The notes under the pieces: model-generated
The model's database searches: none
The model's input: the letters and a program-made list of their open reading frames with translations, nothing else
What the model was told of the DNA's origin: nothing
Position numbers and translations under genes: made by a program
Assembly (NCBI RefSeq): GCF_014643735.1
Contig: NZ_BMKA01000009.1
Coordinates: 1-64,000 of the forward strand
Source of the DNA: Neptunicoccus cionae
GTDB lineage: Bacteria > Pseudomonadota > Alphaproteobacteria > Rhodobacterales > Rhodobacteraceae
Direction: 5' to 3'
DNA: 64,000 nucleotides
Shown here: piece after piece, positions 1 through 64,000 of the stretch
Layout of the letters: each line of letters starts with the position of its first letter
Position numbering within the stretch: position 1 is the stretch's first letter

Positions 1-31
1 AGCAGGTCGCCGCAATAGATGGTGTCATCAT
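1..31 (-). CDS. Possible 5' end of a minus-strand gene (partial)
   Basis: Reading the minus strand, ATG codons at 31 and 28 are preceded by a good ribosome-binding site (GAGAGGAGA about 7-9 bases upstream), and the first codons read MMTPSIAATC before the window ends. Too little is visible to name a product. A competing reading exists: the plus strand is open from base 2 to a TAA at 194-196, and its second half (from about 89) has GC-rich third positions like real coding sequence, so this could instead be the tail of a plus-strand gene. Both readings are weak. Confidence 0.25.
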   Translation of the reverse strand, partial: MMTPSIAATC

Positions 32-258
32 CTTGGAAATCTCCTCTCTTTTGATTGTGCGCCAAACCTATCCGCTAAGCGCGACCTCCTGCATGGAAAC
101 TTCTACGATAGGGACTACTGCATGGGCAGCGACGACCCCGCCAACGTAGCTGTGACGCGGCGGGTTCTGACCGTCCTACATGCATCCGAATACTAAGTGA
201 GATCGCCCTTCGGGGCGGTTCCACAAGGCGCAACCCGCGCCGGAAAGGAGGTGAACAT

Positions 259-372
259 ATGCCAAAGCAACGATTGCATGAACTGCGCCAAGAAGCCGTT
301 CAACTTATCAAAAAGGGAGGTCTCTCCGCCAAGATCGGCCTCGCCTTTTTGAAAACCAACGTTGGGGCCTAA
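259..372 (+). CDS. Small basic protein of 37 residues upstream of parB-like gene
   Basis: The ATG at 259 follows a near-perfect Shine-Dalgarno sequence (AAAGGAGGTG) at ideal spacing. The product is 37 residues, MPKQRLHELRQE at the start, predicted to be mostly helical and basic, and ends at a TAA just before a GC-rich stem-loop (CCCTCACGGGGTGGGG region). I do not recognise a family. It lies 74 bp upstream of the ParB-like gene on the same strand and may be co-transcribed with it. The strength of the ribosome-binding site is the main reason for calling it real; function is unknown. Confidence 0.5.
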   Translation: MPKQRLHELRQEAVQLIKKGGLSAKIGLAFLKTNVGA

Positions 373-445
373 GCCCCCTCGCCTCACCCCTCACGGGGTG
401 GGGCATCCCTACCAATCTCATCAAAGAAAATCAAGGAATGAACCT

Positions 446-2257
446 ATGAATGACCAATCTCAAATCACCGCAACACTTCAAGAAATCCCTTTTGCCGACC
501 TGCATATCTCTGATCTGAACCCGCGCAGTGTCGTCAATGAGGCCAGTATTCTCTCCTTGGCGGAAAACATTAGCGCCTACGGACTGATCCAGAACATCGC
601 AGGATTTGCCGAAAAAGGTGGTATCGGCGTTGTTGTCGGTGGACGCCGCTACCGCGCCTTGGCCCTATTGCAGGACGATCCCCGCTTTCAGACCATCACC
701 GTCAAAATGGCACCCGATCAGGAAACGGCACAGTTTTGGGCCACCAGCGAAAACGCACAGCGCGAAGCTTTGCACCCCGCCGATGAAATCCGCGACTTTG
801 GTGCAATGGAAAAACGCGGGGCGACCGTGGCTGATATCGCAATGGCATATGGAGCCACCGAGGCGCATGTTTACCGCCGCCTTGCCTTGGCCAATCTACC
901 CGATCCCGTCATTGATGCCCTGCGCAACGGCGAAATCAGCCTGTCAAACGCCGCCGCCTTCACAATCAGCGACGATGGAAAGCTCTCTTTGGAGGTGCTC
1001 GAACAGGTCCGAAGCCAAGGTGAAAGCGATCACCGCATCAAAAAGATGCTCAAGCCTGACGCCGTGAAAGACAGTGACCGCCGCGCCGTGTTTGTTGGAC
1101 TTGATGCCTACAAAGAGGCAGGGGGCCGCACGGGTAGCGATCTATTTGCCGAAGAAACGCTTATCGATGACCCTGCAATTTTGGACGAATTGTTCGGTAA
1201 AAAATTGGAAGCAGCTGCGGCGACATTGCAGGGCGAGGGCTGGAAATGGGCTGAGTCCATCGGTGACAGCTACATCGGCTGGTATCAGATCGATGAGATG
1301 AAACTGTCCCGCATCTACGCCGAAGGAGGCACTCTAACCGATGAGCAGAGCGAAGAATATGAGGCTTTGGCGGAACTGGCCGAAGCTGACGATTTGAGCG
1401 ATGAGGGCCACGTCAGGCTGCATGATCTGCAAACGGTCTTGGACGGGTCGTTTACCGACGCGCAAAAAGCCCATGCAGGTGTCTTGGTCTACATCGACAA
1501 TCGTGGTGCATTGCAGGTTGAGGCAGGTCTGGTAAAGGGCGCAGACAAGAAAGCCGCAATTGAAGCGGGCATTCTGGCCAAGTCCAACCACGCAGGCAGC
1601 ACTGGGACCAAATCCCCGATCTCGCAAAAACTGGCGGTTGATCTTGAACGCATTACAACAGGGGCACGTCAACATGCTGCCCTGCGCGATCCAGAATTGG
1701 TGCTGGCACTCTTTGCCTTCCAACTCTCTGGTAAATCTGGCTACTCACGCGTCTTTGGTTTGCGCAAAGACGAGGTGCCAAACGTCCCGACAACTGAAAT
1801 GTCGGGCTATGGTTTGGACGAGCGGCTGACCAAGCCGACCCCCTGTGCCAAGTACGGCAGTGACATGGCTCGTGTGTTTCGCGCCTACAAGGCCAAGGGT
1901 CCAGAGTTCATCATGGAGGAAATCATCCGCCATCTTGCGTCTCTGCTGACGGTGGACGCCGATCTGGCCGAGGTGATCGACAAGGCGGTTGAAACCAATA
2001 TTCGTGACAATTTCACCCCGAATGCCGAGAACTTCTTTGGCCGTGTCGGGGGGCCATACCTGACCCAGCAATGGCGCGACCTGTTGGACCTCAACGAGGA
2101 TCATCCGACCGCCACGACATTCGCCAAACTCAAAAAGGGTGAGAAGGCCGAAAAGTTGGAAGCGCTCTTTGGAAATGGCGATGTGCGAGAGGCGTATGGA
2201 CTGACAGAGGCGCAAGCCGACCGTATTGCTGAATGGTTGCCCGAAGGCATGGCCTAG
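446..2257 (+). CDS. Large ParB/Srx-fold plasmid protein (ParB-like nuclease domain)
   Basis: A 603-residue protein whose first 150 residues carry the ParB N-terminal fold: a GGRRYRA segment near residues 66-72 (family GERRxRA) and SENAQRE near 101-107 (family ENxQRE), followed by a helix-turn-helix around 125-150. The remaining 450 residues have no domain I recognise and make the protein roughly twice the length of chromosomal ParB. ParB-like proteins of this size occur on large alphaproteobacterial plasmids, where they are thought to act in partition or gene regulation. The start at 446 is preferred over upstream in-frame codons because AAGGA lies 11 bases before it and the ParB homology begins shortly after. 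It is not beside a parA gene; the ParA in this window (9.6 kb) has its own RHH partner, so this protein may have another role. Confidence 0.85.
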   Translation: MNDQSQITATLQEIPFADLHISDLNPRSVVNEASILSLAENISAYGLIQNIAGFAEKGGIGVVVGGRRYRALALLQDDPRFQTITVKMAPDQETAQFWATSENAQREALHPADEIRDFGAMEKRGATVADIAMAYGATEAHVYRRLALANLPDPVIDALRNGEISLSNAAAFTISDDGKLSLEVLEQVRSQGESDHRIKKMLKPDAVKDSDRRAVFVGLDAYKEAGGRTGSDLFAEETLIDDPAILDELFGKKLEAAAATLQGEGWKWAESIGDSYIGWYQIDEMKLSRIYAEGGTLTDEQSEEYEALAELAEADDLSDEGHVRLHDLQTVLDGSFTDAQKAHAGVLVYIDNRGALQVEAGLVKGADKKAAIEAGILAKSNHAGSTGTKSPISQKLAVDLERITTGARQHAALRDPELVLALFAFQLSGKSGYSRVFGLRKDEVPNVPTTEMSGYGLDERLTKPTPCAKYGSDMARVFRAYKAKGPEFIMEEIIRHLASLLTVDADLAEVIDKAVETNIRDNFTPNAENFFGRVGGPYLTQQWRDLLDLNEDHPTATTFAKLKKGEKAEKLEALFGNGDVREAYGLTEAQADRIAEWLPEGMA

Positions 2258-2264
2258 ACAACGT

Positions 2265-2288
2265 GGCAGGGCGTTTGCGAGCCCTGCC
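2265..2288 (+). terminator. Hairpin after the ParB-like gene
   Basis: Perfect 8-bp arms GGCAGGGC (2265-2272) and GCCCTGCC (2281-2288) form a GC-rich hairpin seven bases after the stop codon. There is no clear T run, so it could be a rho-independent terminator of modest strength or an mRNA stabiliser. Confidence 0.5.
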
Positions 2289-2345
2289 CTAAGTATCCTT
2301 GTGGTGAGGATCAACTGGCTCCGCTACGGCGGGGTCCTTTTTGCT

Positions 2346-2372
2346 TGATATCACTTCTCGGGAATGATATCA
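2346..2372. promoter_or_regulatory. FitAB-type operator: two TGATATCA half-sites
   Basis: Two copies of the self-palindromic octamer TGATATCA lie at 2346-2353 and 2365-2372, separated by 11 bases, immediately before the antitoxin's ribosome-binding site. The gonococcal FitA operator has the same plan (TGCTATCA and TGATAGCA about 12 bases apart). The natural reading is autoregulation by the FitAB complex. Confidence 0.7.
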
Positions 2373-2394
2373 TCTGAAGGAAAGGAGACCTACA

Positions 2395-2634
2395 GTGTCC
2401 CAGATTTTAGTTCGCCAGTTGGCCCCCGAAGCACACCGCGCGTTGAAAGCCCGCGCACATAAGCTGCACCGCAGCGCGGAATCGGTTGCCCGCGAGATTC
2501 TCGAAAGTTCTCTGTTGCCAGATTCCGGTCTTGGCTTTGGCGACCGGATGGCTGCGTTTTGGAGTGATGCCGACCTTACCGGCATTGACCTTGAGCGAGA
2601 CAAAACCCCCTACGAGCCGATTGACCTGAAATGA
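2395..2634 (+). CDS. fitA: FitA-like ribbon-helix-helix antitoxin
   Basis: A 79-residue protein starting at GTG 2395, with AAGGAGA eight bases upstream. The N-terminus SQILVRQLAPEAHRALKARA is the typical FitA/VapB-type RHH domain: a short strand followed by helix-turn-helix rich in A, L and R. The acidic C-terminal tail should wrap the toxin. Its stop overlaps the toxin start (ATGA), as in translationally coupled toxin-antitoxin operons. The paired TGATATCA sites just upstream are the expected binding site. Length matches the family (about 75-85 residues). Confidence 0.88.
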   Translation: MSQILVRQLAPEAHRALKARAHKLHRSAESVAREILESSLLPDSGLGFGDRMAAFWSDADLTGIDLERDKTPYEPIDLK

Positions 2635-3083
2635 TCGTTCTCGATACCAACGTTGTTTCAGAAGTCATGAAACCGGCACCCGACCCGTTGGTTTTGGGTT
2701 GGATCAATCGGCAGGCCGAGGACGCATTGTTTGTAACCACGGTTACGATTGCCGAAATCAGCGCGGGTATTCACAAGCTGGACACTGGCAAGCGTCGTGA
2801 CGATTTGGACCGCCGCTTGCAGGACATGGCGCAGTTGTTCAAAGGGCGCACTTTGACCTTTGACCTGGGTGCCGCCATGCTTTTCGGACGTATCATCGGG
2901 GAAGCACGCCGCAACGGTCTGGCAATCGGCTTTCAAGACGGTCTGATCGCTGCCATCGCGTCTTGGCGAAAATGTGCAGTGGCGACCCGCGACGTTGCTC
3001 CGTTCGAGGCGGCGCAGCTAGACGTTATCAATCCATGGGAGGCAGACGATCCCATCCCTGAAAACCAAGAAGGTGACGATTGA
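2631..3083 (+). CDS. fitB: FitB/VapC-like PIN-domain toxin ribonuclease
   Basis: A 150-residue PIN-domain protein. MIVLDTNVVSE gives the first acidic residue (D5), TIAEISAG the conserved glutamate near residue 43, and FQDGLIAAIA the later aspartate near 103, so the metal site looks intact. PIN toxins of this class cleave RNA (often tRNA), and are held inactive by the RHH partner. The start overlaps the antitoxin stop by 4 bases. On a plasmid such a pair stabilises inheritance or protects against phage. Unusually, a third gene follows with one-base overlap. Confidence 0.9.
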   Translation: MIVLDTNVVSEVMKPAPDPLVLGWINRQAEDALFVTTVTIAEISAGIHKLDTGKRRDDLDRRLQDMAQLFKGRTLTFDLGAAMLFGRIIGEARRNGLAIGFQDGLIAAIASWRKCAVATRDVAPFEAAQLDVINPWEADDPIPENQEGDD

Positions 3084-4015
3084 TGTCGCGTGTAGTGCTC
3101 GGCTCCGAGGCCACGGTCGAACTGATACGGTCTATGAGGGCAATAGGCCACTTACCGACACCGTCCTACGTCGCTGATCTTGCGCAAACAGTGGGCGACA
3201 TGTGGCCAGACCTAGCGCAAGGAGCACACGGACGCTTTGAGTTTGAGGTTTTTTCGCCTCCCCTTTTCATTGGGTTTTCCCTGTCCGATACCGACTTTGA
3301 AAAAATCCGATCCGACGAACCTCTGGTCGATCAGCGCCGTCGCCGCAAAGCGATGCAAGCGGTGTTCTCGATGTTGGACCACGACGCCGACATGCCAACA
3401 ATCGCAGACAAAGGGCGCATCAATGTGCGGCGGGCAACGCCTCGCGAGATCAACGCTGAGGGTTTGGATTTCTGGAACGATAACGTTACAGAAATCGAGG
3501 CAGGCCATTTGGTCCTGCACGAGCTAAAACCTAAGCTGCGCAACTACGTATTAGACCCTACTGAGCAAGTTGGATATCGCATCGCTTTCAATCGGATTAC
3601 ACCCTTCGCTCAAGGCGATATTCCGGTTCCTAATCTGGCGAACAAGAAGGTCATGGTGGTGAATTTTCACTTGTTGACGATAGACGGTGAGCCTGTTGCT
3701 GTTTCAGAGAACACAACCGCACGAACCTACTATCTGGATGCCAAGGGTCGCGCCGATCCCGACGATCATGCACAGATGTTCCAACGCACATTGAGCCGGG
3801 CTTTTTCCGGCAAGCATGTCAGCCGTGCGCTGGATAAAGCCGACAAGATCAAAAACGCTGACCTTTTGACTAGAAACAAGCCGTTTGATGCAAACGACTA
3901 CCCCTTGTTCTTCGATGATGTTATTCGCTTTGAGGTTCTTGGTGAAAAGTCGGCGCGGTGCAAAGCCTCGTTGCCTCGTGTTCCCGCAGACTCTCGTATG
4001 GGACCATCGCGATAA
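3083..4015 (+). CDS. Unknown protein translationally coupled to the FitAB pair
   Basis: A 310-residue protein that starts at ATG 3083, sharing one base with the toxin stop; an in-frame TTG at 3080 is an alternative. No domain is recognised. Features visible: no signal peptide or membrane helix, a mixed alpha/beta composition, a basic stretch QRRRRK near residue 80, and a C-terminal segment ending PADSRMGPSR. Because of the overlap it is almost certainly translated from the toxin-antitoxin mRNA. It might be a third component of the module or an unrelated cargo gene; the sequence does not decide. Confidence 0.7.
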   Translation: MSRVVLGSEATVELIRSMRAIGHLPTPSYVADLAQTVGDMWPDLAQGAHGRFEFEVFSPPLFIGFSLSDTDFEKIRSDEPLVDQRRRRKAMQAVFSMLDHDADMPTIADKGRINVRRATPREINAEGLDFWNDNVTEIEAGHLVLHELKPKLRNYVLDPTEQVGYRIAFNRITPFAQGDIPVPNLANKKVMVVNFHLLTIDGEPVAVSENTTARTYYLDAKGRADPDDHAQMFQRTLSRAFSGKHVSRALDKADKIKNADLLTRNKPFDANDYPLFFDDVIRFEVLGEKSARCKASLPRVPADSRMGPSR

Positions 4016-4143
4016 TGAATACTGTGCTACATCGGGTCTCTTTACACAGATACCAGCAGCGCGGCCTGCCCCGCTGGATGTGTCGGACCCTCGCTCTTGG
4101 CTTGATCAGCGCTTTTGGCAGGGCCACCACCTCAAAATAATTG

Positions 4144-4178
4144 CCCATTGTGGCAGGGCGTCACCCCACCACAATGGG
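4144..4178. terminator. Hairpin between convergent genes
   Basis: Perfect 10-bp arms CCCATTGTGG (4144-4153) and CCACAATGGG (4169-4178) surround a 15-base loop, midway between the plus-strand gene ending at 4015 and the minus-strand nuclease ending at 4213. The position suggests a shared terminator. There is no long T run on either side. Confidence 0.4.
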
Positions 4179-4212
4179 CCTGCGCTATTCGCGCGGAACC
4201 GCTATCGCGGGA

Positions 4213-4662
4213 TCAGCACCAGCTCTGACGTCGCCCGCCCTGATATGCCCAGGCCAGACCTTCGCCGGTCAAAATATCTGCGAGGTTTTTCCCGCCGATT
4301 GAAAACCGCGCCAACCCGCGGTCATATCTGTCCCGACCTGGTAAAATAACCAGATCGAGTAATTGGCCGGATGCAACTAGGTCGCGCACTCGCTTGGTCG
4401 CAGCATTGCCAAGCGCCAGCTCAAAGTCACATTTCGCGTGGTAGGTTTCTGGTGTGTCATAGCCCACTAAGCGGAAGCGTTGTCCTTCAATGTCCAAAGT
4501 GTCGCCATCTATGACGTAGATTGAGGCCGGTCGTACGGGTTCGGCTTTGCTTGCCACTGGCAACACTGATCTGTTCAACAGCACGACCGCCAAAACGCAC
4601 CATGTGCCGCCTTGGCGGTTTTCGGTTGGGTTTCGCCGTTCAATATTGGTGGTGTCTGTCAT
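4213..4662 (-). CDS. Exported staphylococcal-nuclease-like (SNase) protein
   Basis: A 149-residue protein with an N-terminal hydrophobic segment (TWCVLAVVLLNRSVLPVASKA) that looks like a signal peptide or anchor, then an SNase/thermonuclease domain: IYVIDGDTLDIEG gives the calcium-binding aspartates, and FRLVGYDTPE the conserved RLxGxDTPE motif; DRYDRGLARF near the end supplies the second catalytic arginine region. Such nucleases are common on conjugative plasmids of proteobacteria (ParB/Nuc-like proteins of IncP, for example). The start at 4662 is preferred because the longer reading adds a polar stretch before the signal sequence; codons up to 4716 remain open, so this is uncertain. Confidence 0.75.
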   Translation of the reverse strand: MTDTTNIERRNPTENRQGGTWCVLAVVLLNRSVLPVASKAEPVRPASIYVIDGDTLDIEGQRFRLVGYDTPETYHAKCDFELALGNAATKRVRDLVASGQLLDLVILPGRDRYDRGLARFSIGGKNLADILTGEGLAWAYQGGRRQSWC

Positions 4663-5010
4663 ACCTTGCTCGCAATCCCCCCGCCCCGCCGGTTTTCCTT
4701 CAGGGTCTTCGGCCACACACGCATGAGTTGTCAGCGCATGACCTTTCGCCTGTTTCGGTTCTACCGAAGATCCTCGGTCCCTTCTAGGGGTTGGGTCTCG
4801 CCTCGGCTGTCCTAGCGATTGCCGTAAGCGTTGCTGTCATTGCGCTCGCCACCAACTACTTTGGTTCTATCCGGCCCCCAAAAACTGAGCGGCCAGGTTC
4901 CCAAGTATCCCCTTGGACGTGTTTCTCAAACGGAACATTGCTCAGTCTTCTCTTAGCGACCGGAACGGGCTACCGCCCTCCCCTTCAAACAAAAAAACGG
5001 CTTCCAACCG
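4663..5010. other. Intergenic stretch between nuclease and ssb
   Basis: About 350 bases without a convincing gene. Short open frames exist on the plus strand but lack ribosome-binding sites and coding-like third positions. The AT-rich inverted motif described next lies at its right end. Confidence 0.5.
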
Positions 5011-5043
5011 ATATAAAATATTGCTAACAATATTATAATATCG
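5011..5043. promoter_or_regulatory. AT-rich inverted motif, copy 1 (before ssb)
   Basis: ACAATATTATAATAT (5027-5041) is preceded after two bases by its near mirror image ATATAAAATATTGC (5011-5024), giving an AT-rich inverted repeat about 90 bases before ssb. The same motif, also as an inverted pair, occurs before the mobilisation operon (10919-10953) and before the virB operon (27740-27776). A TATAAT box is embedded at 5034-5039, so the element may be both promoter and operator. Confidence 0.6.
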
Positions 5044-5130
5044 TTCGGACCCTCCGCTTTTTCGTTTGATCGCATCGAACACTGGCATGACCGTTTTTTA
5101 TCGAAGCACTCTCACCAAGGAGACACCACA

Positions 5131-5478
5131 ATGAGAACCTTTGCAGAATTTCAGATCATGGGCCGCGTCGGCAAAACCAAAGAAGTCGGCAGCACCCTTC
5201 GGGTCAGCATCGCCGCCGAGTATGGCCGCAAGGACAACCGGGGCGAGTTCCAGTCCAACCCCTTCTGGAACGAAGTGACAATCTTCAACGAGAACGTCAT
5301 CAAGTGGGCGAAAGAAAACGTCAAGCCCGGCGACATTGTTCACGCGCGCGGGACCATCCGCCAGACCCAATGGGAAAACACAGATGGCGGGACCGAATAC
5401 GGGATCACGATGGCAGCGGATGACTTCGACAACATCACCCAATCGGTGAAACGGTCGATGGAACGCAACCAAGACTAA
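5131..5478 (+). CDS. ssb: Plasmid single-stranded DNA-binding protein (OB fold)
   Basis: A 115-residue protein with the OB-fold pattern of SSB: GRVGKTKEVGSTLRVSIAAE (strands 1-2), NPFWNEVTIF (strand 3, family WhxVxxF), AKENVKPGDIVHARGTIR (family hxKGxxVxVxGxL) and GTEYGITMAADDF (family hxxxxhxF). It lacks the long acidic C-terminal tail of chromosomal SSB, so it probably does not recruit replication proteins in the same way. AAGGAGA lies 10 bases before the ATG. Conjugative plasmids often carry ssb to coat entering single strands, and the shared upstream motif links it to the transfer genes. Confidence 0.82.
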   Translation: MRTFAEFQIMGRVGKTKEVGSTLRVSIAAEYGRKDNRGEFQSNPFWNEVTIFNENVIKWAKENVKPGDIVHARGTIRQTQWENTDGGTEYGITMAADDFDNITQSVKRSMERNQD

Positions 5479-5488
5479 CGACCGACTA

Positions 5489-5508
5489 GGCGGGTCCCAC
5501 GGCCCGCC
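5489..5508 (+). terminator. Hairpin after ssb
   Basis: GGCGGG (5489-5494) pairs with CCCGCC (5503-5508) across an 8-base loop, 10 bases after the ssb stop, followed by TTACACTCCGGTTT. A plausible weak rho-independent terminator. Confidence 0.5.
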
Positions 5509-5703
5509 TTACACTCCGGTTTCCGTGTCAGCCGAAATTCGACCTCACTAGAGTGGGCCCGATGCCGAAATACAAGAAAACCCCCGAACGGTTCAAACAT
5601 TCAGACCTCAGAGGCCAAAGACCGCCTTGGCGTCTGCGAAGTCGGATAGGTCCATAACGCCCCTAGCTCCAGATTGACGGACGTCATCGATCGAAAAGGC
5701 AAT

Positions 5704-6324
5704 CTAGGCGTATTCAACAATCGCTTGCTTCATTCGCGTACAGCTAACCTCGAAGAATTCCTCTAGTTCGGCAACAGTGGGTAGGCTCACTCTAACAGGT
5801 GCATTCCTGAATCGATCCTTTTCGCGGTCTTTGTCCCTCATGCTGCGAAGCTCGCTAAAATCGATGACAGCGCTGTTGTCGAGTGCGACGGTTTCTTCAA
5901 AATCCGCCCAGTCCACTATACATCTATGAGCGAGAACAAAGCCTCGTGGGTGTTTCAAAAAACCCGCCCAAGCGCGAATTAGCTTTTCAGATGCAGCCTC
6001 AGTGTCCGTCTCGTAAGGTATCAAATCCCGGACATACTCTCGTAGAACGTCGAGTCTAAGAAGCAACACCTCCGAAAGTTCCTCGCAAGCTACGGTCGAT
6101 CTTGGCAATGACAACAATCGATCCACCGAATTCACTATCGCAGCAACATTACAAGCCTCTGCAACATGAGACACCGATGTTCCGTCCGCATAACGAATTT
6201 CTATCGCCCCTGGTGCGTTCATGCATTCGTGCAGATTGCAAATCAGCGGTTCGTTAGATGCTGGAGCCTTTAGTTTGGCTCTGAAACCCGCCTTGAGTGT
6301 TCTGAATTCATCCAGCGAATACAT
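5704..6324 (-). CDS. Hypothetical protein, 206 residues
   Basis: A soluble, mildly acidic protein with no signal peptide, no membrane helix and no motif I recognise. The composition (rich in L, E, R and V) and the single uninterrupted frame support a real gene, but the ribosome-binding site is poor and the base composition is more AT-rich than in the flanking plasmid genes, which suggests separate acquisition. It is isolated, with non-coding sequence on both sides. Confidence 0.55.
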   Translation of the reverse strand: MYSLDEFRTLKAGFRAKLKAPASNEPLICNLHECMNAPGAIEIRYADGTSVSHVAEACNVAAIVNSVDRLLSLPRSTVACEELSEVLLLRLDVLREYVRDLIPYETDTEAASEKLIRAWAGFLKHPRGFVLAHRCIVDWADFEETVALDNSAVIDFSELRSMRDKDREKDRFRNAPVRVSLPTVAELEEFFEVSCTRMKQAIVEYA

Positions 6325-7031
6325 TTGATAACCCCGATGAGCAGGCTGTGCGCTTGTGGCTTTAGTCGTACTAACCCTTGTAGGTGAATTAAAGAAACTT
6401 CAAAAGCTGCCCCTCGCTACCTTGCAGAAGCTTGGTGTGTATGGGTTCTTTGCCGTATCCGGCGCGAGGGTCCGGGTTTTCATGTTGGGTCAGTTTGTGA
6501 CGTGAAGGTCATAGTCGTCTGACGTTTCACATGGCCCCTGCCCCGGCCTTTTTGGCCGTGTCACCGCGCCCTAGTCTTCAGCCGGCAGACCGGCTTTCGC
6601 CCAGAACGACACGCCTCTGTGCGTGCTGATCCAATAGTCCTGGTCGCGTCTCTCCGAGCCGCGATCCGTCCTTTGTCTCATGCCCTGCCCAGAGTCACGC
6701 CGATCTGCCCATTCGGGTGACGGTCGCATGGGGCATCGGATCTCGGTCGATCCAAAATTTTTCTTGGTGACTTGGGGTTCGGGCGAGCCGAACGCCACAG
6801 CGTCACGTCGCTAAGGGGACTTCGCCCCCTCGCGCGGTCAACAGGAATAGACAGGCCCGTGTCCTCGCCTTCGGCTGCGGGCCGCACCAAACCTGTCGAT
6901 TCCTGTTGCCCTTGCTACCCCCCACGCTTCGCCAGCGGGTCAGGTTTTCAGGAGCAGCCGCTTTCAGCGGTTGTCCAAAAAACCATTGCAAAGGGGCAAT
7001 GACCCCGCCCACACCACGAAGGACTAAGTTT
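6325..7031. other. Long intergenic region before ardC
   Basis: About 700 bases without a secure gene. A minus-strand open frame (6571-6798, 75 residues, C-terminal part DYWISTHRGVSFWAKAGLP) reads somewhat like protein but has no convincing ribosome-binding site. The right third holds a stem-loop repeat (6842-6905) related to one at 8883-8935. GC-rich palindromic scraps such as GGGGACTTCGCCCCC (6820-6833 area) are typical of plasmid spacer DNA. Confidence 0.5.
6842..6905. repeat. Stem-loop repeat, copy 1
   Basis: CAGGAATAGACAGG (6842-6855) pairs with CCTGTCGATTCCTG (6892-6905) with one mismatch, enclosing a GC-rich loop. The stretch 6850-6900 reappears in inverted orientation at 8883-8935 with only a few differences, so the two copies flank ardC and two small genes. 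Confidence 0.7.
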
Positions 7032-7925
7032 ATGGCAAAAGTCGATATTAAACAGCACGTCACAGATACGATTGTCGCGCAGATTGAGGCAGGCACACCG
7101 CCTTGGCGCAAACCGTGGACTGGTGACGCGGCTGGCGCGTGTTTCCCGTTGCGGCACAATGGCGAACAATACAAAGGCATCAATATTCTGATGCTTTGGG
7201 CGACTGCCCATGTGAAAGGCTATAACTCAGCGCGCTGGATGACTTTCAAACAAGCGTTGGAGTTAGGTGGATGTGTGGAAAAAGGCCAGAGGGCCACGAA
7301 ATCGGTTTTTTATGGATCGCTTGAACGCAAAGACGAGAACGCCGCAGAAGGTGAAGAGGGAAAGCGCAAAATTCGGTTTGCCAAAACCAACAATGTTTTT
7401 AACGCTGATCAGATCGACGGCTTGCCCGAAGAATACTATGTGCGGCCCGAACCGCCCCGCGATCTTGGCACTGTCGAAGACCCCGCCCTTGAAGCCTTCT
7501 TTGAGGCGTCCGGCGCGGAGATTGTCACGTCGGACAAACCGCAGGCCTACTACAGCCCCGCCAAGGATCACATCCACATGCCGCCGATTCAGACGTTTTA
7601 TGATGCGTCGGGGTATTATGCCACGAAGGCGCACGAGTTGACGCATTGGGTTTGCGGAGAGCCGCGCCTAGCGACCCAAAAGGCCAATGTGACCAAGAAA
7701 GAATACGCCTTTGACGAATTGGTGGCTGAAATTGGCGCATGTTTCTTGTGTGTTCAGCTTGGCGTTGAACCGCAGTTTGATCAGAGCGCGGCCTATATCG
7801 AAAAATGGCTTGAGGCCCTGAAATCGGACAAGGACATGATTTTCAAGGCAGCAGCAGAGGCGCAAAAAGCGTTGGATTACATCAACGATCTTGTCAGCAA
7901 ATCAGAAAGAAGGGCGGCCGCATAG
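7032..7925 (+). CDS. ardC: ArdC-like anti-restriction protein (ssDNA-binding plus zincin domain)
   Basis: A 297-residue protein of the ArdC family. Residues 1-130 are the N-terminal ssDNA-binding domain (IEAGTPPWRKPW, YKGINILMLW, WMTFKQALELGG). The C-terminal half is a zincin-type metalloprotease-like domain with KAHELTHW at 199-206 (HExxH zinc motif) and the downstream glutamate in DELVAEIGACFL. ArdC proteins protect incoming plasmid DNA from host restriction during conjugation. The start at 7032 is chosen because family homology (MAKVDIKQHVTD) begins there; the open frame extends upstream through non-homologous sequence. It lies between two inverted stem-loop repeats. Confidence 0.88.
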   Translation: MAKVDIKQHVTDTIVAQIEAGTPPWRKPWTGDAAGACFPLRHNGEQYKGINILMLWATAHVKGYNSARWMTFKQALELGGCVEKGQRATKSVFYGSLERKDENAAEGEEGKRKIRFAKTNNVFNADQIDGLPEEYYVRPEPPRDLGTVEDPALEAFFEASGAEIVTSDKPQAYYSPAKDHIHMPPIQTFYDASGYYATKAHELTHWVCGEPRLATQKANVTKKEYAFDELVAEIGACFLCVQLGVEPQFDQSAAYIEKWLEALKSDKDMIFKAAAEAQKALDYINDLVSKSERRAAA

Positions 7926-7992
7926 GTTTAGTGAGTGTCGGCCCAAGGATGATAGGCTAATCCTACTCCCTGTTGGCTTATCTGGCCGATAC

Positions 7993-8019
7993 CTGCCCCA
8001 GCCTGCAACGGCGGGGCAG
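7993..8019 (+). terminator. Hairpin after ardC
   Basis: CTGCCCC (7993-7999) pairs with GGGGCAG (8013-8019), followed by TTTCT. It lies about 70 bases after the ardC stop and is the best terminator candidate for it. Confidence 0.5.
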
Positions 8020-8111
8020 TTTCTGTGCCGGTGGGGGTGACGCGGCAGGGGAAGAGCTGCGCCCGCCCCCTGCCCCGCCCTGCGCTTCGCGCGATGGCCC
8101 TACGGGCCAGA

Positions 8112-8528
8112 TCACAGGCAACTAAACGGCAGGGGGACGCCCAGGTTTACTTCATGGATTTCGTCACCGACAAACACCGCAACGGCGTCATGGGTCCGAA
8201 ATCCTGTTAGCAATGGTTCCCAAGCCCCGCCTTTGTTATCGGCTTTGGAAACTCGGCCATAGACCAAGGTGACTTGAATTGTGATCAGATCGGGAAAACG
8301 GAACGTCACAGGCACGTTCATTTCCAGTTCGGTACCGACGCCGACCATGACCGCGCTAGCCGTTGTTCCATAGACAGAATTAGGGTCGCAAATCAACGAC
8401 AGCGAAACGCTACCATCAAGTGCCTGATAAAGATCAACGCCGCGTTCCACGCTGTGTTCCCAGGCAGCGGCAGAGAGCGGAAGGAGGCCAAAAAGCGTGC
8501 CAAAAATCAGAGATTTACGGAAAAGCAT
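8112..8528 (-). CDS. Small exported protein of unknown function
   Basis: A 138-residue protein with a clear signal peptide (MLFRKSLIFGTLFGLLPLSAAA, cleavage likely after the AAA). The mature part is beta-rich, with a single pair of cysteines (SLICDPNS and the C-terminal FSCL) that could form a disulfide in the periplasm. AAGGA lies 11 bases before the ATG. Small secreted proteins of this kind are often found on alphaproteobacterial plasmids; no family is recognised. Confidence 0.65.
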   Translation of the reverse strand: MLFRKSLIFGTLFGLLPLSAAAWEHSVERGVDLYQALDGSVSLSLICDPNSVYGTTASAVMVGVGTELEMNVPVTFRFPDLITIQVTLVYGRVSKADNKGGAWEPLLTGFRTHDAVAVFVGDEIHEVNLGVPLPFSCL

Positions 8529-8606
8529 AGGCCGGGTCCTTTCTTGGGAGACAGCCTAGCAATTTTTCCGTCCGTTGACCAAGCTGATCATCCGCGATCG
8601 GCGGCT

Positions 8607-8759
8607 TTATTCGTACACCACATCCGTCTTGCATCCGTCCTTCCACATTGGCACCCGCTCACCCGTGTTCCATTCATAGAGCCAGCCCACCACTTCGCGC
8701 GTTTTTCTGTCCAAAATTCGTATTATTGGCTTCGCTTCGAGCCTCTTGTTGTGTGCCAT
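8607..8759 (-). CDS. Short conserved accessory protein (copy 1 of two)
   Basis: A 50-residue protein starting at 8759 behind AGAGGA. Its last 40 residues (RILD, REVVGWLY, NTG, VPMWKDG, DVxYE motifs) match the C-terminal 40 residues of the protein at 31022-31243 at about 31 of 40 positions. Conserved tryptophans, a glycine and a terminal YE suggest a small beta-rich fold. Two divergent copies on one element imply selection on the protein. The function is unknown. Confidence 0.7.
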   Translation of the reverse strand: MAHNKRLEAKPIIRILDRKTREVVGWLYEWNTGERVPMWKDGCKTDVVYE

Positions 8760-8882
8760 GGGTTTTCCTCTGTCTGCACTGAGAACAGCACTTCCCCTGC
8801 CCGAATTCCTTAATTGGAAAAGGGTAAGCGGCTGCTTACCCCTGAGTATGCGCGGAGCTTGAGAGGATGGGGGTGAAACCAA

Positions 8883-8935
8883 ATCGACGGGGTTGGTGCG
8901 GCCCGCAGCGCAAAGCGCGAGGACACGGCCCTGTC
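8883..8935. repeat. Stem-loop repeat, copy 2 (inverted)
   Basis: The reverse complement of 8883-8935 closely matches 6850-6900: shared blocks include CCGTGTCCTCGC and GCGGGCCGCACCAA. Like copy 1 it can fold on itself through its AGACAGG/CGACGGGG ends. It is non-coding. Confidence 0.65.
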
Positions 8936-9013
8936 TATTTTGTTTCAGGGGGAAGGAAGCCGAAACTCCTTCCCCCTTCAAAGGATTATTTGCGCGGCTT
9001 GCCGCGCCTTCTA

Positions 9014-9628
9014 TCAATACTTGCTGTTCAGTTCTTCAATGACTTCATCGAGGCACGACCAGAATAGTATTTCAAACTGTCCGCGCACCATCGCAGCGTC
9101 AGAGGACAATCGCAAAGGGTCCTGTTGATTACGTAGCCTGTCAATCATGGCAGCATCTATGCGTTTGCTGCTACGGTATCCCTCGCGCATGGGTCCACGC
9201 TCTGCTTCTGGTTTGTCGACAAACTCGGGCTTTGGATCGAAGCGTTCGATTGCTCGCCGTCCGGCGAGCGCAATGACATCCTTCTGAGCAAGTCCTTTGC
9301 CTTCGAGGTCTTCTAGCTTTTTGTGCTGTTCGACTTTTACAGCGGCGGTGAGTGTGATTTCTCGTTTGGAGCCGGGATGCTTTGCGGGCTCAGGCGCGTC
9401 AGTTTTCTCTGGTTCTGCCGACTTTGTCGGTTTAGCCTTTGGTTTCCGTGTCCTCGGGGCAGGTACCGTTTTTTCCGTTTGCTGGGCCGGTTCAGATTGA
9501 GGCTCGGGTGCAGCCTTTGGTTCTTGAACCTCTGGCGGCTTATTTGTTGGGAGCCTCGTGTATTCGGTGAAATCCGAAGTATATGACGGGTCTGAACCTG
9601 AGATTTTGGGTTTCTTCTTCCGTGCCAT
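9014..9628 (-). CDS. RHH-type centromere-binding protein, ParA partner (VirC2-like)
   Basis: A 204-residue protein encoded directly after the ParA gene with one-base overlap. The first 85 residues are a basic, proline/lysine/alanine-rich linker with no fold. Residues 89-130 look like a ribbon-helix-helix domain (REITLTAAVKVEQHKKLEDL then QKDVIALAGRRAIERF): a strand that would enter the DNA groove followed by two helices. The pairing of a ParA-like ATPase with an RHH protein is seen both in partition loci (delta/omega, ParG type) and in VirC1/VirC2 of Ti plasmids. The array of 7-bp repeats upstream of parA favours the partition role, since the omega RHH protein binds 7-bp repeats. Confidence 0.7.
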   Translation of the reverse strand: MARKKKPKISGSDPSYTSDFTEYTRLPTNKPPEVQEPKAAPEPQSEPAQQTEKTVPAPRTRKPKAKPTKSAEPEKTDAPEPAKHPGSKREITLTAAVKVEQHKKLEDLEGKGLAQKDVIALAGRRAIERFDPKPEFVDKPEAERGPMREGYRSSKRIDAAMIDRLRNQQDPLRLSSDAAMVRGQFEILFWSCLDEVIEELNSKY

Positions 9629-10341
9629 CAGCTGTCCCCTGTCAGCGCATCAAGAATGGAAGATGCTTCTTCAAGCGCTTCTTCAAAGTGCTTCGCATGA
9701 ACCCGCATCAACGGGTTTTTGCTTTCGCGGCGGGCTTGGGCAATGGAGTGAATGAAGCCATCGGCGGCAGCGTCCTTATGCTGTTTTCGCGCCATGAAGT
9801 AATCGTCCAAGACCGGAAAATTTTTCAGGGCTTTTCGCTCAACTTCTGTTTCGGCTTTGCTCTGTTTTGGAGGCACCGCCGACAGTACCACATGGAAACT
9901 TGGTAGTGCTTCGGGATCGTCGGCCCGCTCGCGTAGTCCAACATACCAGTTGAACGTGTCCGTTGTAATTTCCAGATCGTCATCACTTAGCATCATCGGA
10001 ACAACGATTGCGTCGCTTTCAGATGCCAGATCATCGGCCCAAGCACCAGCTGCGCCGATTGTGTCCACGAACACATAATCCGCTGTGTTGCTTTGGTAAG
10101 CTTCTTCGGCCTTTTGTTCCAGCTCACTGGCTTTTGTTAGCGGTTCTATTTTGAACAAGGGGTCATTCAGTTGGAGTTTGGTTGCCCATCTTACGAGTGC
10201 CTGCTGTGGGTCGGCGTCGAAAACAAGGCAGCGTTTGCCGCGTGACATGGCGGCGCTCACTAGCGCTCGGGTCAGCGTTGTTTTTCCAGCTCCACCTTTT
10301 CGGGTCATGACCGAAATGACCTTCATATTTTCGTTTGGCAT
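9628..10341 (-). CDS. parA: ParA/VirC1-like partition ATPase
   Basis: A 237-residue P-loop ATPase of the ParA/MinD family. VMTRKGGAGKTTL is the deviant Walker A with the signature lysine (KGGxGKT); CLVFDADPQQA is the A' motif; DYVFVDTIGAAG is Walker B. It is short and has no N-terminal DNA-binding domain, so it belongs to the small type Ib-like ParA class or VirC1 group. The start at 10341 is preferred (GAGGT eight bases upstream). It sits directly between the heptad array on one side and its RHH partner on the other, the usual parS-parA-parB order. Confidence 0.85.
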   Translation of the reverse strand: MPNENMKVISVMTRKGGAGKTTLTRALVSAAMSRGKRCLVFDADPQQALVRWATKLQLNDPLFKIEPLTKASELEQKAEEAYQSNTADYVFVDTIGAAGAWADDLASESDAIVVPMMLSDDDLEITTDTFNWYVGLRERADDPEALPSFHVVLSAVPPKQSKAETEVERKALKNFPVLDDYFMARKQHKDAAADGFIHSIAQARRESKNPLMRVHAKHFEEALEEASSILDALTGDS

Positions 10342-10360
10342 GTTTCTTGACCTCAATCGT

Positions 10361-10647
10361 GTTTCTTGTTTCGTGGATCATGTTTCGCGTGCTGTGTTAC
10401 GTGCCACATGTATCGTGTAGCATGTTGCTGGATAAGTGTTTCGTGTCAACTGTTACTTGTGGCGTGTTGCCTGTCGCATGTATCGTGTTGCGTGTATCAT
10501 ATATCGGTAAGCATGTTTCCTGTTTCCTGTTTCCTGTTTCCTGTTTCCTGTTACGAGTAGCAGGTATCGTGTTGATTGTTATTTGTAGCGTGTATCGGGC
10601 GGTGTGTGGCATGTATCGTGTTACGTGTTACGTGTGACGTGTTTCGT
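10361..10647. repeat. Array of 41 contiguous 7-bp repeats, consensus GTNNCNT (putative centromere)
   Basis: From 10361 to 10647 the sequence can be cut into 41 seven-base units without a single insertion or deletion. By eye, about 35 of 41 begin with GT, about 35 have C at position 5 and about 35 end in T; common forms are GTTTCGT, GTATCGT, GTTACGT and GTTTCCT (the last five times in tandem, 10515-10549). It is non-coding and starts 20 bases upstream of the parA start codon. Strict phase with degenerate content is what is expected of a binding array for a repeating protein filament such as an RHH centromere-binding protein. Confidence 0.85.
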
Positions 10648-10654
10648 GCTTCTA

Positions 10655-10911
10655 GACCCACGCAAAGCAGCCGGAATTCAAAGAACGAGGGTAGGGCAGG
10701 GGGTATAACATCGCGCCTGAGCCGCGGAGCGCCCCGTTAAGGCACCATTCTCTCTTGCCGAGGGGAGGGGGTGCGGAAGGAGCACGGAGGCCGCTCAGCG
10801 GCCATTATACAAGATCGGGCCGTCACCTTCGGTTTATGGCCGGTCTCGCTCCTGGCTCGACAACCTCACCCCGAGGGTTCGGTTTGCAGCGGAATACAAT
10901 TCACTTTTAGC
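10655..10911. other. Non-coding region upstream of the mobilisation operon, candidate oriT
   Basis: About 260 bases without a gene between the heptad array and the VirD1-like gene. It contains a short perfect hairpin GGCCGC-TCA-GCGGCC (10789-10803). MOBP relaxases of the VirD2 kind usually act at an oriT adjacent to their own operon, so this is the expected place; I do not see an unambiguous YATCCTG nick core (GCTCCTGGC near 10848-10856 is the closest). Confidence 0.4.
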
Positions 10912-10963
10912 GGCTTTGACAATATTATAGTGGTAGCCACATTATTATAATTGCGTCAAAGCC
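10912..10963. promoter_or_regulatory. AT-rich inverted motif, copy 2 (before mobilisation operon)
   Basis: GGCTTTGAC (10912-10920) and GTCAAAGCC (10955-10963) are perfect inverted arms. Inside them lie ACAATATTATAGTGG (from 10919) and, inverted, ATTATTATAATTG (10941-10953), the same motif pair found before ssb and before virB. TTGACA at 10916-10921 with CATTAT 18 bases later would make a good sigma-70 promoter reading into virD1-like, virD2-like and virD4. Confidence 0.65.
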
Positions 10964-11001
10964 TAAGTGATTGTATGAAGTTGGCAGGAAATAGGGAGTG
11001 T

Positions 11002-11586
11002 ATGTTCGCAATGGCTAAACGCCACCGCTTATCTGATTTGGAGCGATTGGAAATCGTCCGTGAATCGCGAAGAGGCGTCTCCGCTCAGGTACTTGGGAAG
11101 CGTTTCGACGTTACGCCGAGAACAATCCAGTACACAGTTCGCAAGGAACAGATGCGAAAACGCGACAGCGGCATTAGGACTGCACAAATCGGAACAACTG
11201 TAACACCAGAGGAATTGCGAACCTTTGAGGCGTTGCTTGGGCGGCATGGGGTCAACAGCCGATCCGACGGGATGCGGCGATTGATCCAAGCTGCAAATGG
11301 GATTCTCCAGCCGGACGAATACCTGACCGACGAGCTGAAGGGCTTTCGTGCGGCCCTTAATCGTGTCGGGAACAACGTCACGCAGATCGCCAAACGAATG
11401 AATGAGGCCAACAACAAGGGGATTAGGCCCCCCTTCGGGCAGGCAAGTTTGGCCCAGATGCGCAGCCTAACTGGGTTCGTCCTGGATTTTGCAGATCAAG
11501 TGGACCTTCTGGTTCGGCGGCGGACAGATAGGATCAACCTGTTGGTCAACGAGGCGTTGAAGGAGCTGGCCGATGGCGAAGAGTGA
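11002..11586 (+). CDS. virD1: VirD1/MobC-like relaxosome accessory protein
   Basis: A 194-residue protein. Its N-terminal 45 residues form a helix-turn-helix (DLERLEIVRESRRGVS then LGKRFDVTPRTIQYTVRKEQ); the C-terminal half resembles MobC/VirD1 relaxosome proteins (VTPEELRTFEALLGRHG, RSDGMRRLIQAANGI, FRAALNRVGNNVTQIAKRMN). Such proteins bind oriT and help the relaxase nick supercoiled DNA. The start at 11002 (AGGAA about 10 bases upstream) is preferred; 10975 and 11011 are also possible. The end overlaps the relaxase gene by 14 bases. The extra N-terminal HTH suggests it may also regulate its own operon. Confidence 0.78.
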   Translation: MFAMAKRHRLSDLERLEIVRESRRGVSAQVLGKRFDVTPRTIQYTVRKEQMRKRDSGIRTAQIGTTVTPEELRTFEALLGRHGVNSRSDGMRRLIQAANGILQPDEYLTDELKGFRAALNRVGNNVTQIAKRMNEANNKGIRPPFGQASLAQMRSLTGFVLDFADQVDLLVRRRTDRINLLVNEALKELADGEE

Positions 11587-13930
11587 TGCAGTTAGTGCTG
11601 TAACCGGCGAGATTTTCCGTGAGGGTTGGAGCCGCGTGCGCGGTTCGACGCAAGGGTTGGGCGAAAAGCGCAAGCAAATGACAAGGGCGGCAAAGGGCCA
11701 CCGAGCAGCGGTGTTCAAAGCCATTCGGTCTGGTGGCACCCACACTAAGGGCCAGCTTTCCAATCAGCTCGAATACCTCACGAGTAAATCATCCTTCATC
11801 GTCGATAGCCGCAGTGTTCTCGATGGAAAGAAGCAGTTGAGTGCAGACGAAATCAAGTCTGTTGTAGATCGCTTCTCGAGCCGTTGGGACGAAGGTTTCC
11901 GACCAAAGATGGGTCACACTACGCACATGCTCATGTCGTTTCCCGTTGGGACAAAGGGAGCAGACGTGCGTGACATAGCATCCGCCGTAGCCGAGCGGTT
12001 TTTTGCAAACGATGAACGGAATTTTGACTATTTGATAGCGGTTCACGAGGACAGGGCGCACCCTCATGCCCATATGGTGCTGAACCGGCGTTCCCAAGAA
12101 GGTGAATATTTCTATCTCGGTCGAGATCACCACTTCAACTATGACGACTTCCGAACCGCGATGGTCGAAGAAGCAGAAAAATTTGGGGTTCGTCTTGAGG
12201 CAACCCGGCGCATCGATCGCGGCGTTCTGACCTACGCACCCAAAGCGGAAGAGATTTACGCGGCCAAGGAAGAAGGTCGCGAACCCAAAGCCCGTGAAAG
12301 GGTCGGACGTGACCTGGACCGCGCGTTGGCGGAAATCGCAACCACGTCCAGGATTTACCGCTCGTTGGCCGCAGAGGCGTCAGCTGAGAACCGGGAAGAC
12401 ATATCAAACGCCTTGATCCTTGCCAGTGAAATGCTGGGGCAGGGCGGGCAACTTGAACAGAATGGAGAAGTTTACATGGAGACCCAAGAATCCTTTGACG
12501 ATCTGAGAAGTCGTTTTGCAGAGCGTGCAGAGAGGGTTGAACAGTTTGTCCGTGATGCACCGGATGCAATGAAGGCCAAGTATGAAAAGCAATTGGACGC
12601 GATCTATCGCAACGTCGCTCACATGCAGCCTGTTGGCGTCCGTTCTGCGACACTAAACGATGCGGCGTCAGATACGGGCGTCTATTCCGAGGCGAATATC
12701 AACAAAAACGCTGTTGCCTCCATGCGGGAGCCGGATACGCGAGCGCAAATCGAAACGGCTTTGCGTGGCACGGGCATTTCATCTTCGGCGGTAATCGCGC
12801 GGGTAGAGCAGGGGGCCAGCAATGCGTGGCTTGAGCAGCGGTGGATGGCCGACGACCTGTCAAAGATTGCAAAGAACGAAGGATTGAATCTTGAACGGAA
12901 AGAGGACTTGGCAATCGCGGCTGAAAAGCTGGATCAAGTACATGTCCAGTTGGGCCAGACTTTGGAACGGGTCGAGGTTCTGCGCGATGATGGCGTCATT
13001 GAAGTGGACGCCCTTGCAGATGTGGACGTGAACAGCCCCGAATACCAAGAGTTTCTTAGGGAAGAAGCAGAGCGGCAAGATAGCGTGGAACATGCTGCCG
13101 AAGACAACAGGCTTGTGGCAGGTATTGAGAGAGCCGAGCGCGAGGGCATTGCGATACAGGACCGCGAAGACGCGATTTCAGAGAGTGTTACAGCGGAAGT
13201 TGCCCGTTTACGTGGTCAAGGCTATTCAAATGCGCATATCGCTGAGCGTAGCTTTGACATTGAGGATGCAGTTACACGGCGCATCGACGACAACCCTGAA
13301 CTTGTGGGTGTTTCGCCGGACGATCGCCGCGCTTTTGAAGCCATGGAAGACCGGTTTGCCAAAACTGACTTCAACTATGGCTATTCCGACGACAGCGACG
13401 CCAGAGAGTACGGGCGTGAACAAGTCAAAGTTGCCAACGGTGATTTCAAGGCGTTTGCGGCGAAGTCTGCGACCCACGCGGCGCTTGCGTCGAGGGCATG
13501 GGATAGAGCCACAGATATTATTCGACCCCCAGAAGGATATGTGCGCGAGAGCGACCGCATAGTTGTCGAACAGCGCGTTGTGGCATCGCCGGAGATTGCC
13601 CGCGTGATCGAACATGAGCGCAACGACAAAATCAATTCACCATTCTCCGACGACCGCAGCCGTGAAATTTATCGTGGAGAGATCGAACGGGAACTTAACG
13701 ACGAACGACTTGAAGAATTGCGCAACGGTGACAGCGAAGCGCTTTCGGAGCTCATAGATAATAGGCTGGACCGTCTCTACGCCGCCAAAGCCTATCTGCA
13801 ATCAGATGAGGCGACCTCGAGTAGTGAAGCGACCCGCGAAGTCGTCTCGGAGATTGCCGAGGAAGAATATGATGCGCAGCGGTTGAAGCATGTCCACGCG
13901 AATTCCGAGAAAGGACAGACTCATGGATAA
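11573..13930 (+). CDS. virD2: VirD2-type conjugative relaxase (MOBP)
   Basis: A 785-residue relaxase. NQLEYLTSKS (Y68) carries the probable catalytic tyrosine that forms the covalent DNA link; HTTHMLMSFP (115-124) and HEDRAHPHAHMVLNR (158-172) are motif III, whose HPHAH histidines bind the metal. This arrangement matches the VirD2 branch of MOBP relaxases. The N-terminal 230 residues are the nicking domain; the remaining 550, with many E, R, A and D residues and probable coiled coils, are unlike VirD2 and much longer than its roughly 420 residues, so they may carry a transfer signal or an extra activity. It overlaps both neighbours, so the three genes form one operon. Confidence 0.9.
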   Translation: MAKSDAVSAVTGEIFREGWSRVRGSTQGLGEKRKQMTRAAKGHRAAVFKAIRSGGTHTKGQLSNQLEYLTSKSSFIVDSRSVLDGKKQLSADEIKSVVDRFSSRWDEGFRPKMGHTTHMLMSFPVGTKGADVRDIASAVAERFFANDERNFDYLIAVHEDRAHPHAHMVLNRRSQEGEYFYLGRDHHFNYDDFRTAMVEEAEKFGVRLEATRRIDRGVLTYAPKAEEIYAAKEEGREPKARERVGRDLDRALAEIATTSRIYRSLAAEASAENREDISNALILASEMLGQGGQLEQNGEVYMETQESFDDLRSRFAERAERVEQFVRDAPDAMKAKYEKQLDAIYRNVAHMQPVGVRSATLNDAASDTGVYSEANINKNAVASMREPDTRAQIETALRGTGISSSAVIARVEQGASNAWLEQRWMADDLSKIAKNEGLNLERKEDLAIAAEKLDQVHVQLGQTLERVEVLRDDGVIEVDALADVDVNSPEYQEFLREEAERQDSVEHAAEDNRLVAGIERAEREGIAIQDREDAISESVTAEVARLRGQGYSNAHIAERSFDIEDAVTRRIDDNPELVGVSPDDRRAFEAMEDRFAKTDFNYGYSDDSDAREYGREQVKVANGDFKAFAAKSATHAALASRAWDRATDIIRPPEGYVRESDRIVVEQRVVASPEIARVIEHERNDKINSPFSDDRSREIYRGEIERELNDERLEELRNGDSEALSELIDNRLDRLYAAKAYLQSDEATSSSEATREVVSEIAEEEYDAQRLKHVHANSEKGQTHG

Positions 13931-15989
13931 GGGCAAAATCGCGGTCGGGATTTTTCTTCTGACCATTTTGTCACTGATTTTCGGGTATGTCGTGGCGACA
14001 GCGTTCCTGACGTTCCGAGACTATGGCATACGGGCCGATCTGGACTTTTGGTTGTTGGCCCAAAACTACCTTGGGATGCGAACATATCGGCCAGAGGACT
14101 TTCGCCTGGTCAATTTGATCGTCGGCGGGTTCGGGCTTGCTGGTCTTCTTCTCAGCGCCGTGCTGTCAGGGAACGCGCTGACTAAGTTTGGCAGAACCCA
14201 ATGGCAAAAGCCTGCACACATGCGAAAGAACGGCTTTTTCAATACACCCGGCAGCGGGTTTATCCTGGGCAAGTTGGGTAAGCCAAAGAGTAACAAGGCG
14301 ATGATTAGCTCGAAAATCTATCCACATGCGTTGATCGTTGCGCCAACCGGTAGAGGTAAAACGACCGGCTTTGTTATTCCGAACCTGTTGACCTTCAAGG
14401 GGTCTGCCGTGGTGCTAGACGTCAAGGGTGAAAACTTCGAAGCGACCGCCCGTCATCGAGCGTCACAAGGTGACGAGATTTTCCGATTTGCACCAACCGA
14501 CTGGCATGACCGGCGTAGCCATCGGTATAACCCCTTGCTGCGCATCGCAGAACTTGAAGATTCAGATCGGCAGCAGATGGAATTGCAGTTGCTTGCATCG
14601 TTGTTTTTGCAGGCTGACAGCGACAGGGTACAGGGTCTCTTGAAAGGCGGTATTGATCTCTTTGTCGCTGCCGGTCTGTTGGCGTTCGAGCGCGGCCGGC
14701 CAACTCTGGGCGAGATTTACCAAATCAGCGCGAGCGGTGGCAACAAACAAAAAGAGTTCATGAAACGCCGAGATGAGGTGCAGAATCGTGCCGCGAAGCT
14801 GATCTTTGAGCGGCTGGCATCAACCAACAACGATACGCTGACTTCCTATGTGTCGTTGTTGATGACTTCCGGCCTCGATCAATGGAGCAATCCAGCGATC
14901 GACAAGGCCACGCAGGTTTCGGATTTCGATTTCAGAACCATCCGCAAGAAACCTTTTTCCGTTTTCCTTGTGGTCTCGCCCAACATGGTGAAGCCACTGG
15001 CGCCTCTGATCCGACTGTTTTTCTCTGACTTGATTTCATCTTTGCAGGACAAAGAACCTGGTCCGGACGAACCTTGGCCAGTCATGATCATGCTGGACGA
15101 GTTCAACCGTCTTGGAAAAATGCCGATTGTTACAGACAGCATTGAAACGCTGCGCTCATATAAAGCCCATCTGGCAATCGTCACCCAAACGATCCCGGCC
15201 CTAGATGAGATCTACGGCGAAAACACCCGCCGTGCCTTGCAGGGCAACGCAGGTGTGAAGCTGTATTTGACCCCATCTGATGAAAAGACAGTCGAAGAAC
15301 TGAGCAAAGCTGTTGGCAAGACCACCAAGCGGGTTGTCACACGGTCTCGCTCCATCGGGAGAAACCCATTTGAAGGCCGAAGCATGTCGGAACGAACGGA
15401 AGAAACGTCGTTGCTGCCGGAGGATGAAGCAAGGAGGTTGCCGCTCGATGATGTTATTATCGTTGTGGATGCACAAATGCCGATCCGGGCGAAGCGCATC
15501 AAGTATTATGACGATCCGTTTTTCAAGTTGATCAGCGAGGCGCAAACAGGTGGGCTGCCGTTTCCCGAAACGACACTCACGACTGATACAGCACCGGACG
15601 TGGCCGAGACTGGGCTAGAGGCTCCATCCGCGCCCGCTCCGATGCCCGAAGACGGGGCAGGGTCCGAGGTGGCGAAAAAGGCCGATAGGACCATCACAGA
15701 CAGGGATGCGTCCGTGGCCCTTACCAGCAACCAGCCTCATCGGGCTACGGTTAAAACCTCGGCGCGAAAGCGCAAGGCGAAGGCTGTTGTTCAGGTGACA
15801 CGTGACTTTGAGGACCGTCAAGGCAAGTTCAATTTATCTGTGCAACAGCGGCTCGATATTCCCGATCCGGCGGTTGTCTCAGATGCTGATCTTGGAGCGC
15901 TTGATGCGGCTACAAACGAGCTGGCCGAATTAGAGGCGGTAATTGTCGAAGAAGGGCAGGGGGTCCAGAAAACTTACGCTACAGCGTGA
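13923..15989 (+). CDS. virD4: VirD4/TraG-type coupling protein
   Basis: A 688-residue inner-membrane ATPase that delivers the relaxase-DNA complex to the secretion channel. Two N-terminal membrane segments (about 8-30 and 62-84), Walker A APTGRGKTT near 140-148, Walker B VMIMLDEFNRLG near 387-398, then a conserved VTQTIPALDEIYG. The ATG at 13923 overlaps the relaxase end by 8 bases. The C-terminal 140 residues are low-complexity (A, P, E, T) and probably a flexible substrate-binding tail. Confidence 0.93.
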   Translation: MDKGKIAVGIFLLTILSLIFGYVVATAFLTFRDYGIRADLDFWLLAQNYLGMRTYRPEDFRLVNLIVGGFGLAGLLLSAVLSGNALTKFGRTQWQKPAHMRKNGFFNTPGSGFILGKLGKPKSNKAMISSKIYPHALIVAPTGRGKTTGFVIPNLLTFKGSAVVLDVKGENFEATARHRASQGDEIFRFAPTDWHDRRSHRYNPLLRIAELEDSDRQQMELQLLASLFLQADSDRVQGLLKGGIDLFVAAGLLAFERGRPTLGEIYQISASGGNKQKEFMKRRDEVQNRAAKLIFERLASTNNDTLTSYVSLLMTSGLDQWSNPAIDKATQVSDFDFRTIRKKPFSVFLVVSPNMVKPLAPLIRLFFSDLISSLQDKEPGPDEPWPVMIMLDEFNRLGKMPIVTDSIETLRSYKAHLAIVTQTIPALDEIYGENTRRALQGNAGVKLYLTPSDEKTVEELSKAVGKTTKRVVTRSRSIGRNPFEGRSMSERTEETSLLPEDEARRLPLDDVIIVVDAQMPIRAKRIKYYDDPFFKLISEAQTGGLPFPETTLTTDTAPDVAETGLEAPSAPAPMPEDGAGSEVAKKADRTITDRDASVALTSNQPHRATVKTSARKRKAKAVVQVTRDFEDRQGKFNLSVQQRLDIPDPAVVSDADLGALDAATNELAELEAVIVEEGQGVQKTYATA

Positions 15990-16004
15990 GTATCCTCGAA
16001 AGAC

Positions 16005-16038
16005 AGAAGAAGGCCCGCTGATAGGCGTGCCTTTTCTT
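16005..16038 (+). terminator. Probable terminator after virD4
   Basis: AGAAGAAGGC (16005-16014) pairs imperfectly with GCCTTTTCTT (16029-16038) and is followed by a T-rich run (TGTTCTTC). It lies between the convergent virD4 and virB6 genes. Confidence 0.45.
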
Positions 16039-16084
16039 GTTCTTCAAAGGCAACGTGTAGATCAACTGGATGCTCCCGTATGGT

Positions 16085-17173
16085 CTATTTGCCTTTCAAC
16101 CGATCAGACCGGGCCAGCATCCGCTGCATTTGCTGGCCGGTGCCGGTTGTTTGTGGCGGTGGTGCAGTTGGTTTCATATTGGCTGATTGGTGCCGACTTG
16201 TTGTCTCAGCTGGACGGTTTATCCCCATCGCTTGTCGAGTTCGAATTGCGATCACCTCGGCTCCGCTCGCGGTACCGACACCCATACGGCTGTATGCCTG
16301 TTGGCTACCACCCAATGCCCGTCCATAGGCATAAGCTCCGCCCATGCCGCTTGTAAGCGCGGGCATGACGATGTTCCCTGAGATTGCACGAACGATAAAT
16401 GGCGTGGCAATAATGAATCCCTTCGCCATCAGGACCATCATGAAAAAGGGGATTAGTGCGCCGATATTCGATGCACCTTCGGGATCACCTAGCTCGCCCA
16501 AGAGCGCACGTGACACACCCGTTATCGTCGCAAAGACGCCCGCAACAACGATAGGATACAATGCAAACGAAATGAGTGCAGATAGCCAGCGGGCGAAATA
16601 GTCTTTGGTGACCTCAAAGAGCGTCAGAAAGATCATGATGGGGGCCATGCCTATTAGTAGGGCGATCATCAGGCGGGAAGCGACGAGAATGAACGCAGCC
16701 AGGCCGCCGAGGATAGAAAGCAAAAGGACGCCGAGAATATCGAGCATCGCACCCGCCATCCAATTCAGTTCTGAACCTGCTGCGTTGAGATAATCACCTA
16801 GGGATGCGATTAGGCTGTCAAATTCTTCTGCGAATGTTCCGGACGGGCCGGGTGTGCCACCACCAACGGAGGCCACGAGTGCGCCCGCAATGCTGTCAAT
16901 GCCGTTGAGAATTGCTGTGGAAAAAGAGTTGAATTGCGTCCAGTTTAACGCAAACACCCCGACTAAAGTTATTTTCACCGCAAGCCAAAACGCCGTTCGC
17001 CCATCCATCGACCTATACTGATAGGCCATGTTGATGAACACCATGACTACCAAGATGATCGAGGCGAGGTTGATCAGAGTTCCAACAGTTGCTGCCACGG
17101 ATCCGAACTGGGTTTCGGCAGCAGTGTTCAAATAGCCTTCGGCTGTTTCCACAAAGTACGTAACGACACTCAT
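16085..17173 (-). CDS. virB6: VirB6-like polytopic inner-membrane channel protein
   Basis: A 362-residue protein with about six to eight membrane segments (for example INLASIILVVMVFINMAYQY, ILGVLLLSILGGLAAFILVA, LMIALLIGMAPIMIFLTLFE), the TrbL/VirB6 pattern, and a hydrophilic, glutamine- and proline-rich C-terminus (KPTAPPPQTTGTGQQ). VirB6 lines the early DNA path across the inner membrane. It is the last gene of the virB operon here instead of sitting between virB5 and virB8, with two small extra genes between it and virB11. Confidence 0.85.
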   Translation of the reverse strand: MSVVTYFVETAEGYLNTAAETQFGSVAATVGTLINLASIILVVMVFINMAYQYRSMDGRTAFWLAVKITLVGVFALNWTQFNSFSTAILNGIDSIAGALVASVGGGTPGPSGTFAEEFDSLIASLGDYLNAAGSELNWMAGAMLDILGVLLLSILGGLAAFILVASRLMIALLIGMAPIMIFLTLFEVTKDYFARWLSALISFALYPIVVAGVFATITGVSRALLGELGDPEGASNIGALIPFFMMVLMAKGFIIATPFIVRAISGNIVMPALTSGMGGAYAYGRALGGSQQAYSRMGVGTASGAEVIAIRTRQAMGINRPAETTSRHQSANMKPTAPPPQTTGTGQQMQRMLARSDRLKGK

Positions 17174-17183
17174 CTAGGTTTCC

Positions 17184-17588
17184 TCACCAGTTGCCTTGGT
17201 GCTCACATATTGGCTTCGCGATCTTGCGGTGTTCGTTGGCAAGATTGCGATACTCCTCCGTCCGTTCGGTCGCGCCCCAACGGTCTAAGTCGGCATAGGC
17301 TTCGAGGAACGTAGTTTCGACATTTTCCCAAGTGGGAAACCTGGTCTCACAAGAGCAGTCCCCGGATTCCGCGACAGCTTGCATGCTCTGGGCGCGATAC
17401 ATTTGCTGGATCAGCACTTTATTGTGAGCTTCACGCAAAGGGATGCGATCAACCCATTCGGGTTGGGGTGGTTGATCTGGGCAAACCCTTGGCGTCTCGC
17501 TTCCAATCGTTATCGTGACCTGAGCCGATACCGGTGTGACACTTACGAACCCAGCAATAAGAGCGGTTGTCACAAAGAAACGGATCAT
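17184..17588 (-). CDS. Exported protein of the virB operon
   Basis: A 134-residue protein with a signal peptide (MIRFFVTTALIAGFVSVTPVSAQ) and four cysteines in the mature part (VCPDQ, DCSCET, ICEHQ), suggesting two periplasmic disulfides. It is encoded between the small DUF4177-like gene (4-base overlap) and virB6, so it is probably part of the transfer machine. No family is recognised; it may stabilise VirB6 or act in pilus biogenesis. Confidence 0.75.
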   Translation of the reverse strand: MIRFFVTTALIAGFVSVTPVSAQVTITIGSETPRVCPDQPPQPEWVDRIPLREAHNKVLIQQMYRAQSMQAVAESGDCSCETRFPTWENVETTFLEAYADLDRWGATERTEEYRNLANEHRKIAKPICEHQGNW

Positions 17589-17791
17589 GCCGCTTCTCCG
17601 CTGCTCGTTGTAAGCTCAGCGATTTCGCGCTTCAGGAAAGCCGTAACGCTCCGTGAGTGCATATCGGACGGCACAACGGAAACTAGCTCGTAACCTGCTG
17701 CACCCCACTCTGCGAGTGTTGCGCGCATTTGGGCGAGACCCTTTTTGCTGGCCATATCAAAGACCAGAAATTCATGCTCAAACTGCTTCAT
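17585..17791 (-). CDS. Small DUF4177-like protein of the virB operon
   Basis: A 68-residue protein. The pattern FEHEFLVFD, LAEWGAAGYELVSVVPSD and the C-terminal FLKRE resembles DUF4177 (short alpha/beta proteins with a GWELV core and an FLKR end). It overlaps virB11 by 4 bases upstream and the exported protein by 4 bases downstream. Its role in transfer is unknown. Confidence 0.75.
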   Translation of the reverse strand: MKQFEHEFLVFDMASKKGLAQMRATLAEWGAAGYELVSVVPSDMHSRSVTAFLKREIAELTTSSGEAA

Positions 17792-18774
17792 GTTTTGTCT
17801 CCTTCTTCAGGCGTTCCGGGTAGGTAAAACTCCGTAATCCCGCGATCACCTTTATGGCGACCTGCTTGAATGATTACATCAATCGAGCTTTCGATATATT
17901 GTATCATGTCCCTGTAAGTCATTGGCACATCAGTTTTAAGTGCGGCAATTGCTAAGCGCTGAACCGCCAGTTGAGGGGTTTCTGCATGAAGCGTCGTCAT
18001 TGACCCGCCGTGACCGGTGTTGATTGCTTCTAGGAACGTCATGGCTTCCTGGCCACGCACCTCTCCCAACACAATCCGGTCAGGCCGCATCCGAAGGGTT
18101 GAGGTGAGCAACGTGTCCGCCGATTGTGCTGGAACGTCTCGGTTTGAAATCAGCGTGACCGCATTAGGCTGCGATGGCAGCAATTCGGCAGCTTCTTCGA
18201 TAGTAATTATCCGCTCGTCGTCTGGCACGTAAGCGAGGATCTTCCGCGCGGCGACGGTTTTCCCCGTGGAAGTGCCGCCCGATACGATCATGTTCAGCTT
18301 GTTTTCCACACAGAATTGCACGGCAGCGTAAATGTCGCCGCCTTTTACGACTTCTCGCAATTCACGGTTTCTGGTCTGCCGATCCACTTCCAAACTGCGT
18401 TCTGCGCCATAGAGAAACTTGAGTTCAATGTCGTCCAGCGACAGGGTGGAAAAGAAGCGCAGAGCGATAGAGTATCCATCCCTCACAGCAGGCGGTTGGA
18501 TCACCTGTGCGCGAATTGGACGCCCGCGATAAGTCACGCTTACAGAGACAATCGGTTTGTCTTTACTCATCGTCGTGCTGGCGGCAGATGCAATCTGGTT
18601 TGAGAGGTCTCTGATTTCCGTCTGGGTAAGAACGGTTTCAAGACGACTCATGAAGTGGTCGCCGTGAAATTCGCCCCACACAGTGCCATCAGGATTGACG
18701 CAAATTTCAATCACATCATCCCGCTTGGCGTCCGGAAGCTTGTCCAGGCTTTGTTGGAGATAGTTTGATGCCAC
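17788..18774 (-). CDS. virB11: VirB11-family secretion ATPase
   Basis: A 328-residue hexameric ATPase of the VirB11/GspE class. Walker A GGTSTGKT (166-173, with ST where GS is common), an Asp box in the TIEEAAEL segment, Walker B RIVLGEVRG and His box GHGGSMTTLHAE. It energises pilus assembly and substrate transfer at the cytoplasmic face. The start follows directly after the virB10 stop. Confidence 0.93.
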   Translation of the reverse strand: MASNYLQQSLDKLPDAKRDDVIEICVNPDGTVWGEFHGDHFMSRLETVLTQTEIRDLSNQIASAASTTMSKDKPIVSVSVTYRGRPIRAQVIQPPAVRDGYSIALRFFSTLSLDDIELKFLYGAERSLEVDRQTRNRELREVVKGGDIYAAVQFCVENKLNMIVSGGTSTGKTVAARKILAYVPDDERIITIEEAAELLPSQPNAVTLISNRDVPAQSADTLLTSTLRMRPDRIVLGEVRGQEAMTFLEAINTGHGGSMTTLHAETPQLAVQRLAIAALKTDVPMTYRDMIQYIESSIDVIIQAGRHKGDRGITEFYLPGTPEEGDKT

Positions 18775-20112
18775 TTAGAAAATCTCCAAATCGCGATCAA
18801 CCATGACTGTGATGCGCGAAGCCTGATCCACATAGATCACAGGGCCAAGGGCGAGATAATCGCCAATCACGCTATCCGTTGCATCGGCAAGATCGTCACC
18901 GACGTCTTCCAACACCTCGGCAGAGGTTTCGTCTTCAACCTGCGCTGCCGCCGCGCCCGGTAGGGCGCTTATCAGTGAAATTAGTGCCGCCGAACCGAAG
19001 CGTTCGCTAAACCGAGTATCCACGAAGCCGGTTGCGCCGGACCGGCCGAGCTCATCACCGCCGAATGCGCTAATCACTACCGTCTGGTTGTTTGGCATGA
19101 TGATCCGGTCCCATGCGATGGTGACACGTTTTTGCGCAATCTCAGCACCTGATTGGTATCGACCGATCAGCCGTGACCCGCGCGGGATCAAGACCCTAGA
19201 TCCATCATACGAGTGAACATCCTCAGAAATGATTGCGCGCACAGCGCCGGGAAGGGAGCTGTCCAATGCCGTTTCTGTCACCGCTTGGATCATCGTGCCT
19301 TGGACGACTGTGTTTGACGGGTTGGCGATTACTTCAGCTTGAGTGACGGGTGACGGCAATGCCCCGTTAACAACGAAGTCCTGCACTCGGCTGAGCGTTC
19401 TTTCTGTCAATTCAGACGAGCCATCAGCACCAGTACCACCTCCGAAGGCGATGGTAGGTGATTCAATTCGAGCCTGTTGAAATGCCATTTCGGCTTGGCG
19501 GCGTCTTTCTAGTTCTGCGAGGCGGCGCGCTTCAACGTCGTCCATAGTCGATGGTATCGGGGCAGGGGTGGGAGCCTGCAGTTGAGCAAGCTCAAGGTCC
19601 ATGCGAAGTTTTTCCAATTCGCGATCCCGCTCAGCGAGCGCATCTTGGAATTGCTGTTGGGCGGCTTCTGAAGATTGTTGTAAAGCTGCGATCTGTTCGG
19701 ACAAAGCCTGCATAGCCTCTGCTGCCGCCGTGTTGTCTTCGGCTTCAGGCTCCGGTGCGTTCTTGATAGCTTCGATCTGGGCTTGCAGTGCCGCCAGTTG
19801 TGCCAACAGATCTGCATTGGGTTCAACTTGTGTTTCAACAATCTGAATCTCTGGCTCAGGCGGCGGCGGCGGGACGAATGGGTCAATCTCGCCAAATCCT
19901 TGACCTTCTGTCTGAAATTCTTCGGGTTGTGCCGTGGATAACGATGCTTCTCCGTCCCCCTGCAAGCTCAGGTAAGTGAAACCACCCAAGAGGGCGATAC
20001 CTGCTGCGCCAGCCGCGGCCATGGCAAGTGACGGTTTCTTTTTAGCCGCAGCGGCGGAACTGCCGCCTTCCAAGGCCGCCAGCCGTTTTTCAAGATCGTT
20101 TGTGTCGCTCAT
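18775..20112 (-). CDS. virB10: VirB10-like transperiplasmic core protein
   Basis: A 445-residue protein with a cytoplasmic N-terminus, a membrane segment (SLAMAAAGAAGIALLGGFTYLSL, about 28-50), a proline/glutamate-rich stretch and coiled-coil-like repeats (about 90-200), and the conserved VirB10/TrbI beta-barrel C-terminus (VVQGTMIQAVTETALDSSLPG, HSYDGSRVLIPRGSRLIGRY, RIIMPN). It links inner and outer membrane parts of the channel. The start at 20112 overlaps the virB9 stop (ATGA). Confidence 0.92.
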   Translation of the reverse strand: MSDTNDLEKRLAALEGGSSAAAAKKKPSLAMAAAGAAGIALLGGFTYLSLQGDGEASLSTAQPEEFQTEGQGFGEIDPFVPPPPPEPEIQIVETQVEPNADLLAQLAALQAQIEAIKNAPEPEAEDNTAAAEAMQALSEQIAALQQSSEAAQQQFQDALAERDRELEKLRMDLELAQLQAPTPAPIPSTMDDVEARRLAELERRRQAEMAFQQARIESPTIAFGGGTGADGSSELTERTLSRVQDFVVNGALPSPVTQAEVIANPSNTVVQGTMIQAVTETALDSSLPGAVRAIISEDVHSYDGSRVLIPRGSRLIGRYQSGAEIAQKRVTIAWDRIIMPNNQTVVISAFGGDELGRSGATGFVDTRFSERFGSAALISLISALPGAAAAQVEDETSAEVLEDVGDDLADATDSVIGDYLALGPVIYVDQASRITVMVDRDLEIF

Positions 20113-20813
20113 GATCCTGAGCCTCCTGCTGTGGCTTGAATGCAAACGACTTCATCACCGAGGCGAAGAACCCATTGCCGACTGACACCCGAAACGCGCA
20201 TTAAACCGTGTTCAACCTGCTGGCTGTTGACCGTCCGTTCATTGCTGCCTGTCGCCCGGAAAATGGCCGGGACCGGTGCGCCGCGCGCAAACCGGAAATA
20301 AGTAAACGTCCCATCATCCCAAACAGATGTTGGCGTGAACTCTTTTCTGTCACTGACTGCGTAATTGTAATTCGCTGCCTGTTGAGCGACTGTATTCCTG
20401 CCCGTTGCGTTGTCTTGAGGATACCGAAACTGCACCACGTAATAGGTCGGTGATGAGTTCTCTTGGACATTGAAATAGTAGCTGCGACGGTTCGTGTAGA
20501 CAGTAATATTCGTGTGAACCCGGCGAGCGTTTGGTTTGACAGCGAAAGCACGGCCACCGGGAACACCATCGAGCTGGAAGCCTTCGGTATCACCGGCAAT
20601 GATTGAGCGAATTGTTTCGCCTTGCCCAAATTCTATGGACGTTACGTGGGTCAAGCTGACGCTTAGACGGTATACCTGACCTTCCTGATAGGTCGCGATG
20701 CGAACACGGCGATCATTGCCCCCAGCACGAGGAATGGCTTCTGCAAACACGGGTTCCGCCGCAAGGGCCAGAACCAGAACCAGAGACAGAATGATTGATT
20801 TTATTGCCTTCAT
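20109..20813 (-). CDS. virB9: VirB9-like outer-membrane core protein
   Basis: A 234-residue protein with a signal peptide (KAIKSIILSLVLVLALAAEPVFA) and the VirB9/CagX pattern: YQEGQVYRLSVSLTHVTSIEF near the N-terminus and FTPTSVWDDGTFTYFRF, a hallmark of the C-terminal domain. It makes the outer-membrane ring with VirB7 and VirB10. The start at 20813 is chosen for the signal peptide; it lies one base after virB8. Confidence 0.92.
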   Translation of the reverse strand: MKAIKSIILSLVLVLALAAEPVFAEAIPRAGGNDRRVRIATYQEGQVYRLSVSLTHVTSIEFGQGETIRSIIAGDTEGFQLDGVPGGRAFAVKPNARRVHTNITVYTNRRSYYFNVQENSSPTYYVVQFRYPQDNATGRNTVAQQAANYNYAVSDRKEFTPTSVWDDGTFTYFRFARGAPVPAIFRATGSNERTVNSQQVEHGLMRVSGVSRQWVLRLGDEVVCIQATAGGSGS

Positions 20814-20814
20814 G

Positions 20815-21468
20815 TCAATTTTCCAATCTGTCTGAGCGGATGGCATATTCAATGACTGTGAAACCGAAGGGGTTGCTCCATACATCATCAATCGAGCGAC
20901 GTTCTTCAGGCCGGAACTCGAAAAGCAATGTCGCGGTGAAAAGCCCGGCCTGAACACCTTGAGGCGAGGTCAAACGCTTGCGCATACGAACCTGAGCGCG
21001 GTTCGAGCCGATTCGGTTGATGCTGAGAATTTCCACATCAAGACGACTATTCTGGCCGTACACTGTTGGCGGATAGTTCGAGTTGGCACTATCCCAGAGG
21101 GAGCGCATGGAGGCTTCGGCCGCACGATCCGAGCGTTCAAGGATGCTGCGGACACGCAGATCGTTGTCGAGCTGGTTGTATGTTTCCCTATCGGTCACAT
21201 ACCGGAACACAACCGACTCAATGACGGCTTGATTTTCTGTCACGCGAACAGCACCAACCGATGCGTTGGGGAGCGCCATCCCTGTTTCTGGATTATAAGG
21301 CACAACAACCGGGTCAGGGTCTACATCGAGGATCGCCACAGCCGCAGCCGCAAGGCACCCTAAAACGCCAAACGCCAATCCCGAAAGCCCCAGCTTTTGC
21401 CAAAACTGTTCACGTCGTCGAGCGCCGTAAATCAGTTCTTCCTCAATGATTTCCTGTTCAATCGTCAC
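20815..21468 (-). CDS. virB8: VirB8-like inner-membrane assembly protein
   Basis: A 217-residue bitopic protein: cytoplasmic N-terminus, one membrane helix (LSGLAFGVLGCLAAAAVAIL), then a periplasmic NTF2-like domain (ETYNQLDNDLRV, NRIGSNRAQVRMRKRL, NPFGFTVIEY), the last being the conserved NP-x-G-xxV segment of the family. It nucleates assembly of the secretion complex. Confidence 0.9.
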   Translation of the reverse strand: MTIEQEIIEEELIYGARRREQFWQKLGLSGLAFGVLGCLAAAAVAILDVDPDPVVVPYNPETGMALPNASVGAVRVTENQAVIESVVFRYVTDRETYNQLDNDLRVRSILERSDRAAEASMRSLWDSANSNYPPTVYGQNSRLDVEILSINRIGSNRAQVRMRKRLTSPQGVQAGLFTATLLFEFRPEERRSIDDVWSNPFGFTVIEYAIRSDRLEN

Positions 21469-21483
21469 GTCATTATCCCTTGA

Positions 21484-22326
21484 TTAGTCAGCCGAAAGGG
21501 TCGGCAATGTGAAGTCCATGAATTGCTGTTCTTCTGCCAATGTTGCGGCGTCGAGCACACCGGCTTGACCTGTCCCAACGGTTTGCACGGCTTCCAACTG
21601 CCATTGGGCCACGAGAGCGATTGCCAGTTCAGCAGTGACGCGGGTGTTCAGATCAACGCTGTCTTTCAGCTCTTCCATATCGCCAATCATGCCAACGAGA
21701 CGATCAACCCGTTCGAGGGACTGACCGGCTTCCTCATAGCTGTTTTGGGCGGCGGCAGACATCATCGCACCTGTCGTGGCCTGCTGCGCGGTGCGTTCAG
21801 CGCCAGCAGCACCGCTATTTGCCATTTCCGACAATGTATCCTCATTGAAACCGGCTTCTTCCAACACGCGCGTCATTTGGGTTTGAATGCCCGATGCACC
21901 ATTTCCCGCAAGCTGCGACCAGTCGCCGTTCTTGATCGCTTCAATGGTCGAGAGAATATCACCAAACTCCTGATCCAAAATGCCGTTCAGTTCTTCCTCA
22001 AACTGCGTTGTGATGATTTCAGGCAGTTCCATGAGGCCCGTCAGGGCGGCATAGGTCTCTTGAAGCTGGGCGTATTGTTCGCGCAGCGTATCAAGCTGGG
22101 CCAGCGCTTGTTGAAGCTGCTCGTTTTGCAACACCTCATCTTCGATCATCTGCCGAAGTTGCTGGATTTCCTGCGCGATGTTCTGGGTATCGACAGTTGG
22201 GACACCCTGAGCATACGCTGCGCCGCCCCCAAGTAGGCTGGGCGCAGCTACAAACCCGATTGCACCGAGAACGGTGGCTGAGATGGTGGAGCGCATGAAC
22301 ACCCGTGTTTTGACGAATTTTTCCAT
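21484..22326 (-). CDS. virB5: VirB5-like minor pilin / pilus tip protein
   Basis: A 280-residue exported protein: signal peptide ending AAYAQ, then QGVPTVDTQNIAQEIQQL, the typical VirB5/TrbJ start (GxPxxD and a helix rich in Q), then long alpha-helical coiled-coil segments. The C-terminus ends FMDFTLPTLSAD. GGAGG lies 10 bases before the ATG and the start overlaps the preceding stop (TAATG). Its N- and C-terminal motifs are repeated in the adjacent lytic transglycosylase. Confidence 0.87.
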   Translation of the reverse strand: MEKFVKTRVFMRSTISATVLGAIGFVAAPSLLGGGAAYAQGVPTVDTQNIAQEIQQLRQMIEDEVLQNEQLQQALAQLDTLREQYAQLQETYAALTGLMELPEIITTQFEEELNGILDQEFGDILSTIEAIKNGDWSQLAGNGASGIQTQMTRVLEEAGFNEDTLSEMANSGAAGAERTAQQATTGAMMSAAAQNSYEEAGQSLERVDRLVGMIGDMEELKDSVDLNTRVTAELAIALVAQWQLEAVQTVGTGQAGVLDAATLAEEQQFMDFTLPTLSAD

Positions 22327-23471
22327 TAGTCGAGTTCCTCCAATGTGAAGTCCATAAATTCCGATTCCTTGAGTTGTGCAGCTGCCATCGCCAGTTCTGC
22401 GTCACTCAAAGGCCGAGTGCGTGCAGCTTTCAGGCGTGTCAGCACCGCAACGAGGCGGACCAGTTCTGCCCGCGCATATGAGTTGAGAGCCATCGCCTCT
22501 TGAATGTCCTGCGTCTGCCCGATCCGGCGAACGATGTTCTGGACATGCAAGGCCGCTGCTTCGACATTCTGCATTGAGCTGTTGCCATAGAAGCTGGCAC
22601 CGGCCCCAGAGATTGACAGATTCGAATTTGCAAGAAGGGCAGGGTCAATGGTCCCAAGTGCGTCGATACCGCCCACACGGGTCAGATATTCATTGTATTT
22701 GCGCGGGATCACTTGCACGTAGTGCTGTGTTTCCTGAAATGGGGGAACGCCGCCATAATTCTGGACGTTGCCTGGTCCGGCGTTATAGGCCGCGAGCGCG
22801 TGAATGATGTTGCCATCAAACATACGCAGCATTTGCGCCAGATACCGTGCTCCACCTTCGACCTGCAAATACGGGCTGTCGTAAAAGGCCGGGTAAATGC
22901 CAAGATCGCCCGCCGTTCCGGGCATGATCTGCGTCAGGCCGAAAGCACCTACCGGCGAACGAGCACCGATAGTAAAGCGGCTTTCTTGCCAGATGAGAGC
23001 TTGCAGAAGGCAGCGCCATTGAAGGACCGATAAACCGGCGCTTCCAACACCACTCAAACCGTGGGTCTCCAGTGCTACGCGAATGATGAGTTGTTCAATG
23101 TTCTGGTTTGCATCACCGAACATCTGATCCCCGGCTGGATTGTTATCGACCGCCGCATACAGCGTATCCGCCGATTGTTCAGGCAATTCACCATCTTCGA
23201 GACCAGTGACCATTGCAGGGATGTCTTGCCCACCAAAACTGGATTGCGCATCCAAAATCTGTTGAAGAACCGAAAGCTGTTCTTCCTCGATTTCCGCAAT
23301 AGCCTCAGCAGTCGATAAACGTTCACGTTGGGTAGCAAGGTCTTCTTCACGATGAGCGTTCGCGGCTTGGTTTCTAATAGCCAAACCCCCATCCACGGTA
23401 GGTACGCCTTGACCCACCGAGGACGTGGCCCAGATCAGGCCAATCGCTGTGTATGTGAGGGCTCTACGCAT
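22326..23471 (-). CDS. Lytic transglycosylase embedded in a VirB5-like frame
   Basis: A 381-residue exported protein. The centre (about 150-270) is a soluble lytic transglycosylase domain: IWQESRF with the catalytic glutamate, GLTQIMPGTA, and ALAAYNAGPGNV. The ends do not belong to that family: after the signal peptide come QGVPTVD and a Q/E-rich helix, and the last residues are EFMDFTLEELD; both closely echo VirB5 next door (QGVPTVD and QFMDFTLPTL). It may act at the pilus tip or channel while opening peptidoglycan locally. It is distinct from the VirB1-like enzyme at the head of the operon. Confidence 0.85.
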   Translation of the reverse strand: MRRALTYTAIGLIWATSSVGQGVPTVDGGLAIRNQAANAHREEDLATQRERLSTAEAIAEIEEEQLSVLQQILDAQSSFGGQDIPAMVTGLEDGELPEQSADTLYAAVDNNPAGDQMFGDANQNIEQLIIRVALETHGLSGVGSAGLSVLQWRCLLQALIWQESRFTIGARSPVGAFGLTQIMPGTAGDLGIYPAFYDSPYLQVEGGARYLAQMLRMFDGNIIHALAAYNAGPGNVQNYGGVPPFQETQHYVQVIPRKYNEYLTRVGGIDALGTIDPALLANSNLSISGAGASFYGNSSMQNVEAAALHVQNIVRRIGQTQDIQEAMALNSYARAELVRLVAVLTRLKAARTRPLSDAELAMAAAQLKESEFMDFTLEELD

Positions 23472-23710
23472 TACTGTCCCCGAGGGCCCGCAGGAGCGGC
23501 GAGGGCCTCGAATGTGCAGTTCTTCATGGGAGCATTGCGCGTCGAAACTGTTGCGTTTGACTGCGCTGCAAAGCTAAGCGATTCAGACGTCAAATCGTGT
23601 TTGGCTCGGGTTGTGGAGCCGCCATCAAAGCAGTTAGCCTTCGGTCCCTGATAGTTTGTGCAGGCACTCAGAGCGAGTACGCCCAAAAGAGCAGTTATTG
23701 TCAGTTTCAT
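23471..23710 (-). CDS. virB7: VirB7-like lipoprotein
   Basis: A 79-residue lipoprotein: MKLTITALLGVLALSAC with lipobox LSAC (C17), then a short polar mature part with two further cysteines. VirB7 anchors the outer-membrane ring through VirB9. It overlaps virB4 by 4 bases upstream and the transglycosylase gene by one base downstream. Confidence 0.8.
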   Translation of the reverse strand: MKLTITALLGVLALSACTNYQGPKANCFDGGSTTRAKHDLTSESLSFAAQSNATVSTRNAPMKNCTFEALAAPAGPRGQ

Positions 23711-26070
23711 TTTACTCTCCAGAAGTCCGGTCGCTGGCGATAATCGGCACCCACCAGTTGTTCACCTTTTTCCATCCCGCCGAGGATGGTTAGAAGCGGC
23801 CCAAGGGCGCTCAGATCAGCGTTTATGACGACTGATCCGTCATCGTCTCTGACCAACCCAAGCCGCGAGTTGCTGCCGGTGTTCAGCAAGACATCTAGTT
23901 CCTTGTTGTGCAGGTTCAGCATTGCGTAATCTGACGCATTGGCCCGAATGTTTGGGAGCAGGATTTGCGTCGGCACAGCTTCAATGATTGTCTTGCCCGT
24001 GCGTGTTTGTTCGAGCTGGCTGGCATATTGTGTCATCATCACGACCACAGCATTTTGTTTCCGCGCGGTAACAAGCCAGTTTGACAGGCGCTCTGCGAAA
24101 TAGCCGTTGTCGAGTGCCTTCCACGCCTCATCAATGATGATGATCGTGGGCTGGCGATCCTCAATCACTCGCTCTACGCGGCGGAACAGATACGACAGAA
24201 CGGCCATGCGCTCTTTTTCGCTTTCACTGTCCAAGATCCCCGTCAGGTCGAAGCCTACAACGTCGCCATCCAGTGAGAACGTATCTTCTTGGTTTTGGCC
24301 GAATATCCAGCCGTAACGTCCCTCAGCAGTCCATTCTTGCAACCGATCGTGCAGATCGCCACCATCATCGACAGAGACGAACAACGAAGACAAGTCTTGC
24401 CAGTTTCGAAGCTCCGGATCGGAGACTGTTGCGTTCTGACGAACAACCTCTTGAATGCGGTTGGTCTGAGAGGGGGTAAGCGGCTTGTCTGTGCGGTAGA
24501 TAAGAGAGGCGAGCCAGTCAGCAAGCCACGCCTGCCCGCGTTCGTCAATCTCCGTCCAGAGCGGGTTCAGTCCCGTGGCTTCACCCGCCTTGACCGCTGT
24601 ATAGCGACCACCATTGGCGCGAACCGCCATTTCCATACCGAGGCGATAGTCAAAGACGAAAAGTCGCGCGCCTGCCCTCCGAGCCTGCGTCATAAGGAAA
24701 GCTGACAGTACCGACTTACCTGAACCTGGACGACCCAGGATCAGAGTGTGTCCGCCAGTCGGCTCTTTGTCGGGGGAACCTTGCTCATGGTAATTAAACC
24801 AGTGAGCAGACCGTTCCGGTGTTGGGAACATCGAAATCGTGGTCCCCCAAGGCACCTCATGACCCTGCTTTCCAAGCGGTGTCCGATGGAAGGCGGCGAA
24901 GTCTGCAAAATTCTTATTGGTTACCGCCGCTTTCCGGCTGCGCTTTGCGGAGTTGCCGGGGTGTTGTGCAAAGAAATGGGTGCGTGCGGCGAAGGCTTCA
25001 TTAACCATGTTGACGCCTTCGGTAGCAGCTGTGTTGCGGACTTCCCCAGCAATCGAGTCAAGGTTTTCAAGCGTGGAAGCAAAGACGGTCACCGTCATGT
25101 GGTGGTCCCCGAAGCTGAGACGCTTCGATTCAAGATCGTCCAACGCCTCGGCCAATTCGGCTTCCAGAGACACAGCCCCATCGTCAGCGGCCCGCATTAG
25201 ACGCTGTTGTTTCTTAATTCGGCCTGCCATGAGGTTGCTATTGATCGGTGTGAACGAGTGCGTGACAACCATATCGACCGGCAGGTTCAGTTCATCGAAC
25301 ATCGTGCAAGACGTTTTCGCAGGGTAGTTTTTGATGGCGAAGCTTGTGCCATACCGCGAACCGACAGCCCCTTCTGAAACCTCAAAAATCGTGCCGCGAA
25401 ACGTGATCCTTGAATTGGCTACATCTTGCGCCAGAAAGCCGTATTTTGAGGTTGGATAGAGCGGAAGTTCTTGCCCGGTGTTCAGGCCACCCAGAAAGCC
25501 AAGCAGCTCACCTTTTGAAGCTGACAAAAGCCGGGGATTCATGTCTGCAAAGGTGGATTTGAGAAATCCAACAACTTCACTGACACGACGCATCCGCTTT
25601 TCAGTCTGGGCCTTAATTGCAGCGATGGATTTTTTCGCACTGAACGGCAGCTTGGAGGTCAGGGCAGGGCGGTGCAAAATCGTCAGGGTGAGTGTTTTGT
25701 CGCGCAGCCCGCCATCTTTCAGAAATGCAGTCCATTTTTGATCGACATGGGCCGCAAAGTCGTCACCCTTAAGAGCCATCAACGCCGGGTCGATGGCCTT
25801 TGAAACCTTGTGGACATAAAACGAAAACTCAGGGCCGATCTGCGAAATGATGGAAGCAAACAGGGCGCGGATTTTGTCAAGATGATCGTCGTCGGTCGTG
25901 TAGCTGTTCACACCTTCGAGGCGAATACATTGAAATAGTTCGCTTCCGCGTGTCCTGACGGTATAATCATCGACCAAACTCACATACGGAAGCATGTGGG
26001 CTAGCTCTTTTTCCTTTTTTACCCATTCAGGCAGCAACGTCATTGGATCGAAACTTTCATCACGGGGCAT
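23707..26070 (-). CDS. virB4: VirB4-family secretion ATPase
   Basis: A 787-residue ATPase, the usual VirB4 length. The N-terminal half is the CagE/TrbE-like domain; ILGRPGSGKSVLSAF (about 444-458) is Walker A and TIIIIDEAWKAL (about 642-653) Walker B, followed by a VVMMTQYASQLE motif. It drives pilus assembly and is the most conserved component of the system. It overlaps virB3 by 11 bases. Confidence 0.95.
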   Translation of the reverse strand: MPRDESFDPMTLLPEWVKKEKELAHMLPYVSLVDDYTVRTRGSELFQCIRLEGVNSYTTDDDHLDKIRALFASIISQIGPEFSFYVHKVSKAIDPALMALKGDDFAAHVDQKWTAFLKDGGLRDKTLTLTILHRPALTSKLPFSAKKSIAAIKAQTEKRMRRVSEVVGFLKSTFADMNPRLLSASKGELLGFLGGLNTGQELPLYPTSKYGFLAQDVANSRITFRGTIFEVSEGAVGSRYGTSFAIKNYPAKTSCTMFDELNLPVDMVVTHSFTPINSNLMAGRIKKQQRLMRAADDGAVSLEAELAEALDDLESKRLSFGDHHMTVTVFASTLENLDSIAGEVRNTAATEGVNMVNEAFAARTHFFAQHPGNSAKRSRKAAVTNKNFADFAAFHRTPLGKQGHEVPWGTTISMFPTPERSAHWFNYHEQGSPDKEPTGGHTLILGRPGSGKSVLSAFLMTQARRAGARLFVFDYRLGMEMAVRANGGRYTAVKAGEATGLNPLWTEIDERGQAWLADWLASLIYRTDKPLTPSQTNRIQEVVRQNATVSDPELRNWQDLSSLFVSVDDGGDLHDRLQEWTAEGRYGWIFGQNQEDTFSLDGDVVGFDLTGILDSESEKERMAVLSYLFRRVERVIEDRQPTIIIIDEAWKALDNGYFAERLSNWLVTARKQNAVVVMMTQYASQLEQTRTGKTIIEAVPTQILLPNIRANASDYAMLNLHNKELDVLLNTGSNSRLGLVRDDDGSVVINADLSALGPLLTILGGMEKGEQLVGADYRQRPDFWRVK

Positions 26071-26338
26071 AGCTGTTTCCTCCGTGGATATTCCTGTTTG
26101 GGGTAGGGGGTGTTTCCTGCAACGTGATTGCTACAACATCTAAAAAATTAGGGTCCCAATCCGCGGCTTTCCACAGAGCGGGATATGCAAGGGCCGACGC
26201 GAGAGCGACGCCCCAATGCTGAACCCACAAGAAGACGAGAACAGACCAGAATAACCAGACCATTGCGTACATGATGGGCAAGCCCAGCAATTTGGGAGGT
26301 CTTACGAGGCCAATGAAAAGACGGGACTGTTCTGCCAT
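26060..26338 (-). CDS. virB3: VirB3-like inner-membrane protein
   Basis: A 92-residue protein with RLFIGLVRPPKLLGLPIMY, the characteristic VirB3 start (hxxGLxRPxxxxGVP), followed by hydrophobic segments MVWLFWSVLVFLWV and GVALASALAYPALW. It works with VirB4, with which its gene overlaps. Confidence 0.9.
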   Translation of the reverse strand: MAEQSRLFIGLVRPPKLLGLPIMYAMVWLFWSVLVFLWVQHWGVALASALAYPALWKAADWDPNFLDVVAITLQETPPTPNRNIHGGNSYAP

Positions 26339-26350
26339 CTTACCAGCTCC

Positions 26351-26641
26351 CTATGTGGTCCAGATAGCGGCAACGATCGTCGGCGCGGCTGCGATACCGG
26401 CGATTGCGACAACGACCCAAAGGGCTTGCCGAAAATCGAGAATGCCAAAGAGCCAAGACAAGAAGACGCCGATCAGAGCGAGCGTGCCGATCACGATACC
26501 GAGGGGGCCGGTAATCGCGTCAACAATGCCTTGCAACAGTGTTTGGACAGGTGACAAGTCGATGGACTGTGCCAGGGCCGGTTGCGCCAGAATCAGCAGC
26601 ACACCGCACAGTGTCACCATATTGGTAGTGGTAGGCTTCAT
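26351..26641 (-). CDS. virB2: VirB2-like major pilin
   Basis: A 96-residue protein with a signal peptide (VTLCGVLLILAQPALAQS) and two membrane helices in the mature part (GPLGIVIGTLALIGVFLSWL and ALWVVVAIAGIAAAPTIVAA), the VirB2 pilin plan. It overlaps the virB1-like gene by 4 bases. Confidence 0.88.
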   Translation of the reverse strand: MKPTTTNMVTLCGVLLILAQPALAQSIDLSPVQTLLQGIVDAITGPLGIVIGTLALIGVFLSWLFGILDFRQALWVVVAIAGIAAAPTIVAAIWTT

Positions 26642-27375
26642 GAGTTATCTCCCTCTAGCCGGTTGAACACGGCCAGCACGCGGCTGACGTGGTTTTGGGT
26701 TTCCTGATAGGGCGGAATACCCGCGTAGCGCGTGACTGCATCAGGACCGGCGTTGTATGCCGCCAAAGCGTGTCGCGCGTCCCCGAATTGGACCAGCATC
26801 ATCAAGAGATACCGGGCCGATCCATCGAGGTTCTGTCGCCAGTTGTGCGGATCAACGCCAAGATCGCGCGCGGTTTCTGGCATAAGCTGTCCCAAGCCAA
26901 TCGCACCGACGTGACTACGAGCGTTCGTCTGGTAGGCGCTTTCAATTTCAATGTTGGAGCGGAACAGAAGTCGCCATTCGGTTACGGACAGGCCAGCACG
27001 TCGCAGGGCTGGGTGGCTTGCGTAGCGCAGCGCCGTCTCATCAATGGCAGCAAGAATTTCGGGGCGTCCACGGGCAGCGCGAGCCGCAACCGAAGCGACC
27101 CGAGGGCCAGCGCCACCCGGCGACGTATCTTCGTTGGCACCGCGGCCAAAGAGTTGAAGACCTTGAGAGGCGGTGCCTTGCCCCACCCCATCATTGTAAT
27201 TTCTTGCGAAGTTGCTTTGCGAGGTCGATGTTTCCAGCGAGCCATCGCCTCGCATGACCAGCACCATAGCTTGCGCGTTTGCGGTGGTGCTGATCAGAAA
27301 TAGCGCTGTCGCGCTAGCTGTTGTCAGTGTCCAGAGCGTTGTCCGTGAGGATGTGGGTAGAACGCCTGCCCTCAA
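26638..27375 (-). CDS. virB1: VirB1-like lytic transglycosylase
   Basis: A transglycosylase (245 residues from the start chosen). NIEIESAYQTNARSHVGAIG with catalytic glutamate, GLGQLMPETARDLGV and ALAAYNAGPDAV are the family signatures. No ATG gives a signal peptide; TTG at 27375 yields a plausible one (basic residue, then LWTLTTASATALFLISTTANAQA), overlapping the preceding gene by about 60 bases. An ATG at 27267 would give a protein without signal. It makes room in peptidoglycan for the channel. Confidence 0.8.
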   Translation of the reverse strand: MRAGVLPTSSRTTLWTLTTASATALFLISTTANAQAMVLVMRGDGSLETSTSQSNFARNYNDGVGQGTASQGLQLFGRGANEDTSPGGAGPRVASVAARAARGRPEILAAIDETALRYASHPALRRAGLSVTEWRLLFRSNIEIESAYQTNARSHVGAIGLGQLMPETARDLGVDPHNWRQNLDGSARYLLMMLVQFGDARHALAAYNAGPDAVTRYAGIPPYQETQNHVSRVLAVFNRLEGDNS

Positions 27376-27682
27376 CCAATGGAATATCGACGTGTTCGAA
27401 GCCCATCCCCTGCATGAAAGAGATAAGTCCATTGGCAGTCTTGAAGGCCCGCGCAGTAATTTCGTCTTCTGGCGTGGCTCGGTTTCGGGCAGAAACAAGC
27501 AGCTTCTCATACGTGTGATCTTTGTTGACCACACGGATGATCCAGACCCCATACCAAACCGCAGCTTTTTTCGTCGCTGTGGTTTTGCATACAACCTCAG
27601 CTTGATATCCGTTCTGGATGAGAGATCGGAGTAATGTTTCGGTAACCACATTGGGCGCTTCTTTATGTATGTCTGTCCCCAC
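27314..27682 (-). CDS. First gene of the virB operon, unknown function
   Basis: A 122-residue soluble protein with no recognised domain. Features: VWYGVWIIRVVNKDHTYEKLLVSARN, which looks like beta strands, then a helix region and a basic turn (EGRRSTH). It is the gene closest to the shared AT-rich promoter motif at 27740-27776, so it may be a regulator or an early component. Its end overlaps the signal-peptide region of the VirB1-like gene. Confidence 0.7.
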   Translation of the reverse strand: MGTDIHKEAPNVVTETLLRSLIQNGYQAEVVCKTTATKKAAVWYGVWIIRVVNKDHTYEKLLVSARNRATPEDEITARAFKTANGLISFMQGMGFEHVDIPLVEGRRSTHILTDNALDTDNS

Positions 27683-27739
27683 GTTTGCGCTCTCTTTTCA
27701 GGTTGGCAAACAGGGCCCCTCCTCGGGTACCCTGCTACT

Positions 27740-27776
27740 ACAATATTATAATACGACCCTCAAGTTATAGTATTGT
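27740..27776. promoter_or_regulatory. AT-rich inverted motif, copy 3 (virB promoter region)
   Basis: ACAATATTATAATA (27740-27753) and, inverted, TTATAGTATTGT (27765-27776) form a pair separated by 11 bases. The same pair lies before ssb and the mobilisation operon. It sits between the divergent virB operon (minus) and the small exported-protein gene (plus), and could control both. Confidence 0.65.
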
Positions 27777-27854
27777 TACTTGAAGGAAGACGGTTTCTAC
27801 GCCACCTTTAAGCATAAGCAGCGAATTTTTCCAGCATCTAAGGGGGCACAGGCA

Positions 27855-28139
27855 TTGCCACTCATCAGAAAGCTCACCTACGGCCTTACAATATCGTGTG
27901 TTTTTATAGCCTCGATGGTGCATGCGGGAACCTGTTATGCCCCGGATCGACCGTTCGTTCCGGCAGATCCGGACACCGCCAAAGAGTATGCCGACTTAAT
28001 AAAACGGGATTTCGAGACCTATATCAACGACGTTCAAGCATACTTCCGGTGTTTGGAGATTGAACGGGGCCGTGCGTTCACCGAAGCGCAGGAGGTCAGC
28101 CAAGAATATGGAGAATTTGTTCAGCGTGATGGGCAATAA
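27855..28139 (+). CDS. Small exported protein divergent from virB
   Basis: A 94-residue protein read from TTG 27855 (AGGGGG eight bases upstream), which gives a normal signal peptide (LIRKLTYGLTISCVFIASMVHAG). A longer reading from TTG 27780 is possible. The mature protein has two cysteines (GTCYAPDRPF, YFRCLE) and is otherwise helical and acidic. It is close to the transfer operon and shares its promoter region, so a transfer-related role is likely but not shown. Confidence 0.6.
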   Translation: MPLIRKLTYGLTISCVFIASMVHAGTCYAPDRPFVPADPDTAKEYADLIKRDFETYINDVQAYFRCLEIERGRAFTEAQEVSQEYGEFVQRDGQ

Positions 28140-28250
28140 TCACCGGCTTGCGCTGCATTGATCTCGGCAGCGCCGACTCCTGGGTCACTGTATTCACGGG
28201 CAACGATGCGATCTCAGCTGGTATGAAGGTGAGCGACAAGTCCTAAGCGA

Positions 28251-29258
28251 TCATTGGCCGTGCTTGAGCAACCGCTTCAATCTTAAGCCGGCAAACATGA
28301 TGTGAGGGGGCATCGCCAACGAATAGTGACCGCAGTTGAGTTCCAGAATATCTGGGCTGCCCCCAGTCTCCTTCAATGTCTGAATGAATCTCTGCGATAG
28401 CTCTGGCATTACCACTTTGTCACGCTTTGCCAGCACAAGCTGAAGATCGAGATCAGATCGTCCCAACCTATGAGCGTGATTTTCCAAGTTGAGGGGTCCC
28501 CACGCCCTTCTGAGATCGGTAAGATCAATCTCTGACTCTAGGCTGTCGCGTATTAGCCGTGTCGCGCGACCAGTCCAGACCATATCTGCCAAACTTCCGG
28601 CCGTCAGGAAAAGCGAGGCTTTCGTTACAGCCGGGTCATGCGCCGCGACCAACCCAGCAACCCACGAACCTAGACTCATCCCGAGAACTGAAATCTCCTT
28701 GTATCCTTGGCATTTCAGCCAACGAATGAGTTTCCGGCCATCCAAAACGGCCTGCCTGACAGATTGGATCGTTCGACCGATATTCGAGCTAAGCATATAA
28801 TCAGCATGCGTCGAGTCGGGACGGCTGCGTTGGAAATGATAGGGCAGCGCAATCTCGACGACAGTGATGCCGCGCTTCGAGAAGAAGTTCGCAATCTGAC
28901 GTTGCTGCTTGCTTGCATTCCAATGGTGAAAAACGACTAGCGCCTTATCCAATGAACCGCTTTCCGTCACCTTCGACCAGACCATATTGTTCTCTTCGGT
29001 GTCGGTTGAGACGTCCGATGGAAACTTGATCCAGTCATTTTTCAAACTGAACTCAAAAGCTGAATCGATTGGTTCATCAAAGAAGGCTGGATCCTCGACG
29101 GCCTGGTCTGCAAGGTTACAAAGCTCCGCGATGCTACCTACCTGCTTTTTGCCTGGAAACGCGAGTTCCGCATCAAGGACGAAATCGGCCACTTTCTTTA
29201 GTTCGTTGCCTCGCTGTACGCGCCGTTCATCCCACCGATCCAGCCAATTATGATACAC
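28251..29258 (-). CDS. rcgR: Alpha/beta hydrolase, RcgR-like conjugation factor
   Basis: A 335-residue alpha/beta hydrolase. VLGMSLGSWV holds the nucleophile elbow GxSxG (S195); ALVVFHHWNAS is the oxyanion-hole region (HHW); LAKRDKVV gives the acid position and ELNCGHYSLA the catalytic histidine near 313. It has no signal peptide. The gene overlaps the preceding membrane-protein gene by 11 bases. The pair resembles RcgR/RcgA, described as needed for transfer of rhizobial plasmids, where RcgR is a putative lactone hydrolase-like protein; that naming is from memory of the family and should be treated as moderately certain. Confidence 0.65.
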   Translation of the reverse strand: MYHNWLDRWDERRVQRGNELKKVADFVLDAELAFPGKKQVGSIAELCNLADQAVEDPAFFDEPIDSAFEFSLKNDWIKFPSDVSTDTEENNMVWSKVTESGSLDKALVVFHHWNASKQQRQIANFFSKRGITVVEIALPYHFQRSRPDSTHADYMLSSNIGRTIQSVRQAVLDGRKLIRWLKCQGYKEISVLGMSLGSWVAGLVAAHDPAVTKASLFLTAGSLADMVWTGRATRLIRDSLESEIDLTDLRRAWGPLNLENHAHRLGRSDLDLQLVLAKRDKVVMPELSQRFIQTLKETGGSPDILELNCGHYSLAMPPHIMFAGLRLKRLLKHGQ

Positions 29259-30855
29259 TTTGACTGTCTCTCTGCTCTACCGCGTTCCATGTTTCGAACC
29301 CCGGATCAAACAGGCCGTAAATCGCGATTAGCACCGCTACGCTCAGTAAAATGGAGAAGCCCGCGAACACACCGATCAGCAAATAGCTGGCCACTAGTAT
29401 AGCTACGGTCGTTACCATCATGCCCATGAGGACATGAAACTGACCGCTCGCGCCCAATCGGGAAGCGCCATACAGAAAGACAAAAACTGTCGCCAAAACG
29501 ATAAGAAGGCTACTGAAATGGTTCGGTGCACTGTAGTCGGTCAAGCTGTGGATTTCATCGCCTGTATTGAAGATCGAAGTCATGTCTCCAACCAGCCAAC
29601 GTACGATGTTTGTCCCGCTGGATGCCAAGTAGGTGCTTTGCAGCTTCATGCAGATCGCAATGAAGATCCCCAGAACCGTACATCGAAAAATCCCACGCAT
29701 CACCCGAGCACCAACTGTATTGGCTTCGTGTTGATGCTCAGCTTTTTGCTTATCGTCTGACCCCGCCAGAATTTTCTCAAAATCCTGGACCACCGTATAT
29801 AGCAATATGAGGCCCGCGAAGAACACATAGAAGCAGACGCACATGTAAAAATATGCGAAGCCTGTGAACACGATCTCTTCCGGAACGGATATAACTTCTG
29901 GCTGCACAAGCGCCAACGAGCCCCAATCAGGGGCAATGCTACCAGCTCCTTGCACCAACGGAAGCAAGCGAACCCCGATCCATTGAAAGACACCCGCAAA
30001 CAGAAAACATATCAAAAAGACCGCCCAAAACGTACAAGAAGACGCTTCTACGTTGCGCGCCCAAGTGTCGGAACTATCCATCCGGTCGGGGTGAGCCACA
30101 AGATGCAAGCGCCCTTCATATTTCCAAAAGACCAGTAGTTCTGCGACAATCGCAAAGAACAGCGGCATGAACACCATAAACAGAAATGTCCAATTGGGTG
30201 CCCAAATAAATCCTACCTCCTTAATGTGGCCATCCAGTGAGTCAAAAGTTGCTTGATGGATGCCGAGAAAATAGGATGAGAACCCAAGTGCGACGGCACC
30301 GGCAAATACCGACGACGGTAAGTTCAAGGGAGACCCGCCAAACAAGGATTCCGATGTTCTCGCCAGACTAAAACGCTGATTCCGGCGGTTGGCGTCGTCT
30401 CGGGCCCTATCAGATTGTGGGACTGACGTACCGTCGGCGTGAACGGGCTGCGCCAAATCTGGCACCTCCGGCGCATTGCTTTCCTTTGCGTTTCGCTTCT
30501 CGCGCCTTTTGGCCAACAAGCTTGATCGCGCCGCGCTAAGCTCCGCCTGCCATTCGCTCGTTGCCTCTGGGTCGTTGCAGCCGAAAATCCGGGCCAGCCA
30601 TCGAATATTTTCAGAGCTAATACCCTTCTCGTTGTCTTGAAACCACAGTTGCACCGTTCGCAGCTCGACCCCAGCACCGCTAGGATCAATCTGCGTGATG
30701 GCTGCTGCAAGAAGATCAGGTGTCCATGGACCTTCAGGAAACCCGTCACAATCCACAGGTCGACCCGCACCTGCCGAGGCTAGGTGCTTAAACAGTTCCT
30801 TAAAGTCCCTATCGTTTCTCTCCGGGCGCAGAAAATATTTACCGTTCTTTGTCAA
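29248..30855 (-). CDS. rcgA: Multi-pass membrane protein with N-terminal HTH-like domain, RcgA-like
   Basis: A 535-residue protein. Residues about 35-90 (GRPVDCDGFPEGPWTPDLL, then VELRTVQLWFQDNEKGIS, ENIRWLARIFGC) look like a helix-turn-helix or related regulatory domain; a charged linker (LLAKRREKRNAKE) follows; from about 180 there are roughly eight to ten membrane segments. This combination matches the RcgA family, reported with RcgR as essential for conjugation of certain rhizobial plasmids. It lies near the virB operon. The biochemical activity is unknown; transporter or membrane sensor are both possible. Confidence 0.65.
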   Translation of the reverse strand: MTKNGKYFLRPERNDRDFKELFKHLASAGAGRPVDCDGFPEGPWTPDLLAAAITQIDPSGAGVELRTVQLWFQDNEKGISSENIRWLARIFGCNDPEATSEWQAELSAARSSLLAKRREKRNAKESNAPEVPDLAQPVHADGTSVPQSDRARDDANRRNQRFSLARTSESLFGGSPLNLPSSVFAGAVALGFSSYFLGIHQATFDSLDGHIKEVGFIWAPNWTFLFMVFMPLFFAIVAELLVFWKYEGRLHLVAHPDRMDSSDTWARNVEASSCTFWAVFLICFLFAGVFQWIGVRLLPLVQGAGSIAPDWGSLALVQPEVISVPEEIVFTGFAYFYMCVCFYVFFAGLILLYTVVQDFEKILAGSDDKQKAEHQHEANTVGARVMRGIFRCTVLGIFIAICMKLQSTYLASSGTNIVRWLVGDMTSIFNTGDEIHSLTDYSAPNHFSSLLIVLATVFVFLYGASRLGASGQFHVLMGMMVTTVAILVASYLLIGVFAGFSILLSVAVLIAIYGLFDPGFETWNAVEQRDSQSVS

Positions 30856-31021
30856 CTACTTGCAAACTTCTGTTTCGTTTCGCTTCGACCCCATTCGTTT
30901 CATATCGTGCTTTTCCACCCTTTAGAAGTGCAACCAGAGCGCGCAACTGGTTCGAGCAAGAACCAGCCGGAACCTTTCGGCGGCGACATAGCTGCTCAAC
31001 CATTCATCTGAGGAAAAACAA

Positions 31022-31243
31022 ATGTTGGAAAGTACCACCTGCGATCGGCTCGATCCGCAAACCATTGCCCTATCTGATGCAATCAACGCACCAACGGGCC
31101 AAAAGAGACTACATGCAACGCCAATCAAGCGCATCCTGGACCGCCACTCGCGGGAGGTGGTTGGATGGCTCTATGTGTGGAATACTGGCGCTCAAGTTCC
31201 GATGTGGAAGGATGGGCGCAAGAACGATGTCATCTATGAGTAG
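31022..31243 (+). CDS. Short conserved accessory protein (copy 2 of two)
   Basis: A 73-residue protein behind GAGGAAAAAC. Its last 40 residues match the protein at 8607-8759 at about 31 of 40 positions, including REVVGWLY, WNTG, VPMWKDG and a terminal YE. The N-terminal 33 residues are unique to this copy. It lies between the RcgA-like gene and the defence-like island. The function is unknown. Confidence 0.68.
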   Translation: MLESTTCDRLDPQTIALSDAINAPTGQKRLHATPIKRILDRHSREVVGWLYVWNTGAQVPMWKDGRKNDVIYE

Positions 31244-31580
31244 CATCGCGACCTTGGCCCACCTCGTGGCATTGGACCGCCAGTCACCGAAAGTACCGGC
31301 ATTGTTGCAAAGTCTATGAGTTTCGCAACGACATTGTGCCGCTATGAAAACAAGACATACGAATTGGTGCACATATCAGATGCATAAGGGAAGGTGTTTT
31401 GATGATGGTATAGAAACTGGATAGGGTAGGGTAGGGTGGTCCATCACTGACCTGAAACCTTGCTGCCTTGGGTGCGTGGAAAGAATCCCGCAGGCAAGGT
31501 AGTCGATTGCTGCTCTTGGCCCCGTCACCGCCCTTCGTTGCAAAAGTGCCTACTTCTGCTGCTCTGGCCGCATCAGCAGT
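31244..31580. other. Non-coding gap at the edge of the cyclase island
   Basis: About 340 bases with no gene, repeat or promoter that I can support. It separates the plus-strand small gene from the 3' end of the minus-strand cyclase operon. Confidence 0.4.
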
Positions 31581-32273
31581 TTAAGGCCGCCAAGTCCACG
31601 AAGACCGATAAAGCTTTCGTCCGTTCCAGTCGGCGCTTGTCCACATATTGCGCTTAGGATCACCACCAAACTTCGACTTCTCGTTAAGCTTCTTGTAAAC
31701 GGCTGGAGTAATCCTCGTTGCGACGTCGCTAGAAAGAGAGTTCATACGCGCAGCGTGGTTTGCCGCACTTCCGACCCATACGAGATCGTTGTTGTTACGT
31801 ATTCCACTTCTAACGACAAGCATATCAGATGTATCAATGCCGACAGTATGGCGCAGAGAGAAGTTTGTTGAAGTATATTGATTTTTTAGTGCTGGGTTAA
31901 TTACCTTCTTGACCAAATAGTTGATCTGCATCCCCGTTTTAGCGGCATCAGAGTTCTTGCTGTCACCGATAAAGACACCCATCACCCGATCACCATCGAA
32001 GGATCGAACTTCACCACCGTTTAGGCGGATAGTCCTCGTCGCACACAGCAAGAATGCTTTGTACAGTTCAGCGGCAAATTTTACGTCGTACTGATCGACA
32101 ATCTCCGTTGAGCCGTCCATGTCTGCGTAAAGTACGGTCGCAGAGATAGAGCGGCCAACATTCGACAGCCCAATGTCTTGCGACTTTGGAACAACTTGAC
32201 CTTTGGTCTCAGTCCAAGCCGTCGTAAAGATTGCTCGGACGTTCTCGTGCATCTTGTCCTCAAATTCACTCAC
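31581..32273 (-). CDS. pycC: Class III nucleotide cyclase, PycC-like (Pycsar)
   Basis: A 230-residue single-domain class III cyclase. LYADMDGST gives metal aspartate D51, SFDGDRVMGVF the second (D95), and SAANHAARMNSL the transition-state pair N172 and R176, so an active homodimer is expected. There is no membrane or sensor domain, which is unlike housekeeping adenylate cyclases but typical of the stand-alone cyclases of the Pycsar anti-phage systems, which make cCMP or cUMP. It overlaps by 8 bases with a gene for a cyclic-nucleotide-binding membrane protein, the usual Pycsar effector. The base sequence is visibly more AT-rich than the transfer genes, consistent with recent acquisition. Which nucleotide it cyclises cannot be read from the sequence. 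Confidence 0.8.
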   Translation of the reverse strand: MSEFEDKMHENVRAIFTTAWTETKGQVVPKSQDIGLSNVGRSISATVLYADMDGSTEIVDQYDVKFAAELYKAFLLCATRTIRLNGGEVRSFDGDRVMGVFIGDSKNSDAAKTGMQINYLVKKVINPALKNQYTSTNFSLRHTVGIDTSDMLVVRSGIRNNNDLVWVGSAANHAARMNSLSSDVATRITPAVYKKLNEKSKFGGDPKRNMWTSADWNGRKLYRSSWTWRP

Positions 32274-33177
32274 GTCTGTTTGAGCTCCTTCGCAAATCTC
32301 GATCTGCTAACCAAGACATCAAAGCCAGCCCTGCGAGAGAAAGATAAATTATGGCGACTCCCCACCATTTTTGCTCTGGATTCGAACTAAAATTCCAAAG
32401 AAACGGAAGTGGCTGCCGTGTCCCGTTAACCGAGAATGAAAGGCTAAAAAGGGTCTGGACTGCCTGAGCAATCATGGCAGTTCCCGAAAGCCAAAACATG
32501 TTTCGATAAATAAAATCTGGGTTCATTCTTATTGCAACGAGAGTGCCGGACGCGCCAGCCCCAATGGCAAACAGGATAGCCACCCAAACCGGAGACCCAC
32601 CAAGTCCGAACCAAACTCCGCATAGGACTCCGACTACCGCTCCGAACACAACCGACGCCCATGTCCATGTGGTTCTGGATGAGCTCTTTCCGTCACCTAG
32701 TAACCTAATGTTTTTTCGGTTCATGGAATCGACCATGTCAGACAATCGCTCACGAAACTCAGCGTTCTTCGACATTAGATCTCTGAAATCATGAGCGGAG
32801 ATGACTCGGGCCTCCACATTCGGTGTACTCACAATAACATCCGCAGATCGAGCCGATCCTGGCTTCATCGCTGCCATTTCCCCAACGGTTTCGGTTGCTT
32901 CTTTGGAGTCGATAAAATTTGAGTTGATGTATACCCCAACTGAACCGAACAATAAGAAATACACGTCGTCAGCGTCATCGCCCTGTTTCAGCAAGACGTG
33001 ACCTTTCGGGAACCGAACCAATTTAGACCGGCTAACTATATCTTTGGCCAGTTCTTCATTGTTAGCAACAAGCTTGCTCCGGCAGATGATTTTGTGGTGT
33101 TTTTCCAACACGGATTCCAAGAGATGATCATTCTCCTCGGGTGGCGCTAGCTCTTCTATTTTCTTCTTTCTAAGCAA
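32266..33177 (-). CDS. pycTM: Cyclic-nucleotide-binding membrane effector, PycTM-like
   Basis: A 303-residue protein. Residues about 40-150 are a CRP-type cNMP-binding domain (FPKGHVLLKQGDDADDVYFL and the phosphate cassette region VGEMAAMKPGSARSADVIV, 98-116). After a linker (KSSSRTT) come four hydrophobic segments (about 173-193, 196-217, 228-250, 272-291). This is the architecture of PycTM, which on binding cCMP or cUMP damages the inner membrane and stops phage replication by killing or arresting the cell. It overlaps the WYL regulator gene by 22 bases and the cyclase by 8, so all three are one transcript. Confidence 0.8.
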   Translation of the reverse strand: MLRKKKIEELAPPEENDHLLESVLEKHHKIICRSKLVANNEELAKDIVSRSKLVRFPKGHVLLKQGDDADDVYFLLFGSVGVYINSNFIDSKEATETVGEMAAMKPGSARSADVIVSTPNVEARVISAHDFRDLMSKNAEFRERLSDMVDSMNRKNIRLLGDGKSSSRTTWTWASVVFGAVVGVLCGVWFGLGGSPVWVAILFAIGAGASGTLVAIRMNPDFIYRNMFWLSGTAMIAQAVQTLFSLSFSVNGTRQPLPFLWNFSSNPEQKWWGVAIIYLSLAGLALMSWLADRDLRRSSNRRE

Positions 33178-34031
33178 GTCTCTATCTCTTCCAAGTTTGA
33201 AATTTTTAGTCGGTAGCTACTCTTATTGCGCATCGCTTCGCCCTCGATCTCCAGAGGATCAAAGCCGTAGAACCTAAGATAGTAGAAGATCATTGCCTTG
33301 CGGACTGGGAGCTCCAGACAACCATCGATCATACTATATTCGATTTCGACCTGTTCTTTCTGTCTTGCCGTAAGTCCCGGTTCCGCTTGAAGTTTCATCT
33401 TAATTAATTGATGCCATTGCGTGTCTGGTCGAAGATCTGGGCATTGGTTACTCGACACGTTGGCAACCTCAATTCTTGAAAGCACAAAATCTGAGTATCT
33501 GTCTTTCTCAAGATCGAATGCACGCATGTGCCACCTGTGACCGTCGCTTGCCAATGCGTGTGGACAAAGCGTGCGCGCGCCTTCTGTGTCTGAACTCAAA
33601 GACACGTATTTGACCGTCAAACATGTTTTTGCATCGATGGCCTCTAATACGGCCCGAAGAACTTTGGAATCCATCTTACGGGACGCAACGGCAACAGCAT
33701 CAAATTCAGGAACTGACGCTGGCCAAATTTCGTTCGCCGTGCGGTAACCGTGATGATGCATTTCAAGTTGATGAAGGTACTCCGCAGCTTCGCCGCCGCT
33801 GAAGACAGGTTTGAAGTTCGACCGAGAAACGTATGTCCGGCGGCGTGTGTCATAAGCCATGTTCTTGGGTGCCAAGTCCAAGTAGGAAGTCAAATCAAGT
33901 GTAGCCTGCTGCGGCGATATCTCGAACTGCTCAGTCAGCAGCTTCCGTCCAACTGCTCCCTCCCACATAAGCTGAAATTCAATGAACTGGTAGCGCCTAC
34001 GCAGGCTCGGCTTGATGCCTTCATGTTTCAT
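33156..34031 (-). CDS. WYL-domain transcriptional regulator (CapW-like)
   Basis: A 291-residue regulator. Residues 1-70 form a winged helix-turn-helix (RRYQFIEFQLMWEG, LLTEQFEISPQQATLDL); residues about 135-195 are the WYL domain, with RWHMRAFD (166-173, WHM in place of WYL) and VLSRI; a WCX-like C-terminal domain follows (MIFYYLRFYGFDPLEIEG). WYL proteins of this length control defence operons such as CBASS (CapW) and BREX (BrxR), repressing them until infection or damage. GGGAG lies seven bases before the ATG. It heads the PycTM-PycC operon and faces the divergent tandem-cyclase gene; the palindrome between them is the likely operator. Confidence 0.82.
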   Translation of the reverse strand: MKHEGIKPSLRRRYQFIEFQLMWEGAVGRKLLTEQFEISPQQATLDLTSYLDLAPKNMAYDTRRRTYVSRSNFKPVFSGGEAAEYLHQLEMHHHGYRTANEIWPASVPEFDAVAVASRKMDSKVLRAVLEAIDAKTCLTVKYVSLSSDTEGARTLCPHALASDGHRWHMRAFDLEKDRYSDFVLSRIEVANVSSNQCPDLRPDTQWHQLIKMKLQAEPGLTARQKEQVEIEYSMIDGCLELPVRKAMIFYYLRFYGFDPLEIEGEAMRNKSSYRLKISNLEEIETCLERRK

Positions 34032-34053
34032 GTCTGGTCTCCCTACGATACTT

Positions 34054-34078
34054 TAGCATATTGACATTTAATATGGTA
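34054..34078. promoter_or_regulatory. Palindrome overlapping a promoter between the divergent cyclase operons
   Basis: TAGCATATT-GACATTT-AATATGGTA is a 25-bp palindrome with one mismatch per arm (perfect core arms CATATT at 34057-34062 and AATATG at 34070-34075). TTGACA at 34061-34066 falls inside it and could be the -35 box of a plus-strand promoter (AT-rich -10 near 34084-34091). It lies 23 bases upstream of the WYL start codon, so a bound repressor could silence both directions. Confidence 0.55.
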
Positions 34079-34154
34079 GTCCCAATATATAGAATGTAGT
34101 TATAAAATAGGCTGGCTCGTGCTGGTCTATCGCATTCAACAGAAGGAATGAAAA

Positions 34155-35753
34155 ATGTCGTGGAGCGAACCCGAGGCGCGAACCCGAATTGAGAAGCTTG
34201 TTAGGGAAGTACCTGATGTGGGTGTCCGGCGTTTTGAGAAATACCTTCCGCTCTACGAGGCTGACAAGGCCCTTATGACGGCGCGAGATCAGCAAATCTC
34301 TCCGCCGCTATTTAGTCTTCCGCGAGGCAAAGCGGTCGTCGTAGACACTGTTCAGGTCTACATCGCGATTAGTAACTATGATGAGTACCGGCTGGAAGAA
34401 GGCCGTGAAACGGAAGCATCGCATGATCGTGCGCTACGTCTGCTTCATCTCTACTATAGCGCTGCAGATCGGGTGATCGAAAAGTCGCCTGCGCAGCGTG
34501 TCGACTTTCACAATGGTCGGGTCCACGCGGTTGTGCTTGAACTAGAGGAGGGTGGCATAAGTCGCGACACGCTGGCGCAAGCAATGGCCTTCATTGAAGA
34601 TTTCAAGCAGGTCGCCCACGCCGCCAACCAGCAGTTAGCAAACGGAGAGTTCAATGCGGTTTTCCGGATCGGAGTTGATGTTGGCACCTGTGTTGCAATC
34701 AACAATGGAACTGGCTCTGAACAAGAACCCATGTTCTTGGGGCGACCAGCCAACCACGCGGCCAAGCTTGCTCACGGGGACGAACCTGGCGTTTATGTAA
34801 GCGATGCAGTGCGCAAAATCTTGGGGCAGCCTGAACTCGGAGTTCTTGAGCAATTCAGAGGCCTTACCGATGTCGAGATCGCTACTAATTCTGCGAGACT
34901 GTCAGATGGTGAAAGCCTAGAGTTCGGGGTGCAGAACCGTCAGCAGTTCACGGACGAAGTCGTCGGGAACTGGCGCAAGGAAATCGCGAGTGGTGATTTT
35001 CCAGACTTTACCGATCCACGGTTCGTTTTCTCCTATCAAGAACCTCCGCTGAGCGAGATCGACTATGCTGAACTAATGCCCAGTAAGTCGATCAGAATGC
35101 CCTTAGTTTCGATGTATGCTGACCTGTCTGGTTACACGGACTATATTGATAGAGCTGTTGCAACCGGAGGGATTGGTGAAGCGGTTCGCGCACTCTACGT
35201 CATGCGGCAAGAGTTTCAGAACGTAGTTGAGGAAGATTTTGGTGGCCGGAAGGTTCGCTTCATCGGTGATTGTATTCATGCGCTGATAGCTGAAGGATCC
35301 GAGAATGAGACGAGCTCACGCGATACCGTCGCCTCAGCTACTCATTGTGCAGGTGGGCTTCACTCTTCGTTCGCTCTTTGCCAATCGATCCTCGGAGGTT
35401 TGGACAGTCTTGGCTTAGCGGTCGGCCTTGAACTTGGCCCAACTCCGATTTCACGGATTGGCATTCGCGGGGACCGCTCGGTTCGCGTGGCCTCCAGCAT
35501 CGCCACAGCGCGCTCTGAGAAAATGCAGAAGGACTGCGAACACAACGGTGTGAAGCTTGGTGAAAATGCACTTGCTGCGGCACCGGTCGCTCTTGCCGAT
35601 ATCCTGACTGAAGGCTTTGCGGCAGAACTTGATTATGGAGATGTAGCTGTGTGTTTGGCTGCGCCCGCTCCTTCATTGGCAAGCCCTACTTACGCCCGCG
35701 CGCACGTCCCGTCGCCAACACCGGAACCACGCGCACATTTGAAGACTGAATGA
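34155..35753 (+). CDS. Tandem two-domain class III nucleotide cyclase with split active-site residues
   Basis: A 532-residue soluble protein with two class III cyclase domains. Domain 1 (about 58-225): VVVDTVQVYIAIS keeps the first metal aspartate (D64), but the second metal position reads FHNGRVHAVV with no aspartate; RPANHAAKL keeps the transition-state asparagine (N200) with lysine (K204) for arginine. Domain 2 (about 315-500): SMYADLSGYT and FIGDCIHALI keep both metal aspartates (D323, D372), but the asparagine is missing (RSVRVASSIA). Thus domain 2 supplies metals and domain 1 the transition-state residues, giving one composite site, as in mammalian adenylyl cyclases. A proline-rich tail follows. 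AAGGA lies eight bases before the ATG. Its stop overlaps the start of an E2-like protein, pointing to a nucleotide-signalled defence role rather than housekeeping cAMP synthesis. Confidence 0.8.
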   Translation: MSWSEPEARTRIEKLVREVPDVGVRRFEKYLPLYEADKALMTARDQQISPPLFSLPRGKAVVVDTVQVYIAISNYDEYRLEEGRETEASHDRALRLLHLYYSAADRVIEKSPAQRVDFHNGRVHAVVLELEEGGISRDTLAQAMAFIEDFKQVAHAANQQLANGEFNAVFRIGVDVGTCVAINNGTGSEQEPMFLGRPANHAAKLAHGDEPGVYVSDAVRKILGQPELGVLEQFRGLTDVEIATNSARLSDGESLEFGVQNRQQFTDEVVGNWRKEIASGDFPDFTDPRFVFSYQEPPLSEIDYAELMPSKSIRMPLVSMYADLSGYTDYIDRAVATGGIGEAVRALYVMRQEFQNVVEEDFGGRKVRFIGDCIHALIAEGSENETSSRDTVASATHCAGGLHSSFALCQSILGGLDSLGLAVGLELGPTPISRIGIRGDRSVRVASSIATARSEKMQKDCEHNGVKLGENALAAAPVALADILTEGFAAELDYGDVAVCLAAPAPSLASPTYARAHVPSPTPEPRAHLKTE

Positions 35754-36559
35754 ACTCACTAGCCCTCCTCATCCGATCGAGCCCAAATTGGGTCGAAGTT
35801 CAGGAACAGAGCTTCGATGCTGCTGGCATAGTGGCGACACCACCTTTGCAGGGGGGCAAGCAGCCTAAGACTTTCTTTCTGAGACTGCGTCCCTCTTCTA
35901 GGGGAGGGGTGGCCGTGTATGAGCAAGCGTCTTCAAGGCAATGTCCCGGCTTTTGCCCTGAGAGACACATCAACCCAGACAGTAGCTTCTGCGTCTTCTA
36001 TGGTTCGGAAGAGCGAATATCGGATACCGGACGTGCTGAGACTTGGTGGTCGCACCTCGCCCAGTTTCTTGAATGCCAAGTATTTGCGGAAAAAAGAGGC
36101 GTGTGGCCGCTGCGCTCGGGATTAAGTCATGGAGATGCTGCAGATCACCAAATCGCCATGGAAAACATTGCCGATAATCATGGCTGGGGGGATGAAATTC
36201 TTGAAGGGATATTTCGTCGTCGTGGGTGGCTAGCCGATAGGCTGCCTCCTGCGTCCAAAGACAAGAAAATGGTTCTTAATTCGCGCACGCCGTGTCCTCG
36301 CGGTTGTCGCTGGAAGCATAAGTTGCTGCGGAAGCGATCATGCCAGATAGAAGCGTGTTTTGTCGGATGCGGAAGGCAGCACAAACCAATTCTCCGTGCG
36401 GATTGCCCTAATCGACGTAGCGTCGAAGACATCGTTCTTCATGAGCATAAACGCCGAAAGATCGAGCAAGACGCGATAAAGCACTTTTTTCAGAAGGGAC
36501 ATCGGTGTTGTGGTACGATGCAGCACTGTCCGCTCCGTGATTTGGAAGAGGCTGCCTAG
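35750..36559 (+). CDS. E2-like ubiquitin-conjugating fold fused to a cysteine-rich domain
   Basis: A 269-residue protein coupled to the tandem cyclase by a 4-base ATGA overlap. Residues 1-110 look like a bacterial E2-like domain: beta strands, then CPERHINPDSSFCVFYG in which H73, N75 and C81 match the E2 pattern HxN....C with the catalytic cysteine, then a helix WWSHLAQFLE. Residues 180-262 are a cysteine/histidine-rich domain with nine cysteines (C182, C186, C198, C203, C207, C219, C253, C254, C260), likely zinc-binding. Bacterial E2-like proteins occur in CBASS type II and other ubiquitin-like conjugation systems, but always with partners such as E1 (ThiF) or JAB; none is encoded here. Proteins described as E2-associated cysteine-rich are known from databases, function unknown. 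Confidence 0.65.
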   Translation: MNSLALLIRSSPNWVEVQEQSFDAAGIVATPPLQGGKQPKTFFLRLRPSSRGGVAVYEQASSRQCPGFCPERHINPDSSFCVFYGSEERISDTGRAETWWSHLAQFLECQVFAEKRGVWPLRSGLSHGDAADHQIAMENIADNHGWGDEILEGIFRRRGWLADRLPPASKDKKMVLNSRTPCPRGCRWKHKLLRKRSCQIEACFVGCGRQHKPILRADCPNRRSVEDIVLHEHKRRKIEQDAIKHFFQKGHRCCGTMQHCPLRDLEEAA

Positions 36560-36815
36560 GTATTCATCGAGCTTCACTGAAGCAGGTTACCCTTTGGTTG
36601 AAGAACCTTAATAACTATGTGCTAATACCACTGGATTTTCAGGGCCATTATATACAATGTTCGCGATATATGTTCCTTATTTGTTCTGTAAACGCCATTC
36701 AGAAATGTCACTGGCCGTGCAAAGCAGAAGTGTCATCAAAGGCGCTAACGGTAGCAAGGCTTAGCAGCCCGAAGACCTCATATATCGCAGGGTTGGTAAG
36801 CCTTGCGGGGTCTGG

Positions 36816-37087
36816 TTATAGACCAAGCTTGCGACGCTCTTTCTTGTTGTAGAAGGCTTTGATGCCTTCTTCGCGCATGAGCTCTTCGAAGGCGCGCCAG
36901 GCGAGGACATCGCCGAAGAAGGGCGGGCTGTCGGAAATCGTCAACGTTCCAAACTGGTTCTCTACGGACAGGATCCAGCCGGGATGGATGCTGGTCTTAT
37001 AAATCTCGACGTCGAATGATGCCCGTCGATGGTCACGATCTGTGTGTAATCGGAGAATATTATATCTGGGTCGTCTTTGGTATCCAT
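36816..37087 (-). pseudogene. Frameshifted passenger gene inside the IS
   Basis: From ATG 37087 the frame reads MDTKDDPDIIFSDYTQIVTIDG and then runs out of homologous-looking sequence; a different frame picks up at about 37020 with FDVEIYKTSIHPGWILSVEN and continues to LGL and TAA at 36816. Together they would make one protein of about 90 residues, broken by a one-base deletion or two-base insertion. It lies 17 bases after the transposase stop and inside the IS ends. The function is unknown. Confidence 0.6.
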
Positions 37088-37103
37088 GCCACCAATCTTG
37101 GGG

Positions 37104-38450
37104 CTATTCCGCCACGTGTACAATCTTCTTCTTGGCCCGTGATCCTGACGGCCGCCCAGGCGTTTTACCGTTTGGCTTGTAGCCCATCTTCTCAGAATTT
37201 GTCCTGACCGGGTATTTTGGTGGGGCCTTATCTTGCATCTCTTTGATGTACTCCAGCACGGCACCAAGGCACTTGTTGTCGGTGATGGCGGCGTGCGTCA
37301 CGCGTTGATCCATGTCGAAGATTTTGTAGGGCAGGGATCGGCCTTTTGAGCGCACCTCAAACCGCCCATCAACAAATGCATAAGTGTCCACGTATTTACC
37401 GACCAGACCGCGTGTCACATCGCTTTCTTCCAGCATGATCCGCTTGCGGTCATAGGAGAAGGTCAGTTGTTTGCCGACATAGCGTGTATCGCGCCAGCAT
37501 AGCACATCATCGAGCCGATCTGGCTCGACATTTAAGGCGCGGTGCAGGTTATCGGACTTGGCAGGAGCCTTTGCAAACTGCGCGTTGTGACGCTCCTTAA
37601 AGCCTTGCAGATAGGCGTTTCCGGCTTCCATATCCGAAATACTGGCAAGCCTCAGTTCCTTCACCAACCGGTCCTGTAGAGTCCGGTTGGCACGCTCAAC
37701 GCGACCCTTGGCCTGACTTGAATTGGCGCACAGAATCTCAACGTTCAGCTGGTTCAGCGCACGCCCAAACTGGGTCATACGCGCACCACCTTTGGCGTCT
37801 TCCTTGGCCACGCGAAACACCGTGTGCTTGTCGCTGTAGAATGCGACGGGACGACCGTGATTGAGCAGATAGCTCTCCAGTGCTTCGAAATAACTGAACG
37901 TGCTCTCGGATTTGACAAACAACAACTCCATCAAGGTGCTGGTGGCATCGTCGATAAAGACGAGCAGGGTGCAGGGACCAGAACGATCCTCAAACCAACG
38001 ATGATCCGAGCCATCGATCTGGATCAGCTCGCCGAAACATTCCCGGCGTAGACGCGGCTGGTGGAACTGGCGGCGCTGCTTGCGAGACAGCCAAATGCCA
38101 TCTTCAACCATCCACTTCCGAAGCGTCTCGCGAGAGACTTTGAAGCCATGATGTTCGGCCAGCATCTCAGCCGCCAGTGTAGGCCCAAAATCCGGGTACT
38201 GTTCCTTGATCAGACTCAACGCATAGTCGCGTTTGGCTTTATGGATCTGATTGTTTGGAATTTTGCCACGCGATTTGTGCCGGATCGCCGCTGCGCCATC
38301 CTGACGGTATCGCTTGAGCAGCCGGAAAACCTGACGACGTGTCAGGTCCAGCATGTTCGCCGCGTTGTCGACGCTCAGCCGGCCATCATCGACCTGTGCC
38401 AAAACTTCCACACGGTTCAACTCGCGCTCGCTCATAACCACCCATCCCAT
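37104..38450 (-). CDS. ISNCY-family (IS1202-like) DDE transposase
   Basis: A 448-residue transposase: N-terminal helix-turn-helix (RLSVDNAANMLDLTRRQVFRLLKRYR), then an integrase-type catalytic core with ELIQIDGSDHRWFED (first D), VAFYSDKHTVF (second D) and SSQAKGRVERANRTLQDRLV (E), the DDE triad. The length and motifs match full-length relatives, so it is probably functional. The start may be 38450 or the internal ATG at 38435. Confidence 0.9.
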   Translation of the reverse strand: MGWVVMSERELNRVEVLAQVDDGRLSVDNAANMLDLTRRQVFRLLKRYRQDGAAAIRHKSRGKIPNNQIHKAKRDYALSLIKEQYPDFGPTLAAEMLAEHHGFKVSRETLRKWMVEDGIWLSRKQRRQFHQPRLRRECFGELIQIDGSDHRWFEDRSGPCTLLVFIDDATSTLMELLFVKSESTFSYFEALESYLLNHGRPVAFYSDKHTVFRVAKEDAKGGARMTQFGRALNQLNVEILCANSSQAKGRVERANRTLQDRLVKELRLASISDMEAGNAYLQGFKERHNAQFAKAPAKSDNLHRALNVEPDRLDDVLCWRDTRYVGKQLTFSYDRKRIMLEESDVTRGLVGKYVDTYAFVDGRFEVRSKGRSLPYKIFDMDQRVTHAAITDNKCLGAVLEYIKEMQDKAPPKYPVRTNSEKMGYKPNGKTPGRPSGSRAKKKIVHVAE

Positions 38451-38600
38451 GTCCGCGCATCCTCACATCGTTTTGCGAGGAGAGTGACACTTCTGCTTTG
38501 CTCATGGGTGACATTATCGCTTTGCGGGTACATGTTCTTTTCGCATAATCTATCTTATGTTAAATATTGACAGTTTTGGACATCTTTTTTGAATGGTTTT

Positions 38601-39503
38601 TCATTCAGCCGCAACTAAATCCGCCGTGTCGACAACGCCGTTTCTACTTACGAGTGCCACGCCAGCCACCGCTAGACCGATACCGAAAATTACTGCGGCA
38701 CTTAGCGTTTCATTATAAAACAGAACGCCCATGGTTAGTCCGAAGAAGGGAACAAGGAAACTAAAGGCATTGGCCTGACTTAATGCGACTTCGGACAACA
38801 CGGACATCCACAACACGTAGACCAAAGCGGACCCAAGTACAGACAGGGTGATCAGGACCACGATGAAGGAAATAGACCAGTCAATCGCCAGCGGCGTTTC
38901 AGTGGATGCCGAGAGGATCGCAAGCGGAACCGCCCCAATTAGAAACTGCCATCCGATTGTCATCAATGGGTCTACCGTGGCGGCGATCCGTTTCAAAACA
39001 ATATTGCTGACAGTGATGCCAAGTGCTGCAAGCACGATGTAACTGACACCGATGATATAGTTGGATTGCGCCCCAGCAAAAAGGCCTGGCGCTGCAATCA
39101 TGACAATACCGGAAAAACCTAACGAAAGGCCAACTTTGCCCCGAAGTGTTAACCGTTCGCCAAGGACGACACCTGCAAGGCCCGCAGCGAGCAACGGTTG
39201 ACTATTGGCAATGACGGTCGCGATCCCGGGTGAGACCAATTCAGCTGCGTGAAACATGCCGAGAAACCCCAGGCTGGTTGCCCCAAGGCCAATTAAAGCA
39301 AGCGTCGACCATGTGCGAACACCTTTCGGGCTTGGCCGTCCAAGGGCCATAGCAAGACCAACTAGAATAAGTCCGGCAATGAGCGCACGTAGCGTCGCAA
39401 ACGCAAGGTGCGGCGCGATTTTTATGCCGATCGTCAGCAGTGGGAAGCATGCAGCCCAAAGTATCATTGCCAACAGAATCTTCGCTAAAATGATGGCGCG
39501 CAT
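38601..39503 (-). CDS. EamA-family (DMT) transporter
   Basis: A 300-residue protein with about ten membrane segments arranged as two EamA repeats (LRALIAGLILVGLAMALG in the first; QANAFSFLVPFFGLTMGVLF in the second). This superfamily exports metabolites or drugs; the substrate is unknown. AGGAAG precedes the ATG. It lies between the IS and the metal-response genes and may be plain cargo. Confidence 0.85.
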   Translation of the reverse strand: MRAIILAKILLAMILWAACFPLLTIGIKIAPHLAFATLRALIAGLILVGLAMALGRPSPKGVRTWSTLALIGLGATSLGFLGMFHAAELVSPGIATVIANSQPLLAAGLAGVVLGERLTLRGKVGLSLGFSGIVMIAAPGLFAGAQSNYIIGVSYIVLAALGITVSNIVLKRIAATVDPLMTIGWQFLIGAVPLAILSASTETPLAIDWSISFIVVLITLSVLGSALVYVLWMSVLSEVALSQANAFSFLVPFFGLTMGVLFYNETLSAAVIFGIGLAVAGVALVSRNGVVDTADLVAAE

Positions 39504-39626
39504 ACAAACTTCCTAAGTGATAGCGGGATTTCTTTTGGGTAGACCCAAGGGAGATCCTCAGCGTCGCTGTTTTGGGTTTGATTTGTACCGTTAATATTGT
39601 CGTCCAGTGTCAAATCTTAGGATACA

Positions 39627-39797
39627 TCAATGTTCATCCTGTCGATCCGTTTCGGGGGCCGCGTTAGTTTTGGACACTTCATCAGGCTTCTTTTTGCCGT
39701 GCCCACCGTGCCCACCATGTCCGTGACCGAACAAGTGCATGGCAATCATGCCACCGCCGAAGAGAACGAGAAACCAGTTTTCTGCGAGCCATTGCAT
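39627..39797 (-). CDS. His-rich DUF2933-type small membrane protein
   Basis: A 56-residue protein: one membrane helix (WFLVLFGGGMIAMHLF) followed by GHGHGGHGGHGKKK, a histidine/glycine-rich tail suited to metal binding, and an acidic end. DUF2933 proteins are commonly found in copper-resistance clusters. The start at 39797 follows AAACAGAAAGAAAA rather than a strong site; it is the methionine just before the helix. Confidence 0.72.
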   Translation of the reverse strand: MQWLAENWFLVLFGGGMIAMHLFGHGHGGHGGHGKKKPDEVSKTNAAPETDRQDEH

Positions 39798-39840
39798 GAG
39801 TTTTCTTTCTGTTTGAAGTTTTCGAAATGGTGGGCTGATC

Positions 39841-40116
39841 TCAGCGCCTTTGCCGTGCGGAAAAGTAGTTGAACAACGGGCCAAAGATGAGGGCAACGAA
39901 CCAGCCATAGGCAAAGGCTTCGATGAGTCCTAGGCCAAAGCTTGACCAACTAATCCAAGTGACCCACGGAAATAGCGGCAGCCATGCCTTAAACATTGTG
40001 GCTCCGGTAAAGATAAGTCCGAATGCCACGCAGATTGCAAAGGTGATTGCAAAAAATGCACCAAGACTCCATCCGAGCGCCTTGACGGGTATTTGGGGGG
40101 TGGTGGCAATGGTCAT
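39841..40116 (-). CDS. DUF5676-type membrane protein
   Basis: A 91-residue protein with two to three membrane helices and the pattern GFGLGLIEAFAYGWFVALIFGPLFNYF, typical of DUF5676 (YGxxxGFxDGxxxGxxFAWLYN-like). Such proteins accompany copper-resistance genes. An ECF-type promoter (TGTAATG-N14-ACGTCTAC on the minus strand, 40178-40206) lies about 60 bases before the ATG; GGAGAG is at a suitable ribosome-binding distance. Confidence 0.75.
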   Translation of the reverse strand: MTIATTPQIPVKALGWSLGAFFAITFAICVAFGLIFTGATMFKAWLPLFPWVTWISWSSFGLGLIEAFAYGWFVALIFGPLFNYFSARQRR

Positions 40117-40177
40117 AACATCTCTCCTTCTGTGCAGCGCTTAGTGTCCGATGGACAGGATAAGCGCTTTCAGTAAG

Positions 40178-40206
40178 GTAGACGTATGTGCCGCAAGAAC
40201 ATTACA
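40178..40206 (-). promoter_or_regulatory. ECF-type promoter A
   Basis: Read on the minus strand: TGTAATG (40206-40200), 14 bases, ACGTCTAC (40185-40178). The same two boxes with exactly the same spacing occur three more times (45784-45812, 46153-46181, 46271-46299), always just before a gene. It precedes the DUF5676 gene. Confidence 0.75.
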
Positions 40207-40265
40207 CAATTGACCGCGGAAATCTGCGTTATGCTTTCAAATACAAGGTAAGTTGGTTTTTCGAC

Positions 40266-40883
40266 CTAGCAACTGGATTGCGTAGCTTTGTTTTGGCAGC
40301 CTCCCGGCGGGCAAGAACAATCACTAAAGCCGTCTTTGCAACAGCCGCCGCAGTGGTCCAGCAAACTGTCGCGTAATGCCGCGCGCGCACGGTGGAGCCG
40401 CACACCTAAGGCCCCGACAGATACACCAAGGTCAGCGGCAACGGATCGCCGGTCGTCGTCTTCAATATCCACGCGACGTATCAGATCACTTTGATCCGGG
40501 CGCATGAATGGCATGAGCCCCGTTACACATTGGCAAACGTGGTCGAATTCTTCGGCTCCGTCTTCGCTTACGTCCGCCGTTTTCTGTTCATTCTCGAAAG
40601 CGGCGCTAAGCCTGCGACCACGCCCGATCTTGCGGTAGTGATCATTTAAAGTAGAGCGCAGGACCGCATAGAGCCAAGCTGTCAGTTTGTCGGTTTCACG
40701 CAGCTGGTCTTTGCGTTGCATGACCCTGATACAGAACTCCTGCAAAACATCCTCGGCCTCGGTTACGTTTCCCAATCGCTTGACCAGAAAACCAAGAAAC
40801 ATCTTCCGGTTAACAGAAAGCGCCTCAACAGAGGGGTCAGTCGTCGGTAGGACGTCGCCGGAAAAATGATCGTCATTGCTCAA
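40266..40883 (-). CDS. ECF sigma factor with cysteine-rich C-terminal tail
   Basis: A 205-residue sigma-70-family factor: region 2 (FLVKRLGNVTEAEDVLQEFCIRVMQ, LTAWLYAVLRSTLNDHYRK) and region 4 (LPFMRPDQSDLIRRVDIEDDDRRSVAADLGVSVGALGVRLHRARAAL). After region 4 comes CGGCCKDGFSDCSCPPGGCQ, a tail with six cysteines, likely to bind metal (copper or zinc) or sense redox state, as in ECF factors of the CorE type that need no separate anti-sigma protein. The four promoter-like sites nearby are its probable targets. No such site precedes this gene itself. Confidence 0.85.
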   Translation of the reverse strand: MSNDDHFSGDVLPTTDPSVEALSVNRKMFLGFLVKRLGNVTEAEDVLQEFCIRVMQRKDQLRETDKLTAWLYAVLRSTLNDHYRKIGRGRRLSAAFENEQKTADVSEDGAEEFDHVCQCVTGLMPFMRPDQSDLIRRVDIEDDDRRSVAADLGVSVGALGVRLHRARAALRDSLLDHCGGCCKDGFSDCSCPPGGCQNKATQSSC

Positions 40884-40992
40884 TTGACCGGACCTCTCTT
40901 AAAATAGAAATGTGGCCCGTGCGCTTGTCAAAAGTGGCGGCACAAGACCCACCAAGTTGTAGTCCAAAATCAGCAGAAATGCAAATACCGCG

Positions 40993-41403
40993 TTAGCGCC
41001 ACAGGCCCCAACTGATCGCGAGCGCCGCCGCCAGTATGACATCAATTATGATGCAGAACGGGACATACCACTTCGGGACATCCGTCAGGAAATGGGATTT
41101 CCTATAGTGAAGCATGTCCCAAACCGCGTGTCCCGCCAAACCAAACGGAATGATCCAAGGCGCTATGACCAATCCACCCAAAGCAAGCACCCCAAAGGTA
41201 ATGGCAACGGAGACTTCTGACACGAAAGCCTGTTCCTGGCCATGTATCACAGTAAATCCAACATATATGCCCGCAATGAACGCTAGGGTTAGGGCCGCTG
41301 CCGCAACCGACCAATCCATCGGCAAAAGCAGGTGTGGGACGCTGACCGCAAGTGCGACGATCAGACCACTCCGCATCGGATGGTTTCCAATAAACGTCAG
41401 CAT
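40993..41403 (-). CDS. Small polytopic membrane protein
   Basis: A 136-residue protein with about four to five hydrophobic segments (LIVALAVSVPHLLLPM, AALTLAFIAGIYVGFTVI, AITFGVLALGGLVIAPWIIP, CIIIDVILAAALAISWGLW) and the histidine-containing loop GHAVWDMLHYRKSH. No family is recognised. The start at 41403 lies one base after the stop of the permease gene (TGACATG), so the two are coupled. Confidence 0.7.
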   Translation of the reverse strand: MLTFIGNHPMRSGLIVALAVSVPHLLLPMDWSVAAAALTLAFIAGIYVGFTVIHGQEQAFVSEVSVAITFGVLALGGLVIAPWIIPFGLAGHAVWDMLHYRKSHFLTDVPKWYVPFCIIIDVILAAALAISWGLWR

Positions 41404-41404
41404 G

Positions 41405-42763
41405 TCACATGCCCTCCATGGCATGATCTTTGTCGTCGGATGGGGCGACATACCATTGTTTCAAATATATCCGCTGGAACACAAAAACGGCCCCAATAGC
41501 GATGGCTGCAATGAAAACAATAATCGGGTCCGACCCCAGTTTCATCACGGTGAATGCTGCAAGAACAACCGCGTCAAACGCCAGTGCGCACATCAGAATG
41601 ATGCCGTTCGCGCCAATTTCATGCCGCAAGTGCCGGAACACGCCCCAGTGCACCAACATATCCATGACCAGGTAAAAGAACGCCCCAAGTGACGCGATCC
41701 GGCTGAGATCGAAAAAGACCGCCAAAATTGATGCCATCACCACGGTATAAACCAAGGTGTGGCTGCGAACTGGACCAGACATTCCGAAATGCCGGTGCGG
41801 GATCATTTTCATGTCCGTTAGCATCGCCAACATCCGCGAGACGGCAAAAACGCTTGCCAAAACACCAGATGCAGTCGCTACGGCGGCCAAAACAACCGTG
41901 AAATAGAACCCCGCTTGGCCAAACGCAGGTGCGGCGGCTTCGGCCAGTGAATAGTCTTTGGCGGCAACGATCTGATCAATGGTCAGGTTGGATCCGACCG
42001 CCAGTGCAACCAACAAATAGATCACAACACAGATCGCGATCGAGATCATGATCGTGCGCCCTACATTGCGGTGAGGGTCCGTGATTTCCCCGCCGCTGTT
42101 CGTGATTGTTGTGAAGCCTTTGAACGCAAGGATCGACAACGCAACAGAGGCCACAAATCCGGTCGCGTCAAATCCGGCCCCACTGCTGCTGGCATTCGGG
42201 AAACTGAACCCGCCAGCCCACAATGCGACAATGCCAAACACCGCAATGCCGCCAATTTTCACGACGGCCATGATAATCGACAGCAGGCCCACTGATCTGT
42301 TGCCCGAGACATTCACAAGAAAAGCAAACAAGATCACGCCGACGGCCAAGAGAGGAACCAACGGGCCGCTGGATATGTCAAACGGGCGCAGCACATAGGT
42401 CGCAAATGTCCGTGCCACAAGGCTTTCTGAAATCACCATTGAAAGCGCCATCAACAAGGCGGCCGCCGCAGCAATCGCACCCGGCCCGTATGCCTTTTGC
42501 AAAATCATCGCGACGCCACCTGACGACGGCCACGCATTGGACATCTTGATGTAACTGTAGGCACTTAACGATGTGATGATCGCGCCCAATACAAATGACA
42601 GCGCAAAATATGGTCCTGCCAGCTGGGCGATCTGACCAGTCAAAGCAAAGATCCCTGCCCCGATCATGACCCCCGTCCCCATGCCCACAGCGCCACTGAG
42701 ACTGATCGAGCCTTTGTTCAGGTCTGTATCGTTCGTATCAGCGCCGCTGTGGTCATGTTGCAT
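41405..42763 (-). CDS. APC-superfamily amino-acid/cation permease
   Basis: A 452-residue transporter with about twelve membrane segments; GAVGMGTGVMIGAGIFALTGQ is the conserved first helix of the APC superfamily, and GGVAMILQKAYGPG the second-helix region. N-terminal MQHDHSGAD is histidine-rich. It is encoded 15 bases after the copper ATPase and coupled to a small membrane protein. The substrate is unknown; its placement suggests metal or amino-acid chelate transport. Confidence 0.85.
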   Translation of the reverse strand: MQHDHSGADTNDTDLNKGSISLSGAVGMGTGVMIGAGIFALTGQIAQLAGPYFALSFVLGAIITSLSAYSYIKMSNAWPSSGGVAMILQKAYGPGAIAAAAALLMALSMVISESLVARTFATYVLRPFDISSGPLVPLLAVGVILFAFLVNVSGNRSVGLLSIIMAVVKIGGIAVFGIVALWAGGFSFPNASSSGAGFDATGFVASVALSILAFKGFTTITNSGGEITDPHRNVGRTIMISIAICVVIYLLVALAVGSNLTIDQIVAAKDYSLAEAAAPAFGQAGFYFTVVLAAVATASGVLASVFAVSRMLAMLTDMKMIPHRHFGMSGPVRSHTLVYTVVMASILAVFFDLSRIASLGAFFYLVMDMLVHWGVFRHLRHEIGANGIILMCALAFDAVVLAAFTVMKLGSDPIIVFIAAIAIGAVFVFQRIYLKQWYVAPSDDKDHAMEGM

Positions 42764-42778
42764 TGGATATCCTTGGGT

Positions 42779-45115
42779 TTAGATTTTTGCACTGCGCAGC
42801 CGTAGTGCGTTGAGCACAACGGAAATCGAAGACGCGCTCATGGCGAATGCTGCGAACATTGGGCTGATCAATATTCCGAAGAAGGGGAACAGAATGCCCG
42901 CAGCGACCGGAACACCTGCAGTGTTGTAGATCAGTGCAAAGAACAGGTTCTGGCGAATGTTGCGCATCGTCGCACTTGCCAGCTTGCGCGCACGCACGAT
43001 CCCGTCAAGATTCCCTTTCAACAGGGTAATCCCTGCGCTTTCAATCGCGACATCCGCACCTGTGCCCATCGCAATACCGACGTCAGCCTGTGCCAAGGCA
43101 GGTGCATCGTTCACGCCATCACCCGCCATCGCAACTTTTGCGCCAGCTTCCTGCAATTCGCGCACGATACGCGCCTTGTCTTGCGGCAGAACGTCGGCAC
43201 GGATTTCGTCAATCCCCAGACGGACACCGATTGCCTTGGCGGTGCGTTCGTTGTCGCCCGTTGCCATGATGATCCGGAAGCCCAGTTCGTGCAGCGCTTT
43301 TAGGGCCGCAGGTGTGGTTTCCTTTACAGGGTCCGCAACGCTGACCAGTCCTGCAATTTTGCCATCAAGAACGACAAACATAACTGTTTCGCCTTCGTCA
43401 CGGCGCAGGTTGGCCTTGTCGATCAAATCCCCGCCTTCAAGGCCCATATCGGTGATCAACGCGCGGTTACCAAGTGCTACGCGCTTGCCATCAACAACAC
43501 CTTTCACACCCTTACCAGTGATGGCTTCAAAGTCGGTTGCCGTGACCATGTCAACGCCACGTTCCTGCGCACCGCGCACGATTGCCTCGGCAAGCGGGTG
43601 TTCTGACCCGCGCTCAAGTGATGCGGCAAGGCGTAATACCTCCGCTTCATCGTGGCCAGCCTCGGGCAAGACGGCAACTAAAGTTGGCTTGCCTTCAGTC
43701 AGCGTGCCGGTCTTGTCGACAATCAAGGTATCGACCTTTTCAAACCGTTCCAGCGCCTCGGCGTTTTTGATCAGAACACCCGCTTGCGCCCCGCGACCAG
43801 TGGCTGTCATGATTGACATGGGTGTCGCCAGACCAAGCGCACAGGGGCACGCGATGATCAGCACCGCAACCGCAGAGATCAGCGCATAGGACAGTGCAGG
43901 TGCCGGACCCCAAAGCGCCCACGCAGCAAAGGCAAGAACCGCCACCAAGATCACAATCGGCACAAAGTACCCTGCAACTTGATCCGCATATTTCTGGATT
44001 GGTGCGCGGCTACGTTGCGCGTTTGATACCATTTCGACGATTTGGGACAACATCGTATCGGACCCGACCCGGGTGGCCGCAATCACAAGACTGCCCGTGC
44101 CGTTGATCGTAGCACCCGTGACGGTGTCGCCTTCGACCTTTTCGACAGGAACAGGTTCGCCTGTGATCATGCTCTCGTCGATGGACGATCGCCCTTCGGT
44201 CACTGTGCCGTCCACCGGAACCTTGTCGCCGGGGCGCACACGGACGTGGTCCCCAACAAGAACATCCTCAAGTGGGATTTCTTCTTCAGTGCCATCTTCG
44301 CGAATGACACTTGCGGTTTTGGCCGCCATATCAAGCAGTGCGTGGATCGCCTTGCCTGTGCCTTCGCGTGCGCGCAATTCCATTACCTGCCCCAACAAGA
44401 CCAATGTGACAATCACGGCGGCGGCCTCGAAGTAGACGCCGACATTACCGTCGACATCACGAAAGCCGCTTGGAAAAATGGACGGCACAAGAACAGCAAC
44501 GATACTGAATATCCACGCGGCCATGACGCCCATAGCAATCAACGAGAACATGTTGAGGTTCATGGTTTTGAAGGAGTTCCAGCCCCGTACAAGAAACGGC
44601 CAACCGCTGTAGAGTACGACAGGCGCGCCAAGGACCAGTTCGATCCAAAGCGTGGCGCGTTCTCCAAATATGTCGCGGACAGGCAGACCCAGATACGGGC
44701 CCATTGTCAGGATCAGCAGAGGGATTGTCAAAATTGCCCCAAACCAGAACCGGCGCGTGAAATCGACAAGCTCGTGGCTGGGTCCGTCGTCCATTGTTGC
44801 CGATTCCAACTCCAGTCCCATTCCGCAAATCGGACAGGACCCTGCATGCGGCTGGCGCACGTCTGGGTGCATCGGGCACGTGTAAACAGCGCCGTCAAAT
44901 CCGGCAGGAACACCATCCAAATCACCAGCGGGCACCTTTTCGGCCCCATGATGACCGTGGACTCCATACCCTGTATGTGCAGCGGCGTCTGCCTCTGCCT
45001 TTGGCACCAGATGCATACCGCACTTGGGACAATCCCCCGGCCCGTCTTGTTGAACTTCCGGATGCATGGGACAAACGTACAAGGACGTATCAGCGGGTGA
45101 ATGTGAGTGTTGCAT
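42779..45115 (-). CDS. copB: Copper-translocating P1B-type ATPase with two CPMHP metal-binding domains
   Basis: A 778-residue P1B-ATPase. The N-terminus is His-rich with two short heavy-metal-binding domains ([10 protein letters not shown] near 13-22 and [11 protein letters not shown] near 79-88, each followed by CPxCGM). Then come the phosphatase motif ITGEP, the transport motif CPC in helix 6 (423-425, [11 protein letters not shown]), the phosphorylation site DKTGT (D467) and [13 protein letters not shown] with CPMHP domains is typical of Cu(I) exporters in resistance islands. The start at 45115 (AAGGAAC nine bases upstream) is preferred. It differs from the ATPase at 58409-60922, which carries HMA domains. 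Confidence 0.92.
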
Positions 45116-45412
45116 GATGCAGACGTTCCTTAAATATGCTGTCTTTGCGACAAGACGGCTTGCCGATTTCTGTTGTGATCCAATCAAGGAAACCCAACCA
45201 TTTAATGTCCCACACCCTCGACCACGACGATTTGCAAGGGCTCGGTTGTCGCTTGGTCAACGTTCATTCTGCAGGAGCGGCCCACGATGATACGGCAAAT
45301 TCGCCGAGCTCGAGAATACTGGGTAAATGGTAGAGTTCGAGGGCGAGCGATGCAAATATAGCCAGACCCTCGGTTTTCCATACAATATCACCCAAGGCCG
45401 CATCCTGGACCG

Positions 45413-45520
45413 TCAGGATTTAATCCGAACCAGCATAAGCGCACGCTGTGTCTGCGTTTTCTTCCGTTTGGAAAGTAAAAGCAGATAACCCGCTGCTATG
45501 GTCAGAAAAATCAAAGTCAT
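45413..45520 (-). CDS. Small membrane peptide of 35 residues
   Basis: From ATG 45520 (GAAGGA with suitable spacing) the minus strand encodes MTLIFLTIAAGYLLLLSK followed by a strongly basic KRKKTQTQR stretch: one membrane helix and a positive cytoplasmic end. It is short but has a good ribosome-binding site and coding-like composition. It lies between the copper ATPase and a cysteine-rich small protein. The function is unknown. Confidence 0.5.
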   Translation of the reverse strand: MTLIFLTIAAGYLLLLSKRKKTQTQRALMLVRIKS

Positions 45521-45564
45521 TGTCGTGTTCCTTCACTCAGAGAACTGGGCTTGTTGGTCCGCAA

Positions 45565-45747
45565 TTATTTACCGCAGCAGCTGTGGGATTGATCTTTAGT
45601 TGGGTTAGATGTGGGTGCGCCTGACAAATCGGCGGTCTTCGCACGCTGGTTATCCACGGTTGCGCTGATCGTCTTAGACGACGCACAGCAACAGCCGCCT
45701 TGTGCCGGCTGAACGGTTTTTTCGTGTGGTGTTATATCTGTTCTCAT
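45565..45747 (-). CDS. Small cysteine-rich, probably metal-binding protein
   Basis: A 60-residue polar protein with GGCCCASS near residue 19 and SCCGK at the C-terminus: five cysteines in two clusters, without signal peptide. AAGGA lies nine bases before the ATG and a strong ECF-type promoter 37 bases upstream (45784-45812). It could chelate copper in the cytoplasm, act as a sensor, or be a small metallothionein-like factor. No family is recognised. Confidence 0.65.
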   Translation of the reverse strand: MRTDITPHEKTVQPAQGGCCCASSKTISATVDNQRAKTADLSGAPTSNPTKDQSHSCCGK

Positions 45748-45783
45748 GTCTCATATCCTTTGGCCAAAACGGTGTTGTATAAA

Positions 45784-45812
45784 GTAGACGTTCCATCCCG
45801 TAAGGCATTACA
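45784..45812 (-). promoter_or_regulatory. ECF-type promoter B
   Basis: Minus strand: TGTAATG (45812-45806), 14 bases, ACGTCTAC (45791-45784), directly before the cysteine-rich small gene. Confidence 0.75.
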
Positions 45813-45829
45813 AAATTAGTTTGAGAAAA

Positions 45830-46120
45830 TTAGTGCGGCCTGTGATAACCGCAGCTTGTCGGTCCATCCTGCGATGGGCCGACGAACAATTCGCCGATGT
45901 GTGCGTTCAGGGTCTGTCGTCCAAACTTTAGTCGCTTAACCACTTCCGTCAAACTTATCTCTAGCCTAATTGCGACGATCAGAAGTGATATTCCTTCAAG
46001 ATCAATCGCTCGGACGATTAACGCCTGATCCAATGGAAGTATCGGCAATAACAAATCCAGGCAGTCGCAAATCACGACTTTCATTTCATCGTCTAACTGT
46101 GTTTCTTGATGTATGTTCAT
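45830..46120 (-). CDS. Stand-alone sigma region-4-like protein
   Basis: A 96-residue protein that aligns with region 4 of the ECF factor at 40266-40883: VICDCL matches HVCQCV, LLPILPLDQALIVRAIDLEG matches its LMPFMRPDQSDLIRRVDIED, and the helix-turn-helix SLTEVVKRLKFGRQTL follows. It lacks region 2, so it cannot open promoters alone. It may bind the same -35 sites and compete with the sigma factor, or be a remnant. It is itself preceded by an ECF-type promoter (46153-46181) and GGAGC. Confidence 0.6.
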   Translation of the reverse strand: MNIHQETQLDDEMKVVICDCLDLLLPILPLDQALIVRAIDLEGISLLIVAIRLEISLTEVVKRLKFGRQTLNAHIGELFVGPSQDGPTSCGYHRPH

Positions 46121-46152
46121 CGCATGCTCCAGCGCGGGATCTTTGTCGAAAC

Positions 46153-46181
46153 GTAGACGTTAACAGTGCCAATCCATTACA
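46153..46181 (-). promoter_or_regulatory. ECF-type promoter C
   Basis: Minus strand: TGTAATG (46181-46175), 14 bases, ACGTCTAC (46160-46153), 33 bases before the region-4-like gene. Confidence 0.75.
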
Positions 46182-46270
46182 GGTTCGCCAGAAGTTGGAG
46201 GCCTTTGGGTGGAACTCGTAGCGCTTAGCGCATTCATTCGGTCTAAAAGATTGGGTCAAAGCGCAATCCT

Positions 46271-46299
46271 TGTAATGTTTTCGCCCGACATGCGTCTTC
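46271..46299 (+). promoter_or_regulatory. ECF-type promoter D
   Basis: Plus strand: TGTAATG (46271-46277), 14 bases, GCGTCTTC (46292-46299; two differences from the other copies). It is oriented toward the Rieske gene and divergent from promoter C. Confidence 0.65.
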
Positions 46300-46365
46300 T
46301 TATCAGAAGCAACGTGTTCAGCTTTGGAAACGAAGCACGGAGTGCAAAAATTTGTGGAGAAAATC

Positions 46366-46935
46366 ATGACTGATGCGGAAAAATCAGCCGAAAGGTGCAA
46401 CCACCGCAACGGGACGACTACGATTCCAGTTCGCCGCGATTTTTTGTATTTTGCTACGGCAGGAGCGGGTGCCGTAGCCACCGGTGCTGCGGTTTGGCCA
46501 CTCTTGAACTCAATGAACCCAAGTGCCGATGTCACCGCGTTGTCCACGATCGATTTAGATCTGGAGGGCATCGAAGTAGGCACACGCATTACACTAACCT
46601 GGCGTGGCAAACCGCTTTTTGTAGATCACCGCACGCAAGAACAAATTGCGTTGGCGCGGGCCGATGACGGTGCTGACCTGATTGACCCGGCACTGGACTC
46701 CGAAAGGGCACAACGCCCTGAATGGCTGGTGGTCATAGGCGTTTGTACGCATCTTGGGTGTGTGCCTCTGGGTCAGAACAGCAGTGAACCGCTTGGCGAC
46801 TGGAAGGGTTGGTTTTGCCCTTGCCATGGATCACATTACGACACTGCGGGGCGGATACGCAAAGGTCCTGCCCCGCGCAACCTTGATCTGCCACCTTACG
46901 AATTCGTGACCAATTCGTGGCTACGGATTGGCTGA
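46366..46935 (+). CDS. Rieske iron-sulfur protein (petA-like), without cytochrome b
   Basis: A 189-residue Rieske protein: N-terminal Tat-like signal anchor ([20 protein letters not shown]), then cluster ligands CTHLGC and CPCHGSHYD. The length equals ubiquinol:cytochrome c reductase Rieske subunits, but no cytochrome b or c1 gene accompanies it, so it is an extra copy. It could replace a copper-damaged chromosomal subunit or serve another redox role. The start at 46366 has GGAG seven bases upstream. An ECF-type promoter lies about 65 bases before it. Confidence 0.88.
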
Positions 46936-47183
46936 AACGACACCAAAATCGCAGTTTGGTTGTTGGTATCGGTAGTGGCTTAGAGCATATCGAGGACCAC
47001 ATAAGCGCGAGCGTATGTACCGTGAGAATGTTCCATCAGATTATTTGCCGACAAATAAGTGGAAAAAATCCCATCCGAAACTTACCGTTCTTGACCGGTA
47101 TTTAGGACCATCCTTCAGCATTTATTGATAAATGACAGCGCACATCTTGTTAAAAGGCTATCAAGATTAAAGATACGGCTTTG

Positions 47184-47723
47184 TCACTCAAACTCAACCA
47201 TCTGCTCTTCAAAAAACGAAATCGCTGAATCGCTGTCCCATTCAGCTGGCCCGGGCTTGCGACCTATTTCGCGTCCCTGAGGGTCAATCAGAAGGGTTGT
47301 CGGCATCGCAAAAATTCCAAGCTTGCGCATGGCTGATCCGGTTTGGTCTATGAATATGCTGTCCTCATCGAGACCAAGTTCTTGATAGAGGCGGAGCACG
47401 CTGGCGCGTTTTCCGGCATCGGTAGAAAGGGCAACGACCTGGAATTGTTGTCCCCCGAGTTCTTGCTGCAAACCCTGCAAGTCGGGGAGTTCCTTGCGAC
47501 ATGGCGGACACCACGTTGCCCAGACGTTCAGGAGAAGGTATTTTCCTTCGAAATCCTCAAGCGTAAACTGCTGCCCTTCCAAATCTTCAAACGCGATTTC
47601 TGGGATTTCTTTAGGTGTCGGATGAATGCCGAAAACGAACCTTTTTCCCTCTGCGAATGTCGTACCCGGCAAGATTGCAAGCAACATCACGAAGGGAAGA
47701 AACCGCTTTATGAATTGTTTCAT
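47184..47723 (-). CDS. Exported TlpA-like thioredoxin
   Basis: A 179-residue periplasmic thioredoxin: signal peptide (RFLPFVMLLAILPGTTFA), NVWATWCPPCRKELPDL with the CPPC active site, and the cis-proline region FAMPTTLLIDPQG. It should reduce disulfides or haem-site cysteines in the envelope. The start overlaps the stop of the beta-propeller gene by 4 bases. Confidence 0.88.
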   Translation of the reverse strand: MKQFIKRFLPFVMLLAILPGTTFAEGKRFVFGIHPTPKEIPEIAFEDLEGQQFTLEDFEGKYLLLNVWATWCPPCRKELPDLQGLQQELGGQQFQVVALSTDAGKRASVLRLYQELGLDEDSIFIDQTGSAMRKLGIFAMPTTLLIDPQGREIGRKPGPAEWDSDSAISFFEEQMVEFE

Positions 47724-49000
47724 TTCAACTCCTCCGTTCGTGCCAACACCGTGCGTATTGTCGTCCCGCCTCTGGGTTGGGTCACGGATGGGTTTGTGGG
47801 TTCTGTCCAGGCGATGAACACGCCCTCATTGCCAAGTGTCATTCTGGGGAAACCGACTGTTCTCCCGCTTGGGCTGATCGCCACGACTTCGGGGCGTACG
47901 CAACCTTCTTGCGGTTTGACGGCACAGATCAGAATTGCTTCACCCTGCACTGTTTGTTTGACCCAAGTCACCAGCGCAGAGCCATCTTTCAATTGTATGA
48001 CGTCGACCCTACCGGACGGTGCACTGGTGTCAATTTCCAGCGCTTTCGCAAAGGTTATGCCATCATCGCTTGAAAACGCGACTTTGACCTTGGGAATATC
48101 ATTTGCCGCGGTGAACCACGCCACAGCGGAGTTGCCATCTACCGTATCAATCGCGGGGCCGTTCACGGGGCAGCCTTCGATGTTCCATCCGTCTATGCTG
48201 ACTGGTTGCGGGGTGGACCATCCCTGCGATGTTTCGCGCACGATTGATATGTCCCGTATCTCTTCGAGCGACCGGTCCCTGTAGACGACAAGAAGTTCGT
48301 TATCGCCGGTTACCGCAGCGGAAGTCTGACAACATGTACAGGTACGCGCGTCGAGCAATAGATCCTCTCCCATGGAGCTATCGGCCGAAAATTTGCGCAT
48401 ACGCAATTGCATGGCGTTATCTGCAACATCTTGTGACGTGTAGGTGTCATAGCTCTGCCCATCCAACCAGATCACCGAAAAACCGCCGCCATCGTTTGGC
48501 AGCAGTGTCGCGAAACCGTGCTGGCGTTGTGAACGATCGTCGTGAGGAATGATTGGTGTTGACCAAGTCACACCTTCGTCCTGTGAAAAGGCGATATTGA
48601 TATCGTAGAAATAGTCATCATCACCATTGGCGCGAAGCCAATGCGCAACAAGCGAGCCATCTTCCAAAGCGATAGCAGATGGAAAATCTGCCCAATTTAC
48701 GAAGAGATCATTCCGCTCAACCACGGTTTGTGGCCTAGACCATTCGGTACCATCAGAAATTGCGACTTTTACTACAAAACTGTCTCCTTGAGGTTCAGTC
48801 CAACTCATCAGCACGCGACCATCGTTCATGGTGGAGAGAGATGGCTCACGTGCCCCTTTGGTCACAGGCGGAGATAGTTCCTTGATAGAAGAAAAAACTC
48901 TATTTTCAGCATTGCTATCAGAAGCGCCGAGCCACAGAACGCACAACGATGCAAGCGCAGATCTCAGAAATTGGGTGAGCTGTTGGCATTTCAGTTTCAT
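47720..49000 (-). CDS. Exported sialidase-like beta-propeller protein with CTCC motif
   Basis: A 426-residue protein with a signal peptide (SALASLCVLWLGASDSNA) and repeated BNR/sialidase-like segments (AFSQDEGVTWSTP, AFSSDDGITFAKA), which indicate a six-bladed propeller. No catalytic arginine triad is evident, so glycosidase activity is unlikely. A CTCCQTS motif near residue 219 could bind metal. It is coupled to the TlpA-like thioredoxin, which may keep those cysteines reduced; a copper-handling role is a guess. Confidence 0.75.
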   Translation of the reverse strand: MKLKCQQLTQFLRSALASLCVLWLGASDSNAENRVFSSIKELSPPVTKGAREPSLSTMNDGRVLMSWTEPQGDSFVVKVAISDGTEWSRPQTVVERNDLFVNWADFPSAIALEDGSLVAHWLRANGDDDYFYDINIAFSQDEGVTWSTPIIPHDDRSQRQHGFATLLPNDGGGFSVIWLDGQSYDTYTSQDVADNAMQLRMRKFSADSSMGEDLLLDARTCTCCQTSAAVTGDNELLVVYRDRSLEEIRDISIVRETSQGWSTPQPVSIDGWNIEGCPVNGPAIDTVDGNSAVAWFTAANDIPKVKVAFSSDDGITFAKALEIDTSAPSGRVDVIQLKDGSALVTWVKQTVQGEAILICAVKPQEGCVRPEVVAISPSGRTVGFPRMTLGNEGVFIAWTEPTNPSVTQPRGGTTIRTVLARTEELK

Positions 49001-49043
49001 TTGCTCACGATCACTTCCCTTGGCTTCAGCACTCTTACCGTAA

Positions 49044-49493
49044 CTATTCCACTACTTCTGGCCCAACTGAGACAAGATATGCCCAAATGTCTCTGGCATC
49101 GTCTACTTTTTTCAGCTTGAATCCCATCTTGGATTTAGCCTGCTTGTCGTCCAGGTAAACTGCCAAAAATTTCTTTGGGTCCGCAACGTAGCTCATGAAA
49201 TCAGTTTCGCTCCACGCCAAACCACTTTCACCGGCCTCAACGATGGAACTGCCGTACTTGTCGCTAAAAACTGGGTCGGTTCCCGCAATGCGATTATACA
49301 GACCATAGAGGTTCGGCCCAACGGCGCCACCTTTTTGAATCACGTCGCCACTTGTATCGATAATTGAATGGCATGCCTTGCATCTCTTAAAGACTTTCTC
49401 GCCTGCGTTGGCATCACCGGTTGCATGGCCATCAGCAAATACTGGCATCCCCAAAAATGCCAACGCAAGTGTTGTAAACATAACAGATTTCAT
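49044..49493 (-). CDS. Class I cytochrome c
   Basis: A 149-residue exported cytochrome: signal peptide (SVMFTTLALAFLGMPVFA), FKRCKACHSI with the haem motif CxxCH, and a methionine ligand in KSKMGFKL. The insert-bearing layout resembles cytochrome c2/c550 of alphaproteobacteria. GGAGAGG precedes the ATG at 49493. It may carry electrons to or from the extra Rieske protein or the multicopper oxidase. Confidence 0.85.
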   Translation of the reverse strand: MKSVMFTTLALAFLGMPVFADGHATGDANAGEKVFKRCKACHSIIDTSGDVIQKGGAVGPNLYGLYNRIAGTDPVFSDKYGSSIVEAGESGLAWSETDFMSYVADPKKFLAVYLDDKQAKSKMGFKLKKVDDARDIWAYLVSVGPEVVE

Positions 49494-49643
49494 TCTAGCC
49501 TCTCCTTTGGTTTGTTTGGTTTGGATCTTCATCCGGATTTTGGCGGGGCTCAGTTTCGATCTGATTGCACGACCACTTAATGTTTTGGTTGACCTTCCGG
49601 CGCGGGAAGCTGTTAAACAACCACTGAGATGACAGGAGCAAAC

Positions 49644-49844
49644 ATGACAAAATTTTCCGTGCCACAGATGAGTTGTGGCCATTGCAAATCTTCGATCGAG
49701 AAAGCCGTTGCATCAGTGGATGCGGATGCTGTCGTCGACGTTGATTTGACAAGTCGAGAAGTCTCAGTACGAAGTTTCTCCAACACTGGGATGTTGATCG
49801 AAGCCATGAAGTCTGCAGGCTATGAAGCACATGTCCTGTCCTGA
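49644..49844 (+). CDS. copZ: CopZ-like copper chaperone (HMA domain)
   Basis: A 66-residue heavy-metal-associated protein: FSVPQMSCGHCKSSIEKAV with the CxxC metal site, and a GYEAHVL end. Such chaperones hand Cu(I) to P-type ATPases. The start at 49644 (AGGAG eight bases upstream) is preferred over an in-frame ATG five codons earlier. It is the only plus-strand gene in this stretch. Confidence 0.85.
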   Translation: MTKFSVPQMSCGHCKSSIEKAVASVDADAVVDVDLTSREVSVRSFSNTGMLIEAMKSAGYEAHVLS

Positions 49845-49918
49845 TCGCGGGCGTTGCCGCTGAAACCAGCTGGCCCGAGAATATCTTGCGTTTAGTAAGA
49901 AGACGCGGTTGCATGACT

Positions 49919-50359
49919 TCAATTGATCCCATTTTCTCTTTGTAGTGCGCGCACATAGGCCACGATATTCAGAACGTCTGCCTGTGACACATTTTCAACG
50001 GCAGGCATGTTACCAAATTTCCAATGATGAGCGCGAACACCGTTTTTCGCGGCCAGCACAAAAGCCATATCACCGTGGTGGCCAGGTTCGTAGATTCTAT
50101 GAACCAAAGGCGGGGCAATACCATCCCTGCCCTGTGCATTCTTACCGTGGCAGGTAGCACAAACGGCATCATAGGCGCGCTGCCCAATCTCTTCTTGGTT
50201 TGAGAACGAAGCGGGCACCTGGACAGTGACAATCGCACCGTCCGCCAGAGTCGCGGTTCCGCGTTTTTGGGTGTCTACGTTGGGGCTTGCTGATAACGTC
50301 AAATACCATACCGCTGCAGCCAGCGCGACCAGTGCAAAGAATATTGCTCCCCGCCTCAT
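49919..50359 (-). CDS. Membrane-anchored cytochrome c
   Basis: A 146-residue protein with one N-terminal membrane helix (GAIFFALVALAAAVWYLTLSA) and DAVCATCHGKNAQG (CxxCH); a GNMPAV segment offers the methionine ligand. The pattern matches small cytochromes c often encoded next to multicopper oxidases in copper islands. GGAGG is eight bases before the ATG at 50359. Confidence 0.83.
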   Translation of the reverse strand: MRRGAIFFALVALAAAVWYLTLSASPNVDTQKRGTATLADGAIVTVQVPASFSNQEEIGQRAYDAVCATCHGKNAQGRDGIAPPLVHRIYEPGHHGDMAFVLAAKNGVRAHHWKFGNMPAVENVSQADVLNIVAYVRALQRENGIN

Positions 50360-50393
50360 TTTTGTTCCTCCTTCCAAAACGGGTCATTATGTT

Positions 50394-51632
50394 TCATCCG
50401 CGTAACATTGTCAGTGACGGTTCTCGAACCTTTACCACTTTTATGGGTCGTGGGTTTTTCGAGAAGAACAAAGTAATCTCGTGATACCGGATCCGGGTGT
50501 CTTCCAAGGTTTGATAGTAGCGAAAGAGTTCTTTCAAAGGCGCCGAGAAGTCTTTGTGTGCGGCCAACACAGCAACAAGCGCTCCAAGGCTGATCCGACC
50601 CTCAATCACGAAGTAGCCACCAAGAGAATAAAACAGAAACGGTGTGATCGCTGTCAGGAAGTTGTTCAGGGCTTTAATGAAAAATTTCAAACGAAAGATT
50701 TGCCGCCTGACGACCTCTAACTCCCGAAAATTCTTGCCGGCTTGCTCAAATCCCGAATGACAGGATTGCTCGGCGCTTAGCTGATCGCTGAGTTGCTTGC
50801 CCAGCAGTCTGACTTCTTTGATCCTCTTGCGCGAAAGTATGTTGACGCGGCGTTGAAGTCTAGGGAGCAAGATCAATTGTATGGGCAGTACGGTTAGCGC
50901 TGCAGCACCCAAGACCGGATCTTGCATGAACATAAACAGGAGGATGGTCAGCAACGTACCACCCTGCAAGATTGGCAATGTGATCACATCCGCGGCAAAA
51001 CCTCCAACGGGTTCGACCTCTTGTGCAAGGATCGGGATGATTTCACTTTGTTTTTGCGCTTCCACATCATTGCGCCATTGCCGATAGATCAGCAGCCGGA
51101 AACGACGCAAAAATCGTTCAGCCACATAACCCTTAAAAACGTTCAGTACATATTTGTTCAACCCATTCAGGCTGATCGCCATCAGATAAAGGCCGGACAA
51201 GACCATCAGCAGCGTGACTTGATCAAAGCCATACCCGAAAAACTCAAGCGGGAAACGCTCTGCATTCAAGGCATTATTCACAATCTGTTTAGGCAGCTCC
51301 AATGTGACATAAAGGATCGGCATCGCAACCAAACTGAGCAAAATCATTAATACCTGTTGCTTTCGAGTATACTGCAACACCGTCTTGAAAAGACTTGTAT
51401 CCAGTCCACGAACTGTTTCTGGCTGTGGAACATAGACGTTTTTCCGGCTCAATCGACGAAGGATACCGGTTATGGTCAAATACAAAACAACGCTGACAAG
51501 CATCGCAGGTACCACCACAAAGATTACATGGATGAAAGGGTGGATCCAGTCGGGGGCTGTTTCGTCATACTGATAGCCAACGAATGCAGTGAAATCGTGG
51601 AGCAGGTCATGATATCTGTCTAGGAGAGTCAC
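50394..51632 (-). CDS. ABC-transporter membrane domain without ATPase domain
   Basis: A 412-residue protein with six or more membrane helices typical of ABC exporters (VVVPAMLVSVVLYLTITGIL, VLMILLSLVAMPILYVTLEL, LLTILLFMFMQDPVLGAAAL, ISLGALVAVLAAHKDFSAPL). It stops where the nucleotide-binding domain normally begins (RIRYHEITLFFSKNPRP), with no Walker motifs. Either the gene is truncated, or the ATPase is encoded elsewhere; none lies in this window next to it. The neighbours on both sides are copper genes. Confidence 0.7.
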   Translation of the reverse strand: MTLLDRYHDLLHDFTAFVGYQYDETAPDWIHPFIHVIFVVVPAMLVSVVLYLTITGILRRLSRKNVYVPQPETVRGLDTSLFKTVLQYTRKQQVLMILLSLVAMPILYVTLELPKQIVNNALNAERFPLEFFGYGFDQVTLLMVLSGLYLMAISLNGLNKYVLNVFKGYVAERFLRRFRLLIYRQWRNDVEAQKQSEIIPILAQEVEPVGGFAADVITLPILQGGTLLTILLFMFMQDPVLGAAALTVLPIQLILLPRLQRRVNILSRKRIKEVRLLGKQLSDQLSAEQSCHSGFEQAGKNFRELEVVRRQIFRLKFFIKALNNFLTAITPFLFYSLGGYFVIEGRISLGALVAVLAAHKDFSAPLKELFRYYQTLEDTRIRYHEITLFFSKNPRPIKVVKVREPSLTMLRG

Positions 51633-51641
51633 TCTAAACCT

Positions 51642-52175
51642 TCAATTCTCTCGCGTAGGGGCCAAGTGATCGTGAACCATGATCACACCCCACATCCCAG
51701 CCTCGCGATGGCCGGGGATCAGGCAAGCGAATTCCATGTTGGTGGCATCGGAAAACTGCCAAACAAGCTCTTCTACTTCACCGCTCCTGATTGATACAGA
51801 ATTGGCATAATCATGTTCCATGTCTGGAAATTTCCGCATCCAGTGTTGGTGTTTTGCGATTTCGTCGAAGGAGCCCAACATGAACTCGTGATCAAGCGCT
51901 CCAGAATTGATTATGATAAACCGAACGACCGAGCCGCTCGCTATCTGGATCGCATCAGGTTCGAAGAGCATATATCCGCTCTGTGTTTCTTTGATATTCA
52001 CCTTAATTATTCTATCGACTGGAACTCCGTCATTTGGTTTTCCCATAGGTTCATGTCCGGGCGTTTCGTAAGGCCGCTCGTGTGGCTGACCCTTCGGTGC
52101 GGCCTCAGCATTCCCAGCCCACGTAGGGAGAGCGACAGAAACAAAAGAAATGCATATCAAAGTCAGCAGCTTCAT
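51642..52175 (-). CDS. Exported cupredoxin (plastocyanin/azurin-like)
   Basis: A 177-residue protein with signal peptide (LLTLICISFVSVALPTWA) and a cupredoxin domain: DHEFMLG supplies the first copper histidine, FACLIPGHREAGMWG the cysteine, second histidine and methionine of a type 1 site. It is a paralogue of the first half of the next gene. The start at 52175 gives the better signal peptide; 52205 is possible. Confidence 0.82.
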   Translation of the reverse strand: MKLLTLICISFVSVALPTWAGNAEAAPKGQPHERPYETPGHEPMGKPNDGVPVDRIIKVNIKETQSGYMLFEPDAIQIASGSVVRFIIINSGALDHEFMLGSFDEIAKHQHWMRKFPDMEHDYANSVSIRSGEVEELVWQFSDATNMEFACLIPGHREAGMWGVIMVHDHLAPTREN

Positions 52176-52292
52176 AATTTGCGTGATCCACTGGAATTTT
52201 AACATTTTGCTGCGCTCACCCTGTTGACCGCCGCTTGGATAAATTCGGGAGGTTAAGGGGCACTGAACCTATCAATGCCCCTCCATTCCGCG

Positions 52293-53006
52293 CTATTTTA
52301 GTTGAGTAACGGTCAGTTTCCCTTTGACTCGATCAGCGACAAACTCGATATTCTGACCTTCAGACAAACTGGCAATCATTGCTTCGTCAGCACGAAACAC
52401 CATCGTCATCGCAGGCATGTCGAGGTTGACCAGTGGGCCATGAATGATGGTCACTTTTCCAGCCTTGGCGTCGACTTTCTTGATTTTGCCAGACGTGTAT
52501 TCCACGTCAGCCTGCGCCATCTGCTCGCCGACAGCAACTTCGCGGTGCATGCCGGACTCGTAGTGGCCAGGGATCAGGCAAGCCGCTTCAAACGTACCGG
52601 CATTGGCAAAAGTCCACACCACTTCACCAGATGCGCCAGAATCAAGGCGAATGCGATTAGGATCGTCATGCTCCATGTCCATTTTTGCCATCTCGATCTT
52701 GTGCTCGGCATTGCGCTCCACAGTATCAAGGACAAACTCATGCTCTAGCTCGCCTTCGTTCTTGATCTTGAACAGAATGGTCTCACCTTGCTTGATATTC
52801 ATCTCTTCGCTCTGGATCAGCATTTCGCCGTCATCGTTTTCGAGCAGAATGACATCGATTGTACGATCAACCTTTGCTGAATCGCCCGGCATACCGATCA
52901 TCATTTCCGGTGCTTCGGATGTTTCTTTCTTGGCATGACCGGCATCTGCAAAAGCGCCTGTTGCGAATGCAAATGTGATAGCGGTACTCAGAAGTAGTTT
53001 TTTCAT
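52293..53006 (-). CDS. Cupredoxin fused to CusF-like copper-binding domain
   Basis: A 237-residue exported protein: signal peptide (LLLSTAITFAFATGAFA), cupredoxin domain (EHEFVLD; AACLIPGHYESGM, type 1 ligands), then from about 165 a CusF-type OB domain (SGKIKKVDAKAGKVTIIHGP, NLDMPAMTMVFRA with the MxM methionines). Such fusions bind Cu(I) and Cu(II) in the periplasm and can feed an oxidase or efflux protein. It is followed on the same strand by the other cupredoxin and preceded by the multicopper oxidase. Confidence 0.88.
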   Translation of the reverse strand: MKKLLLSTAITFAFATGAFADAGHAKKETSEAPEMMIGMPGDSAKVDRTIDVILLENDDGEMLIQSEEMNIKQGETILFKIKNEGELEHEFVLDTVERNAEHKIEMAKMDMEHDDPNRIRLDSGASGEVVWTFANAGTFEAACLIPGHYESGMHREVAVGEQMAQADVEYTSGKIKKVDAKAGKVTIIHGPLVNLDMPAMTMVFRADEAMIASLSEGQNIEFVADRVKGKLTVTQLK

Positions 53007-53053
53007 TTTTTCGTCCTGTTTTTAAGTTTGGTAAAGTTAAGACAGAGGGCCAG

Positions 53054-54412
53054 TTAGCCCTTCTGCGTTGGTTTAGGTGTCAGTAGTGTTTTTGGGCTTT
53101 TGTTGGAGGCAAATTCGGGAAGTTCGCCTGTCCATTCGTAAGCCATCTCACCCGGAGGATTTTCGTACCACCCGGGATCTTCGTAATCGTCCGCGTCGAT
53201 GCCATCCCGCACCTTCACAACCGAAAACATGCCGCCCATCTCAATCGGTCCATACGGCCCCCATCCTGTCATCATCGGAATGGTGTTGTCTGGAAGTGGC
53301 ATGGACATTTTGGCCATGTCCCCCATTCCAGACATGCCCATAGGCATGTATTCGGGCTGGAATTGCCGGATTTTCTGGGTGAGCGGTTTCTTGTTCACGC
53401 CGATGAACGTGGGCACATCATGCCCCATTGCGTTCATCGTGTGATGTGACTTGTGACAGTGGATAGCCCAATCCCCCAGATGTTCTGCCACAAACTCGTA
53501 AGCGCGCATCGCGCCTACCGGAATGTCGATGCTAACCTCGGGCCACTGCGCTTCAGGCGGCACCCAGCCACCATCGGTACAGGTGACCTTGAAGTCGTAG
53601 CCATGCATGTGGATGGGATGGTTTGTCATCGTCAGGTTGCCGACGCGAACGCGCACCTTGTCACCTTTGTTCACGACAAGCGGATCAATGTCGGGGAAGA
53701 TCCGGCTGTTCCAGGTCCAAAGATTGAAATCCGTCATCGTCATGATGCGGGGTACATAGGTCCCCGGATCGATGTCGAAAGCATTCAGCATGATCAGGAA
53801 ATCACGATCCACCGGCATGAATGTGGGATCCTTGGGGTGGACCACGAACATGCCCATCATCCCCATCGCCATCTGGGTCATTTCATCGCCGTGGGGGTGG
53901 TACATGAACGTTCCGGACTTCACCAAGTCGAATTCATAGACGAAGGTTTTGCCCGGCGGGATGCTTGGATGGCTCAACCCGGAGACCCCATCCATGCCTG
54001 AGGGGAGAATGAGCCCGTGCCAGTGCACCGTAGTGCCTTCCGGCAGCTTATTGGTGACGTAGATGCGCACCCGGTCGCCTTCGACAGCTTCTATCGTCGG
54101 GCCGGTGGATTGGCCGTTATAGCCCCACAAATGCGCGATCATGCCATCGGCCAGCTCGCGTTCGACCGGTTCGGCCACAAGGTGAAATTCCTTCACGCCG
54201 TTGTTCATCCGGTGTGGCAGGGTCCACCCGTTCAATGTGACCACAGGTGTGTAATCCGGGCCAGAACTGGGACGCGCGGTGATCGCCGTTGCCGCACTGT
54301 CCATCTGCGCGGCCTCGGGCAAACCCATGTTCAGGGTTTGACCCCAGGCTTTCGAAGAGACCAGCGTTGCACCTGCCGCGCCGGCTCCGAGTAATTGACG
54401 TCTGTTCAACAT
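53054..54412 (-). CDS. copA: Tat-exported multicopper oxidase
   Basis: A 452-residue oxidase with a Tat signal (NRRQLLGAGAAGATLVSSKAWG) and the four copper-site motifs: TVHWHGLILP, FMYHPHGDEM, HPIHMHGYDF and AIHCHKSHHTM. It oxidises Cu(I) to the less toxic Cu(II) in the periplasm. The methionine-rich segment MPMGMSGMGDMAKMSMP gives extra copper binding. In resistance operons this gene is normally followed by a TolC- or CopB-like outer-membrane protein, and here a TolC-like gene lies 12 bases upstream on the same strand. Confidence 0.9.
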   Translation of the reverse strand: MLNRRQLLGAGAAGATLVSSKAWGQTLNMGLPEAAQMDSAATAITARPSSGPDYTPVVTLNGWTLPHRMNNGVKEFHLVAEPVERELADGMIAHLWGYNGQSTGPTIEAVEGDRVRIYVTNKLPEGTTVHWHGLILPSGMDGVSGLSHPSIPPGKTFVYEFDLVKSGTFMYHPHGDEMTQMAMGMMGMFVVHPKDPTFMPVDRDFLIMLNAFDIDPGTYVPRIMTMTDFNLWTWNSRIFPDIDPLVVNKGDKVRVRVGNLTMTNHPIHMHGYDFKVTCTDGGWVPPEAQWPEVSIDIPVGAMRAYEFVAEHLGDWAIHCHKSHHTMNAMGHDVPTFIGVNKKPLTQKIRQFQPEYMPMGMSGMGDMAKMSMPLPDNTIPMMTGWGPYGPIEMGGMFSVVKVRDGIDADDYEDPGWYENPPGEMAYEWTGELPEFASNKSPKTLLTPKPTQKG

Positions 54413-54423
54413 GTCAGTTCCTT

Positions 54424-55884
54424 TCAGTGTCCTGCGCCGCCACCGGCGGCAAGTGTCGCGCCTTCTCCACCAGCACCACCGCCATCGCCGCCGCCATAGA
54501 TCGCAGCGGTCAGGTCAGCCTGAGCCATGTAGAATTCGCGTTTTGCATTTGCCGCTTCCAGCGATGCGCCAAGTTTCTCCCGCACATCTGTCAGCAGCTC
54601 GAAAGTGTTGGTGATCATGCCGTTGTAGGACAGCAGACCCTCTTCTTCGACGGTCGTGCGTAGCGGCACCAGAACGTCGCGATAGTGGCGGGCGATCTTA
54701 TACGCGGCGTGATAGGAGGCTTCAGCACCACGCGCTTCGGACCGGACGTTGACGGCTCTTTCTGCCAGCACGTTGGCTGCTTGCAGGTACGACAATTCCG
54801 CCTTGCGCATCCGTGCCTTCCCGGTGTCGTAGATAGGGATTGCGAACTCCACCTCCACCTGAGGGGTGGTCACGGTCTCCGTTTCTCCGTCCTCAATTTC
54901 CCGCTCCGCTTCGAACCCGGCAATGAATTCGAGATCGCTGATAATGCGAGTCTGATCAGTCAGACCAAACGCCTTGGCCTGTGCTTCCAGGCCAAGTTTG
55001 GCAACGCGCAGATCAACCCGATTTCGCAATGCTTTCGCTTCGATGTCAGTCACACGGCCGACGGAACGCGGCAGCGCAGGAAGGGCATCGGGCACATAAT
55101 AGTCGACTTCGGTGCCCCAAAGTCCCATGAGCCTGGTCAGCTGCTCTTTGGACCGGGTAGCATTCAAGCGTGCCTGGGCAAGTTGTCCGGCGAGTTCGGC
55201 ATTGAATGCCTGTTCACGGGCCTGCCCGGCTGTGTTGAGCGCGCCGGTCTCGCCAAGCCTCATCGCCAATTCCGATCCGGCGTCAGAGGTCGCTTTCGCA
55301 CGGCGCAGATAGCTCACGGCCTCGAAGGCGGCTACGGCATCGACCCATGCCTTCCGCGTCTGATTGGCCAGCGCGAGTGTGTCGTTCACCGCGTTGAGCT
55401 GTGCCTGCCGGAAGCTTGCGTCAGCAATGGCCACACGTTGTTTACGGGTGGTGGCATCGAGTACGTTCGACCGTATCAGTCCTTCGATCGCTCTGTAGGC
55501 ACCCAGTTCGGGCGCACCGATGCCCAATACACCAATCGAAACGATCGGGTTTTCCGGGGTCGATTGCTGCCAGGCCTCAGCGGCGGATAGGCCGACATTC
55601 GCATAAGACGCCTGCAACCCCTTGTTGTTCAGAAGCGCAACCTGAACGGCGGTGTCCGCCGAAATGGTCTTGCGGTGCACCATTGCGTGCACCTGCTTCT
55701 TCAAGGCCTCGTTTTCGGCCTGGGTTTCGGCGAAGGCTGTCCGTTTGCCGATGGCTGGTGTGACCTGGCTGGAAATATTGGCGAAGCCAGCTTTTGGTTC
55801 CGTGTAGATGCCCGGCACTGCTGTAGCACAGGCACCCAAGATTAGCGGAAAGCCGAAAACCAGCGGAAATTTCGATACCCGCAT
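54424..55884 (-). CDS. TolC-like outer-membrane efflux lipoprotein
   Basis: A 486-residue protein with a lipobox (LILGACAT) and two-repeat TolC structure rich in long helices (LALANQTRKAWVDAVAAFEA; SYLQAANVLAERAVNVRSEA), ending in a glycine/alanine-rich histidine tail. It belongs to the outer-membrane efflux family and could export copper with an unseen pump, or act with the neighbouring oxidase. Its start overlaps the small lipoprotein stop. Confidence 0.83.
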   Translation of the reverse strand: MRVSKFPLVFGFPLILGACATAVPGIYTEPKAGFANISSQVTPAIGKRTAFAETQAENEALKKQVHAMVHRKTISADTAVQVALLNNKGLQASYANVGLSAAEAWQQSTPENPIVSIGVLGIGAPELGAYRAIEGLIRSNVLDATTRKQRVAIADASFRQAQLNAVNDTLALANQTRKAWVDAVAAFEAVSYLRRAKATSDAGSELAMRLGETGALNTAGQAREQAFNAELAGQLAQARLNATRSKEQLTRLMGLWGTEVDYYVPDALPALPRSVGRVTDIEAKALRNRVDLRVAKLGLEAQAKAFGLTDQTRIISDLEFIAGFEAEREIEDGETETVTTPQVEVEFAIPIYDTGKARMRKAELSYLQAANVLAERAVNVRSEARGAEASYHAAYKIARHYRDVLVPLRTTVEEEGLLSYNGMITNTFELLTDVREKLGASLEAANAKREFYMAQADLTAAIYGGGDGGGAGGEGATLAAGGGAGH

Positions 55885-56105
55885 CAGTTGCCCTCCGTCT
55901 GTTCTTGATTGACGGAACGCCAGTCGCGGGGACCTGTAGGGCCGCGATAGGTGTAGCCCGCCAAGGGGTCCTGATAGCTGATCGGTGACGAAACTGCCGC
56001 GTTGACGACGGCCTGTTGGGTCGCGACGGACGGCAAGGGGGTGGGCTCATAGGCGCATGCGCCAAGCCCGAGGGCCGAAGCCCCCACAAGTAGATGAATT
56101 TTCAT
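55884..56105 (-). CDS. Small lipoprotein at the head of the oxidase operon
   Basis: A 73-residue lipoprotein: GASALGLGACAYEP with lipobox LGAC, then a short proline- and tyrosine-rich tail (SYQDPLAGYTYRGPTGPRDW). It overlaps the TolC-like gene start by one base. No family is recognised; it may assist assembly of that outer-membrane protein. Confidence 0.7.
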   Translation of the reverse strand: MKIHLLVGASALGLGACAYEPTPLPSVATQQAVVNAAVSSPISYQDPLAGYTYRGPTGPRDWRSVNQEQTEGN

Positions 56106-56181
56106 GAATAGTACCTGACTGATGAACTTCGGACTTACGCACAGCCGTGCGTAAAACGAAGACTCCGCTAAGAGCCGTAGA

Positions 56182-56577
56182 TCAGATCAAGAACTGGGGA
56201 GGCCGTAGAAAACCCGATGAATCAATCGAGTTTGTTTGAGCATGAAGCATCAGATATACTTCATTTGTCGCTTGGTCGACCGAAAATACATCGGTGTCCG
56301 TGATCGCAACGGAGATACAGATACCATTGCAACACTCGCTTGATGCCTGTGTCTCATCAGCCGTTTCGGTTGCAGCTACAGGCATGTCATGCAGTGTCAT
56401 TGCACCGTGAGCCTGACTGTCGACTTTATGATCGGAGCTTTCAGTCGCAGCATGTTGACCACCGTGCATACCAGATGCAGCATGTGACGCGGAAGGAGCA
56501 GAAAACACCAGCGCAATGGCGAACGACAAACACGTCAGTGCCCTTATCCATGCTGAAATCGTATTTTTCACTTTCAT
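56182..56577 (-). CDS. Exported His/Met-containing protein under CueR-like control
   Basis: A 131-residue protein with a long signal peptide (LTCLSFAIALVFSAPSASHA), then GMHGGQHAATESSDHKVDSQAHGAMTLHDM, rich in histidine and methionine, and an ECCNGIC cysteine cluster: a likely periplasmic copper binder. The start at 56577 follows AAAGGTG. A CueR-type palindrome lies 39 bases upstream (56616-56629). Confidence 0.65.
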   Translation of the reverse strand: MKVKNTISAWIRALTCLSFAIALVFSAPSASHAASGMHGGQHAATESSDHKVDSQAHGAMTLHDMPVAATETADETQASSECCNGICISVAITDTDVFSVDQATNEVYLMLHAQTNSIDSSGFLRPPQFLI

Positions 56578-56615
56578 TACACACCTTTGGGGCACCCTTT
56601 ATCCCCTGTCAATCC

Positions 56616-56629
56616 ATCCAGCGCTGGAA
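56616..56629 (-). promoter_or_regulatory. CueR-like box 1
   Basis: On the minus strand this reads TTCCAGCGCTGGAT, preceded by AACC, matching the CueR pattern ACCTTCCAGC...GCTGG. It lies before the exported His/Met-rich gene. Confidence 0.6.
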
Positions 56630-56686
56630 GGTTTCCAACTTTTTTGTGAGAGTGGCGTAGAACCGCTGACCTTACTGGCACTACGT

Positions 56687-57451
56687 TCAAGATGAGAACA
56701 TCTTACCAAGCATCCAGAAACCCATCACGAACATCATTATGTTTTCTGTAAGCGATATGAATCCCAACGGGACGTTGCTGGCCCCACCTACGCATGCACA
56801 TTTAAGCTCTCGCTTGTCGATATAGACCGCCTTTATAACCGACACCGCGCCGATGCAGCCTATGAAGATGGCAACAGGAGCCGATATCCACGTCAGCGCC
56901 CCTGCGGTCATCAAAATACCCGCGATCGCCTCACCGAATGGATAGACCTTGCCGTAAGGAACCCAGCGTTGCGCCAGCAGATCGTAATTCAAAAACATGG
57001 TCGAGAATTGTTCAACGTCCTGAAGTTTTTGGACAGCCAGCAAGCACATCGAAAGTGAGATAAACCATTCAAAAGCGCGCAGGGTAAAGACTGTATCAAA
57101 GCTGTACCAAGAAAGCGCAAGCGCAATCAGAAATGCCATCCCAAATATCGCGATGATGGGCTGGTAGGTTGTATCAGACTCTTCGTCATCGGGATCGTCC
57201 AATCCAAAATGGATGCGCAGTGCGTCATAGCCCCCTACCCGCTCACCATCAATGAAGGTCTGGGGCGTAGTGTCTACGCCATGTTTCTTCATGAACGCGT
57301 CAGTCTCGTCACGGGTGGTCAGATGATGGTCTTCGACATCGAAGCCATGACGCTGCAGCAAATCCTTTGATTTCAAACCGTAAGGACAGGTATGGTCGGT
57401 CATAACCATGCGATAGAGCTTTGCGATTTTGTCGGATTGATCCTGTGGCAT
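56687..57451 (-). CDS. Glutaredoxin fused to a MauE/DoxX-like membrane domain
   Basis: A 254-residue protein. The first 85 residues are a glutaredoxin (VMTDHTCPYGLKSKDLLQRH, active site CPYG; TTPQTFIDGERVGGYDAL). After an acidic linker come about four to five membrane helices, and ELKCACVGGASNVPLGFISLTEN, the MauE-like signature. It probably passes thiol electrons across the inner membrane to a periplasmic acceptor. Such fusions recur in copper islands. Confidence 0.85.
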   Translation of the reverse strand: MPQDQSDKIAKLYRMVMTDHTCPYGLKSKDLLQRHGFDVEDHHLTTRDETDAFMKKHGVDTTPQTFIDGERVGGYDALRIHFGLDDPDDEESDTTYQPIIAIFGMAFLIALALSWYSFDTVFTLRAFEWFISLSMCLLAVQKLQDVEQFSTMFLNYDLLAQRWVPYGKVYPFGEAIAGILMTAGALTWISAPVAIFIGCIGAVSVIKAVYIDKRELKCACVGGASNVPLGFISLTENIMMFVMGFWMLGKMFSS

Positions 57452-57462
57452 AGCAGTTTCCT

Positions 57463-57939
57463 CTATTTTCCGTCGAGTTCCGGCGTTGCAGCAGGGCCGC
57501 CTTCCAAGTCCGCGATCAACGCTTTCATCTCTGCGATCTCAAGGCGCTGTGCTTCTATGATGCCATCCGCAAGCCCGCGCACGCGCGGGTCTGAAATATT
57601 GGCCCGTTCACTTGTCAAAATCGCAATTGAATGGTGAGGGATCATCGCCCGCATCCACGATGTATCATCCACAGTCGTCTGGCTACGCACAAGGAACACA
57701 GACACAGCAAAAACGACGGCACTGCCCAGGAATATCGCGATGTTTGCGCGACGATTTCTATACATACCCAGCATGAAGCCGAGCATGATCAAGGCCATTA
57801 CCGCCCCCATATAAATCGCCATGTAACTGCGCGTTTCGCTAAAGAAAACGTGATCCAGCGCATAGGTGTTCAGGTACATCAAGCTAAACATCACCACTGT
57901 CGATGTGATGATCATTGCGAAAAAACGCCAGTAGGACAT
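57463..57939 (-). CDS. DUF305-family membrane protein
   Basis: A 158-residue protein with three N-terminal membrane helices and a C-terminal DUF305 domain: WMRAMIPHHSIAILTSERANISD and EIAEMKALI. The HH pair and methionines are the probable metal ligands. DUF305 proteins are frequent in copper-resistance loci. A CueR-type palindrome lies 43 bases before the ATG (57982-57995). Confidence 0.85.
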   Translation of the reverse strand: MSYWRFFAMIITSTVVMFSLMYLNTYALDHVFFSETRSYMAIYMGAVMALIMLGFMLGMYRNRRANIAIFLGSAVVFAVSVFLVRSQTTVDDTSWMRAMIPHHSIAILTSERANISDPRVRGLADGIIEAQRLEIAEMKALIADLEGGPAATPELDGK

Positions 57940-57981
57940 GCAAAGTCTCCGTAATTTTCATTTGTTATTGTGTTAACCAGA

Positions 57982-57995
57982 TTCCAGCGCTGGAA
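57982..57995 (-). promoter_or_regulatory. CueR-like box 2
   Basis: Perfect palindrome TTCCAGCGCTGGAA before the DUF305 gene, preceded by ACA on the minus strand. The core matches CueR-type operators; the flanking -35 and -10 boxes are weak. Confidence 0.6.
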
Positions 57996-58002
57996 TGTTC
58001 CG

Positions 58003-58398
58003 TTATTGTTTTGAAATATTTTCTAGAGTCTGTAAAATAGGGCAATCTGGACGGTCATCCCCTGCGCATTCCTTCACAAGATGGGTGAGGGTCTTTCGGA
58101 TATCCTGCAGGTCCGCAATCTTGCTTTCAATTTGTGTCAGATGTTCTTTTGCGATTGCCTGGACATCCGCGCTTGCCCGATCCTTATCGTCCCAGAGTGC
58201 CAAGAGATTGCGGCAGTCTTCTATCGTGAACCCCAATGCGCGGGCGCGACTCAAAAAGGCGAGCTTGTGCATGTCGCTGCCGCGAAAACTGCGATACCCG
58301 TTGGGATCACGCAATGGGGTCACCAGACCGATATCCTCATAATAGCGGATGGTTTTTGGCGGCAACCCCGCACGCTTGGATACGTCTCCGATATTCAT
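58003..58398 (-). CDS. cueR: CueR-like MerR-family copper regulator
   Basis: A 131-residue MerR protein: NIGDVSKRAGLPPKTIRYYEDIGLV is the DNA-binding winged helix, then a coiled coil, and ECAGDDRPDCPIL with two cysteines eight apart, as in CueR (C-x7-C), which binds Cu(I) linearly. It lies downstream of the P-type ATPase gene, 10 bases after its stop, so the activator and its main target form one operon. AGGGAT precedes the ATG. Three CueR-like boxes in this stretch are its likely targets. Confidence 0.9.
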   Translation of the reverse strand: MNIGDVSKRAGLPPKTIRYYEDIGLVTPLRDPNGYRSFRGSDMHKLAFLSRARALGFTIEDCRNLLALWDDKDRASADVQAIAKEHLTQIESKIADLQDIRKTLTHLVKECAGDDRPDCPILQTLENISKQ

Positions 58399-58408
58399 GT
58401 TGAGATCC

Positions 58409-60922
58409 CTATTCTGCGGGTGCTGAAACAAGTTTACGATTTTGGCGGGCGTTTGCGGCGGACTCAGAAAGTTCAGGCGCAACCCAACGCAAGCGGAGTG
58501 CATTTGACAGCACGAACACGCTGGACAGGGCCATGGCCCCCGCCGCAAGTGCGGGTGACAGCATCAAGCCAGCGACCGGATAGAAAACGCCGGCCGCAAC
58601 CGGGATCAGCAATGCGTTATATCCAAAGGCCCAAAACAGGTTTTGGCGAATATTGCGCATGGTCCGTTGGCTGACGTGCAAAGCGTTCACCACACCCTTC
58701 AAATCGCCAGACAGCAACACGACATCTGCCGATTCTATCGCAACATCAGTTCCCGTGCCGATCGCAATGCCAACATCTGCGCGGGCAAGTGCCGGGGCAT
58801 CGTTGATACCGTCACCAACAAAGGCAACCTTGCTCCCACCGGTTTGCAGCCTTTCGATCGCTGCGACTTTGCCCTCTGGCAACACTTCCGCGACCACCTC
58901 GTCGATGCCCAGTTTTGCTGCAATTGCCTGCGCTGTGGCTTCGTTGTCGCCCGTTATCATCGCAACCTTAAGTCCCAGATCATGCAGCGCGCCGATTGCC
59001 TCAGCTGTGCTGGCCTTGATCGGGTCGGACACAGCAATGACCGCAGCAAGCTGCCCGTCAATAGCCGCGAAAAGGGGTGTTTTACCCTCCTGCCCAAGGG
59101 TTTCGCCAACACTTTTAACAGCGTCCAAATCGATCCCTTCACGGGACATCAGCCGATCGGCACCGACAAAAACTTTGCGGCCCTCAATAACCGCACTGAC
59201 GCCAAATCCAGTGATTGAGCTAAAATCGTCAATTGATGCGAGTGCCAGACCGTTCTGCTTTGCATGTCGGACAATGGCCGCAGCAATCGGATGCTCCGAC
59301 ATAGCCTCGACAGAGGCGACAAGGCGCAGCACATCGGCCTCCTCGAACCCTTTGGTGATCGTCAGATCCGTTAACTCCGGATGACCCTCGGTCAATGTTC
59401 CGGTCTTGTCTAAAGCAACGGTCGTTACATCGTTTAACGTTTGAAGCGCGTCACCGCGCCGAAACAGCACACCCAATTCGGCGGCGCGGCCGGTTCCGAC
59501 CATGATCGACGTCGGCGTGGCCAAACCCATTGCGCAGGGACAGGCAATGATCAGAACCGCCACTGCCGCCACTAATGCAAAACTGAGCGCGGGGTCGGGC
59601 CCGACCAATAACCATGTCAGAAATGTCAGCGCCGCGACGCCCATCACAGCAGGCACAAACCAAAGTGTGATCCGGTTCACGAGGTCTTGGATGGGAAGTT
59701 TTGCCCCCTGTGCCTCTTCGACCATGCGAATGATTTGGGCCAGCATGGTATCGCCGCCCACCTTTGTCGCACGAAACATAAGCGCACCGGAACCGTTGAT
59801 CGTGCCGCCGACAACCTCGGCGTCCGCCAATTTTTCTACGGGGATTGGTTCTCCGGTGATCATGCTTTCATCGACATAAGACGCACCTTTGACGACGACA
59901 CCATCGACGGCAATCTTTTCACCTGGACGCGCTTGGATAAGGTCATCTACAACGATATCGTCCACAGGCAATTCGACCAATTGCCCGTCCCGTTCCACCT
60001 GCGCTGTCTTGGCCCGCAGACCCACCAGTTTGCGGATCGCCTGACCTGTGCGCCCTTTCGCGCGTGCCTCGAGAAAACGACCCAGCAGGATAAGCGTCAC
60101 AATCACTGCGGCCGCCTCAAAATAGACGACACGCGTGCCATCCGGCAAAAGCGACGGGGCAAAAAGCGCGACTGTGGAAAACCCCCAAGCTGCAGAAGAT
60201 CCTAGGGCTACAAGCGAATTCATGTCAGGCGCGCCTTTAAAGAGCGCCGGAAAACCCTTGAGATAGAATTGTCGCCCCGGCCAAGCCAGAACAACGGTGG
60301 TCAGAACAAATTGTATGCCCCAGTTGACGCCCATCCCCAGTGAATTCATGATCCAGCTGTGAAGAGCCGGGATCAAGTGGCTCCCCATTTCGAGGATAAA
60401 GACCGGCAAGGTGAATACTGCAGCAACCAGTGTCATCCGGCGCAGATGGGCCGCTTCTTCCACTTTGCGATCGTTTGTCGCGTCTGTCGCTCCGGGATCG
60501 GTGACCAATGTCGCTGGATAGCCCGCAGCGCTCGCAGTTTCGGCAATGTCCGCAGACGATACAGCAGCGCCCAAAACACGCACTGCCGCTTCTTCCTTTG
60601 CGAGATTAACCGTAACAGAAACGACGCCAGGAATCGCAGATAGCGAGCGCTCGACCCGCCCCACGCACGACGCGCAAGACATGTTTTCGATGCTGAAACG
60701 ATAGGCCTTCAGTTCTGCAGGATAGCCCGCCGCGTCCAGCGCGGTGATCACGTTTTGAGCATCAAACGTGCCATCGGCGGTTATTGTGGCCGTTTCAGAC
60801 GCCAGATTTACATGCGCCTGAGAGACGCCCGTTACCGCGCTCAATGCTTTTTCCACACGGCCGACACAGGATGCACAACTCATCTCTTTTATGCCGAACG
60901 TGAGTGACTTTTCGCTTTCCAT
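58409..60922 (-). CDS. copA: Cu(I)-exporting P1B-ATPase with two HMA domains (CopA)
   Basis: An 837-residue P1B-1 ATPase. Two N-terminal HMA domains with CASC (C16/C19 and C83/C86), then helices, ITGEP, CPC ([11 protein letters not shown]), DKTGT, and [10 protein letters not shown]. This is the standard Cu(I) exporter of proteobacteria (CopA). The start at 60922 fits AGAGG seven bases upstream. A textbook CueR promoter with a 19-base spacer lies just before it (60952-60982), and cueR is downstream. Confidence 0.95.
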
Positions 60923-60951
60923 AGTGAGACCTCTTGCTCCGGATAACTTTA

Positions 60952-60982
60952 GAGATAGAGGTTCCAGCAGGTGGAAGGTCAA
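60952..60982 (-). promoter_or_regulatory. CueR-type promoter of copA
   Basis: On the minus strand: TTGACC (-35, 60982-60977), a 19-base spacer carrying TTCCACCTGCTGGAA, then TATCTC (-10, 60957-60952). The over-long 19-base spacer and the centred dyad are the hallmark of MerR-family promoters activated by DNA distortion. Confidence 0.85.
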
Positions 60983-61018
60983 GGCTTATAAGGTTTGGTT
61001 TCGCAATATTCGCCCAAT

Positions 61019-61753
61019 TCACTCGGGGACGAGGACTGCTATCTTTTCAAGTAGGGCGCCGCGCTCGATAACACCGGGGATTATTTCGTCACCCAATACG
61101 AACGTCGGCGTTCCAGTTATACCCAAGGCTTCTGCCAAACGCAGAGAGGCAGCAATGTGTTCGTTCACGAGGTCTGATTGCATGTCTGTTTTCAAAACTT
61201 CGAGATCGAGCCCCACATCGCCTGCAATTTTCATAACGCTTGCTTCAACGGCTTGCCCGTTCAATGCCATCATTGCCTCGTGAAACTGCTGATATTTACC
61301 TTGGTTTCTCGCGGCAAGTGACGCGCGCGCCGCAACTTCGGAACCGGGCCCTAGGATCGGGAATTCACGATAAATAATGCGGACATCCTTGCTTGCCTCC
61401 AGTACCGCTTTGACCTCTGGTGCAGCGCGGCGACAATACCCGCAGTTATAGTCAAAGAACTCGACAAGTGTGACGCTGCCATCCAAGTTCCCGAAGATCG
61501 GGGCATTCTGTTCGAAATCATCGCGCAACTCAGACAGGGCGTCAGTCTGCGCTTCGGCGAGCGCCACATTTTCACGTTCCTGAAGGATTGAAAGCGCTTC
61601 GATCAGAATTTCGGGTTTTTCCAAGATCGCTTCAAGTGCGAGACGCTTGATATCGGCTTCATTGAGCTCTTGTGCAGCCACAGTAGTGAAAGAAAATGCT
61701 GCTACTACTGTTGCAAGAACAATTTTTGACAGGCCGCGTCGCGCTGATAACAT
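61019..61753 (-). CDS. Exported DsbA-like oxidoreductase
   Basis: A 244-residue thioredoxin-fold protein: signal peptide (IVLATVVAAFSFTTVAA), coiled region, FFDYNCGYCRRAAPEV with the CGYC active site, and TGTPTFVLGDEI (cis-proline). It belongs to the DsbA/BdbD branch that oxidises or isomerises periplasmic disulfides. AAGGA precedes the ATG. It may maintain cysteines under copper stress, which oxidises thiols. Confidence 0.87.
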   Translation of the reverse strand: MLSARRGLSKIVLATVVAAFSFTTVAAQELNEADIKRLALEAILEKPEILIEALSILQERENVALAEAQTDALSELRDDFEQNAPIFGNLDGSVTLVEFFDYNCGYCRRAAPEVKAVLEASKDVRIIYREFPILGPGSEVAARASLAARNQGKYQQFHEAMMALNGQAVEASVMKIAGDVGLDLEVLKTDMQSDLVNEHIAASLRLAEALGITGTPTFVLGDEIIPGVIERGALLEKIAVLVPE

Positions 61754-61865
61754 CTTGAATCCTTCCTAGGATTGAGGGGGATCCGGGGGTGATTGAGTTA
61801 TCTTCCCCAGGAATTCTTCTGCTGAAAAGCTATCAAAAACACGCTGATCTCGCCAAGGCAGTGTT

Positions 61866-62441
61866 CTAAGTTGCGGGGTACAGGATCACACGGGTGTCAA
61901 GCGGGACCTTATCATAGAATTGTACTATCTGATCGTTCACCAATCTGGCGCACCCGTTTGAGACTGCGCGGCCGATAGTGCTTGGGTCATTTGTGCCATG
62001 CACGCGTAAAAAGGTATCGCCGCGACCCGGTTGAAAGAGGTAGAGGGCCCGCGCACCTAGAGGGTTGCTCAGACCGCCAGGCATTCCATTCCGTAACGGC
62101 CCATATTTCTGAGGCTCACGACGCAACATGCCCGGGGTCGGTGTCCAACTGGGCCATTCCTTCTTTGCCCCCACATAGAATTCTCCGGCCTCATAAAGAC
62201 CCGGACGACCAATCCCGACGGTGTACCGAATTGCAGTATTATCCGGTTGGGTCCAGAACAGGGCAAATTGGCTTGGAACGACATGGATTTCGTAGGGAGC
62301 AGCGCCTTCTGGGATGCTTACTACTTGAGGCAAGTACTCCGGCGGCAAATCATACTTTGGCAGCACTATATGAGCTGAAACCGGTTGACTGGCCAAAGCA
62401 CTGACAGCCCCAGCGGCAAGGAGGAATTTTCTTCGTTTCAT
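61866..62441 (-). CDS. L,D-transpeptidase (YkuD domain), copy 1
   Basis: A 191-residue exported enzyme: N-terminal signal (RRKFLLAAGAVSALASQPVSA, Tat-like RR), then the YkuD fold with HGTNDPSTIGRAVSNGCARL, the catalytic histidine and cysteine motif. It crosslinks or modifies peptidoglycan between L and D residues. It is the second of three adjacent paralogues in transcription order. Confidence 0.9.
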   Translation of the reverse strand: MKRRKFLLAAGAVSALASQPVSAHIVLPKYDLPPEYLPQVVSIPEGAAPYEIHVVPSQFALFWTQPDNTAIRYTVGIGRPGLYEAGEFYVGAKKEWPSWTPTPGMLRREPQKYGPLRNGMPGGLSNPLGARALYLFQPGRGDTFLRVHGTNDPSTIGRAVSNGCARLVNDQIVQFYDKVPLDTRVILYPAT

Positions 62442-62517
62442 GAGGCTATGGCTTTCGGATAGTGGACGTAGAATGAGCCCTGGTACACGAGCTCAGACTT
62501 TAACAAGTCATGCGGAA

Positions 62518-63108
62518 TCAAAACAGTTTCACTTGTGTTCCTACTTCGGCCAAAGCGAACAATTCTTTGATATGTTCGTTGTAAAGACCGATGCATCCGT
62601 TCGACGATTGGCGGCCAATCTTCCGCGTGTCCCCCGTTCCGTGGACGCGATAATATTGCCATGAAAGGTAGAGCGCATGCGTGCCCAAGGGGTTGTCTGG
62701 ACCGGGTGGAAAATAATCCGGCCAATCAGGGTTGCGGATTTTCATCGAAGGGGTGGGACGCCAGCTCGGCCCTTCCACTTTCTTGATAACGCTGGTGTAT
62801 CCGCGTTTTGTCAGTTCTTCAGACTCTGGAACGCTGGATGGATAGAGCTTATAAACGCTTTCATCCTCTGAACAATATTGCACCGCCCGGGAATCGATGT
62901 CGCACAGGATTGCTCCGTTATTTAGGTTGTCAAAATGATCCCTCCAATTTGAGACAGCGAAGGACGAAATATTGCGGCGCACTGGTGGTGAAGCAAGTGG
63001 TGCTGTGGTTTGCGCGGTTGCAACGCCCGTTCCTAGGAACACCCCACTTGCGGCCGCACCGAGCAGTGCTCCACGACGTGAAATAGATGAGTCTTTGACT
63101 AGCTTCAT
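62518..63108 (-). CDS. L,D-transpeptidase (YkuD domain), copy 2
   Basis: A 196-residue enzyme with a Tat signal (SISRRGALLGAAASGVFLG), YkuD motif HGTGDTRKIGRQSSNGCIGL. The start at 63108 follows AAGGA. It is related to copy 1 and to the partial copy at the window end. Confidence 0.9.
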   Translation of the reverse strand: MKLVKDSSISRRGALLGAAASGVFLGTGVATAQTTAPLASPPVRRNISSFAVSNWRDHFDNLNNGAILCDIDSRAVQYCSEDESVYKLYPSSVPESEELTKRGYTSVIKKVEGPSWRPTPSMKIRNPDWPDYFPPGPDNPLGTHALYLSWQYYRVHGTGDTRKIGRQSSNGCIGLYNEHIKELFALAEVGTQVKLF

Positions 63109-63441
63109 GATGAATCCTTCGTTCTTGCCTGTTTTCGTTGGTTTACAACCTTCACCCACTGGAGCTTCAAACAACTTGTAATCACAAAAGCGTGAGGGGA
63201 ATGATGGGGGGGGCGCAGGTCAGCCAATCACATTTGTCTTATGCCCCATTATCTTGGAGGTTACACAAGCACGTCCGTGGCTATAGGATGCAGTGGTCAA
63301 AGCTTATAGTGAGATCATTCGCGCTATGATGGCTTGCATAGGTTGATCTGGTCCTAAATGAGCTGTTCAATGATGAAAGAGGGAATGCAGCTTTCGCTCG
63401 CGTTTCCAAGGAACACTACGACATCAAAAGGAACGGTAAGA

Positions 63442-63732
63442 ATGAAATTTAGCACGAGTGGTCTTGGTTTTGCGATACTGGCGCTTGGAGGGTGCGCTGA
63501 TTTTGACGGCCAAGCAGGCACCTCAACCGACGGATTCATCAAAGAATTGCCAGAAGGTGTTCTTGAAATAGCCGCGCCGTTCCAAGATTTGAACGCCGTT
63601 CGGATTGAGCCGACAGACGGATGCTTCGTTTATCGTTATGTCGGTCCCGTTGAGACAACCTATTTGCCGTTGAGATCGAAAAGGGGCAACCCAATTTGTA
63701 CCAGGCCGCAAGGGGTGCCCGCGACTGGTTGA
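63442..63732 (+). CDS. Small lipoprotein between L,D-transpeptidase genes
   Basis: A 96-residue lipoprotein: FAILALGGCADF with lipobox LGGC, then a compact domain with two cysteines (DGCFVYRYVG and NPICTRP) that could form a disulfide. AAGGAA lies 10 bases before the ATG at 63442. It is divergent from its transpeptidase neighbours. The function is unknown. Confidence 0.68.
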   Translation: MKFSTSGLGFAILALGGCADFDGQAGTSTDGFIKELPEGVLEIAAPFQDLNAVRIEPTDGCFVYRYVGPVETTYLPLRSKRGNPICTRPQGVPATG

Positions 63733-63787
63733 TACAGGCGCAGGCATGAATTATCTCGATAATATTAGGTGCAGACCGGCTGCATGC

Positions 63788-64000
63788 TTAGCTCTGTGCG
63801 GTGATTCGATCTTCAGGCGGATACAAGAACGCTGTCGATCCAGTGGATACCTGATCATAAAGCCCATTGATGTGAGCCATAACCATACGCACACATCCTG
63901 AACTTGCGCGTCCTCCAATCGATTTTGGACTGGGTGTGCCGTGGATGCGCAAATACGTATCGCGATTGCCAACAAAAAGGTAAAGCGCCCGGGAACCAAG
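63788..64000 (-). CDS. L,D-transpeptidase (YkuD domain), copy 3, partial
   Basis: The minus strand encodes the last 70 residues of a third YkuD enzyme, open from the window edge to TAA at 63788-63790: RALYLFVGN, YLRIHGTPSPKSIGG and RASSGCVRM, the catalytic histidine, glycine and cysteine motif. The 5' end lies outside the window. It is missed if only ATG-starting frames are considered. Confidence 0.85.
   Translation of the reverse strand, partial: LGSRALYLFVGNRDTYLRIHGTPSPKSIGGRASSGCVRMVMAHINGLYDQVSTGSTAFLYPPEDRITAQS

Follow-up and report, generated by a model that had tools for sequence, protein, structure and literature searches.

The five-gene locus between 31,581 and 36,559 of the window, as we call the whole 64-kb stretch of DNA analysed, is a variant of Pycsar in which every part belongs to a known family with a PADLOC model, and it is probably an anti-phage locus in which control of the clade A tandem cyclase lies with an E2-like protein dedicated to it, which would make the locus a counterpart of the short, E2-only form of type II CBASS. 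With a little more reserve, we lean towards a wider reading, that of a 'type II Pycsar', in which ubiquitin-like conjugation would switch clade A cyclases by way of a portable tag, some 18 residues long, at their C-terminus. We favour to the same degree its corollary, that the tag is carried both by CD-NTases and by the unrelated class III cyclases and is recognised by common readers of the Cap2/Cap3 type, with the window holding the short, E2-only version. Our moderate confidence that these loci work like type II CBASS applies to the group with Cap2-like partners, and it is lower for covalent chemistry in the E2-only form of the window.

The five open reading frames are exactly where the earlier note had placed them, with overlaps between neighbours of 8, 22 and 4 bases and with 123 bases separating the two divergent halves; Pfam and PADLOC gave their families (Table 1). 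Both cyclases were called PycC by PADLOC, and the Pfam family Guanylate_cyc matched the clade B enzyme (9e-5) and the first only of the two domains of the clade A enzyme (6.3e-6). They are thus class III nucleotidyl cyclases of two PycC clades, A and B, and not CD-NTases (cGAS-like enzymes), and it is because they are not CD-NTases that we did not file the locus as CBASS. Together with an effector of the presumed cyclic-nucleotide-gated type at the same locus, which joins a CNB domain to predicted membrane segments, this bears out the description of the locus as Pycsar-type. For the effector, which had been described as a cNMP-binding four-helix membrane protein, the nucleotide-binding domain and a predicted membrane domain were found again, but the number of helices was not confirmed: a simple hydropathy count gave three membrane segments, and the membrane domain varied among relatives.

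Table 1. Features of the locus: feature, positions in the window, strand, and length with best matches or motifs
Single-domain class III cyclase, clade B PycC type, predicted uridylate cyclase	31581..32273	-	230 aa; PADLOC PycC 4e-95; PDB 7r65 BcPycC 1.8e-52
Effector, N-terminal cyclic-nucleotide-binding (CNB) and C-terminal membrane domain	32266..33177	-	303 aa; PF00027 cNMP_binding 5.5e-13; PycTIR CNB 8jsk 3.8e-12
WYL transcription factor, CapW/BrxR family	33156..34031	-	291 aa; PF13280 7.7e-12; CapW 9c5g 9.2e-49
Divergent intergenic region, candidate operator/promoter	34032..34154	.	TTGACA 34061-34066; imperfect palindrome 34054-34078
Tandem (clade A) PycC, tail ending PRAHLKTE	34155..35753	+	532 aa; PADLOC PycC 1.4e-172; PDB 6yii PaPycC 4.6e-69
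E2-like protein, E2-ntca and Cys-rich domain	35750..36559	+	269 aa; PF20298 8e-18; PF20272 E2-Crich 1.1e-12

A scan of genome contigs with the clade A alignment alone, from which the best 80 of 177 relatives were kept, gave together with the plasmid loci 103 clade A copies, L091, L092 and L105 having been omitted as duplicates. Gene labels at these relatives come from profiles built on the same loci, and the counts include related sequences. The gene directly 3' of the cyclase was E2-only in 88 copies, E1-E2 in 13 and unreadable in two, one at a contig end (L041) and one at a record start (L112), the other half of the latter having E1-E2 and JAB. An E2 or E1-E2 was consequently present in 101 of the 101 readable copies, following the rule that only the directly downstream gene counts, under which L064 and the second copy at L084, where E1-E2 matches lie merely nearby, were entered as E2. 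In the window, as in type II CBASS, the E2 gene comes immediately 3' of the cyclase gene, here with the 4-base overlap.

The reciprocal test gave the same pairing: among 398 genomes of the phylum E2 was found in three, and clade A in the same three, side by side. L011 seems to derive from one of these three genomes. Across the class, E2-ntca had one match above the cut-off in 385 genomes, with a clade A cyclase adjoining whose tail resembles that of L020. Of 72,556 plasmids, 28 records contain a clade A cyclase; a search with the window E2 gave 22 records, every one of which belongs to these 28. Of the remaining six, the five whose partner was inspected (all but NZ_CP074400) carry either an E1-E2 or an E2 that is split.

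Two other affiliations of the E2 were considered and rejected. That it is a general Pycsar gene is contradicted by a tblastn search in which the window E2 matched 0 of the 36 plasmid records with clade B but no clade A. As a CBASS gene the family fared no better, given that the window E2 occurred with clade A in 22 of 22 plasmid records and the E2 of L113 in 12 of 13, the thirteenth match being a 38-residue fragment. A profile search of the window E2 against the PDB gave no match; its putative assignment to the E2 (UBC) fold comes from the Pfam E2-ntca match and from the invariant Cys81, the presumed catalytic residue, which like H73 and C69 was kept in all 88 E2-only partners. The PADLOC models cover these E2 and E1-E2 proteins over nearly their full length, indicating that someone has collected such proteins earlier.

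The effector, on the other hand, is variable: counted along the clade A tree, its type switches no fewer than 20 times, whereas E2 or E1-E2 is constant, accompanying the cyclase whether the effector is CNB-TIR, CNB-membrane, PycTM or CNB-cyclase. The E2 thus belongs consistently with clade A PycC and is most likely not a second effector.

The 13 E1-E2 loci indicate what the E2 might do. A JAB gene follows the E1-E2 at the first copy of L084, at L086, L107 and L108, and at a split S. baderi locus. At L107, a Mesorhizobium locus, the similarities to the CBASS proteins are weak and under the curated cut-offs, the E1 part of E1-E2 matching Cap2 structures at 1.8e-7 and the JAB protein matching the Cap3 family at 7e-9. 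Relatives of the L086 E1-E2 occur on 206 plasmids, and 30 of the 40 records listed have an annotated nucleotidyltransferase or cGAS-like gene under the match. Such a neighbourhood is the CBASS arrangement.

The cyclase tails at these loci can be compared with those of CBASS, where operons with Cap2 and Cap3 conserve a Gly or Ala at the cyclase C-terminus, according to excerpts of PMC10097602, and the B. cereus CBASS cyclase is conjugated via its last peptide, KPGGFA, according to excerpts of PMC11153139. At L084 the Pycsar cyclase has the C-terminus SFPDRPTGPTKPGGFA, and the Sporosarcina CBASS CD-NTase L129 has SFPDRPVKPNKPGGFA; 14 of their last 18 residues are identical, both end in KPGGFA, and none of 200,000 shuffles scored as high. 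Tails from L086, L107 and L111 had 7-10 of 18 residues in common with the three CBASS tails compared, and that of the JAB-bearing L108 just 3-4 of 18. A C-terminal Ala was present in 11 of the 13 cyclases with E1-E2 (the other two end in Ser) versus 0 of the 88 with E2-only, a difference (Fisher 5e-13) that is inflated by kinship; after dereplication at 70% the counts were 6 of 8 versus 0 of 50, and on the tree, with only three independent partner switches, the link between tail and partner was not significant once kinship was allowed for (p 0.25). The occupation of E2's gene place by E1-E2, together with the CBASS-type tails, most likely points to an E2 that acts on the cyclase itself, and the tail common to some Pycsar relatives and cGAS-like enzymes suggests two alarm systems with one switching machinery.

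In the E2-only cyclases the tail has a different signature. Of the 88, 73 have the motif R[APS][HYF] within their final 16 residues (shuffles: mean 2.2, maximum 7, n=500), as do 40 of 50 after 70% dereplication, for which shuffles gave 1.2 and 17 stretches taken from inside these proteins gave 0-2 of 50. These cyclases have no fixed C-terminal residue, usually continuing for 2-9 residues beyond the motif, and the window cyclase ends in Glu, without the Gly or Ala of type II CBASS. The motif and the kept Cys together imply that the tail is under selection and that the presumed catalytic Cys is retained in the E2-only form. No E1 or JAB gene was found beside the E2-only class of the window, and with neither a fixed end nor a local E1 or JAB, covalent transfer would need trimming of the tail and an E1 from elsewhere. 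The E2 of this form may thus conjugate, with such help, or only bind.

It is on this point that a binding-only alternative has to be weighed, namely that E2, acting as a non-covalent chaperone or scaffold, binds the conserved R-A/P-H/Y tail of the clade A cyclase and keeps hold of it until infection, conjugation being confined to the E1-E2 variants. The missing E1 at the window locus, the variable number and kind of residues beyond the motif, and the lack of a C-terminal Ala in all 88 E2-only copies would each suit such a role. Against it, Cys81 and H73 are retained in every one of the 88 E2-only partners, and E1-E2 occupies the same gene place in relatives. Its argument from the trailing residues is also blunted by CBASS itself: among five CD-NTases encoded next to close relatives of this E1-E2, the last residues are GFA in three, whereas the other two have GGAE or GGK after the GF core, so that trailing residues do not exclude conjugation. 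We regard the scaffold as a rather unlikely account of the locus, if one to be taken seriously.

The remaining alternatives concern the relation between the two halves, and here the behaviour of the clade B cyclase is informative. At a score cut of 150 it lay close to 42 of the 101 clade A copies (44 of 101 without the cut), in several arrangements. If the locus were two independent defence units placed back to back, a clade B PycC with its effector on one side and the clade A/E2 pair with its own target on the other, one would understand why the clade A tree shows a minimum of 18 gains or losses of clade B and why 36 of the 44 plasmid records with clade B have no clade A. Against such independence stand the frequency and variety of the associations just given and the effector, which is present in 28 of 28 WYL-bearing clade A copies and which 16 of 91 copies keep without clade B (with WYL, clade A and E2, in one count), so that the effector stays with clade A. 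We consider two separate units improbable. More improbable still, to the point that we give it little weight, is the view of the earlier note that the locus makes two different nucleotide signals, one of which works through E2 as an effector arm. The presence of two cyclases of different clades beside a single CNB effector fits that view; yet PycC clades A to D are reported to be cUMP makers (excerpts of PMC11224242), E2 follows the clade A cyclase whatever the effector type, and its substitution by E1-E2 argues for a modifier of the cyclase. A second, different signal working through the E2 is accordingly not supported.

Returning to a clade A cyclase controlled by E2, the clade B cyclase is an extra that a copy may lack; its role is best understood as that of a second input or an amplifier. 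The window copy keeps both metal-binding Asp and the equivalents of BcPycC Y50, D94 and R97, three residues named for the choice of UTP in BcPycC in the parts of PMC11224242 available, and these three equivalents were likewise kept in every one of the 42 clade B enzymes located in the vicinity of clade A. Given the copies that have a CNB effector and no clade B, clade A should suffice to drive this effector, and given the cUMP reported for clades A-D, both cyclases of the window most likely feed the one CNB effector.

The clade A cyclase is itself predicted to have one composite active site. Its second domain keeps both metal-binding Asp, D323 and D372, in 101 of 101 copies and has Ser, Gly or Ala where the transition-state Asn is expected, while the first domain has N200 in 101 of 101 and K204 in 99 of 101, and at its second metal position the residues listed for the 101 copies were Q, G, S, P and A, never Asp. 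The parallel behind this prediction is the mammalian membrane adenylyl cyclases.

The two divergent operons are separated by a regulator that proved, as had been proposed, to be a WYL protein. It is of the CapW type, a wHTH-WYL protein encoded divergently from the cyclase operon, and matched CapW 9c5g over residues 11-260, Sm CapW at 1.3e-43 and BrxR at 2e-32. According to the available portions of the respective papers, CBASS is repressed by CapW, whose palindromic binding sites overlap the -10 element (PMC9122588); single-stranded DNA is said to release CapW (PMC13373217), and BrxR homologues are reported close to Pycsar (PMC9122601). In an alignment of 25 of the 28 WYL-bearing intergenic regions, TTGACA recurred in 21 of 25 and a loose block with the palindrome in 16 of 25; the strict form TCCTA-N5-TAGGA occurred in 6 of 25 and was absent from the window. 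A promoter scan of the divergent region gave one site versus 0.4 expected, a weak result, and no clear common promoter was found there.

The arrangement as a whole is not peculiar to the window. The order WYL, CNB effector and, optionally, clade B PycC, facing clade A PycC and E2, was found again in other Rhodobacterales-type loci, and the full syntenic block for which the earlier note had called for a search, with all five genes, was present at 9 of the 101 copies of clade A, a number that includes the window. With this recurrence, and with the constant presence of the CNB effector beside WYL, the co-occurrence of the halves is supported and the possibility that they are merely neighbours was rejected. 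We also considered phage-borne copies and rejected them, as clade A had zero matches among 50,697 phage records.

Taken in order, the proposed working of the locus would be as follows. The CapW-type repressor would silence it through the 123-base region, a candidate operator; once derepressed, the clade A cyclase would be licensed by E2 through its C-terminal tail and would make a cyclic pyrimidine nucleotide, most likely cUMP. The clade B enzyme, in this copy, would act as a second cUMP cyclase feeding the same cNMP-binding membrane effector, which would then open or damage the membrane and abort the infection, phage defence being what the gene content leads us to expect.

Among described systems, Pycsar with a clade A PycC (PaPycC, 6YII) and PycTIR is close in its tandem cyclase (4.6e-69) and CNB effector, and the window differs from it in having a membrane rather than a TIR effector, an extra clade B cyclase and a CapW-type regulator. 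At a P. aeruginosa plasmid locus annotated pycTIR-pycC (L010), an unannotated E2-like open reading frame lies downstream too. Pycsar with a clade B PycC (BcPycC, 7R65) is likewise similar in its single-domain cyclase (1.8e-52) and in the equivalents of the three UTP-choice residues; in the window, in contrast, clade B adjoins the clade A/E2 pair and the effector is common to both. With type II CBASS, full (Cap2/Cap3) or short (E2 only), the locus shares the E2 or E1-E2 right after the cyclase and the CapW regulator, and its relatives share the JAB gene in five cases and a CBASS-type tail in four of those five; the differences are the class III nucleotidyl cyclase in place of a CD-NTase and, in the window, a cyclase without C-terminal Gly or Ala. 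As for known CapW/BrxR regulators, the match (9.2e-49) and the divergent position are alike, but the WYL gene of the window also heads the effector operon, and its operator is a candidate.

Pycsar is described in the parts of the literature available as a cyclase plus a receptor, with no E2, and the window has one; the texts searched, in the portions available, contained no statement tying Pycsar to E2, Cap2 or Cap3, and an earlier notice may exist. Ubiquitin-like conjugation of a signalling cyclase has already been shown for cGAS-like enzymes. If our reading is true, with one gene set and almost one tag serving a cyclase of another fold as well, conjugation would be a general switch of nucleotide-based immunity, with a machinery that reads the tail and not the fold, and E2 becomes a concrete gene to examine in Pycsar systems hitherto described as cyclase and receptor.

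Judging by the translations, the locus lies in plasmid DNA, since genes for type IV secretion and mobilisation can be read in the window up to 28 kb, and an ISNCY transposase lies at about 36687-38570.

Upstream of the tandem class III cyclase of clade A (clade A PycC), 15 loci from relatives encode a single protein in which a cyclic-nucleotide-binding (CNB) domain is fused to a complete class III cyclase (L008, L030, L033, L035, L037, L040, L047, L050, L054, L064, L066, L069, L070, L076 and L084). The cyclase part was considered complete on the basis of its motifs, FSD, K-x-x-GD and VN/IN...R, all of which are present. When the surrounding 5.5 kb was searched for another CNB effector, none was found in 14 of these 15 loci. 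The fusion may be a cyclase serving as a nucleotide-gated effector or relay.

Two clade A cyclases occur in one locus from Bradyrhizobium (L084). The first is accompanied by E1-E2 and JAB and has a KPGGFA tail; the second is paired with E2 alone, and its tail is of the ARSH type. In Sulfitobacter sp. OXR-159 the CNB effector is broken across two reading frames, whereas the cyclases and E2 remain open. Plasmid p382 of Pseudomonas aeruginosa has an annotated pycTIR-pycC Pycsar system, and directly behind pycC lies an E2-like ORF for which no annotation is listed in a plasmid gene table that is, by its own description, incomplete.

Regarding genomic neighbourhood, three relatives have a gene for a vitamin B12-dependent ribonucleotide reductase immediately 5' of the defence locus, possibly marking a hot spot for integration. 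ORFs comparable in size and place are present in L035, L064, L078 and L080. In the window, an alpha/beta-hydrolase-like gene overlaps the gene of a 535-aa membrane protein that matched no Pfam family; the same pair, possibly another defence pair, is also carried by an Aminobacter plasmid with 73% DNA identity. On the other flank, ISNCY-family transposase DNA starts approximately 130 bases past the E2 stop codon.

Coordinates of the features described (locus-internal for relatives)
Feature	Locus	Position
Ribonucleotide reductase gene	L036	3976-7767
Ribonucleotide reductase gene	L050	2808-6644
Ribonucleotide reductase gene	L089	3891-7661
Two clade A cyclases	L084	1644-9485
Broken CNB effector	L004 (Sulfitobacter)	4110-5038
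E2-like ORF	L010 (p382)	6473-7291
Hydrolase-like/membrane protein pair	window	28251-30855
ISNCY-family transposase DNA	window	36687-38570
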